Source: Alphaproteobacteria bacterium (GTDB taxonomy: Bacteria > Pseudomonadota > Alphaproteobacteria > GCA-2731375). From it: a stretch of 51,135 nucleotides of DNA. A model generated the notes under the pieces. The model searched no databases and had not been told where the DNA came from. It was given only the letters and a program-made list of their open reading frames with translations. Made by a program: the position numbers and the translations under genes. The first letter of the stretch is position 1; each line of letters opens with the position of its first letter. The stretch lies in assembly GCA_021776235.1 (NCBI GenBank), contig JAJFGG010000129.1, forward strand, positions 1 to 51,135, given 5' to 3'. Shown piece after piece: positions 1-51,135 of the stretch.

Positions 1-125
1 CGCATATCTACACGCTCGGCAGCCTCGGCAATAAAATGTGCAAGATCATCATCGGCCACCCAATCCTTAAGATCAGGCGGCAGAAGCATCCATTGCGAGC
101 GGTCATAAGAGCGAAAATTAGGCAT
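1..125 (-). mobile_element. IS1182-family transposase, N-terminal fragment cut by the window edge
   Basis: Reading leftward from an ATG at 125, the translation begins MPNFRSYDRSQWMLLPPDLK and continues DWVADDDLAHFI. This is the typical opening of IS1182-type transposases (transposase InsH N-terminal/DUF772 domain), which start with a Tyr-Asp-Arg-Ser-Gln motif, then Leu-Pro-Pro-Asp-Leu and an AHFI segment. About 41 codons are present before the window ends, so the DDE catalytic core cannot be seen and it is not known whether the element is intact. The right end of the element should lie between 125 and the hairpins at 191-290. Family assignment is by memory of the motif. Confidence 0.72.
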
Positions 126-190
126 CCAGAATCATAGCAGAGCAGACCAGAATTACAGCTTAAAACACGCTCAAATCCGACAGACTGCTA

Positions 191-215
191 GAGCATGTTC
201 TCTTAAAACATGCTC
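191..215. repeat. Inverted repeat next to the IS fragment
   Basis: GAGCATGTT at 191-199 is matched exactly by its reverse complement AACATGCTC at 207-215, with a 7-base loop. It sits between the transposase start and the nitroreductase 3' end and may belong to the end of the insertion sequence or to an unrelated intergenic repeat. Confidence 0.6.
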
Positions 216-229
216 AAACTCTTAAGAAA

Positions 230-290
230 AGAGCAATTGAACCAATCACTTGGGTCGCAATTGCGACTCCAATTAATTGAAAATTGCTCT
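230..290 (-). terminator. Long hairpin after the nitroreductase gene, possible terminator
   Basis: AGAGCAATT at 230-238 pairs with AATTGCTCT at 282-290. The centre holds a perfect palindrome, GTCGCAATTGCGAC (254-267). Read leftward, the outer stem is followed by a T-rich run (TTTTCTT), as expected for a factor-independent terminator. It begins inside the stop codon of the nitroreductase gene. The structure is long and imperfect, so it could equally be an intergenic repeat acting as a terminator. Confidence 0.5.
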
Positions 291-1128
291 AATCAAGGCA
301 AAAGCCATGGCGGCGCAAATAGGCCGCCAGATCGTCCCGTTCCCGCACGGAAACCTGACGGGTTTTGTCCTCCGACCAGCCATAGAAGTCCGGTTTGCCA
401 TATTCCACCGTCATCCGTTGTTTTTCCGGCGGGATTGTATAGATACCATTGCGCCGTTGATCGTAAGCATCGATTTGTTCCGGCAGTTGGCTGTCGTCAT
501 ACTGATCCGTATGAACGACCATTTCCGGCGGCAGACGGGTCGAGGTAAAACCAGGATGCGCGGGATGGCCCAGGCACATGCCGGCAACGGGGAAAACATA
601 CTCGGGCAGGTTGGTGATTTCGGCAATACGGTCAATATGGTTACGGACCACACTGATTGGGCAGCAACCCAGCCCGGCGGCTTCGGCGGCGGTAATGAAA
701 TTCTGCATAGCCAGGGCCGTATCGACGGCGGCGTTCAAAAAGGCATCCAGATGATCGTTGGCAAATTGGTGTTCGCGAAGTTGGCACAATTTGCGAATGC
801 GCCGGGAATCGCCACAAAACAGCAGGAATACCGGGCAGGTACCGATCCAGCCCATTTCCGGCATCAATTCAGCAATGGCGCGCCGCTTGCCCGGATCCTG
901 TACCCGGATGATGGCGCTCTGCTGCAAATCCGACTTGGCCGGCGCAGAGAGCGCACAGGCATACAGCAGATTCAAGGTTTCCTCGGCGACCGGATCATCC
1001 AGAAATCGACGATGGGTACGGTGCGACAGCAACGCTGCCAGAACTTCATTTCCCGGCCCCGCGTCGACTTCCGCCACGTCAAATTCCATGCCAAATCGTT
1101 TTGCCGCAAGATCCGCCAATTTGCCCAT
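289..1128 (-). CDS. Nitroreductase-family oxidoreductase
   Basis: This 279-residue protein resembles the NfsA/FRP branch of the nitroreductase family, FMN enzymes that use NAD(P)H to reduce nitro compounds, quinones or flavins in the cytoplasm. The N-terminal part carries SHRTHRRFLDD, the usual FMN-phosphate-binding SRRSxR-like segment, followed by LLYACALSAPAKSDLQ. The middle part has a hydrophobic dimerisation region (VDTALAMQNFITAAEAAGLG), and GMCLGHP lies near residue 190. The chosen start at 1128 is preceded by GGAG at a good distance. An upstream in-frame extension would run through the divergent hydrolase gene. Start codons of the two divergent genes are only about 15 bases apart, so each promoter must lie within the other gene. 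Substrate is unknown. Confidence 0.85.
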   Translation of the reverse strand: MGKLADLAAKRFGMEFDVAEVDAGPGNEVLAALLSHRTHRRFLDDPVAEETLNLLYACALSAPAKSDLQQSAIIRVQDPGKRRAIAELMPEMGWIGTCPVFLLFCGDSRRIRKLCQLREHQFANDHLDAFLNAAVDTALAMQNFITAAEAAGLGCCPISVVRNHIDRIAEITNLPEYVFPVAGMCLGHPAHPGFTSTRLPPEMVVHTDQYDDSQLPEQIDAYDQRRNGIYTIPPEKQRMTVEYGKPDFYGWSEDKTRQVSVRERDDLAAYLRRHGFCLD

Positions 1129-1143
1129 AATCCCTACTCCATA

Positions 1144-2133
1144 ATGTTGTCCATGCCGATACATCTTAAGCCATTTGCCGCTGTCTTGTGTTGCCTTGTC
1201 GCCCTTGCCGCTTGCGCCCCCAGGGTACAGGATTTCCAGCCCGGCCTGATGGCGGCGAAAATCCAGGACGATAATTTTGTCAGCGAGGACGGCAAAGTAT
1301 TGCCCCTGCGCGTTTGGCCGGCCCGGGACGGTCCCAGGGCGGTGCTGGTCGCCTTGCACGGTTTCAACATGTACAGCGCCTATTTTGCCGAACCGGCGAC
1401 GTGGTGGGCCGGGCACGGCATCATTACCTATGCTTATGATCAGCGCGGCTTTGGCGCCGCGCCGGACGCCCGGATATGGGGCGGCGCCAGCGCCATGGCC
1501 TCAGATGTCAGGGCGCTGCTGGCCCTGCTGGCAAAGCGCCACCCCGGCCTTCCCATCTATCTACTGGGCGAAAGCATGGGCGCTGCGGTCGCCATACTGG
1601 CCATGACCGGGTCGCCGGCGGGAGCGCCGCGGGCGGAAGCCGCAGGCGTCATACTGGTTGCCCCCGGCCTGTGGGGTGGACAGTCCATGCACCCGATACT
1701 GCGTTTTGGCCTTTGGTTATCGGCCCATACCATGCCCTGGAATACCGCTACCGGTAGCGGCCTGAAGCGCCGAGCCTCCGACAACGTTGACATGCTGCGG
1801 GCCCTGGGGCGCGACAAACTGATCATCCGCCGTACCCGCGTCGACGCAATTTATGGGGTGACACAATTGATGGGACGGGCCTTTGACGCTGCGCCAGGTT
1901 TGCAGCAACCGGCCCTGATATTGTATGGCGAACGGGATGAAATCGTGCCGGCCGCACCCATTCACCAAAGCATAGCCAGACTGCCAAAACCACCGGAATT
2001 CGTCCTTTATCCGGAGGGCTGGCACATGCTGTTGCGGGATTTGCAGGCCGAGGTCGTCTGGGGCGACATTGCGGCCTGGATTCAAGATCCCGCCGCCGCG
2101 CTGCCGTCTCGAGCCCGGCAGCTATCGCGGTAA
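1144..2133 (+). CDS. Lipoprotein alpha/beta hydrolase (lysophospholipase-like)
   Basis: The product has 329 residues and starts with a lipoprotein signal peptide (hydrophobic stretch ending LVALAAC). It is therefore probably lipid-anchored outside the inner membrane. The body is a serine hydrolase of the monoacylglycerol lipase/lysophospholipase type. Visible features are the oxyanion segment ALHGFNMYS, the nucleophile elbow GESMG, the acid loop GERDEIVP and the catalytic His in GWHML. Substrate is not predictable. The reading frame is open far upstream through the nitroreductase gene, but that extension lacks coding character. An alternative ATG lies three codons downstream at 1153. No clear Shine-Dalgarno sequence precedes either start. 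Confidence 0.85.
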   Translation: MLSMPIHLKPFAAVLCCLVALAACAPRVQDFQPGLMAAKIQDDNFVSEDGKVLPLRVWPARDGPRAVLVALHGFNMYSAYFAEPATWWAGHGIITYAYDQRGFGAAPDARIWGGASAMASDVRALLALLAKRHPGLPIYLLGESMGAAVAILAMTGSPAGAPRAEAAGVILVAPGLWGGQSMHPILRFGLWLSAHTMPWNTATGSGLKRRASDNVDMLRALGRDKLIIRRTRVDAIYGVTQLMGRAFDAAPGLQQPALILYGERDEIVPAAPIHQSIARLPKPPEFVLYPEGWHMLLRDLQAEVVWGDIAAWIQDPAAALPSRARQLSR

Positions 2134-2160
2134 GCGCGTATTAACGCCCATGCGCTAATA

Positions 2161-2173
2161 CCAAGGTCCTTGG
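2161..2173. repeat. Short perfect palindrome in the intergenic region
   Basis: CCAAGGTCCTTGG is a 13-base palindrome downstream of the hydrolase gene, preceded by TAATA. The sequence TAATACCAA here also resembles the outer end of the inverted-repeat element at 39004-39264, so this may be a solo end or a related short repeat. Confidence 0.4.
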
Positions 2174-2200
2174 AATGCCATAAGCGGGAGATTGCTACCA

Positions 2201-2464
2201 ATGACCCATTTTTTAGTGACCGATGACAAGCCGGACGGCCACCGCCTGGAAGAAATCCTCGTGATGGTGCGCGGTGATCTCATAAAACGGGCCGTTCTTA
2301 TCGTCGATGACGATCGCCCGGAGGCCCGAAAAGTGCTGGCCAACAACGTCCAGATCATGTCCATGCTGACCGAATGCATTGCCCTGGCCGAAGAAAATAC
2401 CGCGGTTCTGGGCAAGGCTTTCGGCCCCAGCCGCAGCGGCAAGCCGCGAATTGGCAGCGTTTAG
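2201..2464 (+). CDS. Small conserved protein of unknown function
   Basis: An 87-residue acidic, soluble, helix-rich protein beginning MTHFLVTDDKPDG. There is no signal peptide, no membrane segment and no cysteine. The pattern (LEEILVMVRGDLIKR, then DDRPEARKVLANN) gives the impression of a conserved alphaproteobacterial hypothetical family, but I cannot name a function. The ATG at 2201 is chosen over a TTG at 2192 because the GGGAG at 2186-2190 is well spaced only for the ATG. It stands alone, 100 bases ahead of the sarcosine operon and on the same strand. The opposite strand is also open here, but its translation is less protein-like. Confidence 0.65.
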   Translation: MTHFLVTDDKPDGHRLEEILVMVRGDLIKRAVLIVDDDRPEARKVLANNVQIMSMLTECIALAEENTAVLGKAFGPSRSGKPRIGSV

Positions 2465-2564
2465 CATCCTGAGTCAGAAGTATGCAACCCATATTGGTCA
2501 TTTGGATCAGCCATCGTAAACTGTCCCCACGACATCACGTGGCACAGGGGATAGCAGATACACC

Positions 2565-3941
2565 ATGGCCGATCTTATCGAACAATTGCGCGGCATCGTC
2601 GGCGACAAAGGTCTCGTCTTAAACGAGGATCTGGCCGGCCGGGGCGCCGGTTATCGTCATCCGGATAAAACGCTCGTGGCCAAGGTGCTGGTTCGTCCCG
2701 GCAGCACGGAAGAAGTCTCGCAAATCCTGAAATTGTGTAACGGCGCCGGCCAGCCGGTGGTCAGCCAGGGCGGCTTGACCGGACTGGTTGATGGCAATAT
2801 TGCCGCGCCGGACGAAGTTATTCTCAGCCTGGAGCGGATGCGCGAGTTTGAGGAGATCGACCACGCCTCCGCCACCATGACCATACAGGCAGGCGCTACC
2901 TTGCAAAGCGTACAGGAGGCCGCCGACGATGCCGGTTTCTTCTTCCCGCTGGATCTTGGCGGCCGTGGCTCCGCCACCTTGGGCGGCAATATTTCCACCA
3001 ATGCAGGTGGCAATCGGGTGCTGCGCTATGGCATGGCCCGCGACATGGTTTTGGGATTGGAAGCAGTTCAGGCGGACGGCACCGTGTTGAGCTCTTTGAA
3101 CAAGATCATCAAGGACAATGCCGGCTATAATCTGAAGCACATGTTTATTGGCAGCGAAGGCACGCTGGGTGTTGTCACCCGGCTGGTTCTGCGGCTGCGG
3201 CCCAAGCCCGCGAGCCAGCAGACCGCCTATCTGGCGCTGGATGAATTCGACAAATTGCCGCAATTGCTGAATTTTTGTAACAGCCGCTCCGGTGGCTGCC
3301 TCTCGGCTTTCGAGGTGATGTGGCGGGACTATTTTGAGCTGGTGCTCTCCACGCCGGGGGCGGCCCAGCCCTTACCGGCGGACTATCCGTTCTACGTCTT
3401 GATGGAAGTCATGGGTGGAGACCCGGAAGCCGATGCCGATAGATTCCAAGACATGCTGGCGGATGCCCTGGAAAAAGGCCTGCTGGTCGACGCCGTGATC
3501 GCCAAATCCGAAGGCGAACGGCAGGCCATGTGGGCCTTGCGTGATGACGTCGAAAGCCTGCGCCGCTGGGGTCCGACCGTCGGCTTTGACGTGGGTCTGC
3601 CCATCGCCGCCATGCCTGATTACCTGGAAGAGATCGATCAACCCATCCTGGCCCGATGGCCCGAACGCCGGCGCGCCGTATTCGGCCATCTGGGCGATGG
3701 CAACCTGCATATCGCCTATGCGGTGGGCGAAAACGGAGCCGATACAAAAAAGATCATCGACGACGCCGTCTATCTGCCGTTGGCCAGCCGCGGCGGCTCG
3801 GTCTCGGCAGAACATGGCATCGGCCTGTCCAAGCGGGATTATCTGGAGGTTTCGCGCAGCGCCGCCGAAATTGGCCTGATGCGTCAGTTGAAGACGATGA
3901 TGGATCCCAACAACATTCTCAACCCCGGCAAAATTTTCTAG
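2565..3941 (+). CDS. FAD-linked oxidase (D-lactate/D-2-hydroxyacid dehydrogenase-like)
   Basis: This 458-residue protein has the two-domain layout of the GlcD/D-2-hydroxyglutarate dehydrogenase family. The N-terminal FAD-binding domain carries RPGSTEEVSQIL, then VVSQGGLTGLVDG and the pyrophosphate-binding region GGNISTNAGGNRVLRYG. The FAD-linked oxidase C-terminal domain carries FGHLGDGNLHIAY, SAEHGIGLSKRDYL and the closing DPNNILNPGKIF. Such enzymes oxidise 2-hydroxy acids and pass electrons to a quinone or flavoprotein. It is 24 bases ahead of sarcosine oxidase beta on the same strand, so it probably leads that operon. Its role may be to handle a hydroxy acid made in the same pathway; this is inference. 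Length is normal for the family. Confidence 0.88.
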   Translation: MADLIEQLRGIVGDKGLVLNEDLAGRGAGYRHPDKTLVAKVLVRPGSTEEVSQILKLCNGAGQPVVSQGGLTGLVDGNIAAPDEVILSLERMREFEEIDHASATMTIQAGATLQSVQEAADDAGFFFPLDLGGRGSATLGGNISTNAGGNRVLRYGMARDMVLGLEAVQADGTVLSSLNKIIKDNAGYNLKHMFIGSEGTLGVVTRLVLRLRPKPASQQTAYLALDEFDKLPQLLNFCNSRSGGCLSAFEVMWRDYFELVLSTPGAAQPLPADYPFYVLMEVMGGDPEADADRFQDMLADALEKGLLVDAVIAKSEGERQAMWALRDDVESLRRWGPTVGFDVGLPIAAMPDYLEEIDQPILARWPERRRAVFGHLGDGNLHIAYAVGENGADTKKIIDDAVYLPLASRGGSVSAEHGIGLSKRDYLEVSRSAAEIGLMRQLKTMMDPNNILNPGKIF

Positions 3942-3965
3942 GGCCGTGTCTTCAAGAGCCGCCCA

Positions 3966-5222
3966 GTGAACCGGTATTCGTTCGCCAGCCTCGTCCGCCA
4001 CGGGATAATGGGTCACCGGGGCTGGAAACCTGCATGGCGCGACCCGGAACCGAAAACCAACTATGACGCCGTTATTGTCGGCGGCGGCGGTCACGGTTTG
4101 GCCAGCGCCTATTACCTGGCCAAGAACCATGGTCTGAACAATGTCGCGGTGCTGGAGAAGGGCTGGCTGGGAGGCGGCAACACAGGCCGCAATACGACAA
4201 TCGTCCGCTCCAACTACCTGTTGGACAGCAATGCAAGGTTTTACGAACATGGCATGAAACTGTGGGAAGGGTTGAGCCGGGATCTGAACTTTAATGTGAT
4301 GTTTTCCCAGCGCGGGGTCATAAATCTGGCGCATTCGAAAGGACAATTGGAAGCCTTTCGCAGGCGCGGCAACGCCATGCGGCTGAACGGCATTGATGCG
4401 GAACTGTTGAACCGCGATGATGTCGCCGCCCTGGTGCCCGGGATGGATGTATCCGGCGATGTCCGCTTTCCGGTCGAGGGCGGTTTGCTGCAACCGCGCG
4501 GTGGGACCGCGCGCCACGATGCGGTGGCCTGGGGCTATGCCCGCGCGGCGGACCGGCGGGGTGTCGACATCATTCAAAACTGTGAAGTCACCGGCATTCG
4601 CCGGGACCACGCCGGCGTTTCCGGTGTGGAAACCAGCCGCGGCTTTATTGCCAGCAAACGGATCGGCCTTGCCGTGGCGGGCCATTCCACACAACTGGCG
4701 GCCATGGCCGGGGTGCGCCTGCCCATCGAATCCCATGTCTTACAGGCCATGGTCAGCGAGCCCGTCAAACCAGTGCTGGATACCGTTGTTACCTTTGGCG
4801 CGGGACATTTGTACGTCAGCCAGTCGGACAAAGGCGAATTGGTCATGGGCGGAGATATTGATGGCTATAACTCCTTTGCCCAGCGCGGCAATCTTCCGGT
4901 GATCGAGCATGTGGCGGCATGCCTATTGGCGCTGTTTCCGCAATTCAGCCGTCTGCGCATTCTGCGCACCTGGGGCGGCATAATGGATATGACCATGGAC
5001 GGCAGCCCGATCATCGGCACCACGCCGGTGCCCGGCCTGTTCCTGAACGGGGGCTGGTGTTACGGCGGCTTCAAGGCGACACCGGCATCCGGCTGGGTGT
5101 TCGCCCATACCATGGCGACCGGTCAACCGCATGCCTTGAATGCGGATCTGTGCCTGGATCGGTTTCACCGGGGCCGGGCACTGGATGAAAAGGGTGCCGG
5201 CCCCAAACCCTGGGCCCATTAG
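3966..5222 (+). CDS. soxB: Sarcosine oxidase, beta subunit
   Basis: The 418-residue beta subunit of heterotetrameric sarcosine oxidase, which oxidatively demethylates sarcosine to glycine. The protein opens with the family-specific stretch before the Rossmann motif VIVGGGGHGLASAYYLA (about residues 36-52), which binds FAD. The segment GGTARHDAVAWG places a His near residue 184, corresponding to the residue that covalently holds FMN in this family. The C-terminus has the GGWCYGGFKATPASGW motif. Start is a GTG at 3966. It is followed after 11 bases by the delta subunit. Gene order beta-delta-alpha-gamma matches the classic operon; the glyA and purU genes often nearby are absent here. Confidence 0.95.
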   Translation: MNRYSFASLVRHGIMGHRGWKPAWRDPEPKTNYDAVIVGGGGHGLASAYYLAKNHGLNNVAVLEKGWLGGGNTGRNTTIVRSNYLLDSNARFYEHGMKLWEGLSRDLNFNVMFSQRGVINLAHSKGQLEAFRRRGNAMRLNGIDAELLNRDDVAALVPGMDVSGDVRFPVEGGLLQPRGGTARHDAVAWGYARAADRRGVDIIQNCEVTGIRRDHAGVSGVETSRGFIASKRIGLAVAGHSTQLAAMAGVRLPIESHVLQAMVSEPVKPVLDTVVTFGAGHLYVSQSDKGELVMGGDIDGYNSFAQRGNLPVIEHVAACLLALFPQFSRLRILRTWGGIMDMTMDGSPIIGTTPVPGLFLNGGWCYGGFKATPASGWVFAHTMATGQPHALNADLCLDRFHRGRALDEKGAGPKPWAH

Positions 5223-5233
5223 GAAAACCTGAC

Positions 5234-5515
5234 ATGTTGTTGATCGATTGCCCCCATTGTGGCCCGCGCGCCCAGACGGAGTTCAGCTATGGCGGCGCCG
5301 CCAATGTTGCCCGGCCACCGGCGCCGGAAGAAACGGACGACGCCGCCTGGATCGAATACCTCTATCTGCGCGATAACGCCAAGGGTCAGCATGACGAACT
5401 GTGGCAGCATATCTTTGGCTGCCGCCGCTGGCTGCAGCTACGCCGGGATGTGATCAGCCACGAAATCATCAGTTGTTCCGAACTGCGACGGCCGCTGGCA
5501 GAGGACGGGCCGTAG
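5234..5515 (+). CDS. soxD: Sarcosine oxidase, delta subunit
   Basis: A 93-residue zinc-binding subunit of heterotetrameric sarcosine oxidase. The four expected zinc ligands are visible: Cys6 and Cys9 in DCPHCG, and His59 and Cys63 in WQHIFGCRRW. The surrounding IEYLYLRDNAKG segment is also typical of the family. It lies between the beta and alpha genes with two-base spacing to alpha, so translation is likely coupled. The subunit has no catalytic role of its own and stabilises the complex. Length and motifs are normal, and no oddity is seen. Confidence 0.95.
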   Translation: MLLIDCPHCGPRAQTEFSYGGAANVARPPAPEETDDAAWIEYLYLRDNAKGQHDELWQHIFGCRRWLQLRRDVISHEIISCSELRRPLAEDGP

Positions 5516-5517
5516 GC

Positions 5518-8388
5518 ATGGCTGACTTTCGCCTGCACAGCGGCGGCCTGATTGATCGGGACAGAAAGATTTCATTCACTTTCGATGGCCGTAGCTATCA
5601 GGGTTATCATGGCGATACCCTTGCCTCGGCCCTGTTGGCGAATGGGGTCCGCCTGGTGGGGCGCAGTTTCAAGTACCATCGCCCCAGGGGCATATACGGG
5701 CTTGGCGGCGAAGAACCCAACGCCCTGGTGCGGCTACGCCAGGGTGCCCGCGCCGAACCAAACATTCGTGCGACGCAGATCGAACTATACGAGGGTCTGG
5801 TCGCCCGCAGCCAAAACAACTGGCCGTCGTTGCGTTGGGACGCTGCCAGTGCCCTGGGCCTGGTTTCGCGATTTTTGCCGGCGGGATTTTATTACAAGAC
5901 CTTCATGTGGCCGAGGCGACTATGGCCCCATTACGAGAATTTTATCCGCCGCATGGCGGGTATGGGGCGCAGCCCGGAGGCACCGGACCCGGACCATTAC
6001 GAAAAATGCCATGGCCACTGCGATGTGCTGGTCATTGGCGGCGGCCCGGCCGGCTTGGCGGCGGCGCTTACCGCCGCGGAAGGTGGCGCCCAAGTCTGGC
6101 TGGCTGATGAAGGCGCGCAGCTTGGCGGCGGTTGCCTAAATGATGGTGATGCATCGGCAGCCCGCGATACCATTGCCGCCCTGGAAAGCCTGGACAACGT
6201 CACCTTGCTGCGGCGCACCAGCGTCTTTGGCAAGTATGACGATCATCTTTATGGCCTGGTGGAACGCACCGGTGATCATCTTGCCAGTCCCGACCTGGGC
6301 ATGCCGCGGCAACGCCTTTGGCATTTGCGGGCAGGGCGGGCCGTGCTGGCCAGCGGGGCCATAGAACGGCCCTTGGTTTTTGCCAACAACGACCGGCCCG
6401 GTGTCATGTTGACCTCGGCGGCCTTGGGTTATCTGCGGACCTACGCCGTACGGCCGGGTAGTCGCGCCGTCATCAACACCAATAATGACAGCGCCTATGG
6501 GGCGGCTGCCATCCTGGCGGCGGGCGGCATTGAGGTTGCGGCGATTGTCGATCATCGGCACATGAAGGAGCGCCGGGAAATACCAGGCGCCGAAATTCTC
6601 CACAACCACGCCATCATTGATACCCGCGGCAAGAAAGGATTGACCGGTGTCACTGTCGCCCAGCTGGATATAAATGGCGATGCGGTTCCCGGTTCAGAGC
6701 GGCAACTCGCCTGTGACCTGCTGTGCCTTTCCGGCGGCTTCACTCCCAGCGTACACCTTTATTCCCAGGCTGGCGGAAAGTTGGCCTTCCGCGAGGATAT
6801 TCAAAGCCTGGTGCCCAAATCCGAAGTACCCGGCATGACGGTCGTTGGCGCTGCCAACGGCGACTTTGGCGAGTCTGAATTCATCGCCGGCGGGGCGGCG
6901 ATGGACCGTCCCGTCTCGTTGCGCAAATTCCGGCGCAAGCAATTCATTGACCTGCAAAATGACGTGACGGCTGCGGATGTAGAGCTGGCGGCGCGGGAGG
7001 GATACCGTTCGGTCGAGCACGTGAAGCGCTACACCACCCTGGGCATGGGCACAGATCAGGGCAAGACCTCCAACCTGAACGGCATTGCGGTTCTGTCCGA
7101 CGCCCTGGACAGGCCGCCGGCCGAAGTGGGTGTTACCACTTATCGCCCGCCCTATACGCCGGTCACCATCGGCGCCCTGGCGGGACGCGATGTGGGTCCC
7201 TTCTTGGCCCCGGACCGGCGCACGCCCATGCAGGAATGCCATGAAAAAGCCGGCGCGGCCTTCGTGCCCGCGGGCCTTTGGCAGCGCCCGCATTATTATC
7301 CCCGGCCCGGTGAAACCATGACCGAAGCGGTCAACCGCGAGGTGCTGGCAGTGCGGCGGAATGTCGGCATCGTCGATGTCTCGACCCTGGGCCGCATCGA
7401 TCTGCATGGGCCGGACGTGGCCGAGTTCTTGAACCGCGTCTATATCAACGGTTTCAAGGCCCTGGCGGTGGGCATGTGCCGCTATGGTGTAATGCTGCGC
7501 GACGACGGTATGATATTTGATGACGGCACTGTCGCCCGCATGGCCGAGACGCATTTTATCATGACCACCACGACCGCCAACGCCGGCCCGGTCATGGCGC
7601 ATCTGGAATTTTATCTACAGGTGGTCTGGCCGGAGTTACGGGTCCACATGACTTCGATTACGGACCAATGGGCCGTGGCGGCGGTAGCGGGTCCTAGGTC
7701 GCGGGACCTACTGGACAGTCTGGACAGTGATATTGCATTCGCCAATCAGGCCATGCCCTTCATGGCCTGGCGTGGCGGCGCCATCGGCGGCATCCCGGCA
7801 CAGGTCTTCCGCATCAGTTTTTCCGGTGAACTGGCCTACGAAATCGCCGTTCCGGCAGACTACGGCCCCGCCATGTGGGAGATGTTGCTGGCCGCGGGCC
7901 AGGAGTTTGACGTCAACCCCTATGGAACCGAGGCGCTGACCACGTTGCGCACCGAAAAAGGCCATTTTGTCATGGGCCCGGAAGCGGACGGTCGTGCCAC
8001 CGCCGACGATATGGGTCTGGGTGCGATGTTGTCGTCCCGCAAGGAATTTGTCGGGCGGCGGTCTTTACGCCTGCCCGGCCTGGCGGGCGGGGACCGCTTG
8101 CACCTGGTTGGCCTGATGCCAGTTGACGGAAGGAGCCAAATTCCGCCGGGGGCGATATTGTTGGACAAGGAAATGGCAGGGCGGGCACCCGACAAGGCGG
8201 GCCACGTCACCACATCGGTGTTTTCCCCCAGCCTGGACAAACCAATCGCCCTGGCCATGGCGCGGAATGGCCGCCAACGTCTGGGCGCCCAGCTTTGGGC
8301 CCATTCGCCCCTGGACAATCGGATCGTCGAGGTGGTGATCACCGACCCGGTCTTCGTCGACCCTATGGGGGAGCGCCTTCGTGCCTGA
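5518..8388 (+). CDS. soxA: Sarcosine oxidase, alpha subunit
   Basis: The 956-residue alpha subunit. The N-terminal region has the 2Fe-2S-ferredoxin-like fold seen in this family (ISFTFDGRSYQGYHGDTLAS), followed by FKYHRPRGIYG. A dinucleotide-binding motif VLVIGGGPAGLAAALTAAEGG starts near residue 170. The C-terminal third is the aminomethyltransferase (GcvT-like) domain, which takes the methylene group from the demethylation to tetrahydrofolate; NREVLAVRRNVGIVDVSTLG marks its start. The ATG at 5518 sits two bases after the delta stop. The gene overlaps the start of gamma by eight bases. Together with beta, delta and gamma it should form the cytoplasmic complex yielding glycine, H2O2 and methylene-THF, or formaldehyde when folate is limiting. 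Confidence 0.95.
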   Translation: MADFRLHSGGLIDRDRKISFTFDGRSYQGYHGDTLASALLANGVRLVGRSFKYHRPRGIYGLGGEEPNALVRLRQGARAEPNIRATQIELYEGLVARSQNNWPSLRWDAASALGLVSRFLPAGFYYKTFMWPRRLWPHYENFIRRMAGMGRSPEAPDPDHYEKCHGHCDVLVIGGGPAGLAAALTAAEGGAQVWLADEGAQLGGGCLNDGDASAARDTIAALESLDNVTLLRRTSVFGKYDDHLYGLVERTGDHLASPDLGMPRQRLWHLRAGRAVLASGAIERPLVFANNDRPGVMLTSAALGYLRTYAVRPGSRAVINTNNDSAYGAAAILAAGGIEVAAIVDHRHMKERREIPGAEILHNHAIIDTRGKKGLTGVTVAQLDINGDAVPGSERQLACDLLCLSGGFTPSVHLYSQAGGKLAFREDIQSLVPKSEVPGMTVVGAANGDFGESEFIAGGAAMDRPVSLRKFRRKQFIDLQNDVTAADVELAAREGYRSVEHVKRYTTLGMGTDQGKTSNLNGIAVLSDALDRPPAEVGVTTYRPPYTPVTIGALAGRDVGPFLAPDRRTPMQECHEKAGAAFVPAGLWQRPHYYPRPGETMTEAVNREVLAVRRNVGIVDVSTLGRIDLHGPDVAEFLNRVYINGFKALAVGMCRYGVMLRDDGMIFDDGTVARMAETHFIMTTTTANAGPVMAHLEFYLQVVWPELRVHMTSITDQWAVAAVAGPRSRDLLDSLDSDIAFANQAMPFMAWRGGAIGGIPAQVFRISFSGELAYEIAVPADYGPAMWEMLLAAGQEFDVNPYGTEALTTLRTEKGHFVMGPEADGRATADDMGLGAMLSSRKEFVGRRSLRLPGLAGGDRLHLVGLMPVDGRSQIPPGAILLDKEMAGRAPDKAGHVTTSVFSPSLDKPIALAMARNGRQRLGAQLWAHSPLDNRIVEVVITDPVFVDPMGERLRA

Positions 8389-8920
8389 TCCGCTGACCCG
8401 TCAATCCGCCCTGGCCGCACGGTCGGGATCCGACGACTTGATCCAGGAGCGCACGGGTCTGTGGATCCAGCGCCTGTATGCCCCGGACCGGGAAGCGGAT
8501 TTCGGTGATAAGATCGGCCTCGATTTGCCCGGGCAGGCGAACCACGTCAGCCAGGACAAGGATCTCCATGCCCTGTGGGTCGCACCATGGGAATGGCTGT
8601 TGGTGAGTGAGGCCACAGCCAACCGGGACGGACTGGCCGCCCGGGTTGCCGCCAGCGGCGGTGCTTTAAGCGACCTCAGCCATGCCCGCATGGTCCTGCG
8701 CCTGGCGGCGGAGCCGGCGCGGGATATTCTGGCCAAAGGCTGCCCACTTGATTTACGCCCGGCCAGTTTCCCGCCGGGACATTGCGCCCAGAGCGTTCTG
8801 GCAAACGTCGGAATATTGCTGCACCATTTAGGCGATGGGGCGCACATGGATATCTATACAGCCCGCAGTTACGGCCGGTTTATTCACGCCTGGCTCAACG
8901 ACGCGGCGCCGCCGGCGTGA
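8381..8920 (+). CDS. soxG: Sarcosine oxidase, gamma subunit
   Basis: A 179-residue protein placed exactly where the gamma subunit of heterotetrameric sarcosine oxidase is expected. Its sequence fits the family, which has a folate-binding (GcvT/YgfZ-like) fold: WVAPWEWLLVS, LSDLSHARMVLRLAAEPARDILAKGCPLDL and the C-terminal YTARSYGRFIHAWL. The start is a GTG at 8381 that overlaps the alpha stop, which implies translational coupling. Gamma is the least conserved subunit, so context and the DLS.AR...L pattern carry the call. The next gene is on the other strand and converges after five bases. Confidence 0.9.
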   Translation: MPDPLTRQSALAARSGSDDLIQERTGLWIQRLYAPDREADFGDKIGLDLPGQANHVSQDKDLHALWVAPWEWLLVSEATANRDGLAARVAASGGALSDLSHARMVLRLAAEPARDILAKGCPLDLRPASFPPGHCAQSVLANVGILLHHLGDGAHMDIYTARSYGRFIHAWLNDAAPPA

Positions 8921-8925
8921 CGGTA

Positions 8926-9360
8926 TCATTCCTCGGGAATTGCAAAATGCTCCATGCCCGGCAGTTGCGGGAACCGCGGGATGCCGTCAGCGCTGGTATC
9001 GGCGGCATAATCGGCCATGTCGTCCGTGAAGATTCGCATCATCAGGTGCAGACCGGTCGGTTGATCCAGGCTGCCGGCGGTGATGGTGATGGTATCTGTA
9101 TTATCCCGGCGAAAGAAAAGGGTAGAGCTGCAATTAACGCAGAAGCCGCGCTCCACCTTTTCCGAACTGCGGTACCAGGTCAGCGCCCCGGCCTGATCCG
9201 TTATGGCCACATCCGCCCGGCGGGCACCGATGGCATGCCAGACGCTGCCCGTTATGCGCCGGCAGCTTTCACAATGGCATTCCACCACCTGCCGCACGGG
9301 CCCGGTAATCTCATACCGGACCCGGCCACAGTGGCATTTGCCCCGCAATTCAGCTGACAT
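8926..9360 (-). CDS. GFA-family (glutathione-dependent formaldehyde-activating-like) protein
   Basis: A 144-residue protein with the complete cysteine pattern of the GFA/CENP-V domain. It has GKCHCGRVRYEI (Cys9, Cys11), then ECHCESCRRITG (Cys28, Cys30, Cys33), and a later RGFCVNCSSTLFF. These cysteines bind zinc. The founding member was described as speeding S-hydroxymethylglutathione formation from formaldehyde and glutathione; most members are uncharacterised. It converges on the sarcosine oxidase operon, whose reaction can release formaldehyde, and is co-directional with the glutathione S-transferase gene immediately upstream, two bases away. A link to formaldehyde or glutathione chemistry is plausible but is inferred from context. 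Confidence 0.88.
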   Translation of the reverse strand: MSAELRGKCHCGRVRYEITGPVRQVVECHCESCRRITGSVWHAIGARRADVAITDQAGALTWYRSSEKVERGFCVNCSSTLFFRRDNTDTITITAGSLDQPTGLHLMMRIFTDDMADYAADTSADGIPRFPQLPGMEHFAIPEE

Positions 9361-9362
9361 CG

Positions 9363-10058
9363 CTATTCGGCCGCGGCGACGCCCTCGCCCAGCAAGGTTC
9401 CCACATAGAAACCGCGGTTCTTCAAATTAGCGAAAAACACATCCTCAAAGCTGGGCGCCACGGAACCTATGACGGCATCGTTTTGCAGCAAGGCATCCGA
9501 CCAGGCCTTTATCAGCGGATAGCCCTGCAAAATACCGGTCTGCACGAATTGTTCAATCAGGGCAAAGCGTTGCAGGAAAGGCGCGTAGGCCGCATCGACA
9601 AGGCATAATTCGGGGCCGTTAAAGTAGGGCCCGTCGTTACCCCGTTCCTTGGCGATAGCGTCTTCCAGTTTCTGTAGAAACTTTGGCGCCCCGGCCAATT
9701 TCTCCTCAAACTCTTCCCGGGTCTTGGTGTAGTAAATATTGATACCTTTGGAAAAGTCGGGCACGAAATCCGTCCAGGCCCGGTTGCGGGCCCGCTTGAA
9801 CGGATCCTCCGGGTGGCTTCTGGGCGGCACAACATCGTCCAGATATTCCGCGATGGCATTGGATTCAAACAGCGGATCCTCGTCCACCGCTAACACAGGC
9901 ACCTTGCCGTGGGGTGAAATTTTCAGGAACCAGTCAGGTTTGTCCGTCAAATCAATGTAGGTGGTCTCGAACTCGACCTTTTTCGCACGCAAAAGAATCA
10001 CGGCGCGCTGCACCCACGGTCAAGTAACCGAGCTGATCAGATGGTACTTGTTGGCCAT
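9363..10058 (-). CDS. Glutathione S-transferase with in-frame UGA at the active-site Cys (candidate selenoprotein)
   Basis: From an ATG at 10058, preceded by GGGGAG, the frame reads MANKYHLISSVT, then a TGA at 10020-10022, then PWVQRAVILLRAKKVEFE and a full GST. Related proteins have Cys-Pro-Trp at this spot, the thiol residue of omega/beta-like GSTs, so the UGA replaces exactly the catalytic-site Cys. Read through, the product has 231 residues. It includes the thioredoxin-fold glutathione site (PHGKVPVLAVDEDPLFESNAIAEYLD) and an alpha-helical C-domain. No other stop or frameshift is present, which argues against ordinary decay. A hairpin of bacterial SECIS type follows (9985-10008). Alternatives are a recent nonsense mutation, a sequencing error, or a start at the GTG after the UGA that drops the active site. 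Confidence 0.7.
9985..10008 (-). promoter_or_regulatory. Candidate bacterial SECIS hairpin
   Basis: Starting 12 bases after the UGA, GCGCGC pairs with GCGUGC (one G-U pair) around a 12-base loop that begins CGUGAUU. Known bacterial SECIS elements lie directly downstream of the UGA within the coding sequence and have a G in the first two bases of the apical loop about 16-37 bases from the UGA. Here that G is at position 19. A competing 5-bp hairpin with a three-base loop is also possible. This was assessed by eye without folding energies. Confidence 0.45.
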
Positions 10059-10288
10059 GTCAGGTGTCTCCCCAAGGGTTTCGGTTGTTGTCCAGATTTG
10101 ACAATAGAACCATGACCAAGGCCCGTCAAAGTTTTGCCGTCACGGCTATGCCGGTTTCTGGGCAAGTATCTCGGTCCCGTGGTCATGACCCTTCAGAGTG
10201 ATTTTGCCCAGGGGTCTGGTTTCAGACCGTCAGCGTTTGTCCGGTCGTGTCAAGTATCGTGTGTGCACTTGGTGTTCTGGCGATATTT

Positions 10289-11254
10289 CTAACCGATAAT
10301 CTTCTTGATCATCTTGTCAAACTCCGGTCCAAAAGCGTCGGCGTCGCCGCTACTCTTGAGCCGATCGCGGACTTCCATGAGTTCCTTGGACAGTTCCACC
10401 CTTTGCAGGGCAGCCTGACGTTCCAGTCGTGACTTTATCTCCGCTTCTCTTCCCGCAACCAGTGCATCCTTGTCACCCTGGAACACGGACTCAACGGCCT
10501 CGACCATCTTATTGAGAATGCGGAAAACCGCACTCGCGGAAAAGCCCCCGAGAAGTGCGAGCAATGGCTTTTGAAACATTTTATCACCGACATCCAGGGT
10601 CAGAAGCTCGGAAAGAACAAGCCCGGCTAGCAGCCCAAGCACGAAACGGATCCAGTAAGTCGCATCGTATTTTGGATCGTAGGATCCGTTGATCGCGTAC
10701 TGAAAGGATTTGTAGAGGTTGGCAAATGATACGCCGATCGCGGCCGAGGCCAGCAGAAAGACTGAAAGCACGATCTCGCTATAGCCCGTACGATCGAAAA
10801 AGCTTTTGGCCATCGTTTCTGAATTGATTTCTCCCGAAGCCGCCAGGATGACAAAACAGGACAATGAAATGATCGCGACGATGACCATGTAGCGGATCGT
10901 GGGTATCGGGCCCAGCAACTTGAAAAATCGCTGCCGCGCCTTCTGCGACTTAATATAAATGATACTGCGTGGGGTCGCCGGCTTGACCAGTTCCGAGAGG
11001 GAGTTGTGGTCCTCCATCAAACGAACAGCATCCACAGGTTTTTTCACCGTAATGGCATCCAGCGACATAACGACAGACTGCAGAACGGCCGGCGGCACTG
11101 CGACACCTTGGAAACGCGCATGGTCCAGCATTGCCACACAATCTTCCACTATGCTCGCTTGCAGCTCAAGCGCCTGACCGGATACCGGCTCGGCGACCTG
11201 CTCGTCGTCGCTGGCCGGGTCCGTGTCCATTTCCGAATTGCCATCGATTTCCAC
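10289..11254 (-). CDS. Membrane protein of unknown function with C-terminal coiled coil
   Basis: A 321-residue protein that I do not recognise. The first 110 residues are acidic and soluble. Four hydrophobic segments follow: around YMVIVAIISLSCFVILAA, IVLSVFLLASAAIGVSF, FVLGLLAGLVLSELL and PLLALLGGFSASAVF. The C-terminal 70 residues are charged, with a heptad-like AREAEIKSRLERQAALQ pattern suggesting a coiled coil. The GTG at 11254 is preferred because GAGAGGG lies nine bases upstream; a TTG at 11272 is possible. It stands alone, flanked by about 230 and 490 bases without clear genes. Codon use looks slightly less GC-rich than its neighbours, which may hint at transfer. Confidence 0.7.
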   Translation of the reverse strand: MEIDGNSEMDTDPASDDEQVAEPVSGQALELQASIVEDCVAMLDHARFQGVAVPPAVLQSVVMSLDAITVKKPVDAVRLMEDHNSLSELVKPATPRSIIYIKSQKARQRFFKLLGPIPTIRYMVIVAIISLSCFVILAASGEINSETMAKSFFDRTGYSEIVLSVFLLASAAIGVSFANLYKSFQYAINGSYDPKYDATYWIRFVLGLLAGLVLSELLTLDVGDKMFQKPLLALLGGFSASAVFRILNKMVEAVESVFQGDKDALVAGREAEIKSRLERQAALQRVELSKELMEVRDRLKSSGDADAFGPEFDKMIKKIIG

Positions 11255-11743
11255 GTTGATTTGCCCTCTCAAAATCCGCCCTGGGCGACGCTTCCGAATG
11301 AAAACCGCACGGGGTGCGGCCTAAATACCTGGTGCGGAACGTGCCCCAGTGGCAAGGCTTGCCGGGATCCGGGACGCTGCTTCTCGACCACCCGCCGCGT
11401 CTGTGTTTGATCAAATGGATAACCGTCATGCCAGCCGCCATTTTGGTCCCGCCCGCCGCATGCGTCCCGCAATTAATGATACGATAAATGGTTCGCAGGC
11501 GCCATCAAAGGTATTCGTCACTTGGCAATCGTGGTGAAAGGACGTGCAACCTATTGGCAATACCATGTCCGGTTCATGGCAATCATCCATATTGATGTCA
11601 CCAAACATCACATGGTCCCTTGCCGAACCAGGGCCGGCGTCATTATGCGTCCAAGCGTTAATCCACAGCGCCCTAATACTCCTGTACCATGATGCCGGCA
11701 TCGCCGGCGGCACCAGCCGTCTGCCGCAGGAGGGAACGCGAGC
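11255..11743. other. Gene-poor interval of about 490 bases
   Basis: No convincing gene is seen. A 95-codon open frame on the minus strand (11426-11713) includes a Cys/His-rich stretch, but it has no ribosome-binding site or known motif and may be a remnant. The interval should contain the promoter of the MmgE/PrpD gene, whose AGGAGG lies just before 11744, and the promoter of the leftward membrane protein. Confidence 0.5.
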
Positions 11744-13066
11744 ATGAGCATGAGCAAGCCGCTGTCTGAAATCATCGTCTGGCTGTTCGCTGAAAACCCG
11801 CTGGAGACGCCAGCGGTCAATGGGCGCGCACGGTTGCTATTTCTCGATACGCTCGGCTGCATGATCGCTGGACTGGCGAAGCCAGAGCCGAAAGCACTGA
11901 TCGCGGCGCTGGCGGCGCTGGAACCGGGCAATGTCAAGCTGCCGGGCGCCGCATTGCCGCTTACGGCAGGCTCGGCGGCCTACGTCGCAGGTCTGGCGGC
12001 ATGCTGGGACGAGGCTTGCGAGGGGTTGCCACGGGCCCACGGCAGGCCGGGACTGCACGCTTTCGCAGCGTCCCTTGGCCTGGCCTTGGCGCGGGACCAT
12101 AGTTTGGGAGAAACGCTTAGCGCCCTCGTCGCGGGCTTCGAGGTGGCGGGCCGCTTGGGCGAGGTGCTGCGCATTCCGCCGGGCATGCACGTGGACGGCA
12201 CCTGGGGCACCTTCGGGGCCGTCACCGCCGCCGCCCGCCTGCTGCACCTTTCCCCGGCCCTTACCACCGACGCGCTGCAAGGCGCCGCCTGCCAGCTGCC
12301 ATGGAGCCTTTACCTGCCTATCGCCCGCGGCGCCACGGTGCGCAACGCCTATGTCGGTGAGGCGGCGCGACGCGGAATTTTCCAGGCCCTGGCGGCGCAG
12401 GCCGGCGTTACCGCCCCGCCCGGCGCAATCGAAACCTTCGATCGCCTGGCACTCGGCGGCGATCCGGGTTCGAAAGCGTTGGCACCGGCGGGCGAGTGGC
12501 TGGTCGAGGAAGGCTATTTGAAGCCCTTCGCGGCGGTCCGCCACGTTCACTACGGGGCCCAGGCGGCAATCGACTGGCGCCGCCGCCATGCCCAGGTGAA
12601 CACGGCCGGAGTTAACGCGCTGGATTTATACATCTATGGCGAGGCAATGACCTATTGCGGCAACCGGGCGCCGCGCACCCCGATCCAGGCTCAGTTCAGT
12701 CTTAGCTATGGTCTGGCCTGGACCCTAGCTAGGGGTGACCTGGCCCCCGACGCCTACAATGCCGCCAGCCTGAACGATGCGGAGGTGCACCGCCTGGAAG
12801 CTCTGGTGACGATCACGGAAGAGGCCCGCTTCACAAATGAAAACAAACGCGCGGCACGATTGACCGTCGGCACTGTCGAAGGTTCGGAAACATTTACCGT
12901 CGAGGCCGTTCCCGGTGACGCCGATTTGCCTCTATCGCCTAAGGCCGTGGGGGACAAGTTCATCCGCTACGTCGCACCGATACTCGGCCCCAGCCGCGCC
13001 GCTAAACTAGCGGCCGCCGTTAACGACGCGCCGCTATCTGCATCACTGGTGGAATTGCTGTCCTGA
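11744..13066 (+). CDS. MmgE/PrpD family protein
   Basis: A 440-residue member of the MmgE/PrpD family, which includes 2-methylcitrate dehydratase, cis-aconitate decarboxylase and iminodisuccinate epimerase. The N-terminal all-helical domain shows LFLDTLGCMIAGLA. A conserved middle region has GFEVAGRLGEVL, then HVDGTWGTFGAVTAAARLL, and the family's typical YLKPFAAVRHVHYGAQAA follows near residue 255. The C-terminal domain begins around IYGEAMTYCGNRAP. The exact reaction cannot be told from sequence, and no other propionate or methylcitrate genes are present. ATG at 11744 follows AGGAGG. A degenerate copy of its last 40 codons lies 3.6 kb downstream at 16588-16713. Confidence 0.88.
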   Translation: MSMSKPLSEIIVWLFAENPLETPAVNGRARLLFLDTLGCMIAGLAKPEPKALIAALAALEPGNVKLPGAALPLTAGSAAYVAGLAACWDEACEGLPRAHGRPGLHAFAASLGLALARDHSLGETLSALVAGFEVAGRLGEVLRIPPGMHVDGTWGTFGAVTAAARLLHLSPALTTDALQGAACQLPWSLYLPIARGATVRNAYVGEAARRGIFQALAAQAGVTAPPGAIETFDRLALGGDPGSKALAPAGEWLVEEGYLKPFAAVRHVHYGAQAAIDWRRRHAQVNTAGVNALDLYIYGEAMTYCGNRAPRTPIQAQFSLSYGLAWTLARGDLAPDAYNAASLNDAEVHRLEALVTITEEARFTNENKRAARLTVGTVEGSETFTVEAVPGDADLPLSPKAVGDKFIRYVAPILGPSRAAKLAAAVNDAPLSASLVELLS

Positions 13067-13176
13067 CCCGCCTGCCGCCCTTCCCTGGCCGGCGAAAACA
13101 CGACGCCAGACACCTCTCAACCAGGCGGCGAGAGCGACAGCAAGAATTTGAACATGAAGAAACAGTCAGCCTAGCC

Positions 13177-15630
13177 CTATTGTTCACCAGTCAATGGCGT
13201 ATGAAACAAGGCGCCGGCAAAAAGATAAAGAACCGCGGCGATTGCGACCACGGCGGTGAAACCCAAATGAATGGCAAGCAGCGTCGCGACGAGGACGCCA
13301 ATCACAGAAAAGCAACCGCTGACACCCCAAGCCCAGGGAACCAGTCCCGGCAGCCGTGCTGACACTCGTTCCAGTCCCAGTGGAAAGGGCATGCCCATAA
13401 AAAATCCCAGAGGCGCGATGAGGCAGAGGGAAAGGAGGATACGGATACTTTCAGGCAGCGCTATCCATCCCGCCAACAGCATTGGCAGAAGCGTGGTGTA
13501 ACATATTGCGATGGTGGCAATTGCAATGACCGCTGCCCAGATGGGGCCAAGATCCGACAGCGGTCCGTTACCGATATGGCGCCTGAAACGGGACGCGAAG
13601 CCGCTGCCAAGACCGGCAAAGGCGAGGAAGCCGGCGAGCGCGACCGCTACCGCATAAAGTGGATGACCGAGGAATAGGACAAACCGTTGAATGAAGGCGA
13701 TCTCGACGAACATGAAGGCAAGGCCCAGGCACAGAAAATAGGTCATGACCCGCCACTGCTGTTTATCACCGGCCGCCTTCTCCCGGCGCAACAAGAGGGG
13801 CAACAGTATCAAAAGCAGGCTCAACAACCCGGCCTGAACCAGCGTCGCGAACAGGATCGGATAGCCCCATTCGATCAAGGCCGTACCGCTTTGCAGACGC
13901 AAGGCCAAAAACTCAGGCAAACTGTGCCAGCGGAAAAAGTCAAAGAAATAAGGCCTGTCATCCGTGCTGGGCCGGATATCGAACTTGTAGCGGGCCAGGA
14001 AATCGCCCCGCTCGGGCCCGGCCAGGGCCGTGGCGGCCTGGTGGAAGAAGGCTTGCCGCAGCAGGTTGGCTCGATTGGCCTCGGATGGCGCCATGCCGGG
14101 CAGATGGGCGAGGTCGAACGAGCGTGCCTCGGAGAAGGCGCGGATTGCAGCACGCTCTATAGGGCCCAGATCGCCATTGCGCACCAGCAGCGTAGCCGTA
14201 TTCCAGCCGCGTATCAGGGCGATCCGTCGTTCCGGTGCGGCCACACCGGCCCGTGCCAGCGCCTCGATCGCGGTGGCGAAAAGTTTCAGGCTGTCCCGCG
14301 GCGGCAGCTTCAACCAGCGGGTGATGGCGAGATAGCCGCCGGGCCTGAGGTGGCGGAGATACTCCTCGAACGCCTCAACCGTATAGATGTAGCTTTCACT
14401 GACGCCATGGACCCCGGCCGCGGCAACCGCAAGAGAGTCCAGCAGGGGTATCTGGATCAGGTTCCAGGTCGCGGCGCTGGCGGCAACGAACGCCCGTGCC
14501 TCGGCCACATGCACACGCACGCCCGGCAGGGCGTAGAGGCTGCCGCTGAATGCGCCGTGGGTCTCGGCGACGAGGCGAACAATATTCGGATTCAATTCCA
14601 CGGCATCGACGGTGGCGGCGCGATGATAGAGGGCCTGCAACACATCGCCGCCGGCGCCGGCGCCAAGGACCAGCACATCAGGGGCCTGGAGCAAATGATA
14701 GGGCAGCGCCGAAGTGGTGAAGTCAAGATAGGCCAAAGGCGCAAAATCACCCGAGAAGGCGGTGATCGCCATCATCCCGTCGCCATCGGTGTAGACGCCA
14801 AGTTGCGGCGGTGGCCCGACGCTGGCGTTGAGACTGAGACCGGGCGTATGACGGATGGGAATCTTGGCATTGTCGACCAGCGTGAGCAGGCCCAGCGGCC
14901 CGGAACTCTGGCTTAGCACCTTGGCGCCGGGTACGGCGAGGGCCATGCTCAGGCCCTTGTACGGCGAGAGGCGCAATGCCGTCCATGACGAAGGCGTGGC
15001 GAGCGGCACCAGAACCGCCGCCGCGGCCAGGACTGCCGCCGCGACATGCCGATGGCGGTCCGCCGACAAGGCGGCCAACCCGGCTGCGGCCAACCCCAGC
15101 CCGGCGATCAGCCGCAAGCTCTCCTCGGGCGTGGCCAGGTGAAGCAGCCCGATCAGACCCAGCGCCCCAAGGCCCGAACCGCCAAGGTTGAAGGCGTAAA
15201 TGCGGCCGATATGCGTACCGAAATGGGCAAACGCCAGCCCGATACAATTGCCGCCGGCAAAAAATGGCACCGTGAACAGGAGATACAGGACAAGCAGAAA
15301 GAGAAGCTGACGCGGCTCCCACATCACCTCAAGGGCATTGAATGGCAGCCGCTGCGCCAGTGCGAAAGCTGCTATTCCGCTAAATCCGAAGGCTGCCGCA
15401 TTGACCACAAAGGCAACGGTAAAGCGCCTGCGGAGCCAACCCTGGGCAAGAAAAAGGAACGTGCCGCTGGCGCCGAATCCCAGCAGTGCGATGCTAATCG
15501 CCATGTAGGCGAAATGATGCCACTGCACGATGGCGAACAGCCGTATCAATAGTACTTCGTAGGCAAGCACAGCGGCCGAGACAACGGCAATGGCGGACAG
15601 GATCAATATGCCGCCGGGCCGCGTCGTCAT
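13177..15630 (-). CDS. Polytopic membrane protein with embedded spermidine-synthase-like domain
   Basis: An 817-residue protein. Residues 1 to about 220 form a bundle of hydrophobic segments (AIAVVSAAVLAYEVLLIR onward). A soluble central part holds an SAM-binding-type motif, DVLVLGAGAGGDVLQALY, followed by VDAVELNPNIVRLVAE, as in spermidine/spermine synthases and related methyltransferases. The final third is again strongly hydrophobic, with at least six segments. Such fusions are widespread but poorly characterised, and polyamine synthesis should not be assumed. The ATG at 15630 overlaps the stop of the upstream PCMT gene as ATGA, so the two are translationally coupled. It converges with the MmgE/PrpD gene, leaving about 110 bases without an obvious terminator. 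Confidence 0.8.
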   Translation of the reverse strand: MTTRPGGILILSAIAVVSAAVLAYEVLLIRLFAIVQWHHFAYMAISIALLGFGASGTFLFLAQGWLRRRFTVAFVVNAAAFGFSGIAAFALAQRLPFNALEVMWEPRQLLFLLVLYLLFTVPFFAGGNCIGLAFAHFGTHIGRIYAFNLGGSGLGALGLIGLLHLATPEESLRLIAGLGLAAAGLAALSADRHRHVAAAVLAAAAVLVPLATPSSWTALRLSPYKGLSMALAVPGAKVLSQSSGPLGLLTLVDNAKIPIRHTPGLSLNASVGPPPQLGVYTDGDGMMAITAFSGDFAPLAYLDFTTSALPYHLLQAPDVLVLGAGAGGDVLQALYHRAATVDAVELNPNIVRLVAETHGAFSGSLYALPGVRVHVAEARAFVAASAATWNLIQIPLLDSLAVAAAGVHGVSESYIYTVEAFEEYLRHLRPGGYLAITRWLKLPPRDSLKLFATAIEALARAGVAAPERRIALIRGWNTATLLVRNGDLGPIERAAIRAFSEARSFDLAHLPGMAPSEANRANLLRQAFFHQAATALAGPERGDFLARYKFDIRPSTDDRPYFFDFFRWHSLPEFLALRLQSGTALIEWGYPILFATLVQAGLLSLLLILLPLLLRREKAAGDKQQWRVMTYFLCLGLAFMFVEIAFIQRFVLFLGHPLYAVAVALAGFLAFAGLGSGFASRFRRHIGNGPLSDLGPIWAAVIAIATIAICYTTLLPMLLAGWIALPESIRILLSLCLIAPLGFFMGMPFPLGLERVSARLPGLVPWAWGVSGCFSVIGVLVATLLAIHLGFTAVVAIAAVLYLFAGALFHTPLTGEQ

Positions 15631-16457
15631 TTCTTGCTCACCAGCGGCACAAAACGCACGGGCAGTAATTGCTGCGTCGTTACCCGTCCGTCGGCCCGTT
15701 TTTGCACCAGTACCAGCTGCTGCGTGGAGAACACGCCACCGACTGGAATGACCAGGCGGCCATGGGGTTTGAGTTGACGCAGCAATGGCGGCGGCACATG
15801 GTCGGATGCGGCGGTAACCACGATACTGTCGAAAGGGCCGCACTCCGCCCAGCCATGATAACCGTCGCCGATGCGGGTTCTGACGTTCCCATAGTTCAGC
15901 CGCTTTAGGGTGGCGGCGGCTGAAGCGCCGAGTTCGGGGATGATCTCGATAGTGCAGAGCCGGCGCACCAGTTGCGCCAGCACCGCCGCCTGGTAACCGG
16001 AACCGGTACCCACCTCCAAAACCACGTGATCGGCTTCCGGCGCTGCCAGGTCAGTCATCAGGGCCACGATAAAGGGTTGTGAGATGGTTTGCCCGTAACC
16101 GATCGGTAGCGGCCGATCCGCGTAGGCGAGATATTGAAGCTTGCCGCCGGAAAGCCGGTCGTAGAACCAGCCAAGTCCGCGCGATGGCCGTTTCGGCAGG
16201 AATTCGTGACGCGGCACGCGTCCCATGACATCGAGAACCCGTGGGTCCAGATGGCCGCGGCCGCGCGCCGATGGGGAATGCCGCGCATAAGTCCTGATGG
16301 TTTCGACCATATCGGCGCGGGGACCTGCGTGTGGGTCGTCCGCAGCCAGCGCCGCCGGCGACAACAGAAGGGCGACCAGCCCCACACCCCCTGCTACGCC
16401 ACGGATGCCAATGACCGCCTGCGAAACCCAGGCGACAGCGATGTGGACAGGGATCAT
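15627..16457 (-). CDS. Exported protein-L-isoaspartate O-methyltransferase-like protein
   Basis: A 276-residue member of the PCMT family, which methylates isoaspartyl residues in damaged proteins using SAM. Visible signatures are MGRVPRHEFLP, YADRPLPIGYGQTISQP, motif I VLEVGTGSGYQAAVLAQL and FDSIVVTAASDHVPPPLL. The N-terminus has a strong signal peptide (WVSQAVIGIRGVAGGVGLVA to ALAADDP), so the enzyme is predicted to be exported; SAM availability outside the cytoplasm is an open question. The start at 16457 has GGGAGGA upstream. It overlaps the start of the membrane spermidine-synthase-like gene, so the pair probably works together. Confidence 0.85.
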   Translation of the reverse strand: MIPVHIAVAWVSQAVIGIRGVAGGVGLVALLLSPAALAADDPHAGPRADMVETIRTYARHSPSARGRGHLDPRVLDVMGRVPRHEFLPKRPSRGLGWFYDRLSGGKLQYLAYADRPLPIGYGQTISQPFIVALMTDLAAPEADHVVLEVGTGSGYQAAVLAQLVRRLCTIEIIPELGASAAATLKRLNYGNVRTRIGDGYHGWAECGPFDSIVVTAASDHVPPPLLRQLKPHGRLVIPVGGVFSTQQLVLVQKRADGRVTTQQLLPVRFVPLVSKK

Positions 16458-16587
16458 GAAACGTCCTCCCGTATGACCACTCAGCCCACTATATTCCGTC
16501 CCCCCGAATTGATGTTGATCCGCATCAAGGCCCAGCGCGAATGCTGCTGGAAAAATAACTGATGGAGAAGAGAAGCCAATAAGAGGC

Positions 16588-16713
16588 GATCTGCCAAATT
16601 CCAGTTCGCCAAAGCATGTCGCGCCGGTACCTGGGAGCGGCCGCGTGGCTAAACTGGCGTCCGCCGTAAATGACGCACCCCTATCCACATCACTGGTGAA
16701 ATTGCCGTCCTGA
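16588..16713 (+). pseudogene. Remnant 3' end of a second mmgE/prpD gene
   Basis: The frame ending in TGA at 16711-16713 reads VAPVPGSGRVAKLASAVND, then APLSTSLVKLPS. This matches the C-terminus of the intact MmgE/PrpD protein (VAPILGPSRAAKLAAAVND, APLSASLVELLS). The DNA is about 84% identical over the last roughly 90 bases, and similarity continues a few bases beyond the stop. Upstream of about 16588 nothing similar is left, so only a degenerate tail of a paralogue survives. It lies just past the PCMT gene and converges on the TRAP genes. Confidence 0.75.
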
Positions 16714-16749
16714 CCCGGCCGCCGCCCTGCAATCTGTCAGCGGAGCTAA

Positions 16750-18093
16750 TCAGCGCAACAAGGTCGACGGCAGCCAAAGGCTGATTTCAGGGAAAATGAT
16801 CAGGACCGCCAGGGTCAATACATCCATGGCCAGGAACCACATGATGCCCTTGAAAATCGTCTCCAGCGGCACCGCATCGCCAACCACGCCTTTCAGAATA
16901 TAGACGTTCAGGCCCACCGGCGGGGTAATCAGGCCGATCTCGAGAAACTTCACCATGATGACGCCGAACCAGACCAGATCGTAACCTAAATTCTGGATCA
17001 CCGGGGTGACCACGGGCAGGGTCAACAGCATCATGCCCAAAGGGTCCATGAAGGTCCCGAGAACGATATAGATCAACGATAGGGAGAGCAGGATGACGAT
17101 CGGCGGCACATCAAGATGGCCGGCCCAAAGGGTCAACTCGGCGGCAACGCCGGTCAAGGCGATGAAGCCGACAAAAAGCTTGGCACCCAGAACCAGGGCA
17201 AAAATGTTGGCCGATTGCCGTGCGGTTTCCACCAGCGCGTCGCGGGCCTTATCCCAATCCAGCCGCTTGGCCAGAAAACCAAGAACAAACGCGCCCGCCG
17301 CACCCGCGGCGGCGGCTTCGGTCGGGGTGACGATGCCTGAATATATGCCGCCCATGACGATCATGAACAACGCCAGGATCGACCAGGTTCCCTTCAAGGC
17401 AACGATCTTCTCGTTCCAGTTCGATCGCTCCCCCCGTGGTGCGAATTCCGGATTGGCTCTGGCCCGAAGCCAGACCATGCCCATATAGATCAGGGCGGAC
17501 AGGATGCCCGGAATGAGGCCCGCCATTAACAGTTGGCCGACGGACTCCTCGGTAAAGATGCCATAGAGGATCATCAGAATAGAAGGCGGGATCAGGGACC
17601 CCAGGGTGCCCGAGGCCGCGACGACGCCCGTCGCCAGGCCCGGGTCGTATTTGTGCCGCAACATTTCCGGCACGGCCAGCTTGCCCATAGCTGCCGCCGT
17701 CGCCAGGGACGAACCGCTAACAGCCGCAAACATGGCGCAACCGGCAACGGACGCCAACGCCAGACCGCCATGCAGCCGAGACATCCAAACCCGCGCGGTG
17801 TCATAGATATCGCGGGTGAAACCGGCGTGAAACGCCACATAACCCATCAGCAGGAACAGCGGTACCGCAACGATGGGAAAGGAGGCAATAAAGGAAAAAG
17901 GTTCAACCGAGGCATAAGCGAATGACGCATCAAAACCGCGCTCGAAATCAAACTCTTCGCCCTTGGGCCAGCCCACCGCGAAGATCATGCCGACGAAACC
18001 GACAATGGCCATGCCAAAGGCAATGGGCACCCGAACGGCGACCAGGGCGAGCATTGCGCCGAGGCCTAATATGCCTAGTACAAAAGGGTCCAT
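16750..18093 (-). CDS. dctM: TRAP transporter, large permease (DctM-like)
   Basis: A 447-residue inner-membrane protein with about twelve hydrophobic segments. It is the ion-coupled channel subunit of a tripartite ATP-independent periplasmic transporter. Family landmarks are the N-terminal LGLGAMLALVAVRVPIAFGM, the conserved SGSSLATAAAMGKLAVPEML with ASGTLGSLIPPSI, and the C-terminal GTFMDPLGMMLLTLP and LITPPVGLNVY. Start at 18093 is chosen because the family begins with this hydrophobic helix; longer forms add a basic, unlikely leader. It is last in the dctP-dctQ-dctM operon, 13 bases after dctQ. Substrate is unknown, probably an organic acid. Confidence 0.93.
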   Translation of the reverse strand: MDPFVLGILGLGAMLALVAVRVPIAFGMAIVGFVGMIFAVGWPKGEEFDFERGFDASFAYASVEPFSFIASFPIVAVPLFLLMGYVAFHAGFTRDIYDTARVWMSRLHGGLALASVAGCAMFAAVSGSSLATAAAMGKLAVPEMLRHKYDPGLATGVVAASGTLGSLIPPSILMILYGIFTEESVGQLLMAGLIPGILSALIYMGMVWLRARANPEFAPRGERSNWNEKIVALKGTWSILALFMIVMGGIYSGIVTPTEAAAAGAAGAFVLGFLAKRLDWDKARDALVETARQSANIFALVLGAKLFVGFIALTGVAAELTLWAGHLDVPPIVILLSLSLIYIVLGTFMDPLGMMLLTLPVVTPVIQNLGYDLVWFGVIMVKFLEIGLITPPVGLNVYILKGVVGDAVPLETIFKGIMWFLAMDVLTLAVLIIFPEISLWLPSTLLR

Positions 18094-18106
18094 AATGTGC
18101 CCAGCA

Positions 18107-18637
18107 TTAGAATTCGGCGTCGAGGACGCGGTCTTCCTCAGACCGCGTTGCCGTTGCCGAGTCATTGATTATGCCATTTATTGATTGAATCAAATCGACC
18201 AGCAACCGCACGGTGAATAGAGCGACACCGAAGAACAGGACGAACTTCGGCGGCCATTCCAATAATTCCAGAGGCCCGTCCACATAGGATTGGTATTCCC
18301 AGGCATCGGCAAGGTCGTCGAACACGGCGACGCTGACGATGAAGAAGGCGATCAGGCCGACGAAAACACCGAATGTCTCGAGGATGACCTTTTTGCGATT
18401 CGGCATCCATTCGGTAAAGATCGTGACAAAGACATGCTCCCGCGCCGCCTGCACCGAGCTCAAGGGCAAAAAGACAATGAACACCATCAGATATTCGCTG
18501 AACACCAGGTCATCGGGAATAGGCGCGGCAAACAAATAGCGCCCCGTTACCGAAATACAAACCAACAGCACCATGACGACAAGTGCGGAAGTTGCGATTA
18601 CGACCGAAATACGGTCCAGCCAGGCCAGTATTTTCAC
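18107..18637 (-). CDS. dctQ: TRAP transporter, small permease (DctQ-like)
   Basis: A 176-residue protein with four hydrophobic segments typical of DctQ: ISVVIATSALVVMVLLVCIS, the region around YLMVFIVFLPLSSVQAAREH, FGVFVGLIAFFIVSVAVF and FVLFFGVALFTVRLLVDL. The conserved R-Y-L-F and E-Y segments of the family (ISVTGRYLF, DLVFSEYLMV) are present. It couples the binding protein to the large permease. Start is a GTG at 18637. A strong stem-loop separates it from the upstream dctP gene, a common way to keep permease levels below those of the binding protein. Confidence 0.9.
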   Translation of the reverse strand: MKILAWLDRISVVIATSALVVMVLLVCISVTGRYLFAAPIPDDLVFSEYLMVFIVFLPLSSVQAAREHVFVTIFTEWMPNRKKVILETFGVFVGLIAFFIVSVAVFDDLADAWEYQSYVDGPLELLEWPPKFVLFFGVALFTVRLLVDLIQSINGIINDSATATRSEEDRVLDAEF

Positions 18638-18647
18638 AACAAGACCA

Positions 18648-18680
18648 CGGGGTTCCGTCCTGCCATGGATCGGAACCCCG
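18648..18680 (-). promoter_or_regulatory. Stem-loop between dctP and dctQ
   Basis: CGGGGTTCCG at 18648-18657 is the exact reverse complement of CGGAACCCCG at 18671-18680, giving a 10-bp stem with a 13-base loop. No T-run follows, so it is more likely an RNA-stabilising or attenuating hairpin inside the operon than a full terminator. Confidence 0.65.
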
Positions 18681-18704
18681 TCCCTCTACGCATTATTTTC
18701 GATG

Positions 18705-19787
18705 TCAGTTCGTCGCGCCCCAGGGATAGCCCTTGTCCGCCACAATTTTCTTATATTTGGCGTGGACCGCATTGAATTTGGCAATGAAGCCCTCGGCATC
18801 GACACCCTTTTTGGTCATCTTGGCGATCCAGTCCTTTTTGAAGCTTTCCGCCGCCGCCGCCCATTTTGCACTCTCCTCGGCGCTCAACTGGTGGAAGGCC
18901 ACTTTTTTGCCATCAATACCGGCCATCATAGCCTTCTTGGCGGCTTTCGAATCCGCCATGTAGTTCTTGGCATAGACATCCATGTATTCATCAGAGGTGT
19001 TAATGATGATGTCCTGTAGCTTCTGCGGCATGCTTTTCAACATCTTGGTATTCATGCCGATGCCATAGCCCAGCAACTGGCCCATGTTGGCTTCCGTCAA
19101 ATGGCTCGCCACCTCGTAATGTTTGTAGGATTTGACGAAGGGCGTGTAGTTGACGGTGCCGTCAATGGTGCCCCGGTCCAGGGCGGCGTAAAGTTCGCCG
19201 AAACCAATCTTCACGGGCACCGCGCCCAGGGCCTTGAACAGATGCGTCCAGCCCCCCGTCGCGCGGATTTTTTTGCCCTTCAGTTCGGCCACGGATGTCA
19301 CCGGCACCTTGGCCATCAGCAATTGCACGGGACCCGTGGTATTGTTGGCCAGAATGGTGATCTTCTGTCTCTTGGTTTCCGCATTCAACTCTTGCGTCGT
19401 CTGGCGCAATTCATGCCAGGTGCGCATGCCGATCCAGGCATCCGCGTGCAGGAACGGCGTGTTGGCATAGTTCCAAACCGGGAATTCCGCCGGGGTGTAT
19501 ACGCCAAGGATCGTGCCCGTGTCAGAGAGGCCCGAACCCACGGCCTTCATGGTCGCTTTGCCCTTGACCAGGGACTGGCTCCAGAAAAATTTGATCTTGA
19601 TATCGCCACCCGAACGGGTCTCCAGTTCGGCGGCCCACCATTTCAAGGCAGCGGCGCGTGGACCGCGTGGCGGGCCGATATCTGCATAGCGAAGATTGTA
19701 AACCTTGGCTTCCGCGGTCGGCATACCGACTGGCGCGGCAAAAAAACCCATAAGCGCAACTGCGCCACAAAGTGCATATCGTAACAT
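18705..19787 (-). CDS. dctP: TRAP transporter, periplasmic substrate-binding protein (DctP-like)
   Basis: A 360-residue protein with a clear signal peptide (MLRYALCGAVALMGFFAA to AEAKVYNLRYAD). The DctP fold is shown by WWAAELETRSGGDIKIKFF, SLVKGKATMKAVGSGLSD, and GKKIRATGGWTHLFKALGA, followed by the conserved ELYAALDRGTIDGTVN substrate region. The Arg in KIRATGG is where family members usually bind a carboxylate, so an organic acid is likely. ATG at 19787 follows a G-run; a longer start at 19820 has poorer spacing. It is the first gene of the dctPQM operon. The promoter should lie in 19788-20160. Confidence 0.92.
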   Translation of the reverse strand: MLRYALCGAVALMGFFAAPVGMPTAEAKVYNLRYADIGPPRGPRAAALKWWAAELETRSGGDIKIKFFWSQSLVKGKATMKAVGSGLSDTGTILGVYTPAEFPVWNYANTPFLHADAWIGMRTWHELRQTTQELNAETKRQKITILANNTTGPVQLLMAKVPVTSVAELKGKKIRATGGWTHLFKALGAVPVKIGFGELYAALDRGTIDGTVNYTPFVKSYKHYEVASHLTEANMGQLLGYGIGMNTKMLKSMPQKLQDIIINTSDEYMDVYAKNYMADSKAAKKAMMAGIDGKKVAFHQLSAEESAKWAAAAESFKKDWIAKMTKKGVDAEGFIAKFNAVHAKYKKIVADKGYPWGATN

Positions 19788-20163
19788 TGGTAACCCCCCG
19801 GTTATGATTGTGACTGTCATTTTTTGATAATTTCGAGACAGCCTTTTGTTTCAACTGCAACAGTAACCGCAATTTGTCATAATGAAAATGATTTTATGCC
19901 ACGAATCTTGTTATTCTCGTTTTTGGCAGATTTAAGTCAAAAAATGCGGCACCTCGATGCAGAGTCGCAATTCGAAGGTGTGACAAATTTCTATCAACGC
20001 GGGCTATAGATCTATGTTAATTCTCATAATAGGTAATAAATCCACCACACCTTTCCCGGCCTCGCCATGGCGTCGCGGCGGCACTCCGGTGGTGGCTTGG
20101 GCTGGCTTAGGGACAGGGCCAGCGCAGCCGCTCCCATTCAGATTGCCCTATTGTCGCGTATTG
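19788..20163. other. Intergenic region upstream of dctP
   Basis: About 375 bases, AT-rich next to dctP. No convincing gene is seen. It should hold the dctP promoter. The stretch 20150-20215 resembles a dispersed palindromic repeat (ends like GCAATGAC), which appears to run into the 3' end of the next gene. Confidence 0.4.
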
Positions 20164-20493
20164 TCATTGCGTACGAGGATTCGCAGAGCGGCAGGACGCG
20201 ATGAAGCTATCGCCCAAGAAATCCGGCTGCTTGTAGAGGCCGTGCATCCAGGCGGCGAGCAGGCAAAATTCCTCCAACTTGATTACCTCGTTCAGAGTGC
20301 CTGACGGAAAGACGATGTCGAATGTGTGGGCCACCGTCGCGATAATCTCCTCGATGGTTTCCTCATCGATGCCAAGATCTTCCTCGAGCACCGCTGTTCG
20401 GTCCAATTTGCCTTCATCAATGCCGTATTCATCGCGGATGTGTTTCACAATCCAGCGGAATAGGTGCATCCAGTTCTTAATCTCGTCGGACAT
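20164..20493 (-). CDS. Acyl-carrier-protein-like small protein
   Basis: A 109-residue acidic protein. The central part (GKLDRTAVLEEDLGIDEETI, followed by EEIIATVAHTFDIVFP) follows the helix pattern of acyl carrier proteins and the DUF1493 family. The position where carrier proteins have the phosphopantetheine Ser (DSL motif) reads GIDEE here, so it probably cannot carry the usual prosthetic group. No synthase or acyltransferase is nearby. The ATG at 20493 is chosen as the start of the conserved part. The last ten or so residues (CRSANPRTQ) seem to be encoded by a repeat and may be an accidental extension. Function is unknown. Confidence 0.6.
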   Translation of the reverse strand: MSDEIKNWMHLFRWIVKHIRDEYGIDEGKLDRTAVLEEDLGIDEETIEEIIATVAHTFDIVFPSGTLNEVIKLEEFCLLAAWMHGLYKQPDFLGDSFIASCRSANPRTQ

Positions 20494-20696
20494 GGATTTA
20501 TCCCAGCGCTCCCCTAGCAATGGCCGAGTTTTCTACAAGTTTTCTAATAATTGGTAACGGGGGATGGTAAAGGACTATTAAGATTTGCCGGTTGCTCGAC
20601 GAGCAAAATGGGCTGACCGCGGCGGCGCCCGTACCCACCGATTGCTTCAGAGAGAATGTCGTTCAGGACTGACTGGCTGACGGAGACCAGTCATGA

Positions 20697-22184
20697 TTAA
20701 TCTGGCTGCCGGGCGTTTGCCGGAGATGTCAGGTCCGGCAGCAGGGTTGGCAGGATGGTGTGCAATTGCGCCGTGATCTGCGGTACGCCAATGATGTCGC
20801 CAAAATAACCGCGAGACAAAGGACCTGCGACGTACAAGCCATTGCTTAGCCCACCGTCGGCGGACTTTGCCCGCCCAAATTCGTCCACGTCCATGCCCAG
20901 ACCGAAAACATCCGGGCGGGTAAAGCCCTTGGCCACCGTATCGCCCAGGAATGAATTTCCGGCCGCATCAGGCCGGTGCACGGGGCCGGTGCAATTTACG
21001 ATGAAATCAAAGCGCCCGGTATAAGTGCCAGGGTCGCGGCGTTTCCGGTATTCAACCGATAGGCCCCGGCTATCCGCGTATGCCGACTCGATACGGCCGG
21101 CCTGCATGCTCAATTGACCGGTCCGCTGCAGCTCTTCAAGCTGGTCAATCACCTGCGGCGCGACACGATTTCGGTGGCTGCCGTAGTACGAAGCAAGATG
21201 GCGGGAATAGCGGCGCTTCTCGGCCATCGGCAGGTTTCGCCAAATGACACCGGCCGCATCGCGTACGTGATCGAATGAATCGCGCCAGTCCGCCCCATGA
21301 ACTTCGCGCCGGGCTTTCGCTACATCCCGGCGCACGGCATGTAGGACCTGACGCACGGAGGTGAAGTGCCCGTGGCGTTCAATCAAAATCGGCACGGGTC
21401 TGCGGACACGGTCCAGCAATGCGCCGACATCACCGAAATCGTGTTGCCGGTTCGGGGGCAGGCCGTGGCGGGAGAGCATCAGGATTTTTCCCTTGTGCCC
21501 GCGGTGCCGCAATGACACGACCACGTCGGCACCCGTAAGACCGGCACCGACGACAAGTAACCGGTCATCGGCGCCAATTCTCGATAGCTCTGATTTCGAC
21601 CAAGGGTCCGCGATCATACCGATGTGGTCCCGCAAAGCATCGGGTATGCCGGGCGGCAGGGACGGCGTACCATGACTGGTGCAGAGCATGACGGCATCGG
21701 CATCGACCTGGCCACCCCCTGCCAGGGCCAGACGATAACCTTGACCCGTTGCTTCCATGCTCACGGCCCGGTCACGGTAATGCCTTAGCCGCGAGCCAGA
21801 GGGATTGTCGGCCCTATGCCGACGCACTTCGCCGGCCATATAATCGCCGAAGATGCTTCGCCGCACATAAAGCGATCCGTCCGCGGCAACCGCGCCCGGA
21901 TCAGCGCCGGCGATGTCCCGGGACGAGACAAAGCGGGAAAAATGCTCGATGTCGTCGAGGTACAACACCATCAACGCGGGCGGAACGTTAAGGCGGTGGG
22001 CCGGGTCCTCGGTGTCATAGGCCAGCCCCCGTCCGACCTCTTGCCTGGGTTCGATGATCCGAATGTCTAGTGGCGTGGAAGACATTCGTGACAGCAGGAT
22101 AGCGGAAATCGCACCGGTATAGCCGCCGCCGACGATCGCGACCGTGGTGGTGGAATTCGCTTCGCCATTTCCGTCGTTGGGCAT
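20697..22184 (-). CDS. FAD/NAD(P)-binding oxidoreductase
   Basis: A 495-residue flavoprotein of the FAD-NAD(P)-binding family that also contains lysine/ornithine monooxygenase-like enzymes. An N-terminal Rossmann motif TVAIVGGGYTGAISAILLS is followed by the family motif EVGRGLAYDTEDPAHRLNVP. A second nucleotide-binding motif RLLVVGAGLTGADVVVSL lies near residue 210, and the C-terminus has FIVNCTGP and GLYVAGPLSRGYFGD. It is probably cytoplasmic; no signal peptide is visible. It lies 62 bases downstream of the XoxJ-like gene on the same strand and may be the last gene of the quinoprotein dehydrogenase cluster. Substrate is unknown. Confidence 0.8.
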   Translation of the reverse strand: MPNDGNGEANSTTTVAIVGGGYTGAISAILLSRMSSTPLDIRIIEPRQEVGRGLAYDTEDPAHRLNVPPALMVLYLDDIEHFSRFVSSRDIAGADPGAVAADGSLYVRRSIFGDYMAGEVRRHRADNPSGSRLRHYRDRAVSMEATGQGYRLALAGGGQVDADAVMLCTSHGTPSLPPGIPDALRDHIGMIADPWSKSELSRIGADDRLLVVGAGLTGADVVVSLRHRGHKGKILMLSRHGLPPNRQHDFGDVGALLDRVRRPVPILIERHGHFTSVRQVLHAVRRDVAKARREVHGADWRDSFDHVRDAAGVIWRNLPMAEKRRYSRHLASYYGSHRNRVAPQVIDQLEELQRTGQLSMQAGRIESAYADSRGLSVEYRKRRDPGTYTGRFDFIVNCTGPVHRPDAAGNSFLGDTVAKGFTRPDVFGLGMDVDEFGRAKSADGGLSNGLYVAGPLSRGYFGDIIGVPQITAQLHTILPTLLPDLTSPANARQPD

Positions 22185-22246
22185 CGAGATGTTTGGTTTT
22201 TCCAGCCCAGCGGCAATTTACAGGCCGACAGGGTTACTGTGTACCT

Positions 22247-23167
22247 CTACGGCAGTTTCAATTTACCCATGACATAGGGTTGTTGCGGCGCAATCAATGT
22301 CATGCTGTTTTTGGCGGCCAGGGCATCCAGTGTTCCATCATTCGCCATTTCGGTCAGCGCCAGATTGACGCGCGCCAATAAATCCTTGGACGAACTGAGT
22401 GCTGCGTATCCAAGGTTAAAGCCTAGTGGTGAAATATAGCCGGCAAATCGCAAATTGGTTTTTGGGTTTCGAAACCGGTAGCGTTCGAAACGATGCAAGC
22501 CGATCAAGGTCGCATCCGCCTTCCCCGAATCCATCAATGCAAAGAGCTTCTTCCACGGAGAGATGTGGCTGGTGTTGTCAACAAGGGCGCCGTTGTCATA
22601 CCGCATTAACAGGATACTGGGCAATGTCGCAACCTCCGCTATGATGCGAACACCGGCAAGATCATCGAGGGAGGTAACCTGGCCTTTGATCTTGGGCCCG
22701 ACAATAGCGGCGAAAACCATACGGTTGTACGGCCTGCTTGCCGTGACAGTGCGCAGTTTGATGAGCTTGGTTCGTTCGCTTCGTTTTTGACCTTCATGAT
22801 CCGGAAGCCTGAAGGTACCCTGTGGCGCGCCGCCAAGGGCCGACTCGAGCAATGGATAGCCGCCAATCAAATGGCATAGCCGCGCCGATAGCAGGGCGTT
22901 GGCCTCGAGTTTCGGAATATTTTCTTCGTCGTTTTCAGTTTCGAACCATTGAACCGTCAGGCTGCGATCCAGTTTAGCCGCCACTGTTTTGGCTACGTGA
23001 TAATCGAAACCGCCAATTTTCTTGCCGAATTTGTATGAATAGGGCGGGCTTTCTTCCTCCAGACAAACTTTCAGGTCCAACCCGACAGCTGGGGCCGAAA
23101 CCGTGGCTAGAGCGAGGCCGCCAACGACACTCAGAGAGGATCGCAGGAATTGAAAAACGCCCATCAT
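22247..23167 (-). CDS. Quinoprotein dehydrogenase-associated periplasmic binding protein (XoxJ/MxaJ-like)
   Basis: A 306-residue exported protein with a signal peptide (FLRSSLSVVGGLALATVSA). It has the type-2 periplasmic binding-protein fold: KVCLEEESPPYSYKFGKKIG, GFDYHVAKTVAAKL and LDDLAGVRIIAEV. Proteins of this kind adjacent to PQQ methanol/ethanol dehydrogenases and a cytochrome c are called MxaJ/XoxJ and appear to assist enzyme maturation or activation rather than solute uptake. The start codon overlaps the cytochrome c stop (ATGATGG). Gene order dehydrogenase, cytochrome c, J protein equals that of xoxF-xoxG-xoxJ clusters. Assignment rests on context as much as on sequence. Confidence 0.78.
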   Translation of the reverse strand: MMGVFQFLRSSLSVVGGLALATVSAPAVGLDLKVCLEEESPPYSYKFGKKIGGFDYHVAKTVAAKLDRSLTVQWFETENDEENIPKLEANALLSARLCHLIGGYPLLESALGGAPQGTFRLPDHEGQKRSERTKLIKLRTVTASRPYNRMVFAAIVGPKIKGQVTSLDDLAGVRIIAEVATLPSILLMRYDNGALVDNTSHISPWKKLFALMDSGKADATLIGLHRFERYRFRNPKTNLRFAGYISPLGFNLGYAALSSSKDLLARVNLALTEMANDGTLDALAAKNSMTLIAPQQPYVMGKLKLP

Positions 23168-23499
23168 ATTTTCCCTCGGGTTTTGACGTAAGCCCAGATC
23201 CTGTTGATTTGGGCCGAATTCAGAATATCACCCCAGGCCGGCATCTTACCCTGGCCCTTGCCATTTTTTACGGTCTTGACAAAACGGGCCTTCTGGCTTT
23301 TCGGGAACTTTCTCAGATCCGGCGCATTGCTGCCCGAATTTACCATATTGGTGCCATGACAAAGCACGCAGTATGTATTGTAAACCTGCCGTCCCTCGGA
23401 CGCGCGACTTGCAGCAAGAACCGGCGGGGACTGCAGGGGAGCGAACATGATTACAAAGCCGGCGAGGATCGACAGGCGCTTAATCTGGATTTCCATCAT
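23164..23499 (-). CDS. Periplasmic c-type cytochrome (XoxG-like electron acceptor)
   Basis: A 111-residue monoheme cytochrome c. After a signal peptide (IKRLSILAGFVIMFAPLQ) the protein has the heme motif CVLCH, and GKMPAWGDIL supplies the distal Met ligand, as in class I cytochromes. A single gene of this type directly after a PQQ alcohol dehydrogenase usually serves as its electron acceptor. The ATG at 23499 is followed by a second ATG; either may be used. The stop overlaps the start of the XoxJ-like gene, so these two are coupled. It is separated from the dehydrogenase gene by a terminator-like hairpin. Confidence 0.85.
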   Translation of the reverse strand: MMEIQIKRLSILAGFVIMFAPLQSPPVLAASRASEGRQVYNTYCVLCHGTNMVNSGSNAPDLRKFPKSQKARFVKTVKNGKGQGKMPAWGDILNSAQINRIWAYVKTRGKI

Positions 23500-23533
23500 C
23501 CCACACCAGACTCCAGGCATTCGAGGCGGATAG

Positions 23534-23566
23534 GAAAAGGGTGCCCCGGCAAAACCGAGACACCCT
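23534..23566 (-). terminator. Terminator hairpin after the PQQ-alcohol dehydrogenase gene
   Basis: On the minus strand AGGGTGTCTCGG pairs with CCGGGGCACCCT as a 12-bp stem with two G-U pairs and a TTTTG loop, followed by TTTT. This fits a factor-independent terminator about 20 bases after the dehydrogenase stop. As the co-directional cytochrome gene begins right behind it, it may act as a partial terminator that keeps the dehydrogenase message more abundant. Confidence 0.75.
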
Positions 23567-23588
23567 CCTCAGATCGCTACATTCAGAC

Positions 23589-25301
23589 CTATTCCTCAAT
23601 AAGCGCGAAGGTCCAAATCGAGCCGCCGGGCTGTATCTTGCCAAGCGAGGCCACCAGTTCCTTGTTGTTTCCGGCAAGCAACGGGATGTAAATCGCGTAG
23701 GCGCCACCGATGCCGCTGGCCACGGAAACGTACTGACGGCCATCCTGTTGCCAGGTCACGGGCTGTCCAATAATACCGGAGCCGGTTTGGAATTGCCAAA
23801 GCTTCTTGCCCGTATCGGCGTCATAGGCCAGAAATTCACCAGTCAATGCGCCAGTGAATACCAGGTCGCCGCCTGTCGACATGGTGCCGCTCCAGTTAGC
23901 GACATCGTAGCCGACCTTCCATTTCGATTTACCGGTAACCGGATCAATGGCCCGCAGATAGGAACTACTGCCGCCTTTCGGAAATGCAAACGCGAACTTG
24001 CTAAGGTCATAGCCAAGATACATCGCATTCTTGACGAATTTTGGTTCCACTGGCGCGTATACATTGCCCATTTCAAGCGTGTTGGAATATACCAAACCGG
24101 TTTTCGGATTATAGGATGCCGGGAACCAATTCTTACCGCCAAACACGCCGGGCCAGATCTCAACGGCCTCGCCCGCCTGAACCTTCTTGGTCGCAGCGGA
24201 CAATATTGGACGGCCGGTTTTCATATCAACGCCATCGGCCCAATTCAGCTTGTCCACGTATTGTTCCGCCGAAAGCAATTTGCCGTTGGCGCGGTCTATG
24301 ACGTAGGTAAAGCCGTTGCGGTCTACGTGCAAAATTGCCTTGTGCGATTTTCCGTCAATTGTAACATCGGCCAGGATGTTCTCGCTGACAGCATCATGAT
24401 CGTAGCGACTGTTAGGCGAAAACTGGTAATGCCAGGCAATTTCGCCAGTCTTTGGCCGCAGCGCGAGGACGGACGCAACATAGAGATTGTCGCCCTTGCG
24501 GAACTCGGCATTCCATGGACCGCCGTTACCGGTACCCCAATAGACCAAGCCGAGATCCGGATCATATGTGCCTGTAATCCACGTCGGCGCGCCACCATGC
24601 TTATGGGTGTCACCCGGCCAGGTGTCGCCACCCTTTTCGCCCGGCGCGGCCGTCGTGAAACGGCGCCACAAATGCCTTCCGGTCGCGGGATCCCAGCCGT
24701 CGATGAAACCGCGCGTGCCATATTCACCGCCGGATATTCCGGTAAGCACGACACCGTCTGCGATCAACGGTGCCATGGTCATCGAGAAGGAGTCTTTTAC
24801 GCTTGCAGCATTGGACCGCCACAGTTCTTTGCCGGTCTTGGCATCAAGCGCGATGACGTTGGCGTCAAGAGTGGCGCGAAACAACATGCCCTCATAAATC
24901 GCCGCGCCGCGGTTGAGAATGCCGCAGCAAACGGTGCGCGTCGTTTCAGGCGGATACTCGATTTTATGCTGCCAGATCTGCCTTCCTGTTTTGGAGTCGA
25001 TAGCATGCGTCGCCTGATGCGTGGTGACATACATGACACCCTTGTAGATAAGCGGCTGCGATTCCTGGCCGCGGGCGTCATTTAAACTGTAGTTCCAAAC
25101 CGGAACCAGCTTCTTCACGGTCTCTTTGTTGATTTGATCAAGGGCACTGTAGCGCTGTTGCCCGTGCCCCATGCCCAACGTCAGAACGTTCTCCGGCGTT
25201 GAAGCGTCCATTTTCAGGTCCGCTGCCGATTGCGCCATGGCGCCAATCGAAAGCAACGACGCCGCGCCAACTGCGGCGACAAAACTTGCTATGCGTATCA
25301 T
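23589..25301 (-). CDS. PQQ-dependent alcohol (methanol/ethanol-type) dehydrogenase with lanthanide-type Asp pair
   Basis: A 570-residue periplasmic quinoprotein with a signal peptide ending near AMAQ. The eight-bladed propeller motifs are evident. Key residues visible: adjacent cysteines Cys125-Cys126 (TVCCGILNRG) forming the PQQ-capping disulfide; Glu193 (ISGGEYGTRG) and Asn259 (GTGNGGPWN) as metal ligands; and Asp301 with Asp303 in SRYDHDAVSE. In this superfamily the second Asp, two residues after the catalytic one, marks lanthanide-dependent enzymes (XoxF, ExaF/PedH), whereas calcium enzymes usually have Ala or another residue. The sequence is closer to ethanol-type (ExaF-like) than to classic XoxF, and is slightly shorter. 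Substrate remains open. Cytochrome c and XoxJ-like genes follow, and pqq genes lie 4 kb away. Confidence 0.9.
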   Translation of the reverse strand: MIRIASFVAAVGAASLLSIGAMAQSAADLKMDASTPENVLTLGMGHGQQRYSALDQINKETVKKLVPVWNYSLNDARGQESQPLIYKGVMYVTTHQATHAIDSKTGRQIWQHKIEYPPETTRTVCCGILNRGAAIYEGMLFRATLDANVIALDAKTGKELWRSNAASVKDSFSMTMAPLIADGVVLTGISGGEYGTRGFIDGWDPATGRHLWRRFTTAAPGEKGGDTWPGDTHKHGGAPTWITGTYDPDLGLVYWGTGNGGPWNAEFRKGDNLYVASVLALRPKTGEIAWHYQFSPNSRYDHDAVSENILADVTIDGKSHKAILHVDRNGFTYVIDRANGKLLSAEQYVDKLNWADGVDMKTGRPILSAATKKVQAGEAVEIWPGVFGGKNWFPASYNPKTGLVYSNTLEMGNVYAPVEPKFVKNAMYLGYDLSKFAFAFPKGGSSSYLRAIDPVTGKSKWKVGYDVANWSGTMSTGGDLVFTGALTGEFLAYDADTGKKLWQFQTGSGIIGQPVTWQQDGRQYVSVASGIGGAYAIYIPLLAGNNKELVASLGKIQPGGSIWTFALIEE

Positions 25302-25504
25302 TCCAACCCATCCTCCCCTGAAGCGGCCTATCCATTGTGGTCGCTATTCGTTTTCAATTCGGCTCTTAGAGCCGAACCTGGATAATTTATTGTCGCCCAA
25401 CAATTGTGCTATTGCAACAGTCGGCCAACTGACCGATTTGGCCGCAGAGTAAAAAGCGCATCAATCCCTCAGGTTCTTCGTCGTTTGCTGATAATGGAGT
25501 GTGG

Positions 25505-26239
25505 ATGATAAGCCGGTTTATCTCGATCTTGTTGGCATCGCTTGTTTTGTTGCCGCTGGCGTCCGGCCGGCCGGCGGCGGCGGGCCAACGGGTTGCGGTC
25601 GAACTGATGATCGCCATCGATGTTTCCGACAGCATCAATGAACCGGAATTGGCGTTTCAGATCGATGGCATCGTCAGGGCTTTCAGGGATGAGCGGCTGC
25701 TCCAAAGTATCGAGCGTTTGCCCAGCGGCGGCCTGGCTGTGGCGGTGATGTTTTGGGCCGGCAAGGGAGAGCAGCGTACCATGCTGTCCTGGCGCCGGGT
25801 TCACGACCGGACCAGCGCCTATGCTCTGGCCGATGCCCTCGCGGCCTACGGCGGCTCACCCTGGTCGGGAAATCTTTTTACGGCTATCGGCAATGCACTA
25901 GCCCACGCCTTCGGAGAATTAACGACAAACAGTTTCGATGGCGAGCGGCTGGTCATCGATGTCTCCAGCGACGATCCCCACAACCAGGGCATTGACCTGA
26001 AAGCCATACGCCAGAAAATTATCTCCCATGGCGTGGTCATCAATGGTTTGCCCATCTTGAGCGGCCGCCACGAACACGAAGAGCGCAAGGAATTGATTGA
26101 TTATTACCAAGAACAGGTCATCGGCGGATTTGGATCATTCCTGGTGCCGGCATTGACCAAAGCCGATTATGCCCGCGCCATGCTGCAGAAACTGATAACC
26201 GAGATTGCCGGGAACGTTGATGACAAGCATCGGATTTGA
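25505..26239 (+). CDS. DUF1194 (VWA-like) secreted protein
   Basis: A 244-residue exported protein (signal peptide ISRFISILLASLVLLPLASG). The mature part has the von Willebrand factor A-like pattern of the DUF1194 family. ELMIAIDVSDSINEPE gives the D-x-S-x-S metal-site motif, and GERLVIDVSSDDPHNQG provides the second Asp. VWA domains bind ligands through a divalent metal, but the role of DUF1194 proteins is unknown. The ATG at 25505 is favoured by GGAG five bases upstream; a GTG at 25499 is less likely. It is divergent from the PQQ dehydrogenase and converges with the next gene, leaving three bases between stops. Confidence 0.82.
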   Translation: MISRFISILLASLVLLPLASGRPAAAGQRVAVELMIAIDVSDSINEPELAFQIDGIVRAFRDERLLQSIERLPSGGLAVAVMFWAGKGEQRTMLSWRRVHDRTSAYALADALAAYGGSPWSGNLFTAIGNALAHAFGELTTNSFDGERLVIDVSSDDPHNQGIDLKAIRQKIISHGVVINGLPILSGRHEHEERKELIDYYQEQVIGGFGSFLVPALTKADYARAMLQKLITEIAGNVDDKHRI

Positions 26240-26242
26240 AGC

Positions 26243-26707
26243 TTAGTTATGCAATGGCTCGTACTTAACGCGGCAGGTTGAGAAGCCTGAAAGCGAAATC
26301 CTGTTGTTGGCGGATTTATCGAGCCAGACGTAATAATCATTGGTTAAACGTTGATCCGAGCCGTAGCGCAACATCAGCGTTTTAGCCACATCCTGGCACC
26401 AGAACCCAACCAGGGGATCAAGCCGGACAGCCTTGAGTCCGCCGCTGTCGTCATCGAAATAGAAGTAGGCACGAAATCGGTATTTGCCAAAGCGGGAAGG
26501 CGCGACCAGATCCGGATAGATGCCCCATGCTTCCCGTTTGTCCACGAGATAGCCGACCGCCAGGCCCTGCGAGGCCTCGACAACCTGCGCTTTGCTCATC
26601 CCCCATCGGGTGTACTGCCAATCCGCCTCCGCCTGCTGTCCCGTTGGAAAAGCCATGCCAACAACCGTTGCAACGGCCAGAGCGCTGCGGCACCAGAACC
26701 CGCGCAT
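26243..26707 (-). CDS. Secreted protein of unknown function
   Basis: A 154-residue protein with a signal peptide (CRSALAVATVVGMAFPTG). The mature N-terminus has WQYTRWGMSKAQVVEAS, a motif shared by many small proteobacterial exported hypotheticals. Two cysteines near the end (FWCQD and STCRV) could form a disulfide. The start overlaps the stop of the upstream ABC ATPase gene (TGATG), so it is translated as the last gene of the pqq-ABC transporter operon. The function is unknown; co-transcription suggests a link to the transporter or to PQQ metabolism, but this is inference. Confidence 0.7.
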   Translation of the reverse strand: MRGFWCRSALAVATVVGMAFPTGQQAEADWQYTRWGMSKAQVVEASQGLAVGYLVDKREAWGIYPDLVAPSRFGKYRFRAYFYFDDDSGGLKAVRLDPLVGFWCQDVAKTLMLRYGSDQRLTNDYYVWLDKSANNRISLSGFSTCRVKYEPLHN

Positions 26708-27483
26708 CACGCCCGACCGTCGCCCGAACCGGCCCGGCGAGTATCTTGCGGATCCCGGCGAAGGGCGTCCATTTCATCCTGCAGCTCCCGCAACTCTGCC
26801 GAACCCGGCCGTAAATTACGGGGCACCGTTATGGACCGGTCGGCAACAATTGTCGCAGGGTTGCCCCTTAACAGAACGACCCGGTCAGCCAACAACATGG
26901 CTTCGCGCAAATTGTGCGTTACGAACAGGACAGTGGCGGGCCGCGCCGACCAGACGTCAAGCAGCACGCCCTGCAAACGTTCCGCCGCGGGATCGTCCAG
27001 CGAAACAAAGGGCTCATCCATCAAAAGCAAATCCGGCGCGGTGGCAAAGGCCCGCGCCAATGCGGCCCGGCGGGCCTGGCCAGCGGACAATTGCCGCGGA
27101 TAGGCCTCTTCCAGGCCCGTGAGCCCGACGATGGCCATCAGCTCGTCGATCCTTGCCAATCGCACCGGATCATTTTGCACCGCCAAGCGGATATTGTCCC
27201 GAACGCTGCGCCAGGGCAATAATCTGGGCTCCTGAAAGACATAGCCGATACGGGGTTGGCGGCGGTCATTTACATCCGAAATGCCGCCCCGGCCCTGAAA
27301 ATCAGTATCCAGGCCGGCAACAATATTCAGCAGCGTCGTCTTGCCGCATCCCGATGGACCGAACAGGCAAACGAACTCATTGGCCGCCGCGCGAAGCTTG
27401 AAATCACGAAACACAACGGTTTCCCCGGTACCGTTGGCGCCCGGGTAAACTTTATGGTCGATGTGAATATCCAGCATGCTCAT
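26707..27483 (-). CDS. ABC transporter ATP-binding protein (NitT/TauT type)
   Basis: A 258-residue ATPase. The Walker A motif GPSGCGKTT lies near residue 45, followed by the Q-loop YVFQEPRLLPWRSV, the signature segment LSAGQARRAALARAF, Walker B LLLMDEPFVSLDD and the H-loop VLFVTHNLREA. The RLLPWRSV Q-loop is characteristic of nitrate/sulfonate/taurine-type importers. The ATG at 27483 overlaps the permease stop as ATGA, so translation is coupled. With the permease and binding protein it forms a complete importer, directly downstream of pqqE. The substrate is not known. Confidence 0.9.
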   Translation of the reverse strand: MSMLDIHIDHKVYPGANGTGETVVFRDFKLRAAANEFVCLFGPSGCGKTTLLNIVAGLDTDFQGRGGISDVNDRRQPRIGYVFQEPRLLPWRSVRDNIRLAVQNDPVRLARIDELMAIVGLTGLEEAYPRQLSAGQARRAALARAFATAPDLLLMDEPFVSLDDPAAERLQGVLLDVWSARPATVLFVTHNLREAMLLADRVVLLRGNPATIVADRSITVPRNLRPGSAELRELQDEMDALRRDPQDTRRAGSGDGRA

Positions 27484-28223
27484 CCGCGCCACCGGCTGGC
27501 TCGTCGTTCCATGGGCTGCATGATAGCCAATTCCAGCACCTGAATAACCAGGACGAAAGCCAAGGTATAGGCAAGGATCATCTTGACGTCGAACAATTGG
27601 AAGAACAGCGCCAACTGAAAGCCTACGCCATCACTGCGGCCGAGCAGTTCCACCACCAGGACAATCTTCCAGATCAGCGAAAGACCGGAACGCGCCGCGG
27701 CAACCAGGTAGGGTGTCAACTGCGGTGCAATGACATGGCGCAGTGTGCGCCAACGGCCAAAATTGTAAACCCGGGCAACCGCCAGATAGTCCGGATTGAG
27801 TGCCCGTGTGCCTTCGCGGACCGTAACCACGACGGTCGGAATTTTGTTCACCGCCACGGCGCAAATCGCGGCAATCTCGGTCAGCCCGAACCAAACATAA
27901 AACAGGATGATGGTCACCAGCGCAGGCAGATTGAGCAGCAGGATGAGCCAGCCGTCAAATGCCTTGTCCACCACTTCCACTCGCCCCATCGCCAGTCCAA
28001 CAACGGCACCGATCGCCATCGCCAGAATAAAACTGGCTGCCACCCGCAACAAGGTGATACCCAAATGTCTGAGCAACGCCCCGTTTTCAATTTCCGAAAC
28101 AATGGCGGTGAAAACCACCGTGGGCGGTGGCAACAGGCGGCTCGCTGCCAGCTCGGCGGCGAAAGCCCATATGACGATTAGAGCCAGTAACGACAGAATG
28201 GATGCCGCTATTCGGGAGCCCAT
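27480..28223 (-). CDS. ABC transporter permease (NitT/TauT type)
   Basis: A 247-residue inner-membrane protein with about six hydrophobic segments beginning SILSLLALIVIWAFAAELAA. The binding-protein-dependent transport signature is visible as EGTRALNPDYLAVARVYNFG, the cytoplasmic coupling loop that contacts the ATPase. The ATG at 28223 is preceded by GGGAG at normal spacing; a GTG at 28232 is too close to it. The gene follows the binding protein by 12 bases and overlaps the ATPase gene. Its role is import of an unidentified small solute in the pqq operon context. Confidence 0.88.
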   Translation of the reverse strand: MGSRIAASILSLLALIVIWAFAAELAASRLLPPPTVVFTAIVSEIENGALLRHLGITLLRVAASFILAMAIGAVVGLAMGRVEVVDKAFDGWLILLLNLPALVTIILFYVWFGLTEIAAICAVAVNKIPTVVVTVREGTRALNPDYLAVARVYNFGRWRTLRHVIAPQLTPYLVAAARSGLSLIWKIVLVVELLGRSDGVGFQLALFFQLFDVKMILAYTLAFVLVIQVLELAIMQPMERRASRWRG

Positions 28224-28235
28224 GGCCGGCACTCC

Positions 28236-29237
28236 CTAATACGACACCGCCGACCAAAAGGTACCGGGTTCGAGGCTGGCCCGGCCACCGGAAAATGCCG
28301 GGCCGCCGACTTCGGCCAATATCTTGTATAAACTGTCCGCCTGACGGCGTTCCTCATCGCCCCAACGGCCAGGCATTCCCGCCAGATAACCGGATTTCAG
28401 CAACGCCGCGGTGGCCTCGTCCGGCGCCCGCATCAAGGGGCGCAGACGTTGCCAATCTTTTGCGGAACCCGCCAGCAATCGCTTTGTCGCGCGGATCGCC
28501 GCCGCAAAGCCCAGTAATTCGCGGCGGTGTGCGTTGGCCCAGTCTTCTCGAAAGATATAGCCCAGCAACGGCACCTGTGCATGCACGCCCAGCGCCTTGG
28601 CGAGATCGCCGACACCGACAACACGGCGCAGGCCCGCCGCCTGCAGTCTGGCGGCATAATGCCAGTAGGTGATGACGCCATCCATCTCGCCACGCAACAG
28701 CAGCTGGTTGAGCAACGGGGGCGAGCCAAATGTCAGCACGGCATCCTGGTACGCTTTCGCCTGGCCCCGTTGCTTCAGGAAGGCCTGCGCCAGCAGCCAG
28801 CTTTTGTCCAGGGGGCCGCCCGCAATGCCTATCTTGGCACCGCCAATGTCGGCTAGTTCCTGGATCGGTGAATCCTTTGGCACCATCAAGGCGCCGACCG
28901 CCGAGGAATAGGGGATGAAGGTGAAGTCGGCCCCGTCCGCCCGTTGCCGCGAAACCCATATCCAATCACCGACAATTATGTCGACGGCAGAACCAAGCAA
29001 CGCCACCTGTGTCGCCCGCGGCGAGGCAAACGGTTTGCTGACCAGTCGGAAGCCGTTGGCGCTGTCCAATCCGTGGTGCTTGAGTGTTTCCAGTTCCCAA
29101 TTCACGGTGCCGAATTTCAACACGCCAACCCGGATTTCCAATGGCGCCGCCGTGGCGGCCTGGTGGCCCGATAGGGACAGGAGGATGGCGAACAGCGCCC
29201 ATCGGATTAGACCGTTGAGACAAGACCGCGCCTTCAT
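28236..29237 (-). CDS. ABC transporter substrate-binding protein (NMT1/SsuA-like)
   Basis: A 333-residue exported protein (signal peptide LIRWALFAILLSLSGHQAAT). The fold is that of NMT1/THI5-like or SsuA-like type-2 binding proteins: LEIRVGVLKFGTVNWELET, GSAVDIIVGDWIWVSRQRA, ADIGGAKIGIAGGPLDKSW and LLNQLLLRGEMDGVITYWHY. Its ATG overlaps the pqqE stop (ATGA), so the importer is cotranslated with PQQ synthesis genes. Transporters of this kind are sometimes found beside pqq or alcohol dehydrogenase genes. Whether the ligand is an alcohol-derived compound, a precursor or something else cannot be told. Confidence 0.85.
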   Translation of the reverse strand: MKARSCLNGLIRWALFAILLSLSGHQAATAAPLEIRVGVLKFGTVNWELETLKHHGLDSANGFRLVSKPFASPRATQVALLGSAVDIIVGDWIWVSRQRADGADFTFIPYSSAVGALMVPKDSPIQELADIGGAKIGIAGGPLDKSWLLAQAFLKQRGQAKAYQDAVLTFGSPPLLNQLLLRGEMDGVITYWHYAARLQAAGLRRVVGVGDLAKALGVHAQVPLLGYIFREDWANAHRRELLGFAAAIRATKRLLAGSAKDWQRLRPLMRAPDEATAALLKSGYLAGMPGRWGDEERRQADSLYKILAEVGGPAFSGGRASLEPGTFWSAVSY

Positions 29238-30340
29238 TCCGCCGGCACCTGGGCATTGGCAAACTGGCGATAGACAAATTCAGGCGCTTTCGCCGCCGCC
29301 TCGGTGGTCGCCATTTCCACCAACCGGCCGTGATACGGCGACAGCTCACAAGCCGGATCCGCTTCCGCCGCATCCCCCGTGATGGCAAGTGCCTGGCAGC
29401 GGCAACCGCCCCAGTCGATTTCCTTGCGCTCGCAATCGCGGCATGGCGCCTTCATCCAGGCGGTGCCCCGAAACTGTTGGAAGGCAGGGCCCTGATGCCA
29501 GATCTCGGCCAGGGGCAACTCTTTGACGGACTGGAACTGCAGGCCCGGGATGGTTTCAGCGGCATGGCAGGGCAGCACCCGCCCGCTTGGCGTGATGTTG
29601 AGGAAGCGCCGGCCCCAGCCATTCATGCAGGCCTTGGGGCGCAGGGCATAATAATCCGGTACCACATGGTCGATCGCCAGACGGCCCCGCAATCGCGCCG
29701 CCGCCGCCTCTACCTTGCCAATGGCGATATCCGTCTCGGCACGGGTCGGCATCAATGCGGCCCGGTTCTTCAGGGCCCAGCCGTAATACTGGACATGGGC
29801 AATCTCGATCCGCTGGGCGCCCAGTTCCACCGCAAGCTCGATCATGGCGTCGACCCGGGCCACATTGTGGCGGTTAATCACCGCATTGACCGTCAAGGCC
29901 ATGCGCAAGTCGCGGACATACCGCGCCACCGCCAGCTTGCGTTCATGACCGCCAGGATAGCCGCCAATGCGATCCGCCAACGCGCTTTCCACCGCCTGGA
30001 AGCTGATTTGCACATGCTTCAATCCGGCCGCCTTCAGCCGTTCCAGCCGCGCCCGGTCCAGCAGGACCGCTGAGGTGATCAAATTGCTGTAAAGCCCAAG
30101 GTCGGTGGCGTGTTGAACCAGCGCCTCCAGATCCCGCCGCACCGTCGGCTCACCGCCCGAGAAATGCACTTGCAACACACCCAATTTGGCGGCCTGATCC
30201 AATATACCGGTCCAGGTATCTAGGTCCATTTCGCCGTCCGAGCGTTCCAGAGCGACCGGGTTGGAGCAATAGGGGCAACGCAACGGGCAGCGGTGGCTCA
30301 ATTCCGCCAGAATAGCCAGGGGAGGTTCGTGATCGCTCAT
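29234..30340 (-). CDS. pqqE: PqqA peptide cyclase (radical SAM)
   Basis: A 368-residue radical SAM enzyme that joins Glu and Tyr side chains of PqqA, the first step of PQQ synthesis. The cluster motif CPLRCPYC gives Cys18, Cys22 and Cys25. The C-terminal SPASM-type region carries further cysteines, including KACMNGWGRRFLNITPSG, VLPCHAAETIPGL, PCRDCERKEIDWGGCRCQ and DPACELSPYH, for auxiliary iron-sulfur clusters. Start at 30340 overlaps the pqqD stop by four bases. Length and motifs are as expected. It is followed by the ABC importer. Confidence 0.97.
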   Translation of the reverse strand: MSDHEPPLAILAELSHRCPLRCPYCSNPVALERSDGEMDLDTWTGILDQAAKLGVLQVHFSGGEPTVRRDLEALVQHATDLGLYSNLITSAVLLDRARLERLKAAGLKHVQISFQAVESALADRIGGYPGGHERKLAVARYVRDLRMALTVNAVINRHNVARVDAMIELAVELGAQRIEIAHVQYYGWALKNRAALMPTRAETDIAIGKVEAAAARLRGRLAIDHVVPDYYALRPKACMNGWGRRFLNITPSGRVLPCHAAETIPGLQFQSVKELPLAEIWHQGPAFQQFRGTAWMKAPCRDCERKEIDWGGCRCQALAITGDAAEADPACELSPYHGRLVEMATTEAAAKAPEFVYRQFANAQVPAE

Positions 30341-30621
30341 GCCGCGATTGTGCCTTTATCGGCCAGGCCCTGCAACATGGCCATGACATCGCGGGCAATA
30401 TCCGCCCGGGGCGCCTCGAAGGCCGCCGCCAGATCATCGATCACCTGGGCCACGGTTTTGCCGTCGCAACGTTTGAGAATTTCGACGGAAATCTCATCCA
30501 GGATCAAAACCCTTTCCGGTGCCAGTATGACCCAACGTTCGCGATGTTCGTCAAAACGCATGGTGACATGATCGGCCAATCTGGGCGTCGATGTTTCATC
30601 GATCACGACGGCATCGGTCAT
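30337..30621 (-). CDS. pqqD: PQQ biosynthesis chaperone PqqD
   Basis: A 94-residue RiPP recognition element that binds the PqqA precursor and presents it to PqqE. The sequence has the family hallmarks: TPRLADHVTMRFDEHRERWV, then LAPERVLILDEISVEILKRC, and the helix DGKTVAQVIDDLAAAF. Overlaps with pqqC upstream and pqqE downstream (four bases each) indicate tight coupling. It is a separate gene here, not fused to pqqC as in some methylotrophs. Confidence 0.96.
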   Translation of the reverse strand: MTDAVVIDETSTPRLADHVTMRFDEHRERWVILAPERVLILDEISVEILKRCDGKTVAQVIDDLAAAFEAPRADIARDVMAMLQGLADKGTIAA

Positions 30622-31367
30622 GGCCGGGCAGACGGCAAATCCGCCGGGTCAAAGGCGCCGGGCGGGATCATGCCGGGTTCGACATAGGCCAGATAAAGCG
30701 CATCAAGCATGGCCCACAGAATGCTGCATTTATAACGCAAGGCATCGCAGACGAGCTCCCGTTCCGCCGGTGTCGTGGCGTGCTGTTTGACATAGGCCAA
30801 GGCAAAGTCGGCATCATGCGGCGCCTGGCTAAGCCGTTTTTCAAAATAGCTCAGGGTTTTCTCTGTCACATATTCATAGCCCCGCAGCATCGCCGGCACG
30901 CGAATACTGATGGCGCCGGGGGAAAACAGTTCTGTCAGGGACGAGGCAATCGCCTGCAATATACTGCGGTCGCGGACGTAATGGGTATATGCATCGACCG
31001 CGAAACGGGTCGCCGGCAGCAGACCCTCGGTGGAGGCCACGTAAGCACGGTCAAGACCCAGATCGTCGGTTAGGCGGTGCCACCGCTCGATCCCCCCTTC
31101 GTCGTCGCCCATGCCGTCATGGTCAAGAATTCGATGGCGCCATTCACGCCGCATTTCCGGATCCCACAGCCGCGACATCATGGTCGCGTCCTTGATCGGT
31201 ATGTTGATCTGATAATAGTAACGGTTCAGGGCCCAGGCTTGGAGCTGGGCCTTGGTCAGATCACCGCTGTTCATCAGCAGGTGAAACGGATGCTTGTCGT
31301 GATACATCTCGTCGCCGATTTGTAGCAAGGCCTGTTCCAGTTGCTCCGAACTCTGCAAATCCTTCAT
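30618..31367 (-). CDS. pqqC: Pyrroloquinoline-quinone synthase PqqC
   Basis: A 249-residue cofactorless oxidase that performs the final ring closure and eight-electron oxidation to PQQ. The TENA/THI-4-like helical fold is shown by YHDKHPFHLLMNSGDLTKAQ, then LQAWALNRYYYQINIPIKD and DHDGMGDDEGGIERWHRL. ELFSPGAISIRVPAMLRGYE and RYKCSILWAMLDALYLAY complete the pattern. The active-site His and Tyr/Arg clusters expected in these segments are present. The ATG at 31367 overlaps the pqqB stop and has GGAG upstream; longer starts would lie inside pqqB. Confidence 0.96.
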   Translation of the reverse strand: MKDLQSSEQLEQALLQIGDEMYHDKHPFHLLMNSGDLTKAQLQAWALNRYYYQINIPIKDATMMSRLWDPEMRREWRHRILDHDGMGDDEGGIERWHRLTDDLGLDRAYVASTEGLLPATRFAVDAYTHYVRDRSILQAIASSLTELFSPGAISIRVPAMLRGYEYVTEKTLSYFEKRLSQAPHDADFALAYVKQHATTPAERELVCDALRYKCSILWAMLDALYLAYVEPGMIPPGAFDPADLPSARP

Positions 31368-32293
31368 AAACGCAACTCCATACCGTCCCACGCGACTTCC
31401 CATCCTTCGGCCTCGACAGCAGTCCGCTCGGGAGAGTCGGCGGCAAGAACCGGGTTCGTATTGTTGATATGAATGAACACCCGCCGCCCGATGTCAAAAT
31501 CCTCAAGCTGCGCCATGGCGCCATCGGGCCCGGACATACTGATATGTCCCATGCGTTGACCGGTCTTGCTGCCGGCCCCCGTTTGGACCATCTCATCGTC
31601 GCGCCACAGGGTCCCGTCAAAAAACAGCAACGGCGCGCCCTCGATACGGCCCGCCAGGTCGGCCGACAATGAAGCGCAACCGGGCACGTACAAAAAATAA
31701 GCTCCGCTCTCGCGCTCGGTGACACGCAGACCGACGGTATCTTCCTCCACCGTCCCGAAGTTCTCGCCGGCCGAAGTATCTTCGAGATAAAGAGCGACTT
31801 TGCCGGGCACAGCGAACGCCTCCACCTCCAGCCCCGACGGCGCGCCGGCCGGATTGCATAGCTCAACAGCCTGCCCCAGGGGCAGCTCGCGGCGGTCAAC
31901 GAAATCGGGATTGAGTACGCCAAAAATGGGATTGGCCTCGAGAACCGAGAGTATCCGCGGCGTCGCATACACCGCCAAGGGATAGCGTTCCCGCAAAGTG
32001 AGCAAGCCGGTGACATGGTCCACATCGCCGTTGGTCAGTACGGCGCCGGCTATTGGAGAATCGCGCAGACCCTCCCGCGGGTGCATTCGCGGGTTATCAA
32101 AAATTTGCTGACGAAGATCCGGCGATGCATTCAAAAGAAACCAATCGGTTCCATCCCGGCTGACCGCGATCGACGATTGGCTACGCGCCGGCACCAGGGG
32201 ATCTCCAGCCCGGGCCCGGCGGCAATTGCTTGAGTTGCTATTCCATTGCGGAAAGCCGCCGCCAGCGGCAGCGCCAAGCACCAGAATTTCCAT
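31364..32293 (-). CDS. pqqB: PQQ biosynthesis protein PqqB
   Basis: A 309-residue metallo-beta-lactamase-fold protein. The N-terminus EILVLGAAAGGGFPQWN and the CRRARAG segment are diagnostic of PqqB. The metal-binding region has TNGDVDHVTGLLTLRE, where D-x-D-H replaces the usual HxHxDH, as is normal in this family, and MGHISMSGPDGAM supplies another His. PqqB is an iron-dependent hydroxylase acting on the excised Glu-Tyr intermediate. It lies 57 bases after pqqA, separated by a hairpin, and overlaps pqqC. Confidence 0.96.
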   Translation of the reverse strand: MEILVLGAAAGGGFPQWNSNSSNCRRARAGDPLVPARSQSSIAVSRDGTDWFLLNASPDLRQQIFDNPRMHPREGLRDSPIAGAVLTNGDVDHVTGLLTLRERYPLAVYATPRILSVLEANPIFGVLNPDFVDRRELPLGQAVELCNPAGAPSGLEVEAFAVPGKVALYLEDTSAGENFGTVEEDTVGLRVTERESGAYFLYVPGCASLSADLAGRIEGAPLLFFDGTLWRDDEMVQTGAGSKTGQRMGHISMSGPDGAMAQLEDFDIGRRVFIHINNTNPVLAADSPERTAVEAEGWEVAWDGMELRL

Positions 32294-32318
32294 GGCTTAC
32301 GCCCGAACTGACAACTTC

Positions 32319-32336
32319 GATGCCGTCTCCGGCATC
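32319..32336 (-). promoter_or_regulatory. Hairpin between pqqA and pqqB
   Basis: On the minus strand GATGCCG and CGGCATC form a perfect 7-bp stem closed by a GAGA loop (GNRA type), extendable by a G-U and an A-U pair. No T-run follows. Its position after pqqA suggests partial termination or message stabilisation, which would give more PqqA peptide than enzymes. Confidence 0.65.
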
Positions 32337-32350
32337 AAGGTCAACCAAGT

Positions 32351-32428
32351 TTAGTATTCAGCACAAACGTAAAGATTGATTTCCATACCAACAGAAATTT
32401 CAACTATCTTCGGTGTCGTCCACTTCAT
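32351..32428 (-). CDS. pqqA: PQQ precursor peptide PqqA
   Basis: A 25-residue peptide beginning MKWTTPKIVEISVGMEI. It contains the invariant Glu16 and Tyr20 (E-I-N-L-Y) that PqqE crosslinks and that become the PQQ skeleton. The start codon at 32428 is preceded by GGAGAG with good spacing. The peptide ends VCAEY. It is the first gene of pqqABCDE; the region upstream to 32605 should carry the promoter. Confidence 0.95.
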   Translation of the reverse strand: MKWTTPKIVEISVGMEINLYVCAEY

Positions 32429-32574
32429 ATCGCTCTCCGTTGTTTTTATTTAGAAAACCCGAATATTAGAAAATTCCGAATAGTCGGTACGAAATTCTCT
32501 CCACTCCCCGCCCCAGAATATTTCCAGAACAGCACAATTCTAGCCGCACTGGCCAGACGTTACAAGTACCGGCC

Positions 32575-32603
32575 GGCGCGGCTACCGCCACGCCGGCCGC
32601 GCC
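32575..32603 (-). terminator. GC-rich hairpin after iorB, possible terminator
   Basis: GGCGCGGC at 32575-32582 is exactly complementary to GCCGCGCC at 32596-32603, with 13 bases between. It starts three bases beyond the iorB stop. No T-run follows on the minus strand, so termination may be partial or need Rho. It separates iorB from pqqA. Confidence 0.5.
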
Positions 32604-32605
32604 TG

Positions 32606-34900
32606 TCACGCTTTCATCGCCGCCTTGACCGCGTCGGCGGTGATCGGTAACGCGCGCACCCGCGCGCCAACAGCGTTGAATATGGCATTGGCGATCGCCG
32701 GTGCCACAGCCGTGACACCAGGTTCGCCGCAGCCGGTCGGGTACGATCCCGGCGAATGGATCGTGATATCCAACTCGGGCATATCCGCCATCCGCAAGGG
32801 TGTATAGGTATCAAAATTATCCTGTTCGATACCGCCATCCTTCATGGTGGCTTGCTCCTTGGTCGCCAGGCTTAGGCCCCAAAGGACCGAACCTTCGATT
32901 TGTGAACGGACACCATCAGGATTTACCGCCGTGCCGACATCCATCGCGACGGTCAACTTGTCCACGGTGAATTCGCCACTTGAAGCATCGACGGTCACTT
33001 CAGCGACACAGGCTGTCCAGGTTGCCGTGGGACGCTCCTGAGAGGGCACGGATGAAACGCCCATCCCCTTGCCTTTTGGCATCGTCTTGCCATAGCCGGC
33101 CTTCTTTGCCGCCATCTCAAGAACGTTGGCCAGACGTTTTGCGCCGCCGGCGGTAACACCAGAGCCCGCGTTCTTGCCGGCACCGTCCAGCATGCCAAGA
33201 CGCATCTGCACGGGATCCTGGCCGGTCTTGTGCGCCACTTCATCGAGCAAACTTTCGACAGCCCAAGACGTCCAGCCAGGTGCGACCGAGCGCAAGGCCC
33301 CAGACGGGGAGGCTGCTTGCGCATGGTCATTCATGATGGCGCGGACCCGATGGTTCGGCACCGTATACCAGAAATCCGAGCCATTTACCGAGAAGCTGTC
33401 GACCTTGCCCTTCTTGTCCACGGAATCGGCCATGAACGCCGGCGCCTGTCGGGCCGTTGCCCAGGCACTCACCACGTCATGTTCCAGGCCAACAATTTTG
33501 CCGCCTGCATCCACGCCGGCCTTGACGGTTTGGTAGGTGATGGAGCGTGTGAAATCCATTTGGGTATCGGACTCACGGCTGTAGATTACCTTGACCGGTT
33601 TGCCCACATCCTTCGCCGTCAAAGCGGCCACGATCAGGTAATCGGCCTCCAGACGCCGGCCGAAACCGCCGCCCAGATATTGCTGATGGATCACCACCTG
33701 GTCCTTCTCGACACCAAGGACCACGGGCAACAATCCCAAAGCAAGGGTCTGGAATTGATTGCCGCAATAGAGATGCCAGACATCGTCCTTCAACTCCGCC
33801 GTGGCATTCATCGGCTCCAGAGGCGCATGAATATTGAGCCCCGTGGTATAGGATGCTTCAACCGTCGTCTTGGCGCCTGCAATCGCATTTGCCGCGTCTC
33901 CGTCAGCGACGAACAATTGCCCTGACTTCGGGTCGGCCGCCAATTCCATCGCTCTTTTCATAATGGAATCGGAACTGGCCGTGGCATTGGGCCCCAGGTC
34001 ATAATCGATCTTAAGAGCCTTGGCCGCTTTCAGGGCATTGGCATAGGTATCAGCAACAGCAACAACCCAGCCTGTGGTCACGTTGACCGGTTCTTTGATG
34101 ATGACCGATTTCACGTATCCGGGGACCTTCTTGGCGGCCGAGTCATCAACTGATTTGACTGTGGCGCCATAACGTACCGGCGGCACCACGGTGGTGCCGA
34201 CCAGCATGCCGTCGATCACGACGTCAATGCCATAACCGGCGGCGCCCCGGGTCTTCTCGGGAATATCCAGGGCTTGCAAAGGCTTGCCGACGATCTTGCG
34301 ATCCGCGGCCGGCTTCAACGTGATCGACTTAAGCTCCGCCTCGGTGAAGTTGCGGGGCGTAATTCCCCCGGCGACCAGTTCACCATAACTCGCCTTGCGC
34401 TTGGATTTATCGTGGTAGACGACGCCGGCCTCCGCCCGCAGATCGGCCAATGCGACGCCCCACAGCTTGACGGCGCCTTCCATCAGCGCGATGCGCCCAG
34501 CGGCACCAGCACGCGACATCTGATCGAAAGTCCAATTGATACTCCAACTGCCACCGGTCACGAACAGGCCCCATTGCGGTGCCGTGTCGGGATAATCGAT
34601 CTGCACATTCTCCCACGGCACTTCCAATTCCTCGGCCAGGGCCTGGGCCATGGCGGTGCCCACGTGCTGGCCCATCTCGGCCTTCACAATATGGACCGTG
34701 GCAATACCCTCGCCATCAACGGTGACCCAGATATTGGGTGAAAACATGCCCGCGTCCTGGGCCTGGGCAACGGAAGCGCCCATGATATTCGGCAACACGG
34801 CATAGCCCATGATCAACCCGGCGCCGGTGGCGCTGCCAATCATGAAACCGCGGCGTGATACGTCGGTTTTTTCGCCCGTCACTTTGATATGCTTGTTCAT
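32606..34900 (-). CDS. Molybdopterin-binding oxidoreductase, IorB-like (large subunit)
   Basis: A 764-residue subunit of the isoquinoline 1-oxidoreductase/periplasmic aldehyde dehydrogenase branch of the xanthine dehydrogenase family. A twin-arginine signal (SRRGFMIGSATGAGLIMGYA, residues 15-34) predicts export of the folded complex to the periplasm. Molybdenum-cofactor segments include GQHVGTAMAQALAEELEVPW, the GGSWSINW region, YLGGGFGRRLEADY and, near the C-terminus, PTGCGEPGVTAVAPAIANAI with the expected catalytic Glu. Length is close to the family norm of about 750-780. It pairs with the small 2Fe-2S subunit 11 bases upstream. Substrate is uncertain: an aldehyde or N-heterocycle. No cytochrome subunit gene is attached. 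Confidence 0.9.
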   Translation of the reverse strand: MNKHIKVTGEKTDVSRRGFMIGSATGAGLIMGYAVLPNIMGASVAQAQDAGMFSPNIWVTVDGEGIATVHIVKAEMGQHVGTAMAQALAEELEVPWENVQIDYPDTAPQWGLFVTGGSWSINWTFDQMSRAGAAGRIALMEGAVKLWGVALADLRAEAGVVYHDKSKRKASYGELVAGGITPRNFTEAELKSITLKPAADRKIVGKPLQALDIPEKTRGAAGYGIDVVIDGMLVGTTVVPPVRYGATVKSVDDSAAKKVPGYVKSVIIKEPVNVTTGWVVAVADTYANALKAAKALKIDYDLGPNATASSDSIMKRAMELAADPKSGQLFVADGDAANAIAGAKTTVEASYTTGLNIHAPLEPMNATAELKDDVWHLYCGNQFQTLALGLLPVVLGVEKDQVVIHQQYLGGGFGRRLEADYLIVAALTAKDVGKPVKVIYSRESDTQMDFTRSITYQTVKAGVDAGGKIVGLEHDVVSAWATARQAPAFMADSVDKKGKVDSFSVNGSDFWYTVPNHRVRAIMNDHAQAASPSGALRSVAPGWTSWAVESLLDEVAHKTGQDPVQMRLGMLDGAGKNAGSGVTAGGAKRLANVLEMAAKKAGYGKTMPKGKGMGVSSVPSQERPTATWTACVAEVTVDASSGEFTVDKLTVAMDVGTAVNPDGVRSQIEGSVLWGLSLATKEQATMKDGGIEQDNFDTYTPLRMADMPELDITIHSPGSYPTGCGEPGVTAVAPAIANAIFNAVGARVRALPITADAVKAAMKA

Positions 34901-34911
34901 GTTCGCCTCCC

Positions 34912-35370
34912 CTAGCCCTTCATCTCGTCAGACGCGCGACGGACGGCTTTTTTGATTCGGTTGTAAGCCATGCAACGGCAAAGATTGCCCGTCATGGCAT
35001 CGACGATCTGGCTATCCGAAGGGTTCTTGTTTTCCGCCAGGAATGACGAGGCCTGCATGATCTGGCCTGATTGGCAATAACCGCATTGCGGTACCTGTTC
35101 CTCGACCCAGGCTTTTTGCACGGGATGCTGACCGTCGGGGTCCAGCCCCTCGATCGTGGTGATTTCAGCATCAATAGCCTGGCCCACGGGTGTGATGCAG
35201 GTCCGCGTTGCCTTGCCATCGATGTGCACCGTACAGGCGCCGCACAATCCCTTGCCGCAGCCGAATTTCGTCCCCGTCAATCCAGCGACTTCCCGAATGA
35301 CCCAAAGCAATGGGGTGTCGTGGTCAACTTTAACTTCAAGATCCTTGCCGTTGATTTTTAGTGTGTGCAT
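34912..35370 (-). CDS. 2Fe-2S subunit, IorA-like (small subunit)
   Basis: A 152-residue iron-sulfur subunit of a molybdenum hydroxylase. The plant-ferredoxin-type cluster is shown by GTKFGCGKGLCGACTVHIDG, and the second cluster by PQCGYCQSGQIM together with NLCRCMAYNRI. It shuttles electrons from the Mo site of the IorB-like subunit to an external acceptor. The subunit has no signal peptide of its own and is presumably carried out with the Tat-signal-bearing partner. Start at 35370 is chosen because the domain begins MHTLKINGKDLEV and AGAGG lies upstream; the open frame extends further but has no coding character. Confidence 0.93.
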   Translation of the reverse strand: MHTLKINGKDLEVKVDHDTPLLWVIREVAGLTGTKFGCGKGLCGACTVHIDGKATRTCITPVGQAIDAEITTIEGLDPDGQHPVQKAWVEEQVPQCGYCQSGQIMQASSFLAENKNPSDSQIVDAMTGNLCRCMAYNRIKKAVRRASDEMKG

Positions 35371-35646
35371 GGTCCCAACCTCTTGACGATAAATTTGGAT
35401 TTCATTTAAACCGAATCTGGAAAAGGGCGTATGTACCGACCCTGGACCGCCGGGTGACTGTTTCGCCTCCGCGATGAAACAGTTACGCCGCGATGCTTTC
35501 GACGTGTATTTTTGGTATCCCCCCCTTGAGTTGAAAATTAAGAAATTTCCAACGCTGAAAAAACTATACGAATGATTTCGTACGCTGGCAACTTCATCCC
35601 ATATTCTGACGCCGCGTCGCGCTTCAACTTTTCTTTTACTCACCCA
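35371..35646. other. Region between fccB and iorA
   Basis: About 275 bases with no gene, likely the promoter region of iorAB. AT-rich tracts occur near 35520-35580, along with the palindrome described separately. The long leader frame open through it does not look like protein. Confidence 0.5.
35567..35582. promoter_or_regulatory. Palindrome upstream of iorA, candidate operator
   Basis: TACGAATGATTTCGTA is a 6+4+6 inverted repeat about 200 bases before the iorA start. The half-site TTTCGTAC recurs in the pqqA upstream region near 32487 (as GTACGAAA on the plus strand). A shared regulator is possible but unproven. Confidence 0.35.
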
Positions 35647-36918
35647 TCAACTCAACATATCGGCCCAGATTGCATGCGCCCAGTCGCGGGCATTCCGCGC
35701 GACGATTTTGGAACGCCCAGGCGACAACCCCTTGGCGCCAGCCGGAACCAGGAATTTGCGCGTTTCTTGGTCCCATTTGTAAAGCGCGGTCACCGAGATA
35801 CCCTCGTCCTCGCTGACCAGGCTGTAACAGGTATTGGCCAGGCTTGGCGTTGGCGGCGCCTGGTCCTGCAGCAGGGCAACCGCGGCGGCGGCGGCAACCT
35901 TGCCCATGGAATTGGCGATGAAGCCGGATTTGGGTACGCTACCGATGCTGGATTGGTCGGTGGCATCGCCAATTATGTGGATATCGTCAGCCGCCGCCGA
36001 TTGAAATGTCTTTGCTTTGACCGCCGCCCAACGCCGTCCATCCGCAATCAGACCAGCTTCATGGACGATGGCTTTGGCCCGTTGCGGCGGGATGACATTG
36101 CCAACATCAGCGACAAACTCGTCGAACGCCGTCCTGATCGTACCGTCGCTGCCGTCAACGCCGATCAGTTCCTGTTCCGTCCGGTAGTCGATGATGTCCC
36201 GGTAAAGATCATCCCAGGCCGCCTTGAAAAGCTTGCCCTTGGAGATGATCTTCTTGTTGGCATCCAGCACCACCAGCTTCGAGCCTGGCTTTTGGCGTTT
36301 CAGATAGGCCGCGATCAGCGAGGCACGTTCGTATGGTCCGGGCGGGCACCGAAATGGTCCCAACGGCACCGTCATCACCACGGTGCCGCCAGCCGGCATC
36401 GCGGCCAACCGCTGCCGCAACAGGGCGGTCTCGGGTCCGGCTTTCCAGGCCGCGGGAAAGCGCGCCCGGCCCGCCGCGTCCATGCCTTCAATATTGTCAT
36501 AGATGTAATCGATGCCGGGCGACAGGATCAGGCGGTCATAGCGCACCTTGCCGGTTGTCAGGCGCACTTCCTTGGCCGCCGCATCGATGGCGGTCGCCCG
36601 ATCACGCACGACCTTTATGCCGCGGCGCCGCAGACCTTCGTAGCTGGTGGTGATGTCGGCCATGTTCCAAAGCCCCCCGATCACCCAGTTGGAAGTGGGA
36701 CATGAACGGAAAGCCTCTTCGGCCTCGATCAGCACGATATCGATATCCGGGGCCAGGCGTTTGGCATATTGCGCCGCCGTCGCCCCGCCCCAGCCGCCGC
36801 CCAATACGACGATGCGCCGGCCCGACTTGGGCAAAAGTTCCTCTGCCGAGACCAGCGGGATATATGACGCCCCGACCCCGGCGCCCGCAGCCTGCAGCAG
36901 TTTCCGTCTGCTCAGCAT
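35647..36918 (-). CDS. fccB: Flavocytochrome c sulfide dehydrogenase, flavoprotein subunit
   Basis: A 423-residue flavoprotein that oxidises sulfide in the periplasm and passes electrons to its cytochrome partner. The N-terminus SRRKLLQAAGAGVGASYIPL is a twin-arginine signal. The FAD motif IVVLGGGWGGATAAQYAKR follows. Cys73 in RSCPTSNWVIGG matches the residue that holds FAD covalently in this family. The cysteines in FRCPPGPYERA and ANTCYSLVSEDEG correspond to the redox-active disulfide near the flavin. The SoxF protein of sulfur-oxidising clusters is the same family. It follows the diheme cytochrome gene by 12 bases, and the pair is divergent from soxX. Confidence 0.92.
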   Translation of the reverse strand: MLSRRKLLQAAGAGVGASYIPLVSAEELLPKSGRRIVVLGGGWGGATAAQYAKRLAPDIDIVLIEAEEAFRSCPTSNWVIGGLWNMADITTSYEGLRRRGIKVVRDRATAIDAAAKEVRLTTGKVRYDRLILSPGIDYIYDNIEGMDAAGRARFPAAWKAGPETALLRQRLAAMPAGGTVVMTVPLGPFRCPPGPYERASLIAAYLKRQKPGSKLVVLDANKKIISKGKLFKAAWDDLYRDIIDYRTEQELIGVDGSDGTIRTAFDEFVADVGNVIPPQRAKAIVHEAGLIADGRRWAAVKAKTFQSAAADDIHIIGDATDQSSIGSVPKSGFIANSMGKVAAAAAVALLQDQAPPTPSLANTCYSLVSEDEGISVTALYKWDQETRKFLVPAGAKGLSPGRSKIVARNARDWAHAIWADMLS

Positions 36919-36930
36919 GTCCCTCGGCTC

Positions 36931-37500
36931 CTATTGCCTGGATGCGTAGAAATGACTCAAATGCAGCCGGTCGGCCGCCGATAGCGGTTTGAGCTGCGCC
37001 ATCATGTCGCCCGTCCCGCGTCTTTCTCCCGACAGATAGGCGGCCAGGGCGCCGTTGAGATATTCCACCGGCTGCCCGGCTAGGCGCGGTCCCTTATCGG
37101 CCCCACGCCCGTCGGCGCCGTGACAGGCATTGCAACTTTTGGCCAATAACGCGCCCTTGCCGGCAAAGGCGGGATCGGTGGGTGCCCGGCTGGGCGAGAA
37201 CGGCAGGCGCGCAAAGTGAATTGACAATTTGTCGATCTCGTCGTCATCCAGGCCCTTGGCGATGAACCGCATGACATAAAAGCTGCGGCTACCCTGGCGG
37301 TAGCCGCGCATGGCGTCGCCGAAGTGCTTGGCGCGAAGCCCGGCTATGCTGGGAATGGTACGGCCGGGACCGGCGCCCTCCGGCCCATGGCAACCGGCGC
37401 AGGTCCTGGCCAGGCCGGCAATATCGACTGATCCGGCGACAGCCATGTTCGCCGGCAAGGCAAGCAACAGCCATAGGCCCAAAAGACGAAAACGCGTCAT
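36931..37500 (-). CDS. Diheme cytochrome c, FccA/SoxE-like subunit
   Basis: A 189-residue exported cytochrome (signal peptide RLLGLWLLLALPANMAVA) with two heme motifs, CAGCH near the mature N-terminus and CNACH in the second half. This two-domain layout is that of the cytochrome subunit of flavocytochrome c (FccA) and of SoxE. Position directly before fccB supports the partnership: electrons from sulfide pass from FAD to the hemes and on to the respiratory chain. The gene starts 145 bases from the divergent soxX gene; the two operons likely share a control region. Confidence 0.88.
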   Translation of the reverse strand: MTRFRLLGLWLLLALPANMAVAGSVDIAGLARTCAGCHGPEGAGPGRTIPSIAGLRAKHFGDAMRGYRQGSRSFYVMRFIAKGLDDDEIDKLSIHFARLPFSPSRAPTDPAFAGKGALLAKSCNACHGADGRGADKGPRLAGQPVEYLNGALAAYLSGERRGTGDMMAQLKPLSAADRLHLSHFYASRQ

Positions 37501-37566
37501 ATTCCCCCATTTCGGTCTGCTTTGGCAGTACCATTTTCACAATTGTGCGTTACATTCGTTCGATCA

Positions 37567-37578
37567 GGCAAGCTTGCC
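37567..37578. promoter_or_regulatory. Palindrome in the fccA/soxX divergent region, candidate operator
   Basis: GGCAAGCTTGCC is a perfect 12-base palindrome placed about midway between the divergent fccA and soxX starts. It is a reasonable binding site for a dimeric regulator that would control both sulfur operons. No regulator gene is visible in the window. Confidence 0.4.
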
Positions 37579-37645
37579 ATGGTCACGATTTCGATAGCGG
37601 CCAGTTACGCGGCTACGGTTCAGCATCGGAGAGAGGCGAACATCA

Positions 37646-38089
37646 GTGCTGAATTGGCTGATAATCATGGTGTTGCTGCTGGGCTTTGCCTCAAGCGCCC
37701 AGAGCGAGACCGTTGCGCCTTATGGTATCGTGGCCGATGCTATTCCAAAGCCGCTGACCAGGAACCCCGGCGACGCCATCCGTGGCCGTGGGCTGGCCGC
37801 CGGCCGACGGGCGAATTGCCTTGGCTGTCATCGTATGCCAATCCCGGAGCAACCGTTTCACGGCACCGCGGGACCCCGCCTGGACGGCGTCGGCAGCCGC
37901 TATACGGCGGGCCAGTTGCGCCTGCGCCTGGTCGATCCCACATTAATCAATGAAGACACCCTGATGCCGCCATTCCACAAGGTAGGGGGCCTGCATCGCG
38001 TAGCGCCGGCGTATCGCGGTAAAGCAATTTTGAGCGCTCAGGAAATCGAGGACGTGATAGCTTATCTGCTGACCTTGAAGGACGAGTGA
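37646..38089 (+). CDS. soxX: Sulfur-oxidation cytochrome SoxX
   Basis: A 147-residue monoheme cytochrome with a short signal peptide (WLIIMVLLLGFASSAQS). The heme motif CLGCH is in GRRANCLGCHRMP, and SoxX-type features follow: GPRLDGVGSRYTAGQLRLRL, then a Met in TLMPPFHKVGGLHRV. SoxX forms the SoxXA complex that links thiosulfate or other sulfur species to the SoxY carrier. The start is a GTG at 37646 with GAGAGAGG upstream. It opens the rightward soxXYZA operon, with 28 bases to soxY. Confidence 0.92.
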   Translation: MLNWLIIMVLLLGFASSAQSETVAPYGIVADAIPKPLTRNPGDAIRGRGLAAGRRANCLGCHRMPIPEQPFHGTAGPRLDGVGSRYTAGQLRLRLVDPTLINEDTLMPPFHKVGGLHRVAPAYRGKAILSAQEIEDVIAYLLTLKDE

Positions 38090-38117
38090 TCAGGCACAGC
38101 ATGCGGAACGACAACAG

Positions 38118-38630
38118 ATGGTCAAGCTTTCCAATCGGCTGAGGCAGCGGCGTGCCTTGCTGGTTGGCGGCATGAGCGCAGCGGCGGCGCTTCTGGCGGC
38201 GCCGGCCCAGGCCTTTCAATGGCGCAACAAGGTATCTCTTTTCCGGCGCGCCTTTCCGGTGCAGCCCGACCGGGCGGAAGCAGAGCTGATGATTACGGCC
38301 ATACTGGACGGCCGCACACCGCGCCCCGGGCTGGTGCAGATCGAGGCGCCGGGTCTGGTGGAAAATGGCGAAAGCGTGCCCCTGAAGATCTTCGTCGACT
38401 GCGCCATGACGGACGAGGACCATCCGCAACTGATCCATGTTTTTGCCCTGGACAATCCGTTTCCAGAAGTCGCCCGGTATCATCTGCTGCCGGCCGGCGG
38501 CGAGGCCCGGCTCGAGATGCGCTGCCGCATGGCCAGCAGTTCCGAATTGGTGGTGGTCGCGGAAATGACCGATGGCACCGCCGGCCTGGACCAGCGGCAT
38601 GTGGACGTCACCCTGGGCGCCTGCGGTTAA
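38118..38630 (+). CDS. soxY: Sulfur-carrier protein SoxY with shortened C-terminal arm
   Basis: A 170-residue SoxY. A Tat-like signal (RQRRALLVGGMSAAAALLAA) exports it with SoxZ. The mature domain fits the family (AELMITAILDGRTPRPGLVQ, followed by PGLVENGESVPL). The carrier Cys is near the C-terminus, but the last residues are TLGACG rather than the usual GGCGG arm. The second Gly is replaced by Ala and the final Gly is missing. The Cys that carries the sulfur substrate is preserved. This may lower or change loading specificity; that is inference. The next gene, soxZ, follows after 11 bases. Confidence 0.88.
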   Translation: MVKLSNRLRQRRALLVGGMSAAAALLAAPAQAFQWRNKVSLFRRAFPVQPDRAEAELMITAILDGRTPRPGLVQIEAPGLVENGESVPLKIFVDCAMTDEDHPQLIHVFALDNPFPEVARYHLLPAGGEARLEMRCRMASSSELVVVAEMTDGTAGLDQRHVDVTLGACG

Positions 38631-38641
38631 GGGCGGCGGTC

Positions 38642-38983
38642 ATGGCTGAAATCCGGCGTATCAGCGTACCAAAACAGGTCGAGAAGGGCGAGATCTTCAC
38701 CGTCCGCACTCTGGCCCGGCACAAAATGGAACCCGGGGTCCATTTCGACGCCAACCGCTTCGTGGTGACGCCCCGGCTTCTACTGCAGGAAGTCAAATGC
38801 CACTACAACGGCCGCCTCGTGTTCTATGCCGAATGGTTTTCCGCCGTGTCATCCAATCCTTATTTGACCTTCAAGCTCAGGGCCGAGGAGTCGGGCGAAA
38901 TCGTTGTCACCTGGGTGGACGATTATAACGTTATTACCACCGCGGCGGCCCCCATCGACGTCATCGACAAACCTAAATCATGA
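38642..38983 (+). CDS. soxZ: Sulfur-oxidation carrier subunit SoxZ
   Basis: A 113-residue cytoplasmically made partner of SoxY; it has no signal and is co-exported as the SoxYZ dimer. The sequence has RISVPKQVEKGEIFTVRTLA, then HKMEPGVHFDANRF and AVSSNPYLTFKLRAEESGEI, all typical. The ATG at 38642 is chosen because SoxZ proteins begin at this point; the frame is open further upstream only as an overlap with soxY. Its stop overlaps an ATG (ATGA at 38980) that was probably the original soxA start before an element inserted there. Confidence 0.93.
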   Translation: MAEIRRISVPKQVEKGEIFTVRTLARHKMEPGVHFDANRFVVTPRLLLQEVKCHYNGRLVFYAEWFSAVSSNPYLTFKLRAEESGEIVVTWVDDYNVITTAAAPIDVIDKPKS

Positions 38984-39003
38984 GCTTGCGAACCTGGGCG
39001 TTA

Positions 39004-39264
39004 TACCAACCCGCGCTGATAGGAACCCATAGAGATCGTCTCCGCGCTGCCTCGGGTAGGAGAGAAGGGGCAGGCGATGTGGGTCATCGTCCAGCCTTCA
39101 CGACGCCATCCGAGGCTGCGCGGAGACGACCAGAATGGCGCTTTGCGGGGGCTTTCGGATGGCGTCGCGCACGACTGACGATACCCCGTATCGCTGCGTC
39201 GCACGCTCCTACCCGAAAGCCCCCGCAAGGCGTCTCTATGGGTCCCTATCAACGCGGGTTGGTA
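39004..39264. mobile_element. 261-bp inverted-repeat (MITE-like) element inserted in soxA
   Basis: The ends are 32-base inverted repeats (39004-39035 and 39233-39264) that begin TACCAACCCGCG and differ at two positions. TTA flanks both sides (39001-39003 and 39265-39267), consistent with a 3-base target duplication. Inside are two strong hairpins: a 20-base arm at 39036-39055 with 39110-39129 (one mismatch), and a 16-base perfect arm at 39143-39158 with 39213-39228. No transposase is encoded. Such compact elements are typically moved by a transposase encoded elsewhere. Confidence 0.88.
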
Positions 39265-40023
39265 TTAGCGGTCGCATTGTTGCTGTTGCCGGGAGCGGCC
39301 TTGATCTTCCCGGCTTCGGCGCAGGAGGCCAGATCTGGCTATTTTTACGCCTCGCCCGAAACCCAGGCCCTGCAGGATGACCCGTTTGCCAATCCGGGTT
39401 CCCTATGGCTCGAGGAAGGCCGGGCCAGGTGGCAGCGGATCGAAGGCGCCGCGGGCAAGTCGTGCGCCAGTTGCCATGGCGACAATGGCACGGAATTGAT
39501 CGAGGCTTCGGCCGCTTATCCAAAATTCAATAAGCGGCTGGGCCGGCCCATAACCTTGTCGCAACAAATCAACCAATGCCGGGTCAGACACATGGGGGCG
39601 GCGGCGCTTGCACCAGACAGCGAGGCCCTCATGTCAATCGAACTGCTGCTGCGCCAGCGGGCCGCCGGCAGGCCGATGCAGGTGTCCGTTGACGGCCCCA
39701 TGCGGCCCTTTTACGAACGGGGCAAGGCGCTCTATTTTCAGCGCCGCGGGCAATTCAACATGGCCTGTTATCAATGCCACGACCAGCGCCCTGGCGAATT
39801 CGTTCGCGGCGAACGTTTGAGCCAAGGACAGATCAACAATTTTCCGGCCTATTTGATCCGCTGGGGGACGGTCGGTTCCGCGCATCGCCGTTTCCAGCTG
39901 TGCGACCGCCAGGCCCGGGCGGAACCTTTTCAGATCGGATCGCCGGAATATGTCGCGTTGGAGGTCTACGTGGCGCACCGGGCGCGCGGACTTGCCGTCG
40001 AAGCGCCGGCGGTCAGGCCTTAG
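39238..40023 (+). CDS. soxA: Sulfur-oxidation diheme cytochrome SoxA, 5' end rebuilt by an inserted element
   Basis: A 261-residue protein if translation begins at the ATG at 39238, inside the right terminal repeat of the inserted element. The new leader MGPYQRGLVLAVALLLLPGA still makes a signal peptide ending ASAQ. Heme motifs are CASCH (about residues 76-80) and CYQCH, and FQLCDRQARAEPF holds the Cys that ligates the active-site heme as persulfide. SoxA, with SoxX, attaches sulfur substrates to SoxY. AAGG lies upstream of 39238. The frame also runs open from 38980 through the whole element, but that product would bury the signal peptide. The next gene begins four bases later. Confidence 0.85.
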   Translation: MGPYQRGLVLAVALLLLPGAALIFPASAQEARSGYFYASPETQALQDDPFANPGSLWLEEGRARWQRIEGAAGKSCASCHGDNGTELIEASAAYPKFNKRLGRPITLSQQINQCRVRHMGAAALAPDSEALMSIELLLRQRAAGRPMQVSVDGPMRPFYERGKALYFQRRGQFNMACYQCHDQRPGEFVRGERLSQGQINNFPAYLIRWGTVGSAHRRFQLCDRQARAEPFQIGSPEYVALEVYVAHRARGLAVEAPAVRP

Positions 40024-40027
40024 GCTG

Positions 40028-42106
40028 ATGCCGCCCCTGTCACTGTACAGACCTCTGCTAACGGTTTTGTCTGTTATGATCCTGGCACTGCTGGCCAATA
40101 CGGCCAGCGCCCGTGTGGCCGAGCTTCAGATCAAATCACGGACACCATTTGCTGGCGGCAAGGTGTTCGGCACGGCGGGCGCCTATGAAGTCATCACCGG
40201 AAAACTGTCCTACGCCGTCGATCCGCGAAAGGCGGCGAACCAGCAGATTGTCGATCTGCCTTTGGCCGCGCGAAACCGCGACGGCGCGGTATCCTTTCTG
40301 GGCGATTTCGTCCTGTTGAAACCGGTTCTGGCCAGCCGTGGCAACCGCCGGCTGTTGCTGGAGGTCACCAACCGCGGCAACCTGATCCTGTTGCCTTACT
40401 TCAACCTCGCACCCTTTAACAACAACCCGGGCACGGCGGCGGATGCCGGCGACGGGTTTCTCCTCAATCAGGGTTACAGCCTGCTGTGGACCGCCTGGAA
40501 CTGGGACGTGAGGGCGGGTGGCGGCCGGCTGCAGATCGAGCTGCCAATCGCCCTGCAGGATGGCCAGCCCATAAAGGGGCGGGTCGTGGCCGAAATGGTC
40601 ACGGGACATCCCACCAACAGCCTGCCACTGGCCTGGGGCCAGTCACGCGGTTATCCGGCCTCTCTCGCCGATCTGGCCACCGCCCGTCTGACCGTGCGGG
40701 CAAGGCAGGACGGTGAACGGCGGCTCATTCCCCGCGGCGATTGGCAACTGGTTGACCTCGACCATGGCAACCAGGGAGCAGAACGCCGTGTTGTCCTTGC
40801 CAAAGGCTTCAAGCCGGGACAGCTCTACGAGTTCAGCTATATAGCGACCGGGGCAAGGGTCGTTGGCCTGGGCCTGGCCGCCCTGCGCGATGCCGCGTCC
40901 TACTTTCGCTACGATACGTCGTCCGCGAACCCGTCGTCGGGCAGTATCGACCGGGTCCTGGCCTTCGGGCATTCCCAATCGGCGCGGGTGCTGCAGCACA
41001 TGATGTGGCAGGGCTTTCACATGGACGAGGCGGGCCGCGGCGTATTCGACGCCATCTTCATGAACGCGCCGGGCGGCGGCAAGGGCTCTTTCAATCACCG
41101 CTTTGCCCAGACCACCCGTCATCCCAGTCAGCATGAGGATCACCAGTACCCGGCTGATTTTTTTCCCTTTGCCACGGTGCCGCAAAGGGATCCGGCAACC
41201 GGCCGGAGCGGCGATCTGCTGGCCCGGGTGCGCGCCGGCGGCAGTTTTCCGAAACTTTTTTATACCCAGACCTCGACCGACTACTGGGCCCGCTCGGCAT
41301 CCCTGCTGCATACGGATGTCATGGGCGAGAGGGATCTGCCGCTTGACCCGCAGGCCCGGCTTTACGTCTTCACCGGGGCCCAGCACTTCATCTGGGTGCC
41401 CTCCCGGCGCGGCCGCTTTACATTGTGCCACAACCCATCCGACTACCGATTTGCGCTGCGGGCCTTGTTGCCGCGGCTCGATGCCTGGACCAGCAGCGGC
41501 CAACCGCCGCCGCCCAGCATGCGGCCGACCATCGCCGGCGGCAGTTTGGGAAATCTCGCGGCCTACCGCGGCCGCTTTCCTGAGCTACCGGGTGCGAACG
41601 GCCGGCTGCGGATACCGCGGCAGCACCTGCAGCCACCGCGCCTTGATCTGGGCACCCGCTTTGCCCGGACCGGCATTATCGATATCCAACCGCCGAAGTT
41701 CGGCCCGCCCTACAACACCCTGCTGCCCCTGCCCGATCGCGACGGCATTGACCAGGGCGGCATTCGCCTACCGCAAATCACCGCGCCGCTGGGCACATAT
41801 CTGGGTTGGAACCACCGCCGGGACGGTGCCCTGCAGGCCATCGGGCGCTGGTCGGGCAGCTATATCCCGTTCGCCGGAAACCCTGAAGCTGTTCAGCACG
41901 GCGACAGCCGGCAAAGCCTGGATCGGCGCTATGGCGATTTGCCCGGCTACCTGGACGCCGTGGACCGGGCGGCGCGGGATTTGGCGGCCGATGGTTTTCT
42001 ATTGCCTCAGGACATTCCGTCGATCCGCGCTATTGCCAAGGGCCGCTATCTGGCCCAGGCGCGCCGGGACATGGACGACCCCGGCTGCGGCTATCTGCGT
42101 CCGTGA
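40028..42106 (+). CDS. Exported alpha/beta hydrolase (Abhydrolase_10-type)
   Basis: A 692-residue protein with a signal peptide (RPLLTVLSVMILALLANTAS). The length and pattern fit the uncharacterised alpha/beta hydrolase domain family with a long N-terminal beta-rich region. RVAELQIKSRTPFAGGKVFG opens the mature protein. The nucleophile motif is FGHSQSARVL near residue 320, and a His near the end of the hydrolase part (GAQHFIWVP) may complete the active site. It follows soxA by four bases, where soxB is commonly found, and is clearly not SoxB. Its role with sulfur proteins is unknown; an ester or thioester substrate is a guess. Confidence 0.8.
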   Translation: MPPLSLYRPLLTVLSVMILALLANTASARVAELQIKSRTPFAGGKVFGTAGAYEVITGKLSYAVDPRKAANQQIVDLPLAARNRDGAVSFLGDFVLLKPVLASRGNRRLLLEVTNRGNLILLPYFNLAPFNNNPGTAADAGDGFLLNQGYSLLWTAWNWDVRAGGGRLQIELPIALQDGQPIKGRVVAEMVTGHPTNSLPLAWGQSRGYPASLADLATARLTVRARQDGERRLIPRGDWQLVDLDHGNQGAERRVVLAKGFKPGQLYEFSYIATGARVVGLGLAALRDAASYFRYDTSSANPSSGSIDRVLAFGHSQSARVLQHMMWQGFHMDEAGRGVFDAIFMNAPGGGKGSFNHRFAQTTRHPSQHEDHQYPADFFPFATVPQRDPATGRSGDLLARVRAGGSFPKLFYTQTSTDYWARSASLLHTDVMGERDLPLDPQARLYVFTGAQHFIWVPSRRGRFTLCHNPSDYRFALRALLPRLDAWTSSGQPPPPSMRPTIAGGSLGNLAAYRGRFPELPGANGRLRIPRQHLQPPRLDLGTRFARTGIIDIQPPKFGPPYNTLLPLPDRDGIDQGGIRLPQITAPLGTYLGWNHRRDGALQAIGRWSGSYIPFAGNPEAVQHGDSRQSLDRRYGDLPGYLDAVDRAARDLAADGFLLPQDIPSIRAIAKGRYLAQARRDMDDPGCGYLRP

Positions 42107-42130
42107 TAGCAACGCGATGACCGCTGGATT

Positions 42131-42943
42131 TCAGCCGGCCGGGCCGCCGGGCCGCCGGCTCAACATGCCCCGGGTCGGGTCATAGGCCCAGACCGCACCG
42201 CCAAAAAAGACGACCAGCGCCAGCAGGGTCAGACCGGCCATCTGCCAATTGAACTGTTGATAGAGCGCGAAACGCAGCATCTCCACGGCATGGGTGAACG
42301 GGTTGACGGCGCAGATCCAGTACAAAAGCTCACTCGATTCCTCCATGCGCCACAACGGATAGAGCGCAGAGGAGAGGAAAAACATCGGGAAAATCACGAA
42401 ATTCATGATCCCGGCGAAGTTCTCCAACTGTTTGATCCAGGATGACAACAGCATGCCCAGGGCGCCCAGCATCAGACCGCTGCAAATCAACAACGGCAAT
42501 ATGTAGGCCAGTCCCATAAGGGGCAGTTCGACGCCAAACAACAGACAGATCATCAGAAAGGCGTAAACCTGCAGGATCGATACGGCCACACCGGCCAACA
42601 GTTTGCAGACCAGCAGATACCACCTGGGCAGGGGGCTGATCAGCAGGGTCCGCATGCTGCCCATCTCCCGGTCGTAGACCATGGAAAGGGAACTCTGCAT
42701 GCCGTTGAACAACTGGATCATGCCGATCAGGCCGGGAACGATATAGATCTCATAGACAATATAGGTCTCGTAGGGCGGGATGATCGAAACGCCCAGGACA
42801 CTGCGAAAGCCGGCGCCGAAGATCAGCAGCCAGACCAGGGGCCGCACCAGGGCAGCGATGAAACGTTCCCTTTGATGGAGAAACCGCAGGGCCTCGCGGG
42901 CCACGATACCAGCCAGACATCTGTAGTAATGCAACGGGCTCAT
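42131..42943 (-). CDS. ABC-2-type permease, PQQ-alcohol-dehydrogenase-associated (PedC-like)
   Basis: A 270-residue ABC-2 exporter-type permease with six hydrophobic segments. The start is marked by SPLHYYRCLAGIVAREALRF and RFIAALVRPLVWLLIFGAGF. The middle has the family loop MVYDREMGSMRTLLISPLPR, and the end ICAVNPFTHAVEMLRFALYQ is typical. This resembles the permease found with PQQ-dependent alcohol catabolism genes such as pedC. The start at 42943 overlaps the ATPase stop as ATGA. It converges with the hydrolase gene, leaving 24 bases. Probable role: export or tolerance linked to alcohol oxidation, not shown. Confidence 0.85.
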   Translation of the reverse strand: MSPLHYYRCLAGIVAREALRFLHQRERFIAALVRPLVWLLIFGAGFRSVLGVSIIPPYETYIVYEIYIVPGLIGMIQLFNGMQSSLSMVYDREMGSMRTLLISPLPRWYLLVCKLLAGVAVSILQVYAFLMICLLFGVELPLMGLAYILPLLICSGLMLGALGMLLSSWIKQLENFAGIMNFVIFPMFFLSSALYPLWRMEESSELLYWICAVNPFTHAVEMLRFALYQQFNWQMAGLTLLALVVFFGGAVWAYDPTRGMLSRRPGGPAG

Positions 42944-43722
42944 GAGCCATTGCCGTTGGTCAGCCGTGAGAATGCGTCCAGAAGATCGCCGCCGCCGGCC
43001 GCAGCGATGACGCTTTCGCTGCTGCCCGCGGCGCGTATCGTGCCCTGATGCAGGACCACCACGCTGTCGTCCTCGGCAACCTCGTCGATCAAATGGGTGG
43101 CCCATAGCACCGCGATGCCGTCTTCGCGGGCCAGGGCGTGCACATGGGCCACAATGGCCTGGCGGGTCGGCACGTCCAGGCCGACGGTCGGTTCATCAAG
43201 CAGCAGCATCCTTGGCCGATGCAGCAGGGCCCGCGCGATCTCCACCCGGCGGCGATGCCCGCCGTTCAACCGGCGTACCTTCTCACCACTGCGTTCGGCC
43301 ATGTCGAGGCGGGCCAGTTCGTCGCCGGCCCGTTGCCGGGCGACAGAGGGCGCCATCCCGTGCAGGGCGGCGTGATAAAGCAAATTCTGCATCACGCTCA
43401 GGTCCAGATCCAGGGTCGGTTGCTGAAACACCACACCCATGGCGGCCAGGGCCTGTCCCGGTTCGTGCCGCAATTCATGGCCCAGAACGGCGACGCTGCC
43501 CTGGCGCGTGTCGTAAAGCCGGGTGATCAGGGAAAACAGCGTCGTCTTGCCGGCGCCATTGGGTCCCAACAGCACCAGAATCTCGCCCGCCGCGACGCGC
43601 AGGCTGACATCCTTGAGCGCAAAGCCCCCCGGATATTCATATGACAGCGCCGATACCTCAAGCACCGCACCGTCGTCGCCCCCACGGTCGAAGTCCCTGC
43701 CGTTTGTTGCCGGTTCACTCAC
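42940..43722 (-). CDS. ABC ATP-binding protein, PQQ-alcohol-dehydrogenase-associated
   Basis: A 260-residue ATPase partner of the ABC-2 permease. Walker A is LLGPNGAGKTT, Q-loop VVFQQPTLDLDLSV, signature segment RRLNGGHRRRVEIARAL, Walker B LLLDEPTVGLD and H-loop VLWATHLIDE. The unusual signature LNGGHRRR (instead of LSGGQ) is a trait of the ATPase subfamily that accompanies PQQ-dependent alcohol dehydrogenase systems. A GTG at 43722 (VSEPAT) is taken as start; an alternative start at 43752 adds ten residues. The divergent beta-propeller gene begins 176 bases away. Confidence 0.88.
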   Translation of the reverse strand: MSEPATNGRDFDRGGDDGAVLEVSALSYEYPGGFALKDVSLRVAAGEILVLLGPNGAGKTTLFSLITRLYDTRQGSVAVLGHELRHEPGQALAAMGVVFQQPTLDLDLSVMQNLLYHAALHGMAPSVARQRAGDELARLDMAERSGEKVRRLNGGHRRRVEIARALLHRPRMLLLDEPTVGLDVPTRQAIVAHVHALAREDGIAVLWATHLIDEVAEDDSVVVLHQGTIRAAGSSESVIAAAGGGDLLDAFSRLTNGNGS

Positions 43723-43898
43723 CCTGCGCCTCTCCCTATCCCGACGCCCCAATCCTAACTCAGAGTGTCGCCGCCGCTCTTTGTGGTCAAGGCATGAGTT
43801 GCCGCAACTGGACGGGTTGGCGCAGCTTGTTTAACGTCCCCTGGCGGCCCGGCTTGGACGGATTGCCGCAAGGCGGGTGTGAAACCAGGGGAGACGTA

Positions 43899-44882
43899 AT
43901 GAAGTTGGCTTTTCGTCATGCCGTATTCGCGGTTGTTCTGACGCTGGTATTCGGTACCGAAGCGAGCGCCAAAGGCAGCGGTTATCTGTTTGTCAGCAGC
44001 GAGCGCGACAACGCCGTCGCGGTTCTTGACCCCAGGAGTTTCAAGGTCATAAAGAACATTCCCACTGGCGACCGTCCCCGTCATCTGCGCTTCAACGCCG
44101 ATCGCAGCCTGATCTATGCAGCCTGCGGCGACGGCGGGTCGATTGATGTCATAGATGTCGGCAAACTTGAAATGGTGCGACGCTACGAAGATATCGACGA
44201 CCCTGAAATGTTTGATTTCGGTCCGGCCGGGCGGTTCCTGTACATCTCGCTCGAAGATGACAGCGCCCTGGGTATTCTGGATCTGACCAGCGGCGAAATG
44301 GTCGCCGAGATCGCGGTTGGCGGCGAGCCCGAAGGCGTTTTGGTCACGCCGGATGGCAAGACCGCCTATGTAACCTCGGAAGTGGCCAACCTGATCCATG
44401 AAATTGATATTGGCGAACGCAAGATTGCGGCCAATATCGTCGTTGGCAACCGGCCCCGCCGTATGGTCCTGACGCCGGATGGATCACAGCTCTGGGTCTC
44501 GAACGAACTCAATGGCACGGTCAGCGTGGTCGATCCGGGCACGCGCAAGATCATCGCGACCATAGAATTTGCCCCCAGGGGCTTTCGCCCGGAGCAGATC
44601 ACCCCCGTCGGCATCACCATGACCGACGACGGCAAGACCGCATTTGTCGGGCTGGGCCGCGCCAACCATGTCGCCGTGGTCGATGTCGGCACGCGCAAGG
44701 TCGAGAAGTATATTCTGGTCGGCAAACGGGCCTGGAACGGCACGCTGAACCGGGACAATAGCCGTCTTTTCGTGGTCAATGGTTTGAGCGACGACATTTC
44801 GATCATCGATGTGCAGGCCTTGAAAGTTATCCGTTCGGTGCCTGTGGGCCGTGTGCCGCACACGGTTCTGATCGACGACTAG
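43899..44882 (+). CDS. Periplasmic beta-propeller protein of PQQ-dependent alcohol catabolism
   Basis: A 327-residue exported protein (signal peptide RHAVFAVVLTLVFGTEASA). It consists of about seven YVTN-type beta-propeller repeats: GYLFVSSERDNAVAVLDPRS, RFLYISLEDDSALGILDLTS, then TAYVTSEVANLIHEIDIGER and later copies. Proteins like this are specifically associated with PQQ-dependent alcohol or phenylethanol catabolism operons, and their role is not settled. ATG at 43899 has AGGGGAG just upstream; a longer frame to 43641 lacks coding character. It is followed after 11 bases by the binding protein. Confidence 0.88.
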   Translation: MKLAFRHAVFAVVLTLVFGTEASAKGSGYLFVSSERDNAVAVLDPRSFKVIKNIPTGDRPRHLRFNADRSLIYAACGDGGSIDVIDVGKLEMVRRYEDIDDPEMFDFGPAGRFLYISLEDDSALGILDLTSGEMVAEIAVGGEPEGVLVTPDGKTAYVTSEVANLIHEIDIGERKIAANIVVGNRPRRMVLTPDGSQLWVSNELNGTVSVVDPGTRKIIATIEFAPRGFRPEQITPVGITMTDDGKTAFVGLGRANHVAVVDVGTRKVEKYILVGKRAWNGTLNRDNSRLFVVNGLSDDISIIDVQALKVIRSVPVGRVPHTVLIDD

Positions 44883-44893
44883 GGAATGTGATC

Positions 44894-46093
44894 ATGGCGA
44901 GCGGACAGCGGGTGGCCAGGGCGGTGTCAATGCTGCTGGTTATGAGTCTATTTGGCGTTGCCGCCAATCCAGTGGCGGCGGCCGATCTGGTCATCGGTTA
45001 TGTGGAAATGAAGGACGATGCCCGTTACACCAAGCGGCGGACCTTCGCGCGATATCTGACGCAAGCCCTGGGGCGCCCGTTCTTCGGCGCCAAGACCGCA
45101 CTGAAGGAGGTCGGCTTTCATGGCGTAAAAATTGGCGCAGGGTTCAAATTGCAGCGGATCACCGCCCGTGACGAGGACGATTTGCTGGCCAGGGTCGTGG
45201 CCGGCAATGACGCGGGCATCGGCTTTTTCATCGCCGACCTGCCCAGCCGTCTGTTGGGCCGCCTGGCCGCCGCCAACAAGGACCGCGACCTGCTTCTCTT
45301 CAATATCTCGGCCCGGGATGATGGCCTGCGCCAGCAGAACTGCGCTGGCAACCTGCTGCACGTCATACCCAACGACGCCATGGCCATGGACGCCATGGCG
45401 CAATTCCTCGCCATGCGGCGGTGGCGGAAAATCCTGGCCCTGGTGGGTCCCTTCCCCCGCGACCAGGCCCTGAACGGGGCGTTCGAACGGGCCGCCAAAC
45501 GCTTCGGCCTGAAGATCGTCGCCTCCAGGCCGTTTGTTCTGAGCAACGATCCGCGGCAGCGGCGCCAGAACAATCTGGCCCTGCTGACAGGCAAGGAGGA
45601 TTATGACGTTGTCTTCGTGGCCGATGGCGACGGTGAATTTGCCCGCGAGGTGCCCTACGCCACCGCCAGGCCCCGCCCTGTGGTCGGGGCCGAGGGCCTG
45701 GCGGCCACCGCCTGGCATTGGGCCTGGGACCGCCACGGCGCGCCGCAGCTGGAAAAGCGCTTTGAGCGCACGGCGAAACGGCCCATGCGCGATGGCGACT
45801 GGGCCGCCTGGCTGTCGGTGAAGGCTATTGCCGAAGCGGTACAGCGCCGGAAAAGCACGGACTTCGCCGTGCTGCGTTCGCATCTGTTGAGCCCGGAACT
45901 GGTGCTCGACGGTTTTAAGGGCAATCGCCTCAATTTCCGGCCCTGGGACCGCCAGTTGCGCCAGCCCATACTTGTGGGCACCCACAACCGGGTCATCGCG
46001 CGGGCGCCCATCGAAGGCTTCCTGCATAAGGACAACAATCTCGACACCCTTGGCTTCGATAGACGGGAAAGCCACTGTCACCTGGCGCGGTGA
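44894..46093 (+). CDS. ABC-type substrate-binding protein, PQQ-alcohol-dehydrogenase-associated
   Basis: A 399-residue exported protein (signal peptide ARAVSMLLVMSLFGVAANPV) of the branched-chain amino-acid-type (type-1) binding fold, specific to PQQ-dependent alcohol catabolism gene sets. Characteristic segments are LVIGYVEMKDDARYTKRRTF, GAKTALKEVGFHGVKIGAGF, and FNISARDDGLRQQNCAGNLL, with RWRKILALVGPFPRDQAL farther on. It might sense or deliver an alcohol-derived ligand; its permease partner is an exporter type, so classical uptake is doubtful. The ATG at 44894 has AGGGA eight bases upstream; a GTG at 44888 is too close to it. Confidence 0.86.
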   Translation: MASGQRVARAVSMLLVMSLFGVAANPVAAADLVIGYVEMKDDARYTKRRTFARYLTQALGRPFFGAKTALKEVGFHGVKIGAGFKLQRITARDEDDLLARVVAGNDAGIGFFIADLPSRLLGRLAAANKDRDLLLFNISARDDGLRQQNCAGNLLHVIPNDAMAMDAMAQFLAMRRWRKILALVGPFPRDQALNGAFERAAKRFGLKIVASRPFVLSNDPRQRRQNNLALLTGKEDYDVVFVADGDGEFAREVPYATARPRPVVGAEGLAATAWHWAWDRHGAPQLEKRFERTAKRPMRDGDWAAWLSVKAIAEAVQRRKSTDFAVLRSHLLSPELVLDGFKGNRLNFRPWDRQLRQPILVGTHNRVIARAPIEGFLHKDNNLDTLGFDRRESHCHLAR

Positions 46094-46109
46094 CGTCCCT
46101 TTAACTGCG

Positions 46110-46460
46110 TCAGGACGTCCGCCCCGGCGACTGTGTCTTGCCCCGCCAGATATCCAGGCATCTTCTTAGGGCGATGGCGGGCGGATGAATTTCAAAGCCG
46201 AGCGCACCGGTGATATAGATCTCAACGGCCTGCGGCACGCCGCCTGTGTAGGTAGAACCAAATTCAACGAGAATGCTGTTGCGCACCGCTTCCGTCGTCC
46301 TCTGGGCCGCCGCCAAATCCATGAACGGACCAACAATGATCGTCGTGTCGCCGCAACTCAGTGTACCGACAGCGGCCATACCCCTCGCCGACGCCGTACC
46401 GGTCATCCAAATAATGCCGACGGCAAGGACCGCCGCCGTGATAATTCGACTATTGATCAT
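46110..46460 (-). CDS. Small exported protein of unknown function
   Basis: A 116-residue protein with a signal peptide (INSRIITAAVLAVGIIWMTG) and no recognised domain. The mature part has two Cys (LSCGDTT and LRRCLDIW) that may form a disulfide, and hydrophobic strands between. AAAGGAT lies upstream; the ATG at 46460 is better spaced than that at 46466. It converges with the PQQ-associated binding-protein gene, 16 bases apart. No function is proposed. Confidence 0.6.
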   Translation of the reverse strand: MINSRIITAAVLAVGIIWMTGTASARGMAAVGTLSCGDTTIIVGPFMDLAAAQRTTEAVRNSILVEFGSTYTGGVPQAVEIYITGALGFEIHPPAIALRRCLDIWRGKTQSPGRTS

Positions 46461-46645
46461 GGCCATATCCTTTCAGAGTTGATGGCTGTCGCCGCAAGGG
46501 AATGTGCCGCACCAGCAAAATGCCCGATAACGGATGCCGCAAGCAAGGGTTCGCGGTTCAGCCATACATGGCGAGCTTGATGTACGGATAGCAGCGCAAC
46601 TGAACCAGGGGGAACCACGCGGGTGGGAACTAAATTGTTGAAAAA

Positions 46646-46722
46646 TGGTGGGCGCACGTGGATTCGAACCACGGACCTCTGCGATGTGAACACAGCGCTC
46701 TAACCAACTGAGCTATGCGCCC
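46646..46722 (-). tRNA. tRNA-Val (anticodon CAC)
   Basis: All arms can be drawn: 7-bp acceptor stem (GGGCGCA with TGCGCCC), D-arm GCTC/GAGC, anticodon stem CTGTG/CGCAG with loop TTCACAT, and T-arm CGTGG/CCACG with TTCGAAT. CCA is encoded at the 3' end. The anticodon CAC reads valine codon GUG. Length 77 bases. Confidence 0.97.
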
Positions 46723-46779
46723 CGGCCGGCGTATCTGGGCTACCGGGCGGCTTGGATTTAGTCCGCTGCGCCGCCGCTG

Positions 46780-47457
46780 TCAAGCGAGGCCCGAAAGGGC
46801 GGGCAGCAATTGGTCAAAATGGTCGATCAGGGCGTCCGCGCCCAGTTCCTGCACCGGCGTGGTGGTATAGCCGAAGGTGACCAGCACCACCGGCAGACCG
46901 GCGTTGCGGGCGGCGTTCAGGTCGTTGGCGCTGTCGCCGATCATCACGGCCCGCCCGGCCGGGACGCCAATGGCCTCCAGGGTGCCCAGGATGTGGCCGG
47001 CATGGGGTTTGCGCACCGCCAGGCTGTCGCCGCCCAGCACCGCATCGAACAAATGCGCTATTTCCAGCTGCTCGAACAGGCGGTTGGACAGGGCATGGGG
47101 CTTGTTGGTGCAGACCGCCAGTTTCAGGCCCGCCGCGCGCAGGCCATCCAGCGCCCCCAGGGCGCCGGGGAAAACATAGCTGCCGTCCGCCACGTGGTCC
47201 CAATAATGCGCCAGCAGGACATCGAACCATTGTTCGACCTCGGCCTCGGTCGGGCTTTGGCCGGTGGCCTCCAGCCCGAGGCGCAGCATGACCCGGGCGC
47301 CGTCGCCGATCATGTGGCGGACCTGGTCAAGCTGCACGCCGTCGCGGCCGGCCCGGGCCAGGGTGTGGTTGAGGGCGGCGCAGAGATCCGGCGCGGTCTC
47401 TATCAGGGTGCCGTCCAGGTCAAACAAAACGGCGTCGAAACGCTTGCGGTAGGGCAT
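46780..47457 (-). CDS. gph: Phosphoglycolate phosphatase
   Basis: A 225-residue HAD-family phosphatase. The catalytic motif FDLDGTLIETAPDL (two Asp) starts the domain, LAVCTNKP is motif II, the Lys in GGDSLAVRKPHAGH is motif III, and VMIGDSANDLNAARNAG gives motif IV. The sequence matches Gph, which removes phosphate from 2-phosphoglycolate formed by DNA repair or oxygenase reactions. The end lies about 57 bases from the tRNA gene on the same strand. It starts seven bases after the stop of the upstream transporter gene, so the two may be cotranscribed. Confidence 0.92.
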   Translation of the reverse strand: MPYRKRFDAVLFDLDGTLIETAPDLCAALNHTLARAGRDGVQLDQVRHMIGDGARVMLRLGLEATGQSPTEAEVEQWFDVLLAHYWDHVADGSYVFPGALGALDGLRAAGLKLAVCTNKPHALSNRLFEQLEIAHLFDAVLGGDSLAVRKPHAGHILGTLEAIGVPAGRAVMIGDSANDLNAARNAGLPVVLVTFGYTTTPVQELGADALIDHFDQLLPALSGLA

Positions 47458-47464
47458 ATTCAGT

Positions 47465-49240
47465 CTACATCCAAATCCACATAATCAAGGGCACGGCAAC
47501 GGCGACGATCATCGCTTCCAGCGGCAGGCCAACCCGCCAGTAATCGGAGAAGCGATAGCCACCCGGACCCAATACCAGGGTATTGCACTGATGGCCAATG
47601 GGCGTGAGGAAGGCGCAGGACGCCCCGACCGCCACGGCCATCAGGAAGGCATCGGGACTGCTGCCCAGGCCCTGGGCGATGCCCACCGAAATGGGCGCCA
47701 TGACCACCGCCGTCGCGGCATTGTTCATGACATCGGACAGGGTCATGGTGAGGATCAGGACAAAGGCCAGAATGGCCCAGACCGGCAAGCCGGCCGCCAA
47801 ACCGACCAGGCCGTTGGCCAGCAAGACCGCCGTGCCGGTGCTTTCCAGGGCGCCGCCCACGGGTATCATGGCGCCCAACAGGACGATCACCGGCCAATCG
47901 ATGGCGTCGTACATCTCGCGCAGGGTCAAAAACTCAAACAACACCATGGCCACGGCGGCGGCGGTCAGGGCAACGGCGGCCGGCAGCAGGCCAAGACCGC
48001 TGACCGCCAGGGCAACCGCAAAGATAGCCAGGCCGGCCAAAACCCGGGGGTTCTGGCCCAGACGCAGGTCACGGCGCATCAATGGCAGACAGCCCAGGCG
48101 CGAGAGCGTGTCGGGCATGGCGCCGCTGGCGCCCTGCAGCAACAGGACATCGCCGGCCCGCATCACGACCCGGTCCAGGCGGGCGCGGACCCGCTGGCCC
48201 TGGCGGGCGATGGCCAGAAGATTGAGGCCGTGGCGGTTGCGCAGGTTGGCGGTGCGGGCGCTGCGCCCGGCCAGGCTCGATTGCGAGGTAATCACCGCCT
48301 CGATCAAGGCCACGTCGTCCGAGGCCAGATGTTCCGGGGACAATTCCTCGTCCCCCACCAGTTCCAGACCGGCGATTTCCATGAAGCTTTTCAAATCCGT
48401 AGGATCGGCGCGCAGGACCAGGATATCGCCCATCTGCAATTTGGTTCGCCGGCTGGGCGCGGGGCGGCGCTCCTCGCCCCGGATCAGGGCCGTCACCAGC
48501 ACGTCCAGCTCTTCCAGCTCGGGCAGATTGGCGATGGACTGGCCCAGCAGGGCCGCCGTTTCGCCCAGGCGCGCCTCGGTCATGTAGTCGCGGATCTGAA
48601 AAATTTCCTCGGCGCTGGGCCGGCCCTGGCGCTGCCCCGGGATCAGACGCCAGCCGAACAACACCAGATAGAGCACACCCAGCACAGCGATGATCCCGCC
48701 CACGGGGGAAAAATCAAACATGGCGAAAGGCTGGGCGAAGGCGTCGGCGCGGTACTGCGCGATGATCACGTTCGGCGGCGTACCGATCATCGTGCTGAGG
48801 CCGCCCAGAATGGCGCCGAAGCTCAACGGCATCAACATGGCGGCGGGGGAACGCTGTTGCTTGGCCGCCGTTTCCAGGGCCACGGGCATCAGGATCGCCA
48901 AGGCACCGACGTTGTTCATGAAGGCCGAGCAAAATCCACAGGTCGCGGTCAAGGCGGCCAGATGCAGTTGCGGCCGCTCGACCAGGGGCGACAACCATCC
49001 CGCGATCACATCCACCACCCCGGCATTGCGCAGGCCGCGGCTGGCGATCAGCACCGCCACCACGGTGATGACGGCGGGGTGGCCAAAACCGGCAAAGATC
49101 CTCTCGGCCGGCACCAGTCCGGCGACCGCCGTGGCCAGCAACGCCAACAGCGCCACCAGATCATAGCGCGGCCTGCCCCAGATAAATAAGGCGACCGTGC
49201 CAAGCAGAATGGCGGTAATGGCGATTTGCGCGTAACTCAT
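47465..49240 (-). CDS. SLC13-type (DASS) transporter with RCK_C domains
   Basis: A 591-residue inner-membrane protein of the divalent anion:Na+ symporter/SLC13 type. Two hydrophobic halves flank a soluble central region of about 190 residues. The first half includes FCSAFMNNVGALAILMP and GGLSTMIGTPPNVIIAQY, and the second LSDVMNNAATAVVMAPIS with FLTPIGHQCNTLVLGPGGYR; these N-N and T-P motifs form the substrate and sodium sites. The central part contains two TrkA-C (RCK_C)-like copies. Substrate may be sulfate, a dicarboxylate or another anion. The ATG at 49240 is followed by the usual hydrophobic helix. Confidence 0.88.
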   Translation of the reverse strand: MSYAQIAITAILLGTVALFIWGRPRYDLVALLALLATAVAGLVPAERIFAGFGHPAVITVVAVLIASRGLRNAGVVDVIAGWLSPLVERPQLHLAALTATCGFCSAFMNNVGALAILMPVALETAAKQQRSPAAMLMPLSFGAILGGLSTMIGTPPNVIIAQYRADAFAQPFAMFDFSPVGGIIAVLGVLYLVLFGWRLIPGQRQGRPSAEEIFQIRDYMTEARLGETAALLGQSIANLPELEELDVLVTALIRGEERRPAPSRRTKLQMGDILVLRADPTDLKSFMEIAGLELVGDEELSPEHLASDDVALIEAVITSQSSLAGRSARTANLRNRHGLNLLAIARQGQRVRARLDRVVMRAGDVLLLQGASGAMPDTLSRLGCLPLMRRDLRLGQNPRVLAGLAIFAVALAVSGLGLLPAAVALTAAAVAMVLFEFLTLREMYDAIDWPVIVLLGAMIPVGGALESTGTAVLLANGLVGLAAGLPVWAILAFVLILTMTLSDVMNNAATAVVMAPISVGIAQGLGSSPDAFLMAVAVGASCAFLTPIGHQCNTLVLGPGGYRFSDYWRVGLPLEAMIVAVAVPLIMWIWM

Positions 49241-49419
49241 CCCACGGGCCTTTTTTGCGTCAACATTGACCAACAAAGTGATGCATAACACCACAGCACG
49301 ACACGGCATTGAAAGATACTGTAAAGGAAATTGTATTGGCCTGCCGGTTACCCTGTGGCAATCTGCCCGCGTTATCAGCCGAATCGAAAAATGATGTACC
49401 AAAACAAAGACTTGCAGAG

Positions 49420-50790
49420 ATGAGCCAAGACCCGATCGCAGCCGTGATATTGGCCGCCGGCCAGGGCACCCGGATGAAATCGAAAATGCCGAAGGTCCTG
49501 CACCCCATTGCCGGGCGGCCCATGCTGGCGCAGTTAATGGCCACCATCGATGCCCTGGCAGGGGATCCAGGCGTGGCGCGGCGCATCGTGGTTGTCTCGC
49601 CGGAACATGGCGATGCCATCCGGGATGAGGTGCCGGGCATCGAACTGGCGCTGCAGGATCCGCCCCTGGGCACCGGCCATGCGGCCATGGCGGCGGGCGA
49701 GAAACTGGCCGAATTTACCGGCGACGTCCTGGTTTTGTTCGCGGATTCGCCCCTGGTCTCAAAGGAAACCCTGCGCGCCATGCTGGCGGCCCGCCACGGG
49801 CCGTCGGACCCGGCGGTGGTGGTCATGGGCTTTCGCCCGGCCGAGAGCGCCGAATACGCCCGCCTGATTCTGGATGACGGGGACAATTTGCAGGCCATCG
49901 TGGAACACCGCGATGCCGGCCCGGCCGAGCGGGAGATCGAACTCTGCAATTCCGGCTTCATGGCCATCGACGGCGCCATTTTGCCCGAATTACTGAAGCA
50001 GCTCGACAATGACAACGCCCAGGGCGAATATTATCTGACCGGGATTGTCGAAATCGCCAACCGCATGGGCCGCTGCTGTACGGTGGTCGAAGCCGGCGAG
50101 GTCGAGGCCTGGGGCATCAATTCCCGGGATCAGCTGGCCCAGGCCGAGGCGGTGGTGCAAAACCGCCTGCGCCATGCCGCCATGGCGGCCGGAGCCACCC
50201 TGCTGGACCCTGACAGCGTCTTTTTCTGCCACGACACCATACTGGGCCAGGATGTCACCATCGGCCCAAACGTTTTTTTTGGACCGGGCGTATCTATCGC
50301 CGACGACGTGACAGTGCATGCCTTCAGTCATCTGGAGGGTTGCCAGGTTGCCGCGGGCGCCAATATCGGCCCCTTTGCCCGCCTGCGACCGGAGGCGGAA
50401 ATTGGTCAGGGCGCGCGCATCGGCAATTTTGTCGAGGTCAAGAAAGCCCGCATCGAAGACGGCGCCAAGGTCAACCACCTGAGTTATATCGGCGATGCGC
50501 GGGTGGGGGCGGGCGCCAATATCGGCGCCGGCACCATCACCTGCAATTATGACGGCTTTCTGAAATCATTCACCGACATCGGCAAGGGCGCCTTCATCGG
50601 CTCCAACACAGCGCTGGTGGCGCCGGTCACGGTGGGTGATGGCGCCATCGTCGGGGCGGGCAGCACCATAACCCACGAGGTCGCGGCGGATGCCCTGGCC
50701 GTGGAACGTTCGGCGCAAGAACAGAAAACCGGTTGGGCGGCGTCCTACCGGAAACGCAAGGCCGCGGAAAAAGCCGCGCAAAGGAAATAG
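49420..50790 (+). CDS. glmU: Bifunctional UDP-N-acetylglucosamine pyrophosphorylase/glucosamine-1-phosphate acetyltransferase
   Basis: A 456-residue GlmU, the last cytoplasmic steps to UDP-GlcNAc for peptidoglycan and LPS. The N-terminal uridylyltransferase carries AVILAAGQGTRMKSKMPKVL and the QDPPLGTGHAA loop. The C-terminal left-handed beta-helix contains the hexapeptide repeats and the acetyltransferase segment FVEVKKARIEDGAKVNHLSY, followed by GAGTITCNYDG. ATG at 49420 is the family start; the frame extends upstream without coding character. The glmS gene follows after 40 bases, the common glmU-glmS order. Confidence 0.97.
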   Translation: MSQDPIAAVILAAGQGTRMKSKMPKVLHPIAGRPMLAQLMATIDALAGDPGVARRIVVVSPEHGDAIRDEVPGIELALQDPPLGTGHAAMAAGEKLAEFTGDVLVLFADSPLVSKETLRAMLAARHGPSDPAVVVMGFRPAESAEYARLILDDGDNLQAIVEHRDAGPAEREIELCNSGFMAIDGAILPELLKQLDNDNAQGEYYLTGIVEIANRMGRCCTVVEAGEVEAWGINSRDQLAQAEAVVQNRLRHAAMAAGATLLDPDSVFFCHDTILGQDVTIGPNVFFGPGVSIADDVTVHAFSHLEGCQVAAGANIGPFARLRPEAEIGQGARIGNFVEVKKARIEDGAKVNHLSYIGDARVGAGANIGAGTITCNYDGFLKSFTDIGKGAFIGSNTALVAPVTVGDGAIVGAGSTITHEVAADALAVERSAQEQKTGWAASYRKRKAAEKAAQRK

Positions 50791-50830
50791 CTGAAACTCT
50801 TCAAGACCACGGAAACCAGGGAACGTAAAC

Positions 50831-51135
50831 ATGTGCGGCATTATCGGCATCATCGGCAATAGAGACGAAGGCAACGTCGCGGCCAGGGTCGCAGACGGGC
50901 TGAAACGCCTGGAATACCGGGGTTACGATTCAGCCGGCATCGCCACCCTGGTCAACGGCCATATCGACCGCCGCCGAGCCGAAGGCAAGCTGGTCAATCT
51001 GTTCCAGCGCCTGGACGAGGCGCCCCTGGCGGGCGATGTGGGTATCGGGCATACCCGCTGGGCCACCCATGGCGTCCCCAACGAGATCAACGCGCACCCC
51101 CACGCCACCACCAACGCCGCCCTGGTGCATAACGG
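50831..51135 (+). CDS. glmS: Glutamine-fructose-6-phosphate aminotransferase, N-terminal part
   Basis: About 101 residues before the window ends. [20 protein letters not shown] gives the catalytic Cys2 of the Ntn-type glutaminase domain, [13 protein letters not shown] is diagnostic, and [20 protein letters not shown] contains the glutamine-binding residues. GlmS makes glucosamine-6-phosphate and feeds GlmU. AGGGA lies upstream of the start. The isomerase domain is outside the window. Confidence 0.96.

Follow-up and report, generated by a model that had tools for sequence, protein, structure and literature searches.

A glutathione transferase gene with a conserved in-frame UGA, very probably read as selenocysteine, in an alphaproteobacterium

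A minus-strand gene in a 51,135-nucleotide stretch of alphaproteobacterial DNA (contig JAJFGG010000129.1; herein the window) very probably encodes a glutathione transferase (GST) with selenocysteine (Sec) as its reactive residue, the UGA being decoded via SelA, SelD, and SelB together with a hairpin in the message. Sequence comparison bears out where the recoding falls and that it is conserved, as well as the machinery and the constraint on codons. Listings of GST-like selenoproteins go back to 2005, and as far as those listings go, the window gene is a further member of an already known kind. We assembled 43 TGA-containing sequences with their genomes, machinery, and a comparative view of the SECIS element, for a family that the accessible parts of the literature give just as rows of tables. 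The collection makes testable the question of what selenium gains a glutathione transferase.

Reading frame and codon 13 among relatives

The frame (10058-9363, minus strand) opens with an ATG, runs for 12 codons to a TGA at 10020-10022, and goes on for another 218 residues to a TAG. With the TGA read through, the product has 231 residues and an N terminus of MANKYHLISSVT-U-PWVQRAVILLRAKK... Both the N- and C-terminal GST domains score above their Pfam cut-offs (GST_N_2, 68.9 bits against 25; GST_C_2, 36.9 bits against 24.9), and the fold matches GSTs in Foldseek. The reading frame and the Pfam matches bear out the initial annotation, which had read the frame from the ATG at 10058 through the TGA into an intact GST and had seen no other damage: the TGA is the sole in-frame stop that interrupts the gene. 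Without recoding, the mechanical open reading frame (ORF) is 9363-10013 (minus strand; GTG start, 216 residues). It lacks the first strand (model residues 5-9) and residue 13, and ordinary gene calling, with its start at GTG 10013, would lose the reactive residue. The features of the gene are as follows.

9363 to 10058, minus strand: predicted selenocysteine GST coding sequence, 231 residues plus TAG (Pfam matches; TGA homologues in 42 of 80 loci)
10020 to 10022, minus strand: UGA codon 13, predicted to be read as selenocysteine (TGA in 42, TGC/TGT in 37, and uncovered in 1 of 80 loci)
10068 to 10073, minus strand: GGGGAG, likely the ribosome-binding site, 9 nt upstream of the ATG (assigned by eye)

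To find relatives, the species genome collection was scanned with six peptide patterns that all leave out the TGA position. This turned up 88 relatives, and codons were counted in the best 80. Codon 13 is TGA in 42 of these and TGC or TGT in 37; in the remaining locus, L072, the match starts after it. The L072 contig opens (positions 1-50) with letters that resemble a sequencing-adapter remnant and are joined to the GST just past the TGA position, and the codon is thereby lost. The TGA loci are 58 to 91% identical to the window GST and the 36 distant Cys loci 37 to 42%; L061 is the exception, being 64% identical yet carrying TGT. Homologues had been said to read Cys-Pro-Trp-Val-Gln-Arg. Cys does stand at the TGA position, but the 36 distant loci read CP[F/Y]VQR, and CPWVQR is found in L061 only.

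In a quick tree built without column 13, a single 45-row group (SH-aLRT 99) unites the TGA rows with L061 and L072 and takes in records labeled Alpha- and Gammaproteobacteria; judged from these alignments, the split between TGA and Cys follows kinship. L061 (2231-2869) is a Cys (TGT) form that falls within the Sec group, and its genome carries a tRNA-Sec. The tree calls for two changes. Holding the Sec rows together was not rejected (p-AU 0.406; 52 of the 81 rows), and a clear Sec-to-Cys reversion was dropped for that reason; on these sequences L061 may be either a reversion inside the TGA group or an early branch. Among 20 relatives of the window genome, the TGA form occurs in nine of the ten from the genus, in both of the two others from the family, and in none of the eight from other families of the class. 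In the one member of the genus without it (G051, 84% complete), the match is partial, 39% identical, and lies close to the start of a contig. The window genome holds no close Cys copy of the GST, the next best protein match scoring 31.8 bits.

The sequence upstream of the TGA bears on the alternative that the UGA is a real stop, either with an N-truncated product made from GTG 10013 or as a regulatory stop with rare readthrough. Across codons 4-12, the 42 loci differ from the window by 158 silent and 48 residue-changing differences (of 378), a pattern that points to translation ahead of the TGA, with residues 4-12 conserved mainly by synonymous change. The 216-residue ORF does exist, and selenium supply could in principle make decoding of the UGA conditional, such that both products occur. 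Besides the conservation of residues 4-12, however, the truncated protein would be without strand 1 and residue 13, and the machinery and codon constraint described below fit Sec insertion; we regard a real stop as very unlikely.

The selenocysteine machinery

The initial annotation had made its reading depend on Sec machinery in the same genome, and this was recovered in part. Genes for SelA (583.5 bits), SelB (414.3 bits), and SelD (381.6 bits) all score above curated cut-offs, selA and selB adjoining on contig C166 and selD lying on contig C46; a gene for tRNA-Sec (selC) was not found in the window assembly. The selD gene (L018; C46:22266-23192) has an in-frame TGA of its own, a single one, in the motif GGGUGSK, and on its sequence is probably a second selenoprotein of this genome. 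A second SelD-like domain (L019; contig C25:131418-132335; 315.1 bits, above cut-off) lies in a 760-residue open frame that is perhaps a fusion.

A tRNA-Sec was sought in the window assembly with an Rfam model, a gene pattern, and a relative's gene as query, each time with a negative outcome. The Rfam model, for which 150 of 914 first-look candidates were scored, gave nine matches, two of them above cut-off; ARAGORN called eight of the nine as tRNA-Ser (four), Tyr, Cys, Phe, and Asp. A pattern that fits the tRNA-Sec of relatives (fit judged by eye) had no match in the assembly, and a relative's 96-base gene matched only over stretches of up to 22 bases. The arrangement described in the accessible part of PMC8124441, with selC nested in or beside selB, was not seen in the window genome. 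The neighbors of a relative's tRNA-Sec were set aside as a guide by synteny, their best G000 matches being only 67% and 54% identical, and a scan of four stretches around those matches found no tRNA.

Among the genomes with TGA homologues, 40 of 42 have a tRNA-Sec (42 of 44 across L030-L073), and ARAGORN called the genes of the four relatives checked as tRNA-SeC with anticodon TCA; 4 of the 36 genomes with distant Cys homologues have one. We infer that its absence from the window assembly, which is in 174 contigs, reflects a gap in the assembly.

A missing tRNA-Sec would suit a gene in decay, with the TGA as a nonsense mutation, or a TGA that arose as a fault of sequencing or assembly. Against this stand the same codon TGA in 42 loci of other genomes, a window gene that has no other stop, and residues that are conserved on both flanks of the TGA (protein alignment, 33 of 81 rows). 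Further stops in relatives, which the initial annotation had named as counting against its reading, are absent from the tblastn matches of 41 of the 42 TGA homologues; the one seen, in L045, lies near the C terminus, after residue 229 with the TGA read through. Decay or error is extremely improbable. A suppressor tRNA or a changed genetic code that puts some other amino acid at the UGA could likewise appeal to the missing tRNA-Sec, but is scarcely credible given that TGA ends 10 of the 18 mechanical ORFs picked in the window, that Cys is encoded by a non-TGA codon at position 13 in 37 loci, and that the genome has selA, selB, and a selD that itself contains a TGA.

A hairpin within the coding sequence

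Decoding of the UGA as Sec would call on an RNA element downstream, and the 6-bp stem that had been proposed at 10008-9985, with a G in the second loop position, does exist.

9985 to 10008, minus strand: SECIS-like element, with 5' arm 10008-10003, loop 10002-9991, and 3' arm 9990-9985 (family codon conservation)

The hairpin consists of GCGCGC, a 12-nt loop, and GCGTGC, with an energy of -7.4 kcal/mol; 11 bases separate the UGA from the stem and 17 separate it from the loop. The accompanying claim, that it fits the known layout of bacterial SECIS elements, holds for the position of the G, the stem, and the 17-nt spacing, but the 12-nt loop is too long and the energy is borderline. Taken singly, the hairpin is not distinguished from chance: among 20,000 random synonymous recodings, 41.8% contain a comparable hairpin (at least 6 bp of stem, no more than 12 nt of loop, and a G at loop position 1 or 2), and 18.8% still do when at least five G-C pairs are required. 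Local folding did not recover it: the minimum-energy structure of 9975-10030 lacks the hairpin and prefers other pairs (z = +0.79; 161 of 200 shuffles give a fold that is equally or more stable). The recodings and the local fold rule out the single-sequence hairpin as stand-alone evidence; in our reading of the sequences, it is the comparison across the family that speaks for a SECIS-like element.

For this comparison, 110 positions with a conserved residue among the 43 TGA sequences were ranked by codon conservation beyond background codon use. Codons 18, 20, 19, 17, and 24 rank 1, 2, 3, 6, and 7; codons 17-20 and 24 span the 5' arm, the start of the loop, and the 3' arm. Ranks 4 and 5 fall to codons 51 and 55, outside the hairpin, while codon 16, just outside it, ranks 109 and codon 25 ranks 83. 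The ranking differs among 27 rhizobial Cys homologues (106 positions), where codons 17, 18, and 19 rank 56, 34, and 95 and codon 16 ranks 4. Wobble positions in the 3' arm are as pairing needs: codon 23 ends in G in 43 of 43 sequences (13 of these are Met, which allows no choice) and codon 24 in a pyrimidine in 42 of 43.

In an alignment of 37 of the 43 sequences (L036, L039, L041, L047, L067, and L070 being left out as near copies), the six hairpin pairs form in 97.3% of 222 cells. No pair has changed on both sides, so covariation lends the hairpin no support, and in this GC-rich region arms slid by -2 or +2 still pair in 81.5% and 69.8% of cells, respectively. Val20, Arg24, and Ala25 are present in 43, 43, and 42 of the 43 TGA sequences and in 14, 1, and 2 of the 36 distant Cys sequences; from the sequences, the RNA element may be what fixes these residues of the protein. 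L061 retains the stem, and replacement of Val20 by Ala has cost it the GU of the loop. Two TGA members, L069 (3535-3597) and L071 (5028-5090), break the common stem and have instead a GGGC/GCCC stem with a 7-nt loop, CGUGAUU.

It is possible, if on balance doubtful, that these elements make up a long-loop (here 12 nt) variant class among bacterial SECIS elements, in which a fixed CGUGAU loop start over a GC stem is the main recognition feature. In such a class the RNA would have dictated residues in the region of the first helix (Val20, Arg24, Ala25), and a few lineages (L069 and L071) would have kept the loop start with another 3' arm.

With Sec as the preferred reading of the UGA, SelA would convert Ser-tRNA-Sec to Sec-tRNA-Sec with selenophosphate from SelD, and SelB would carry the product to the UGA at 10020-10022 by binding the hairpin at 10008-9985 within the coding sequence. 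We infer this insertion in the cell, as we do the reaction and substrate of the enzyme.

Likely chemistry, neighbors, and comparison with known systems

An AlphaFold model of the GST (33 sequences; pLDDT 91.3, pTM 0.88) places residue 13 directly before a helix at 14-25. The Sec would thus sit where helix 1 begins, inside the glutathione site, in a motif (UPWV) without a second Cys. By sequence, thiol-dependent reductase 1 (4ags) is the top PDB match, and plant GSTs, omega, and DHAR proteins come after it; in Foldseek, plant tau-class GSTs lead, with DHAR at rank 22 and omega at rank 30. Omega, DHAR, and thiol-dependent-reductase enzymes are one-residue, glutaredoxin-like thiol transferases or deglutathionylating reductases. 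Because the window protein has a single reactive residue, by analogy its most likely reaction is glutaredoxin-like thiol transfer or deglutathionylation, and the Sec enzyme would act as a one-residue transferase or reductase of this type.

Downstream of the GST lies a gene of the GFA family.

8926 to 9360, minus strand: GFA-family gene (PF04828; 78.2 bits, Pfam cut-off 24.3), starting 2 nt after the GST stop

The GFA gene is possibly an operon partner of the GST in close relatives only, since it stands beside the GST in 9 of the best 80 loci, all close relatives of the window. With that distribution it cannot explain the GST family, and it was rejected as a conserved functional partner; across 43 loci, no neighbor cluster occurs in more than 8. 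A sarcosine oxidase operon (3966-8920, plus strand) runs convergent to the GFA gene and consists of soxB (714.7 bits), a soxD-like ORF (111.4 bits, against a cut-off of 116.5), a soxA-like gene, and soxG. Sarcosine oxidase makes formaldehyde, so a tie of the GST-GFA locus to glutathione-dependent formaldehyde handling is possible.

The initial annotation had pointed to GST-like selenoproteins from marine metagenomes, and the accessible parts of the literature agree: PMC1088965 has four from the Sargasso Sea, under COG0625, and PMC2398784 has 12 from Global Ocean Sampling data. PMC9312934 and PMC13188914 each enter the GST selenoprotein family with a representative (PPR62222.1 and MEK9676863.1 are those published), the latter with the Pfam model PF13409, and in its accessible part PMC13188914 describes the functions of such selenoprotein families as largely uncharacterized. 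Terms for the family did not occur in PMC12013277, and a search for a characterized Sec-GST, which covered few subscription papers, gave only table rows and one-line mentions.

Like the listed proteins (COG0625/PF13409), the members of the window clade would be Sec-containing GSTs of marine bacteria, and PF13409 is the best Pfam match here. Compared with the published table rows, the clade is likely identical with the listed family. With the Cys GSTs of the omega, DHAR, lambda, and thiol-dependent-reductase groups, the window protein shares the fold and a reactive residue that precedes helix 1 and has Pro after it; it differs in its predicted Sec for Cys, and the Foldseek and sequence ranks point to different classes. 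The bacterial SECIS model in the accessible part of PMC13188914 has a stem of at least 4 bp, a loop of 3-9 nt with a G within its first two positions and then a U, and an energy of -7.5 kcal/mol or lower; some SECIS elements, by the same account, lie outside it. Only 1 of 44 sequences (43 TGA plus L061) combines a 3-9 nt loop with that energy in a simple scan without bulges, and a strict rule could miss genes such as this one. The window hairpin is like the published model in its stem, its early loop G followed by U, and the 17 nt from UGA to loop, and differs from it in a loop of 12 nt rather than 3-9 and an energy of -7.4 rather than -7.5 kcal/mol or lower.
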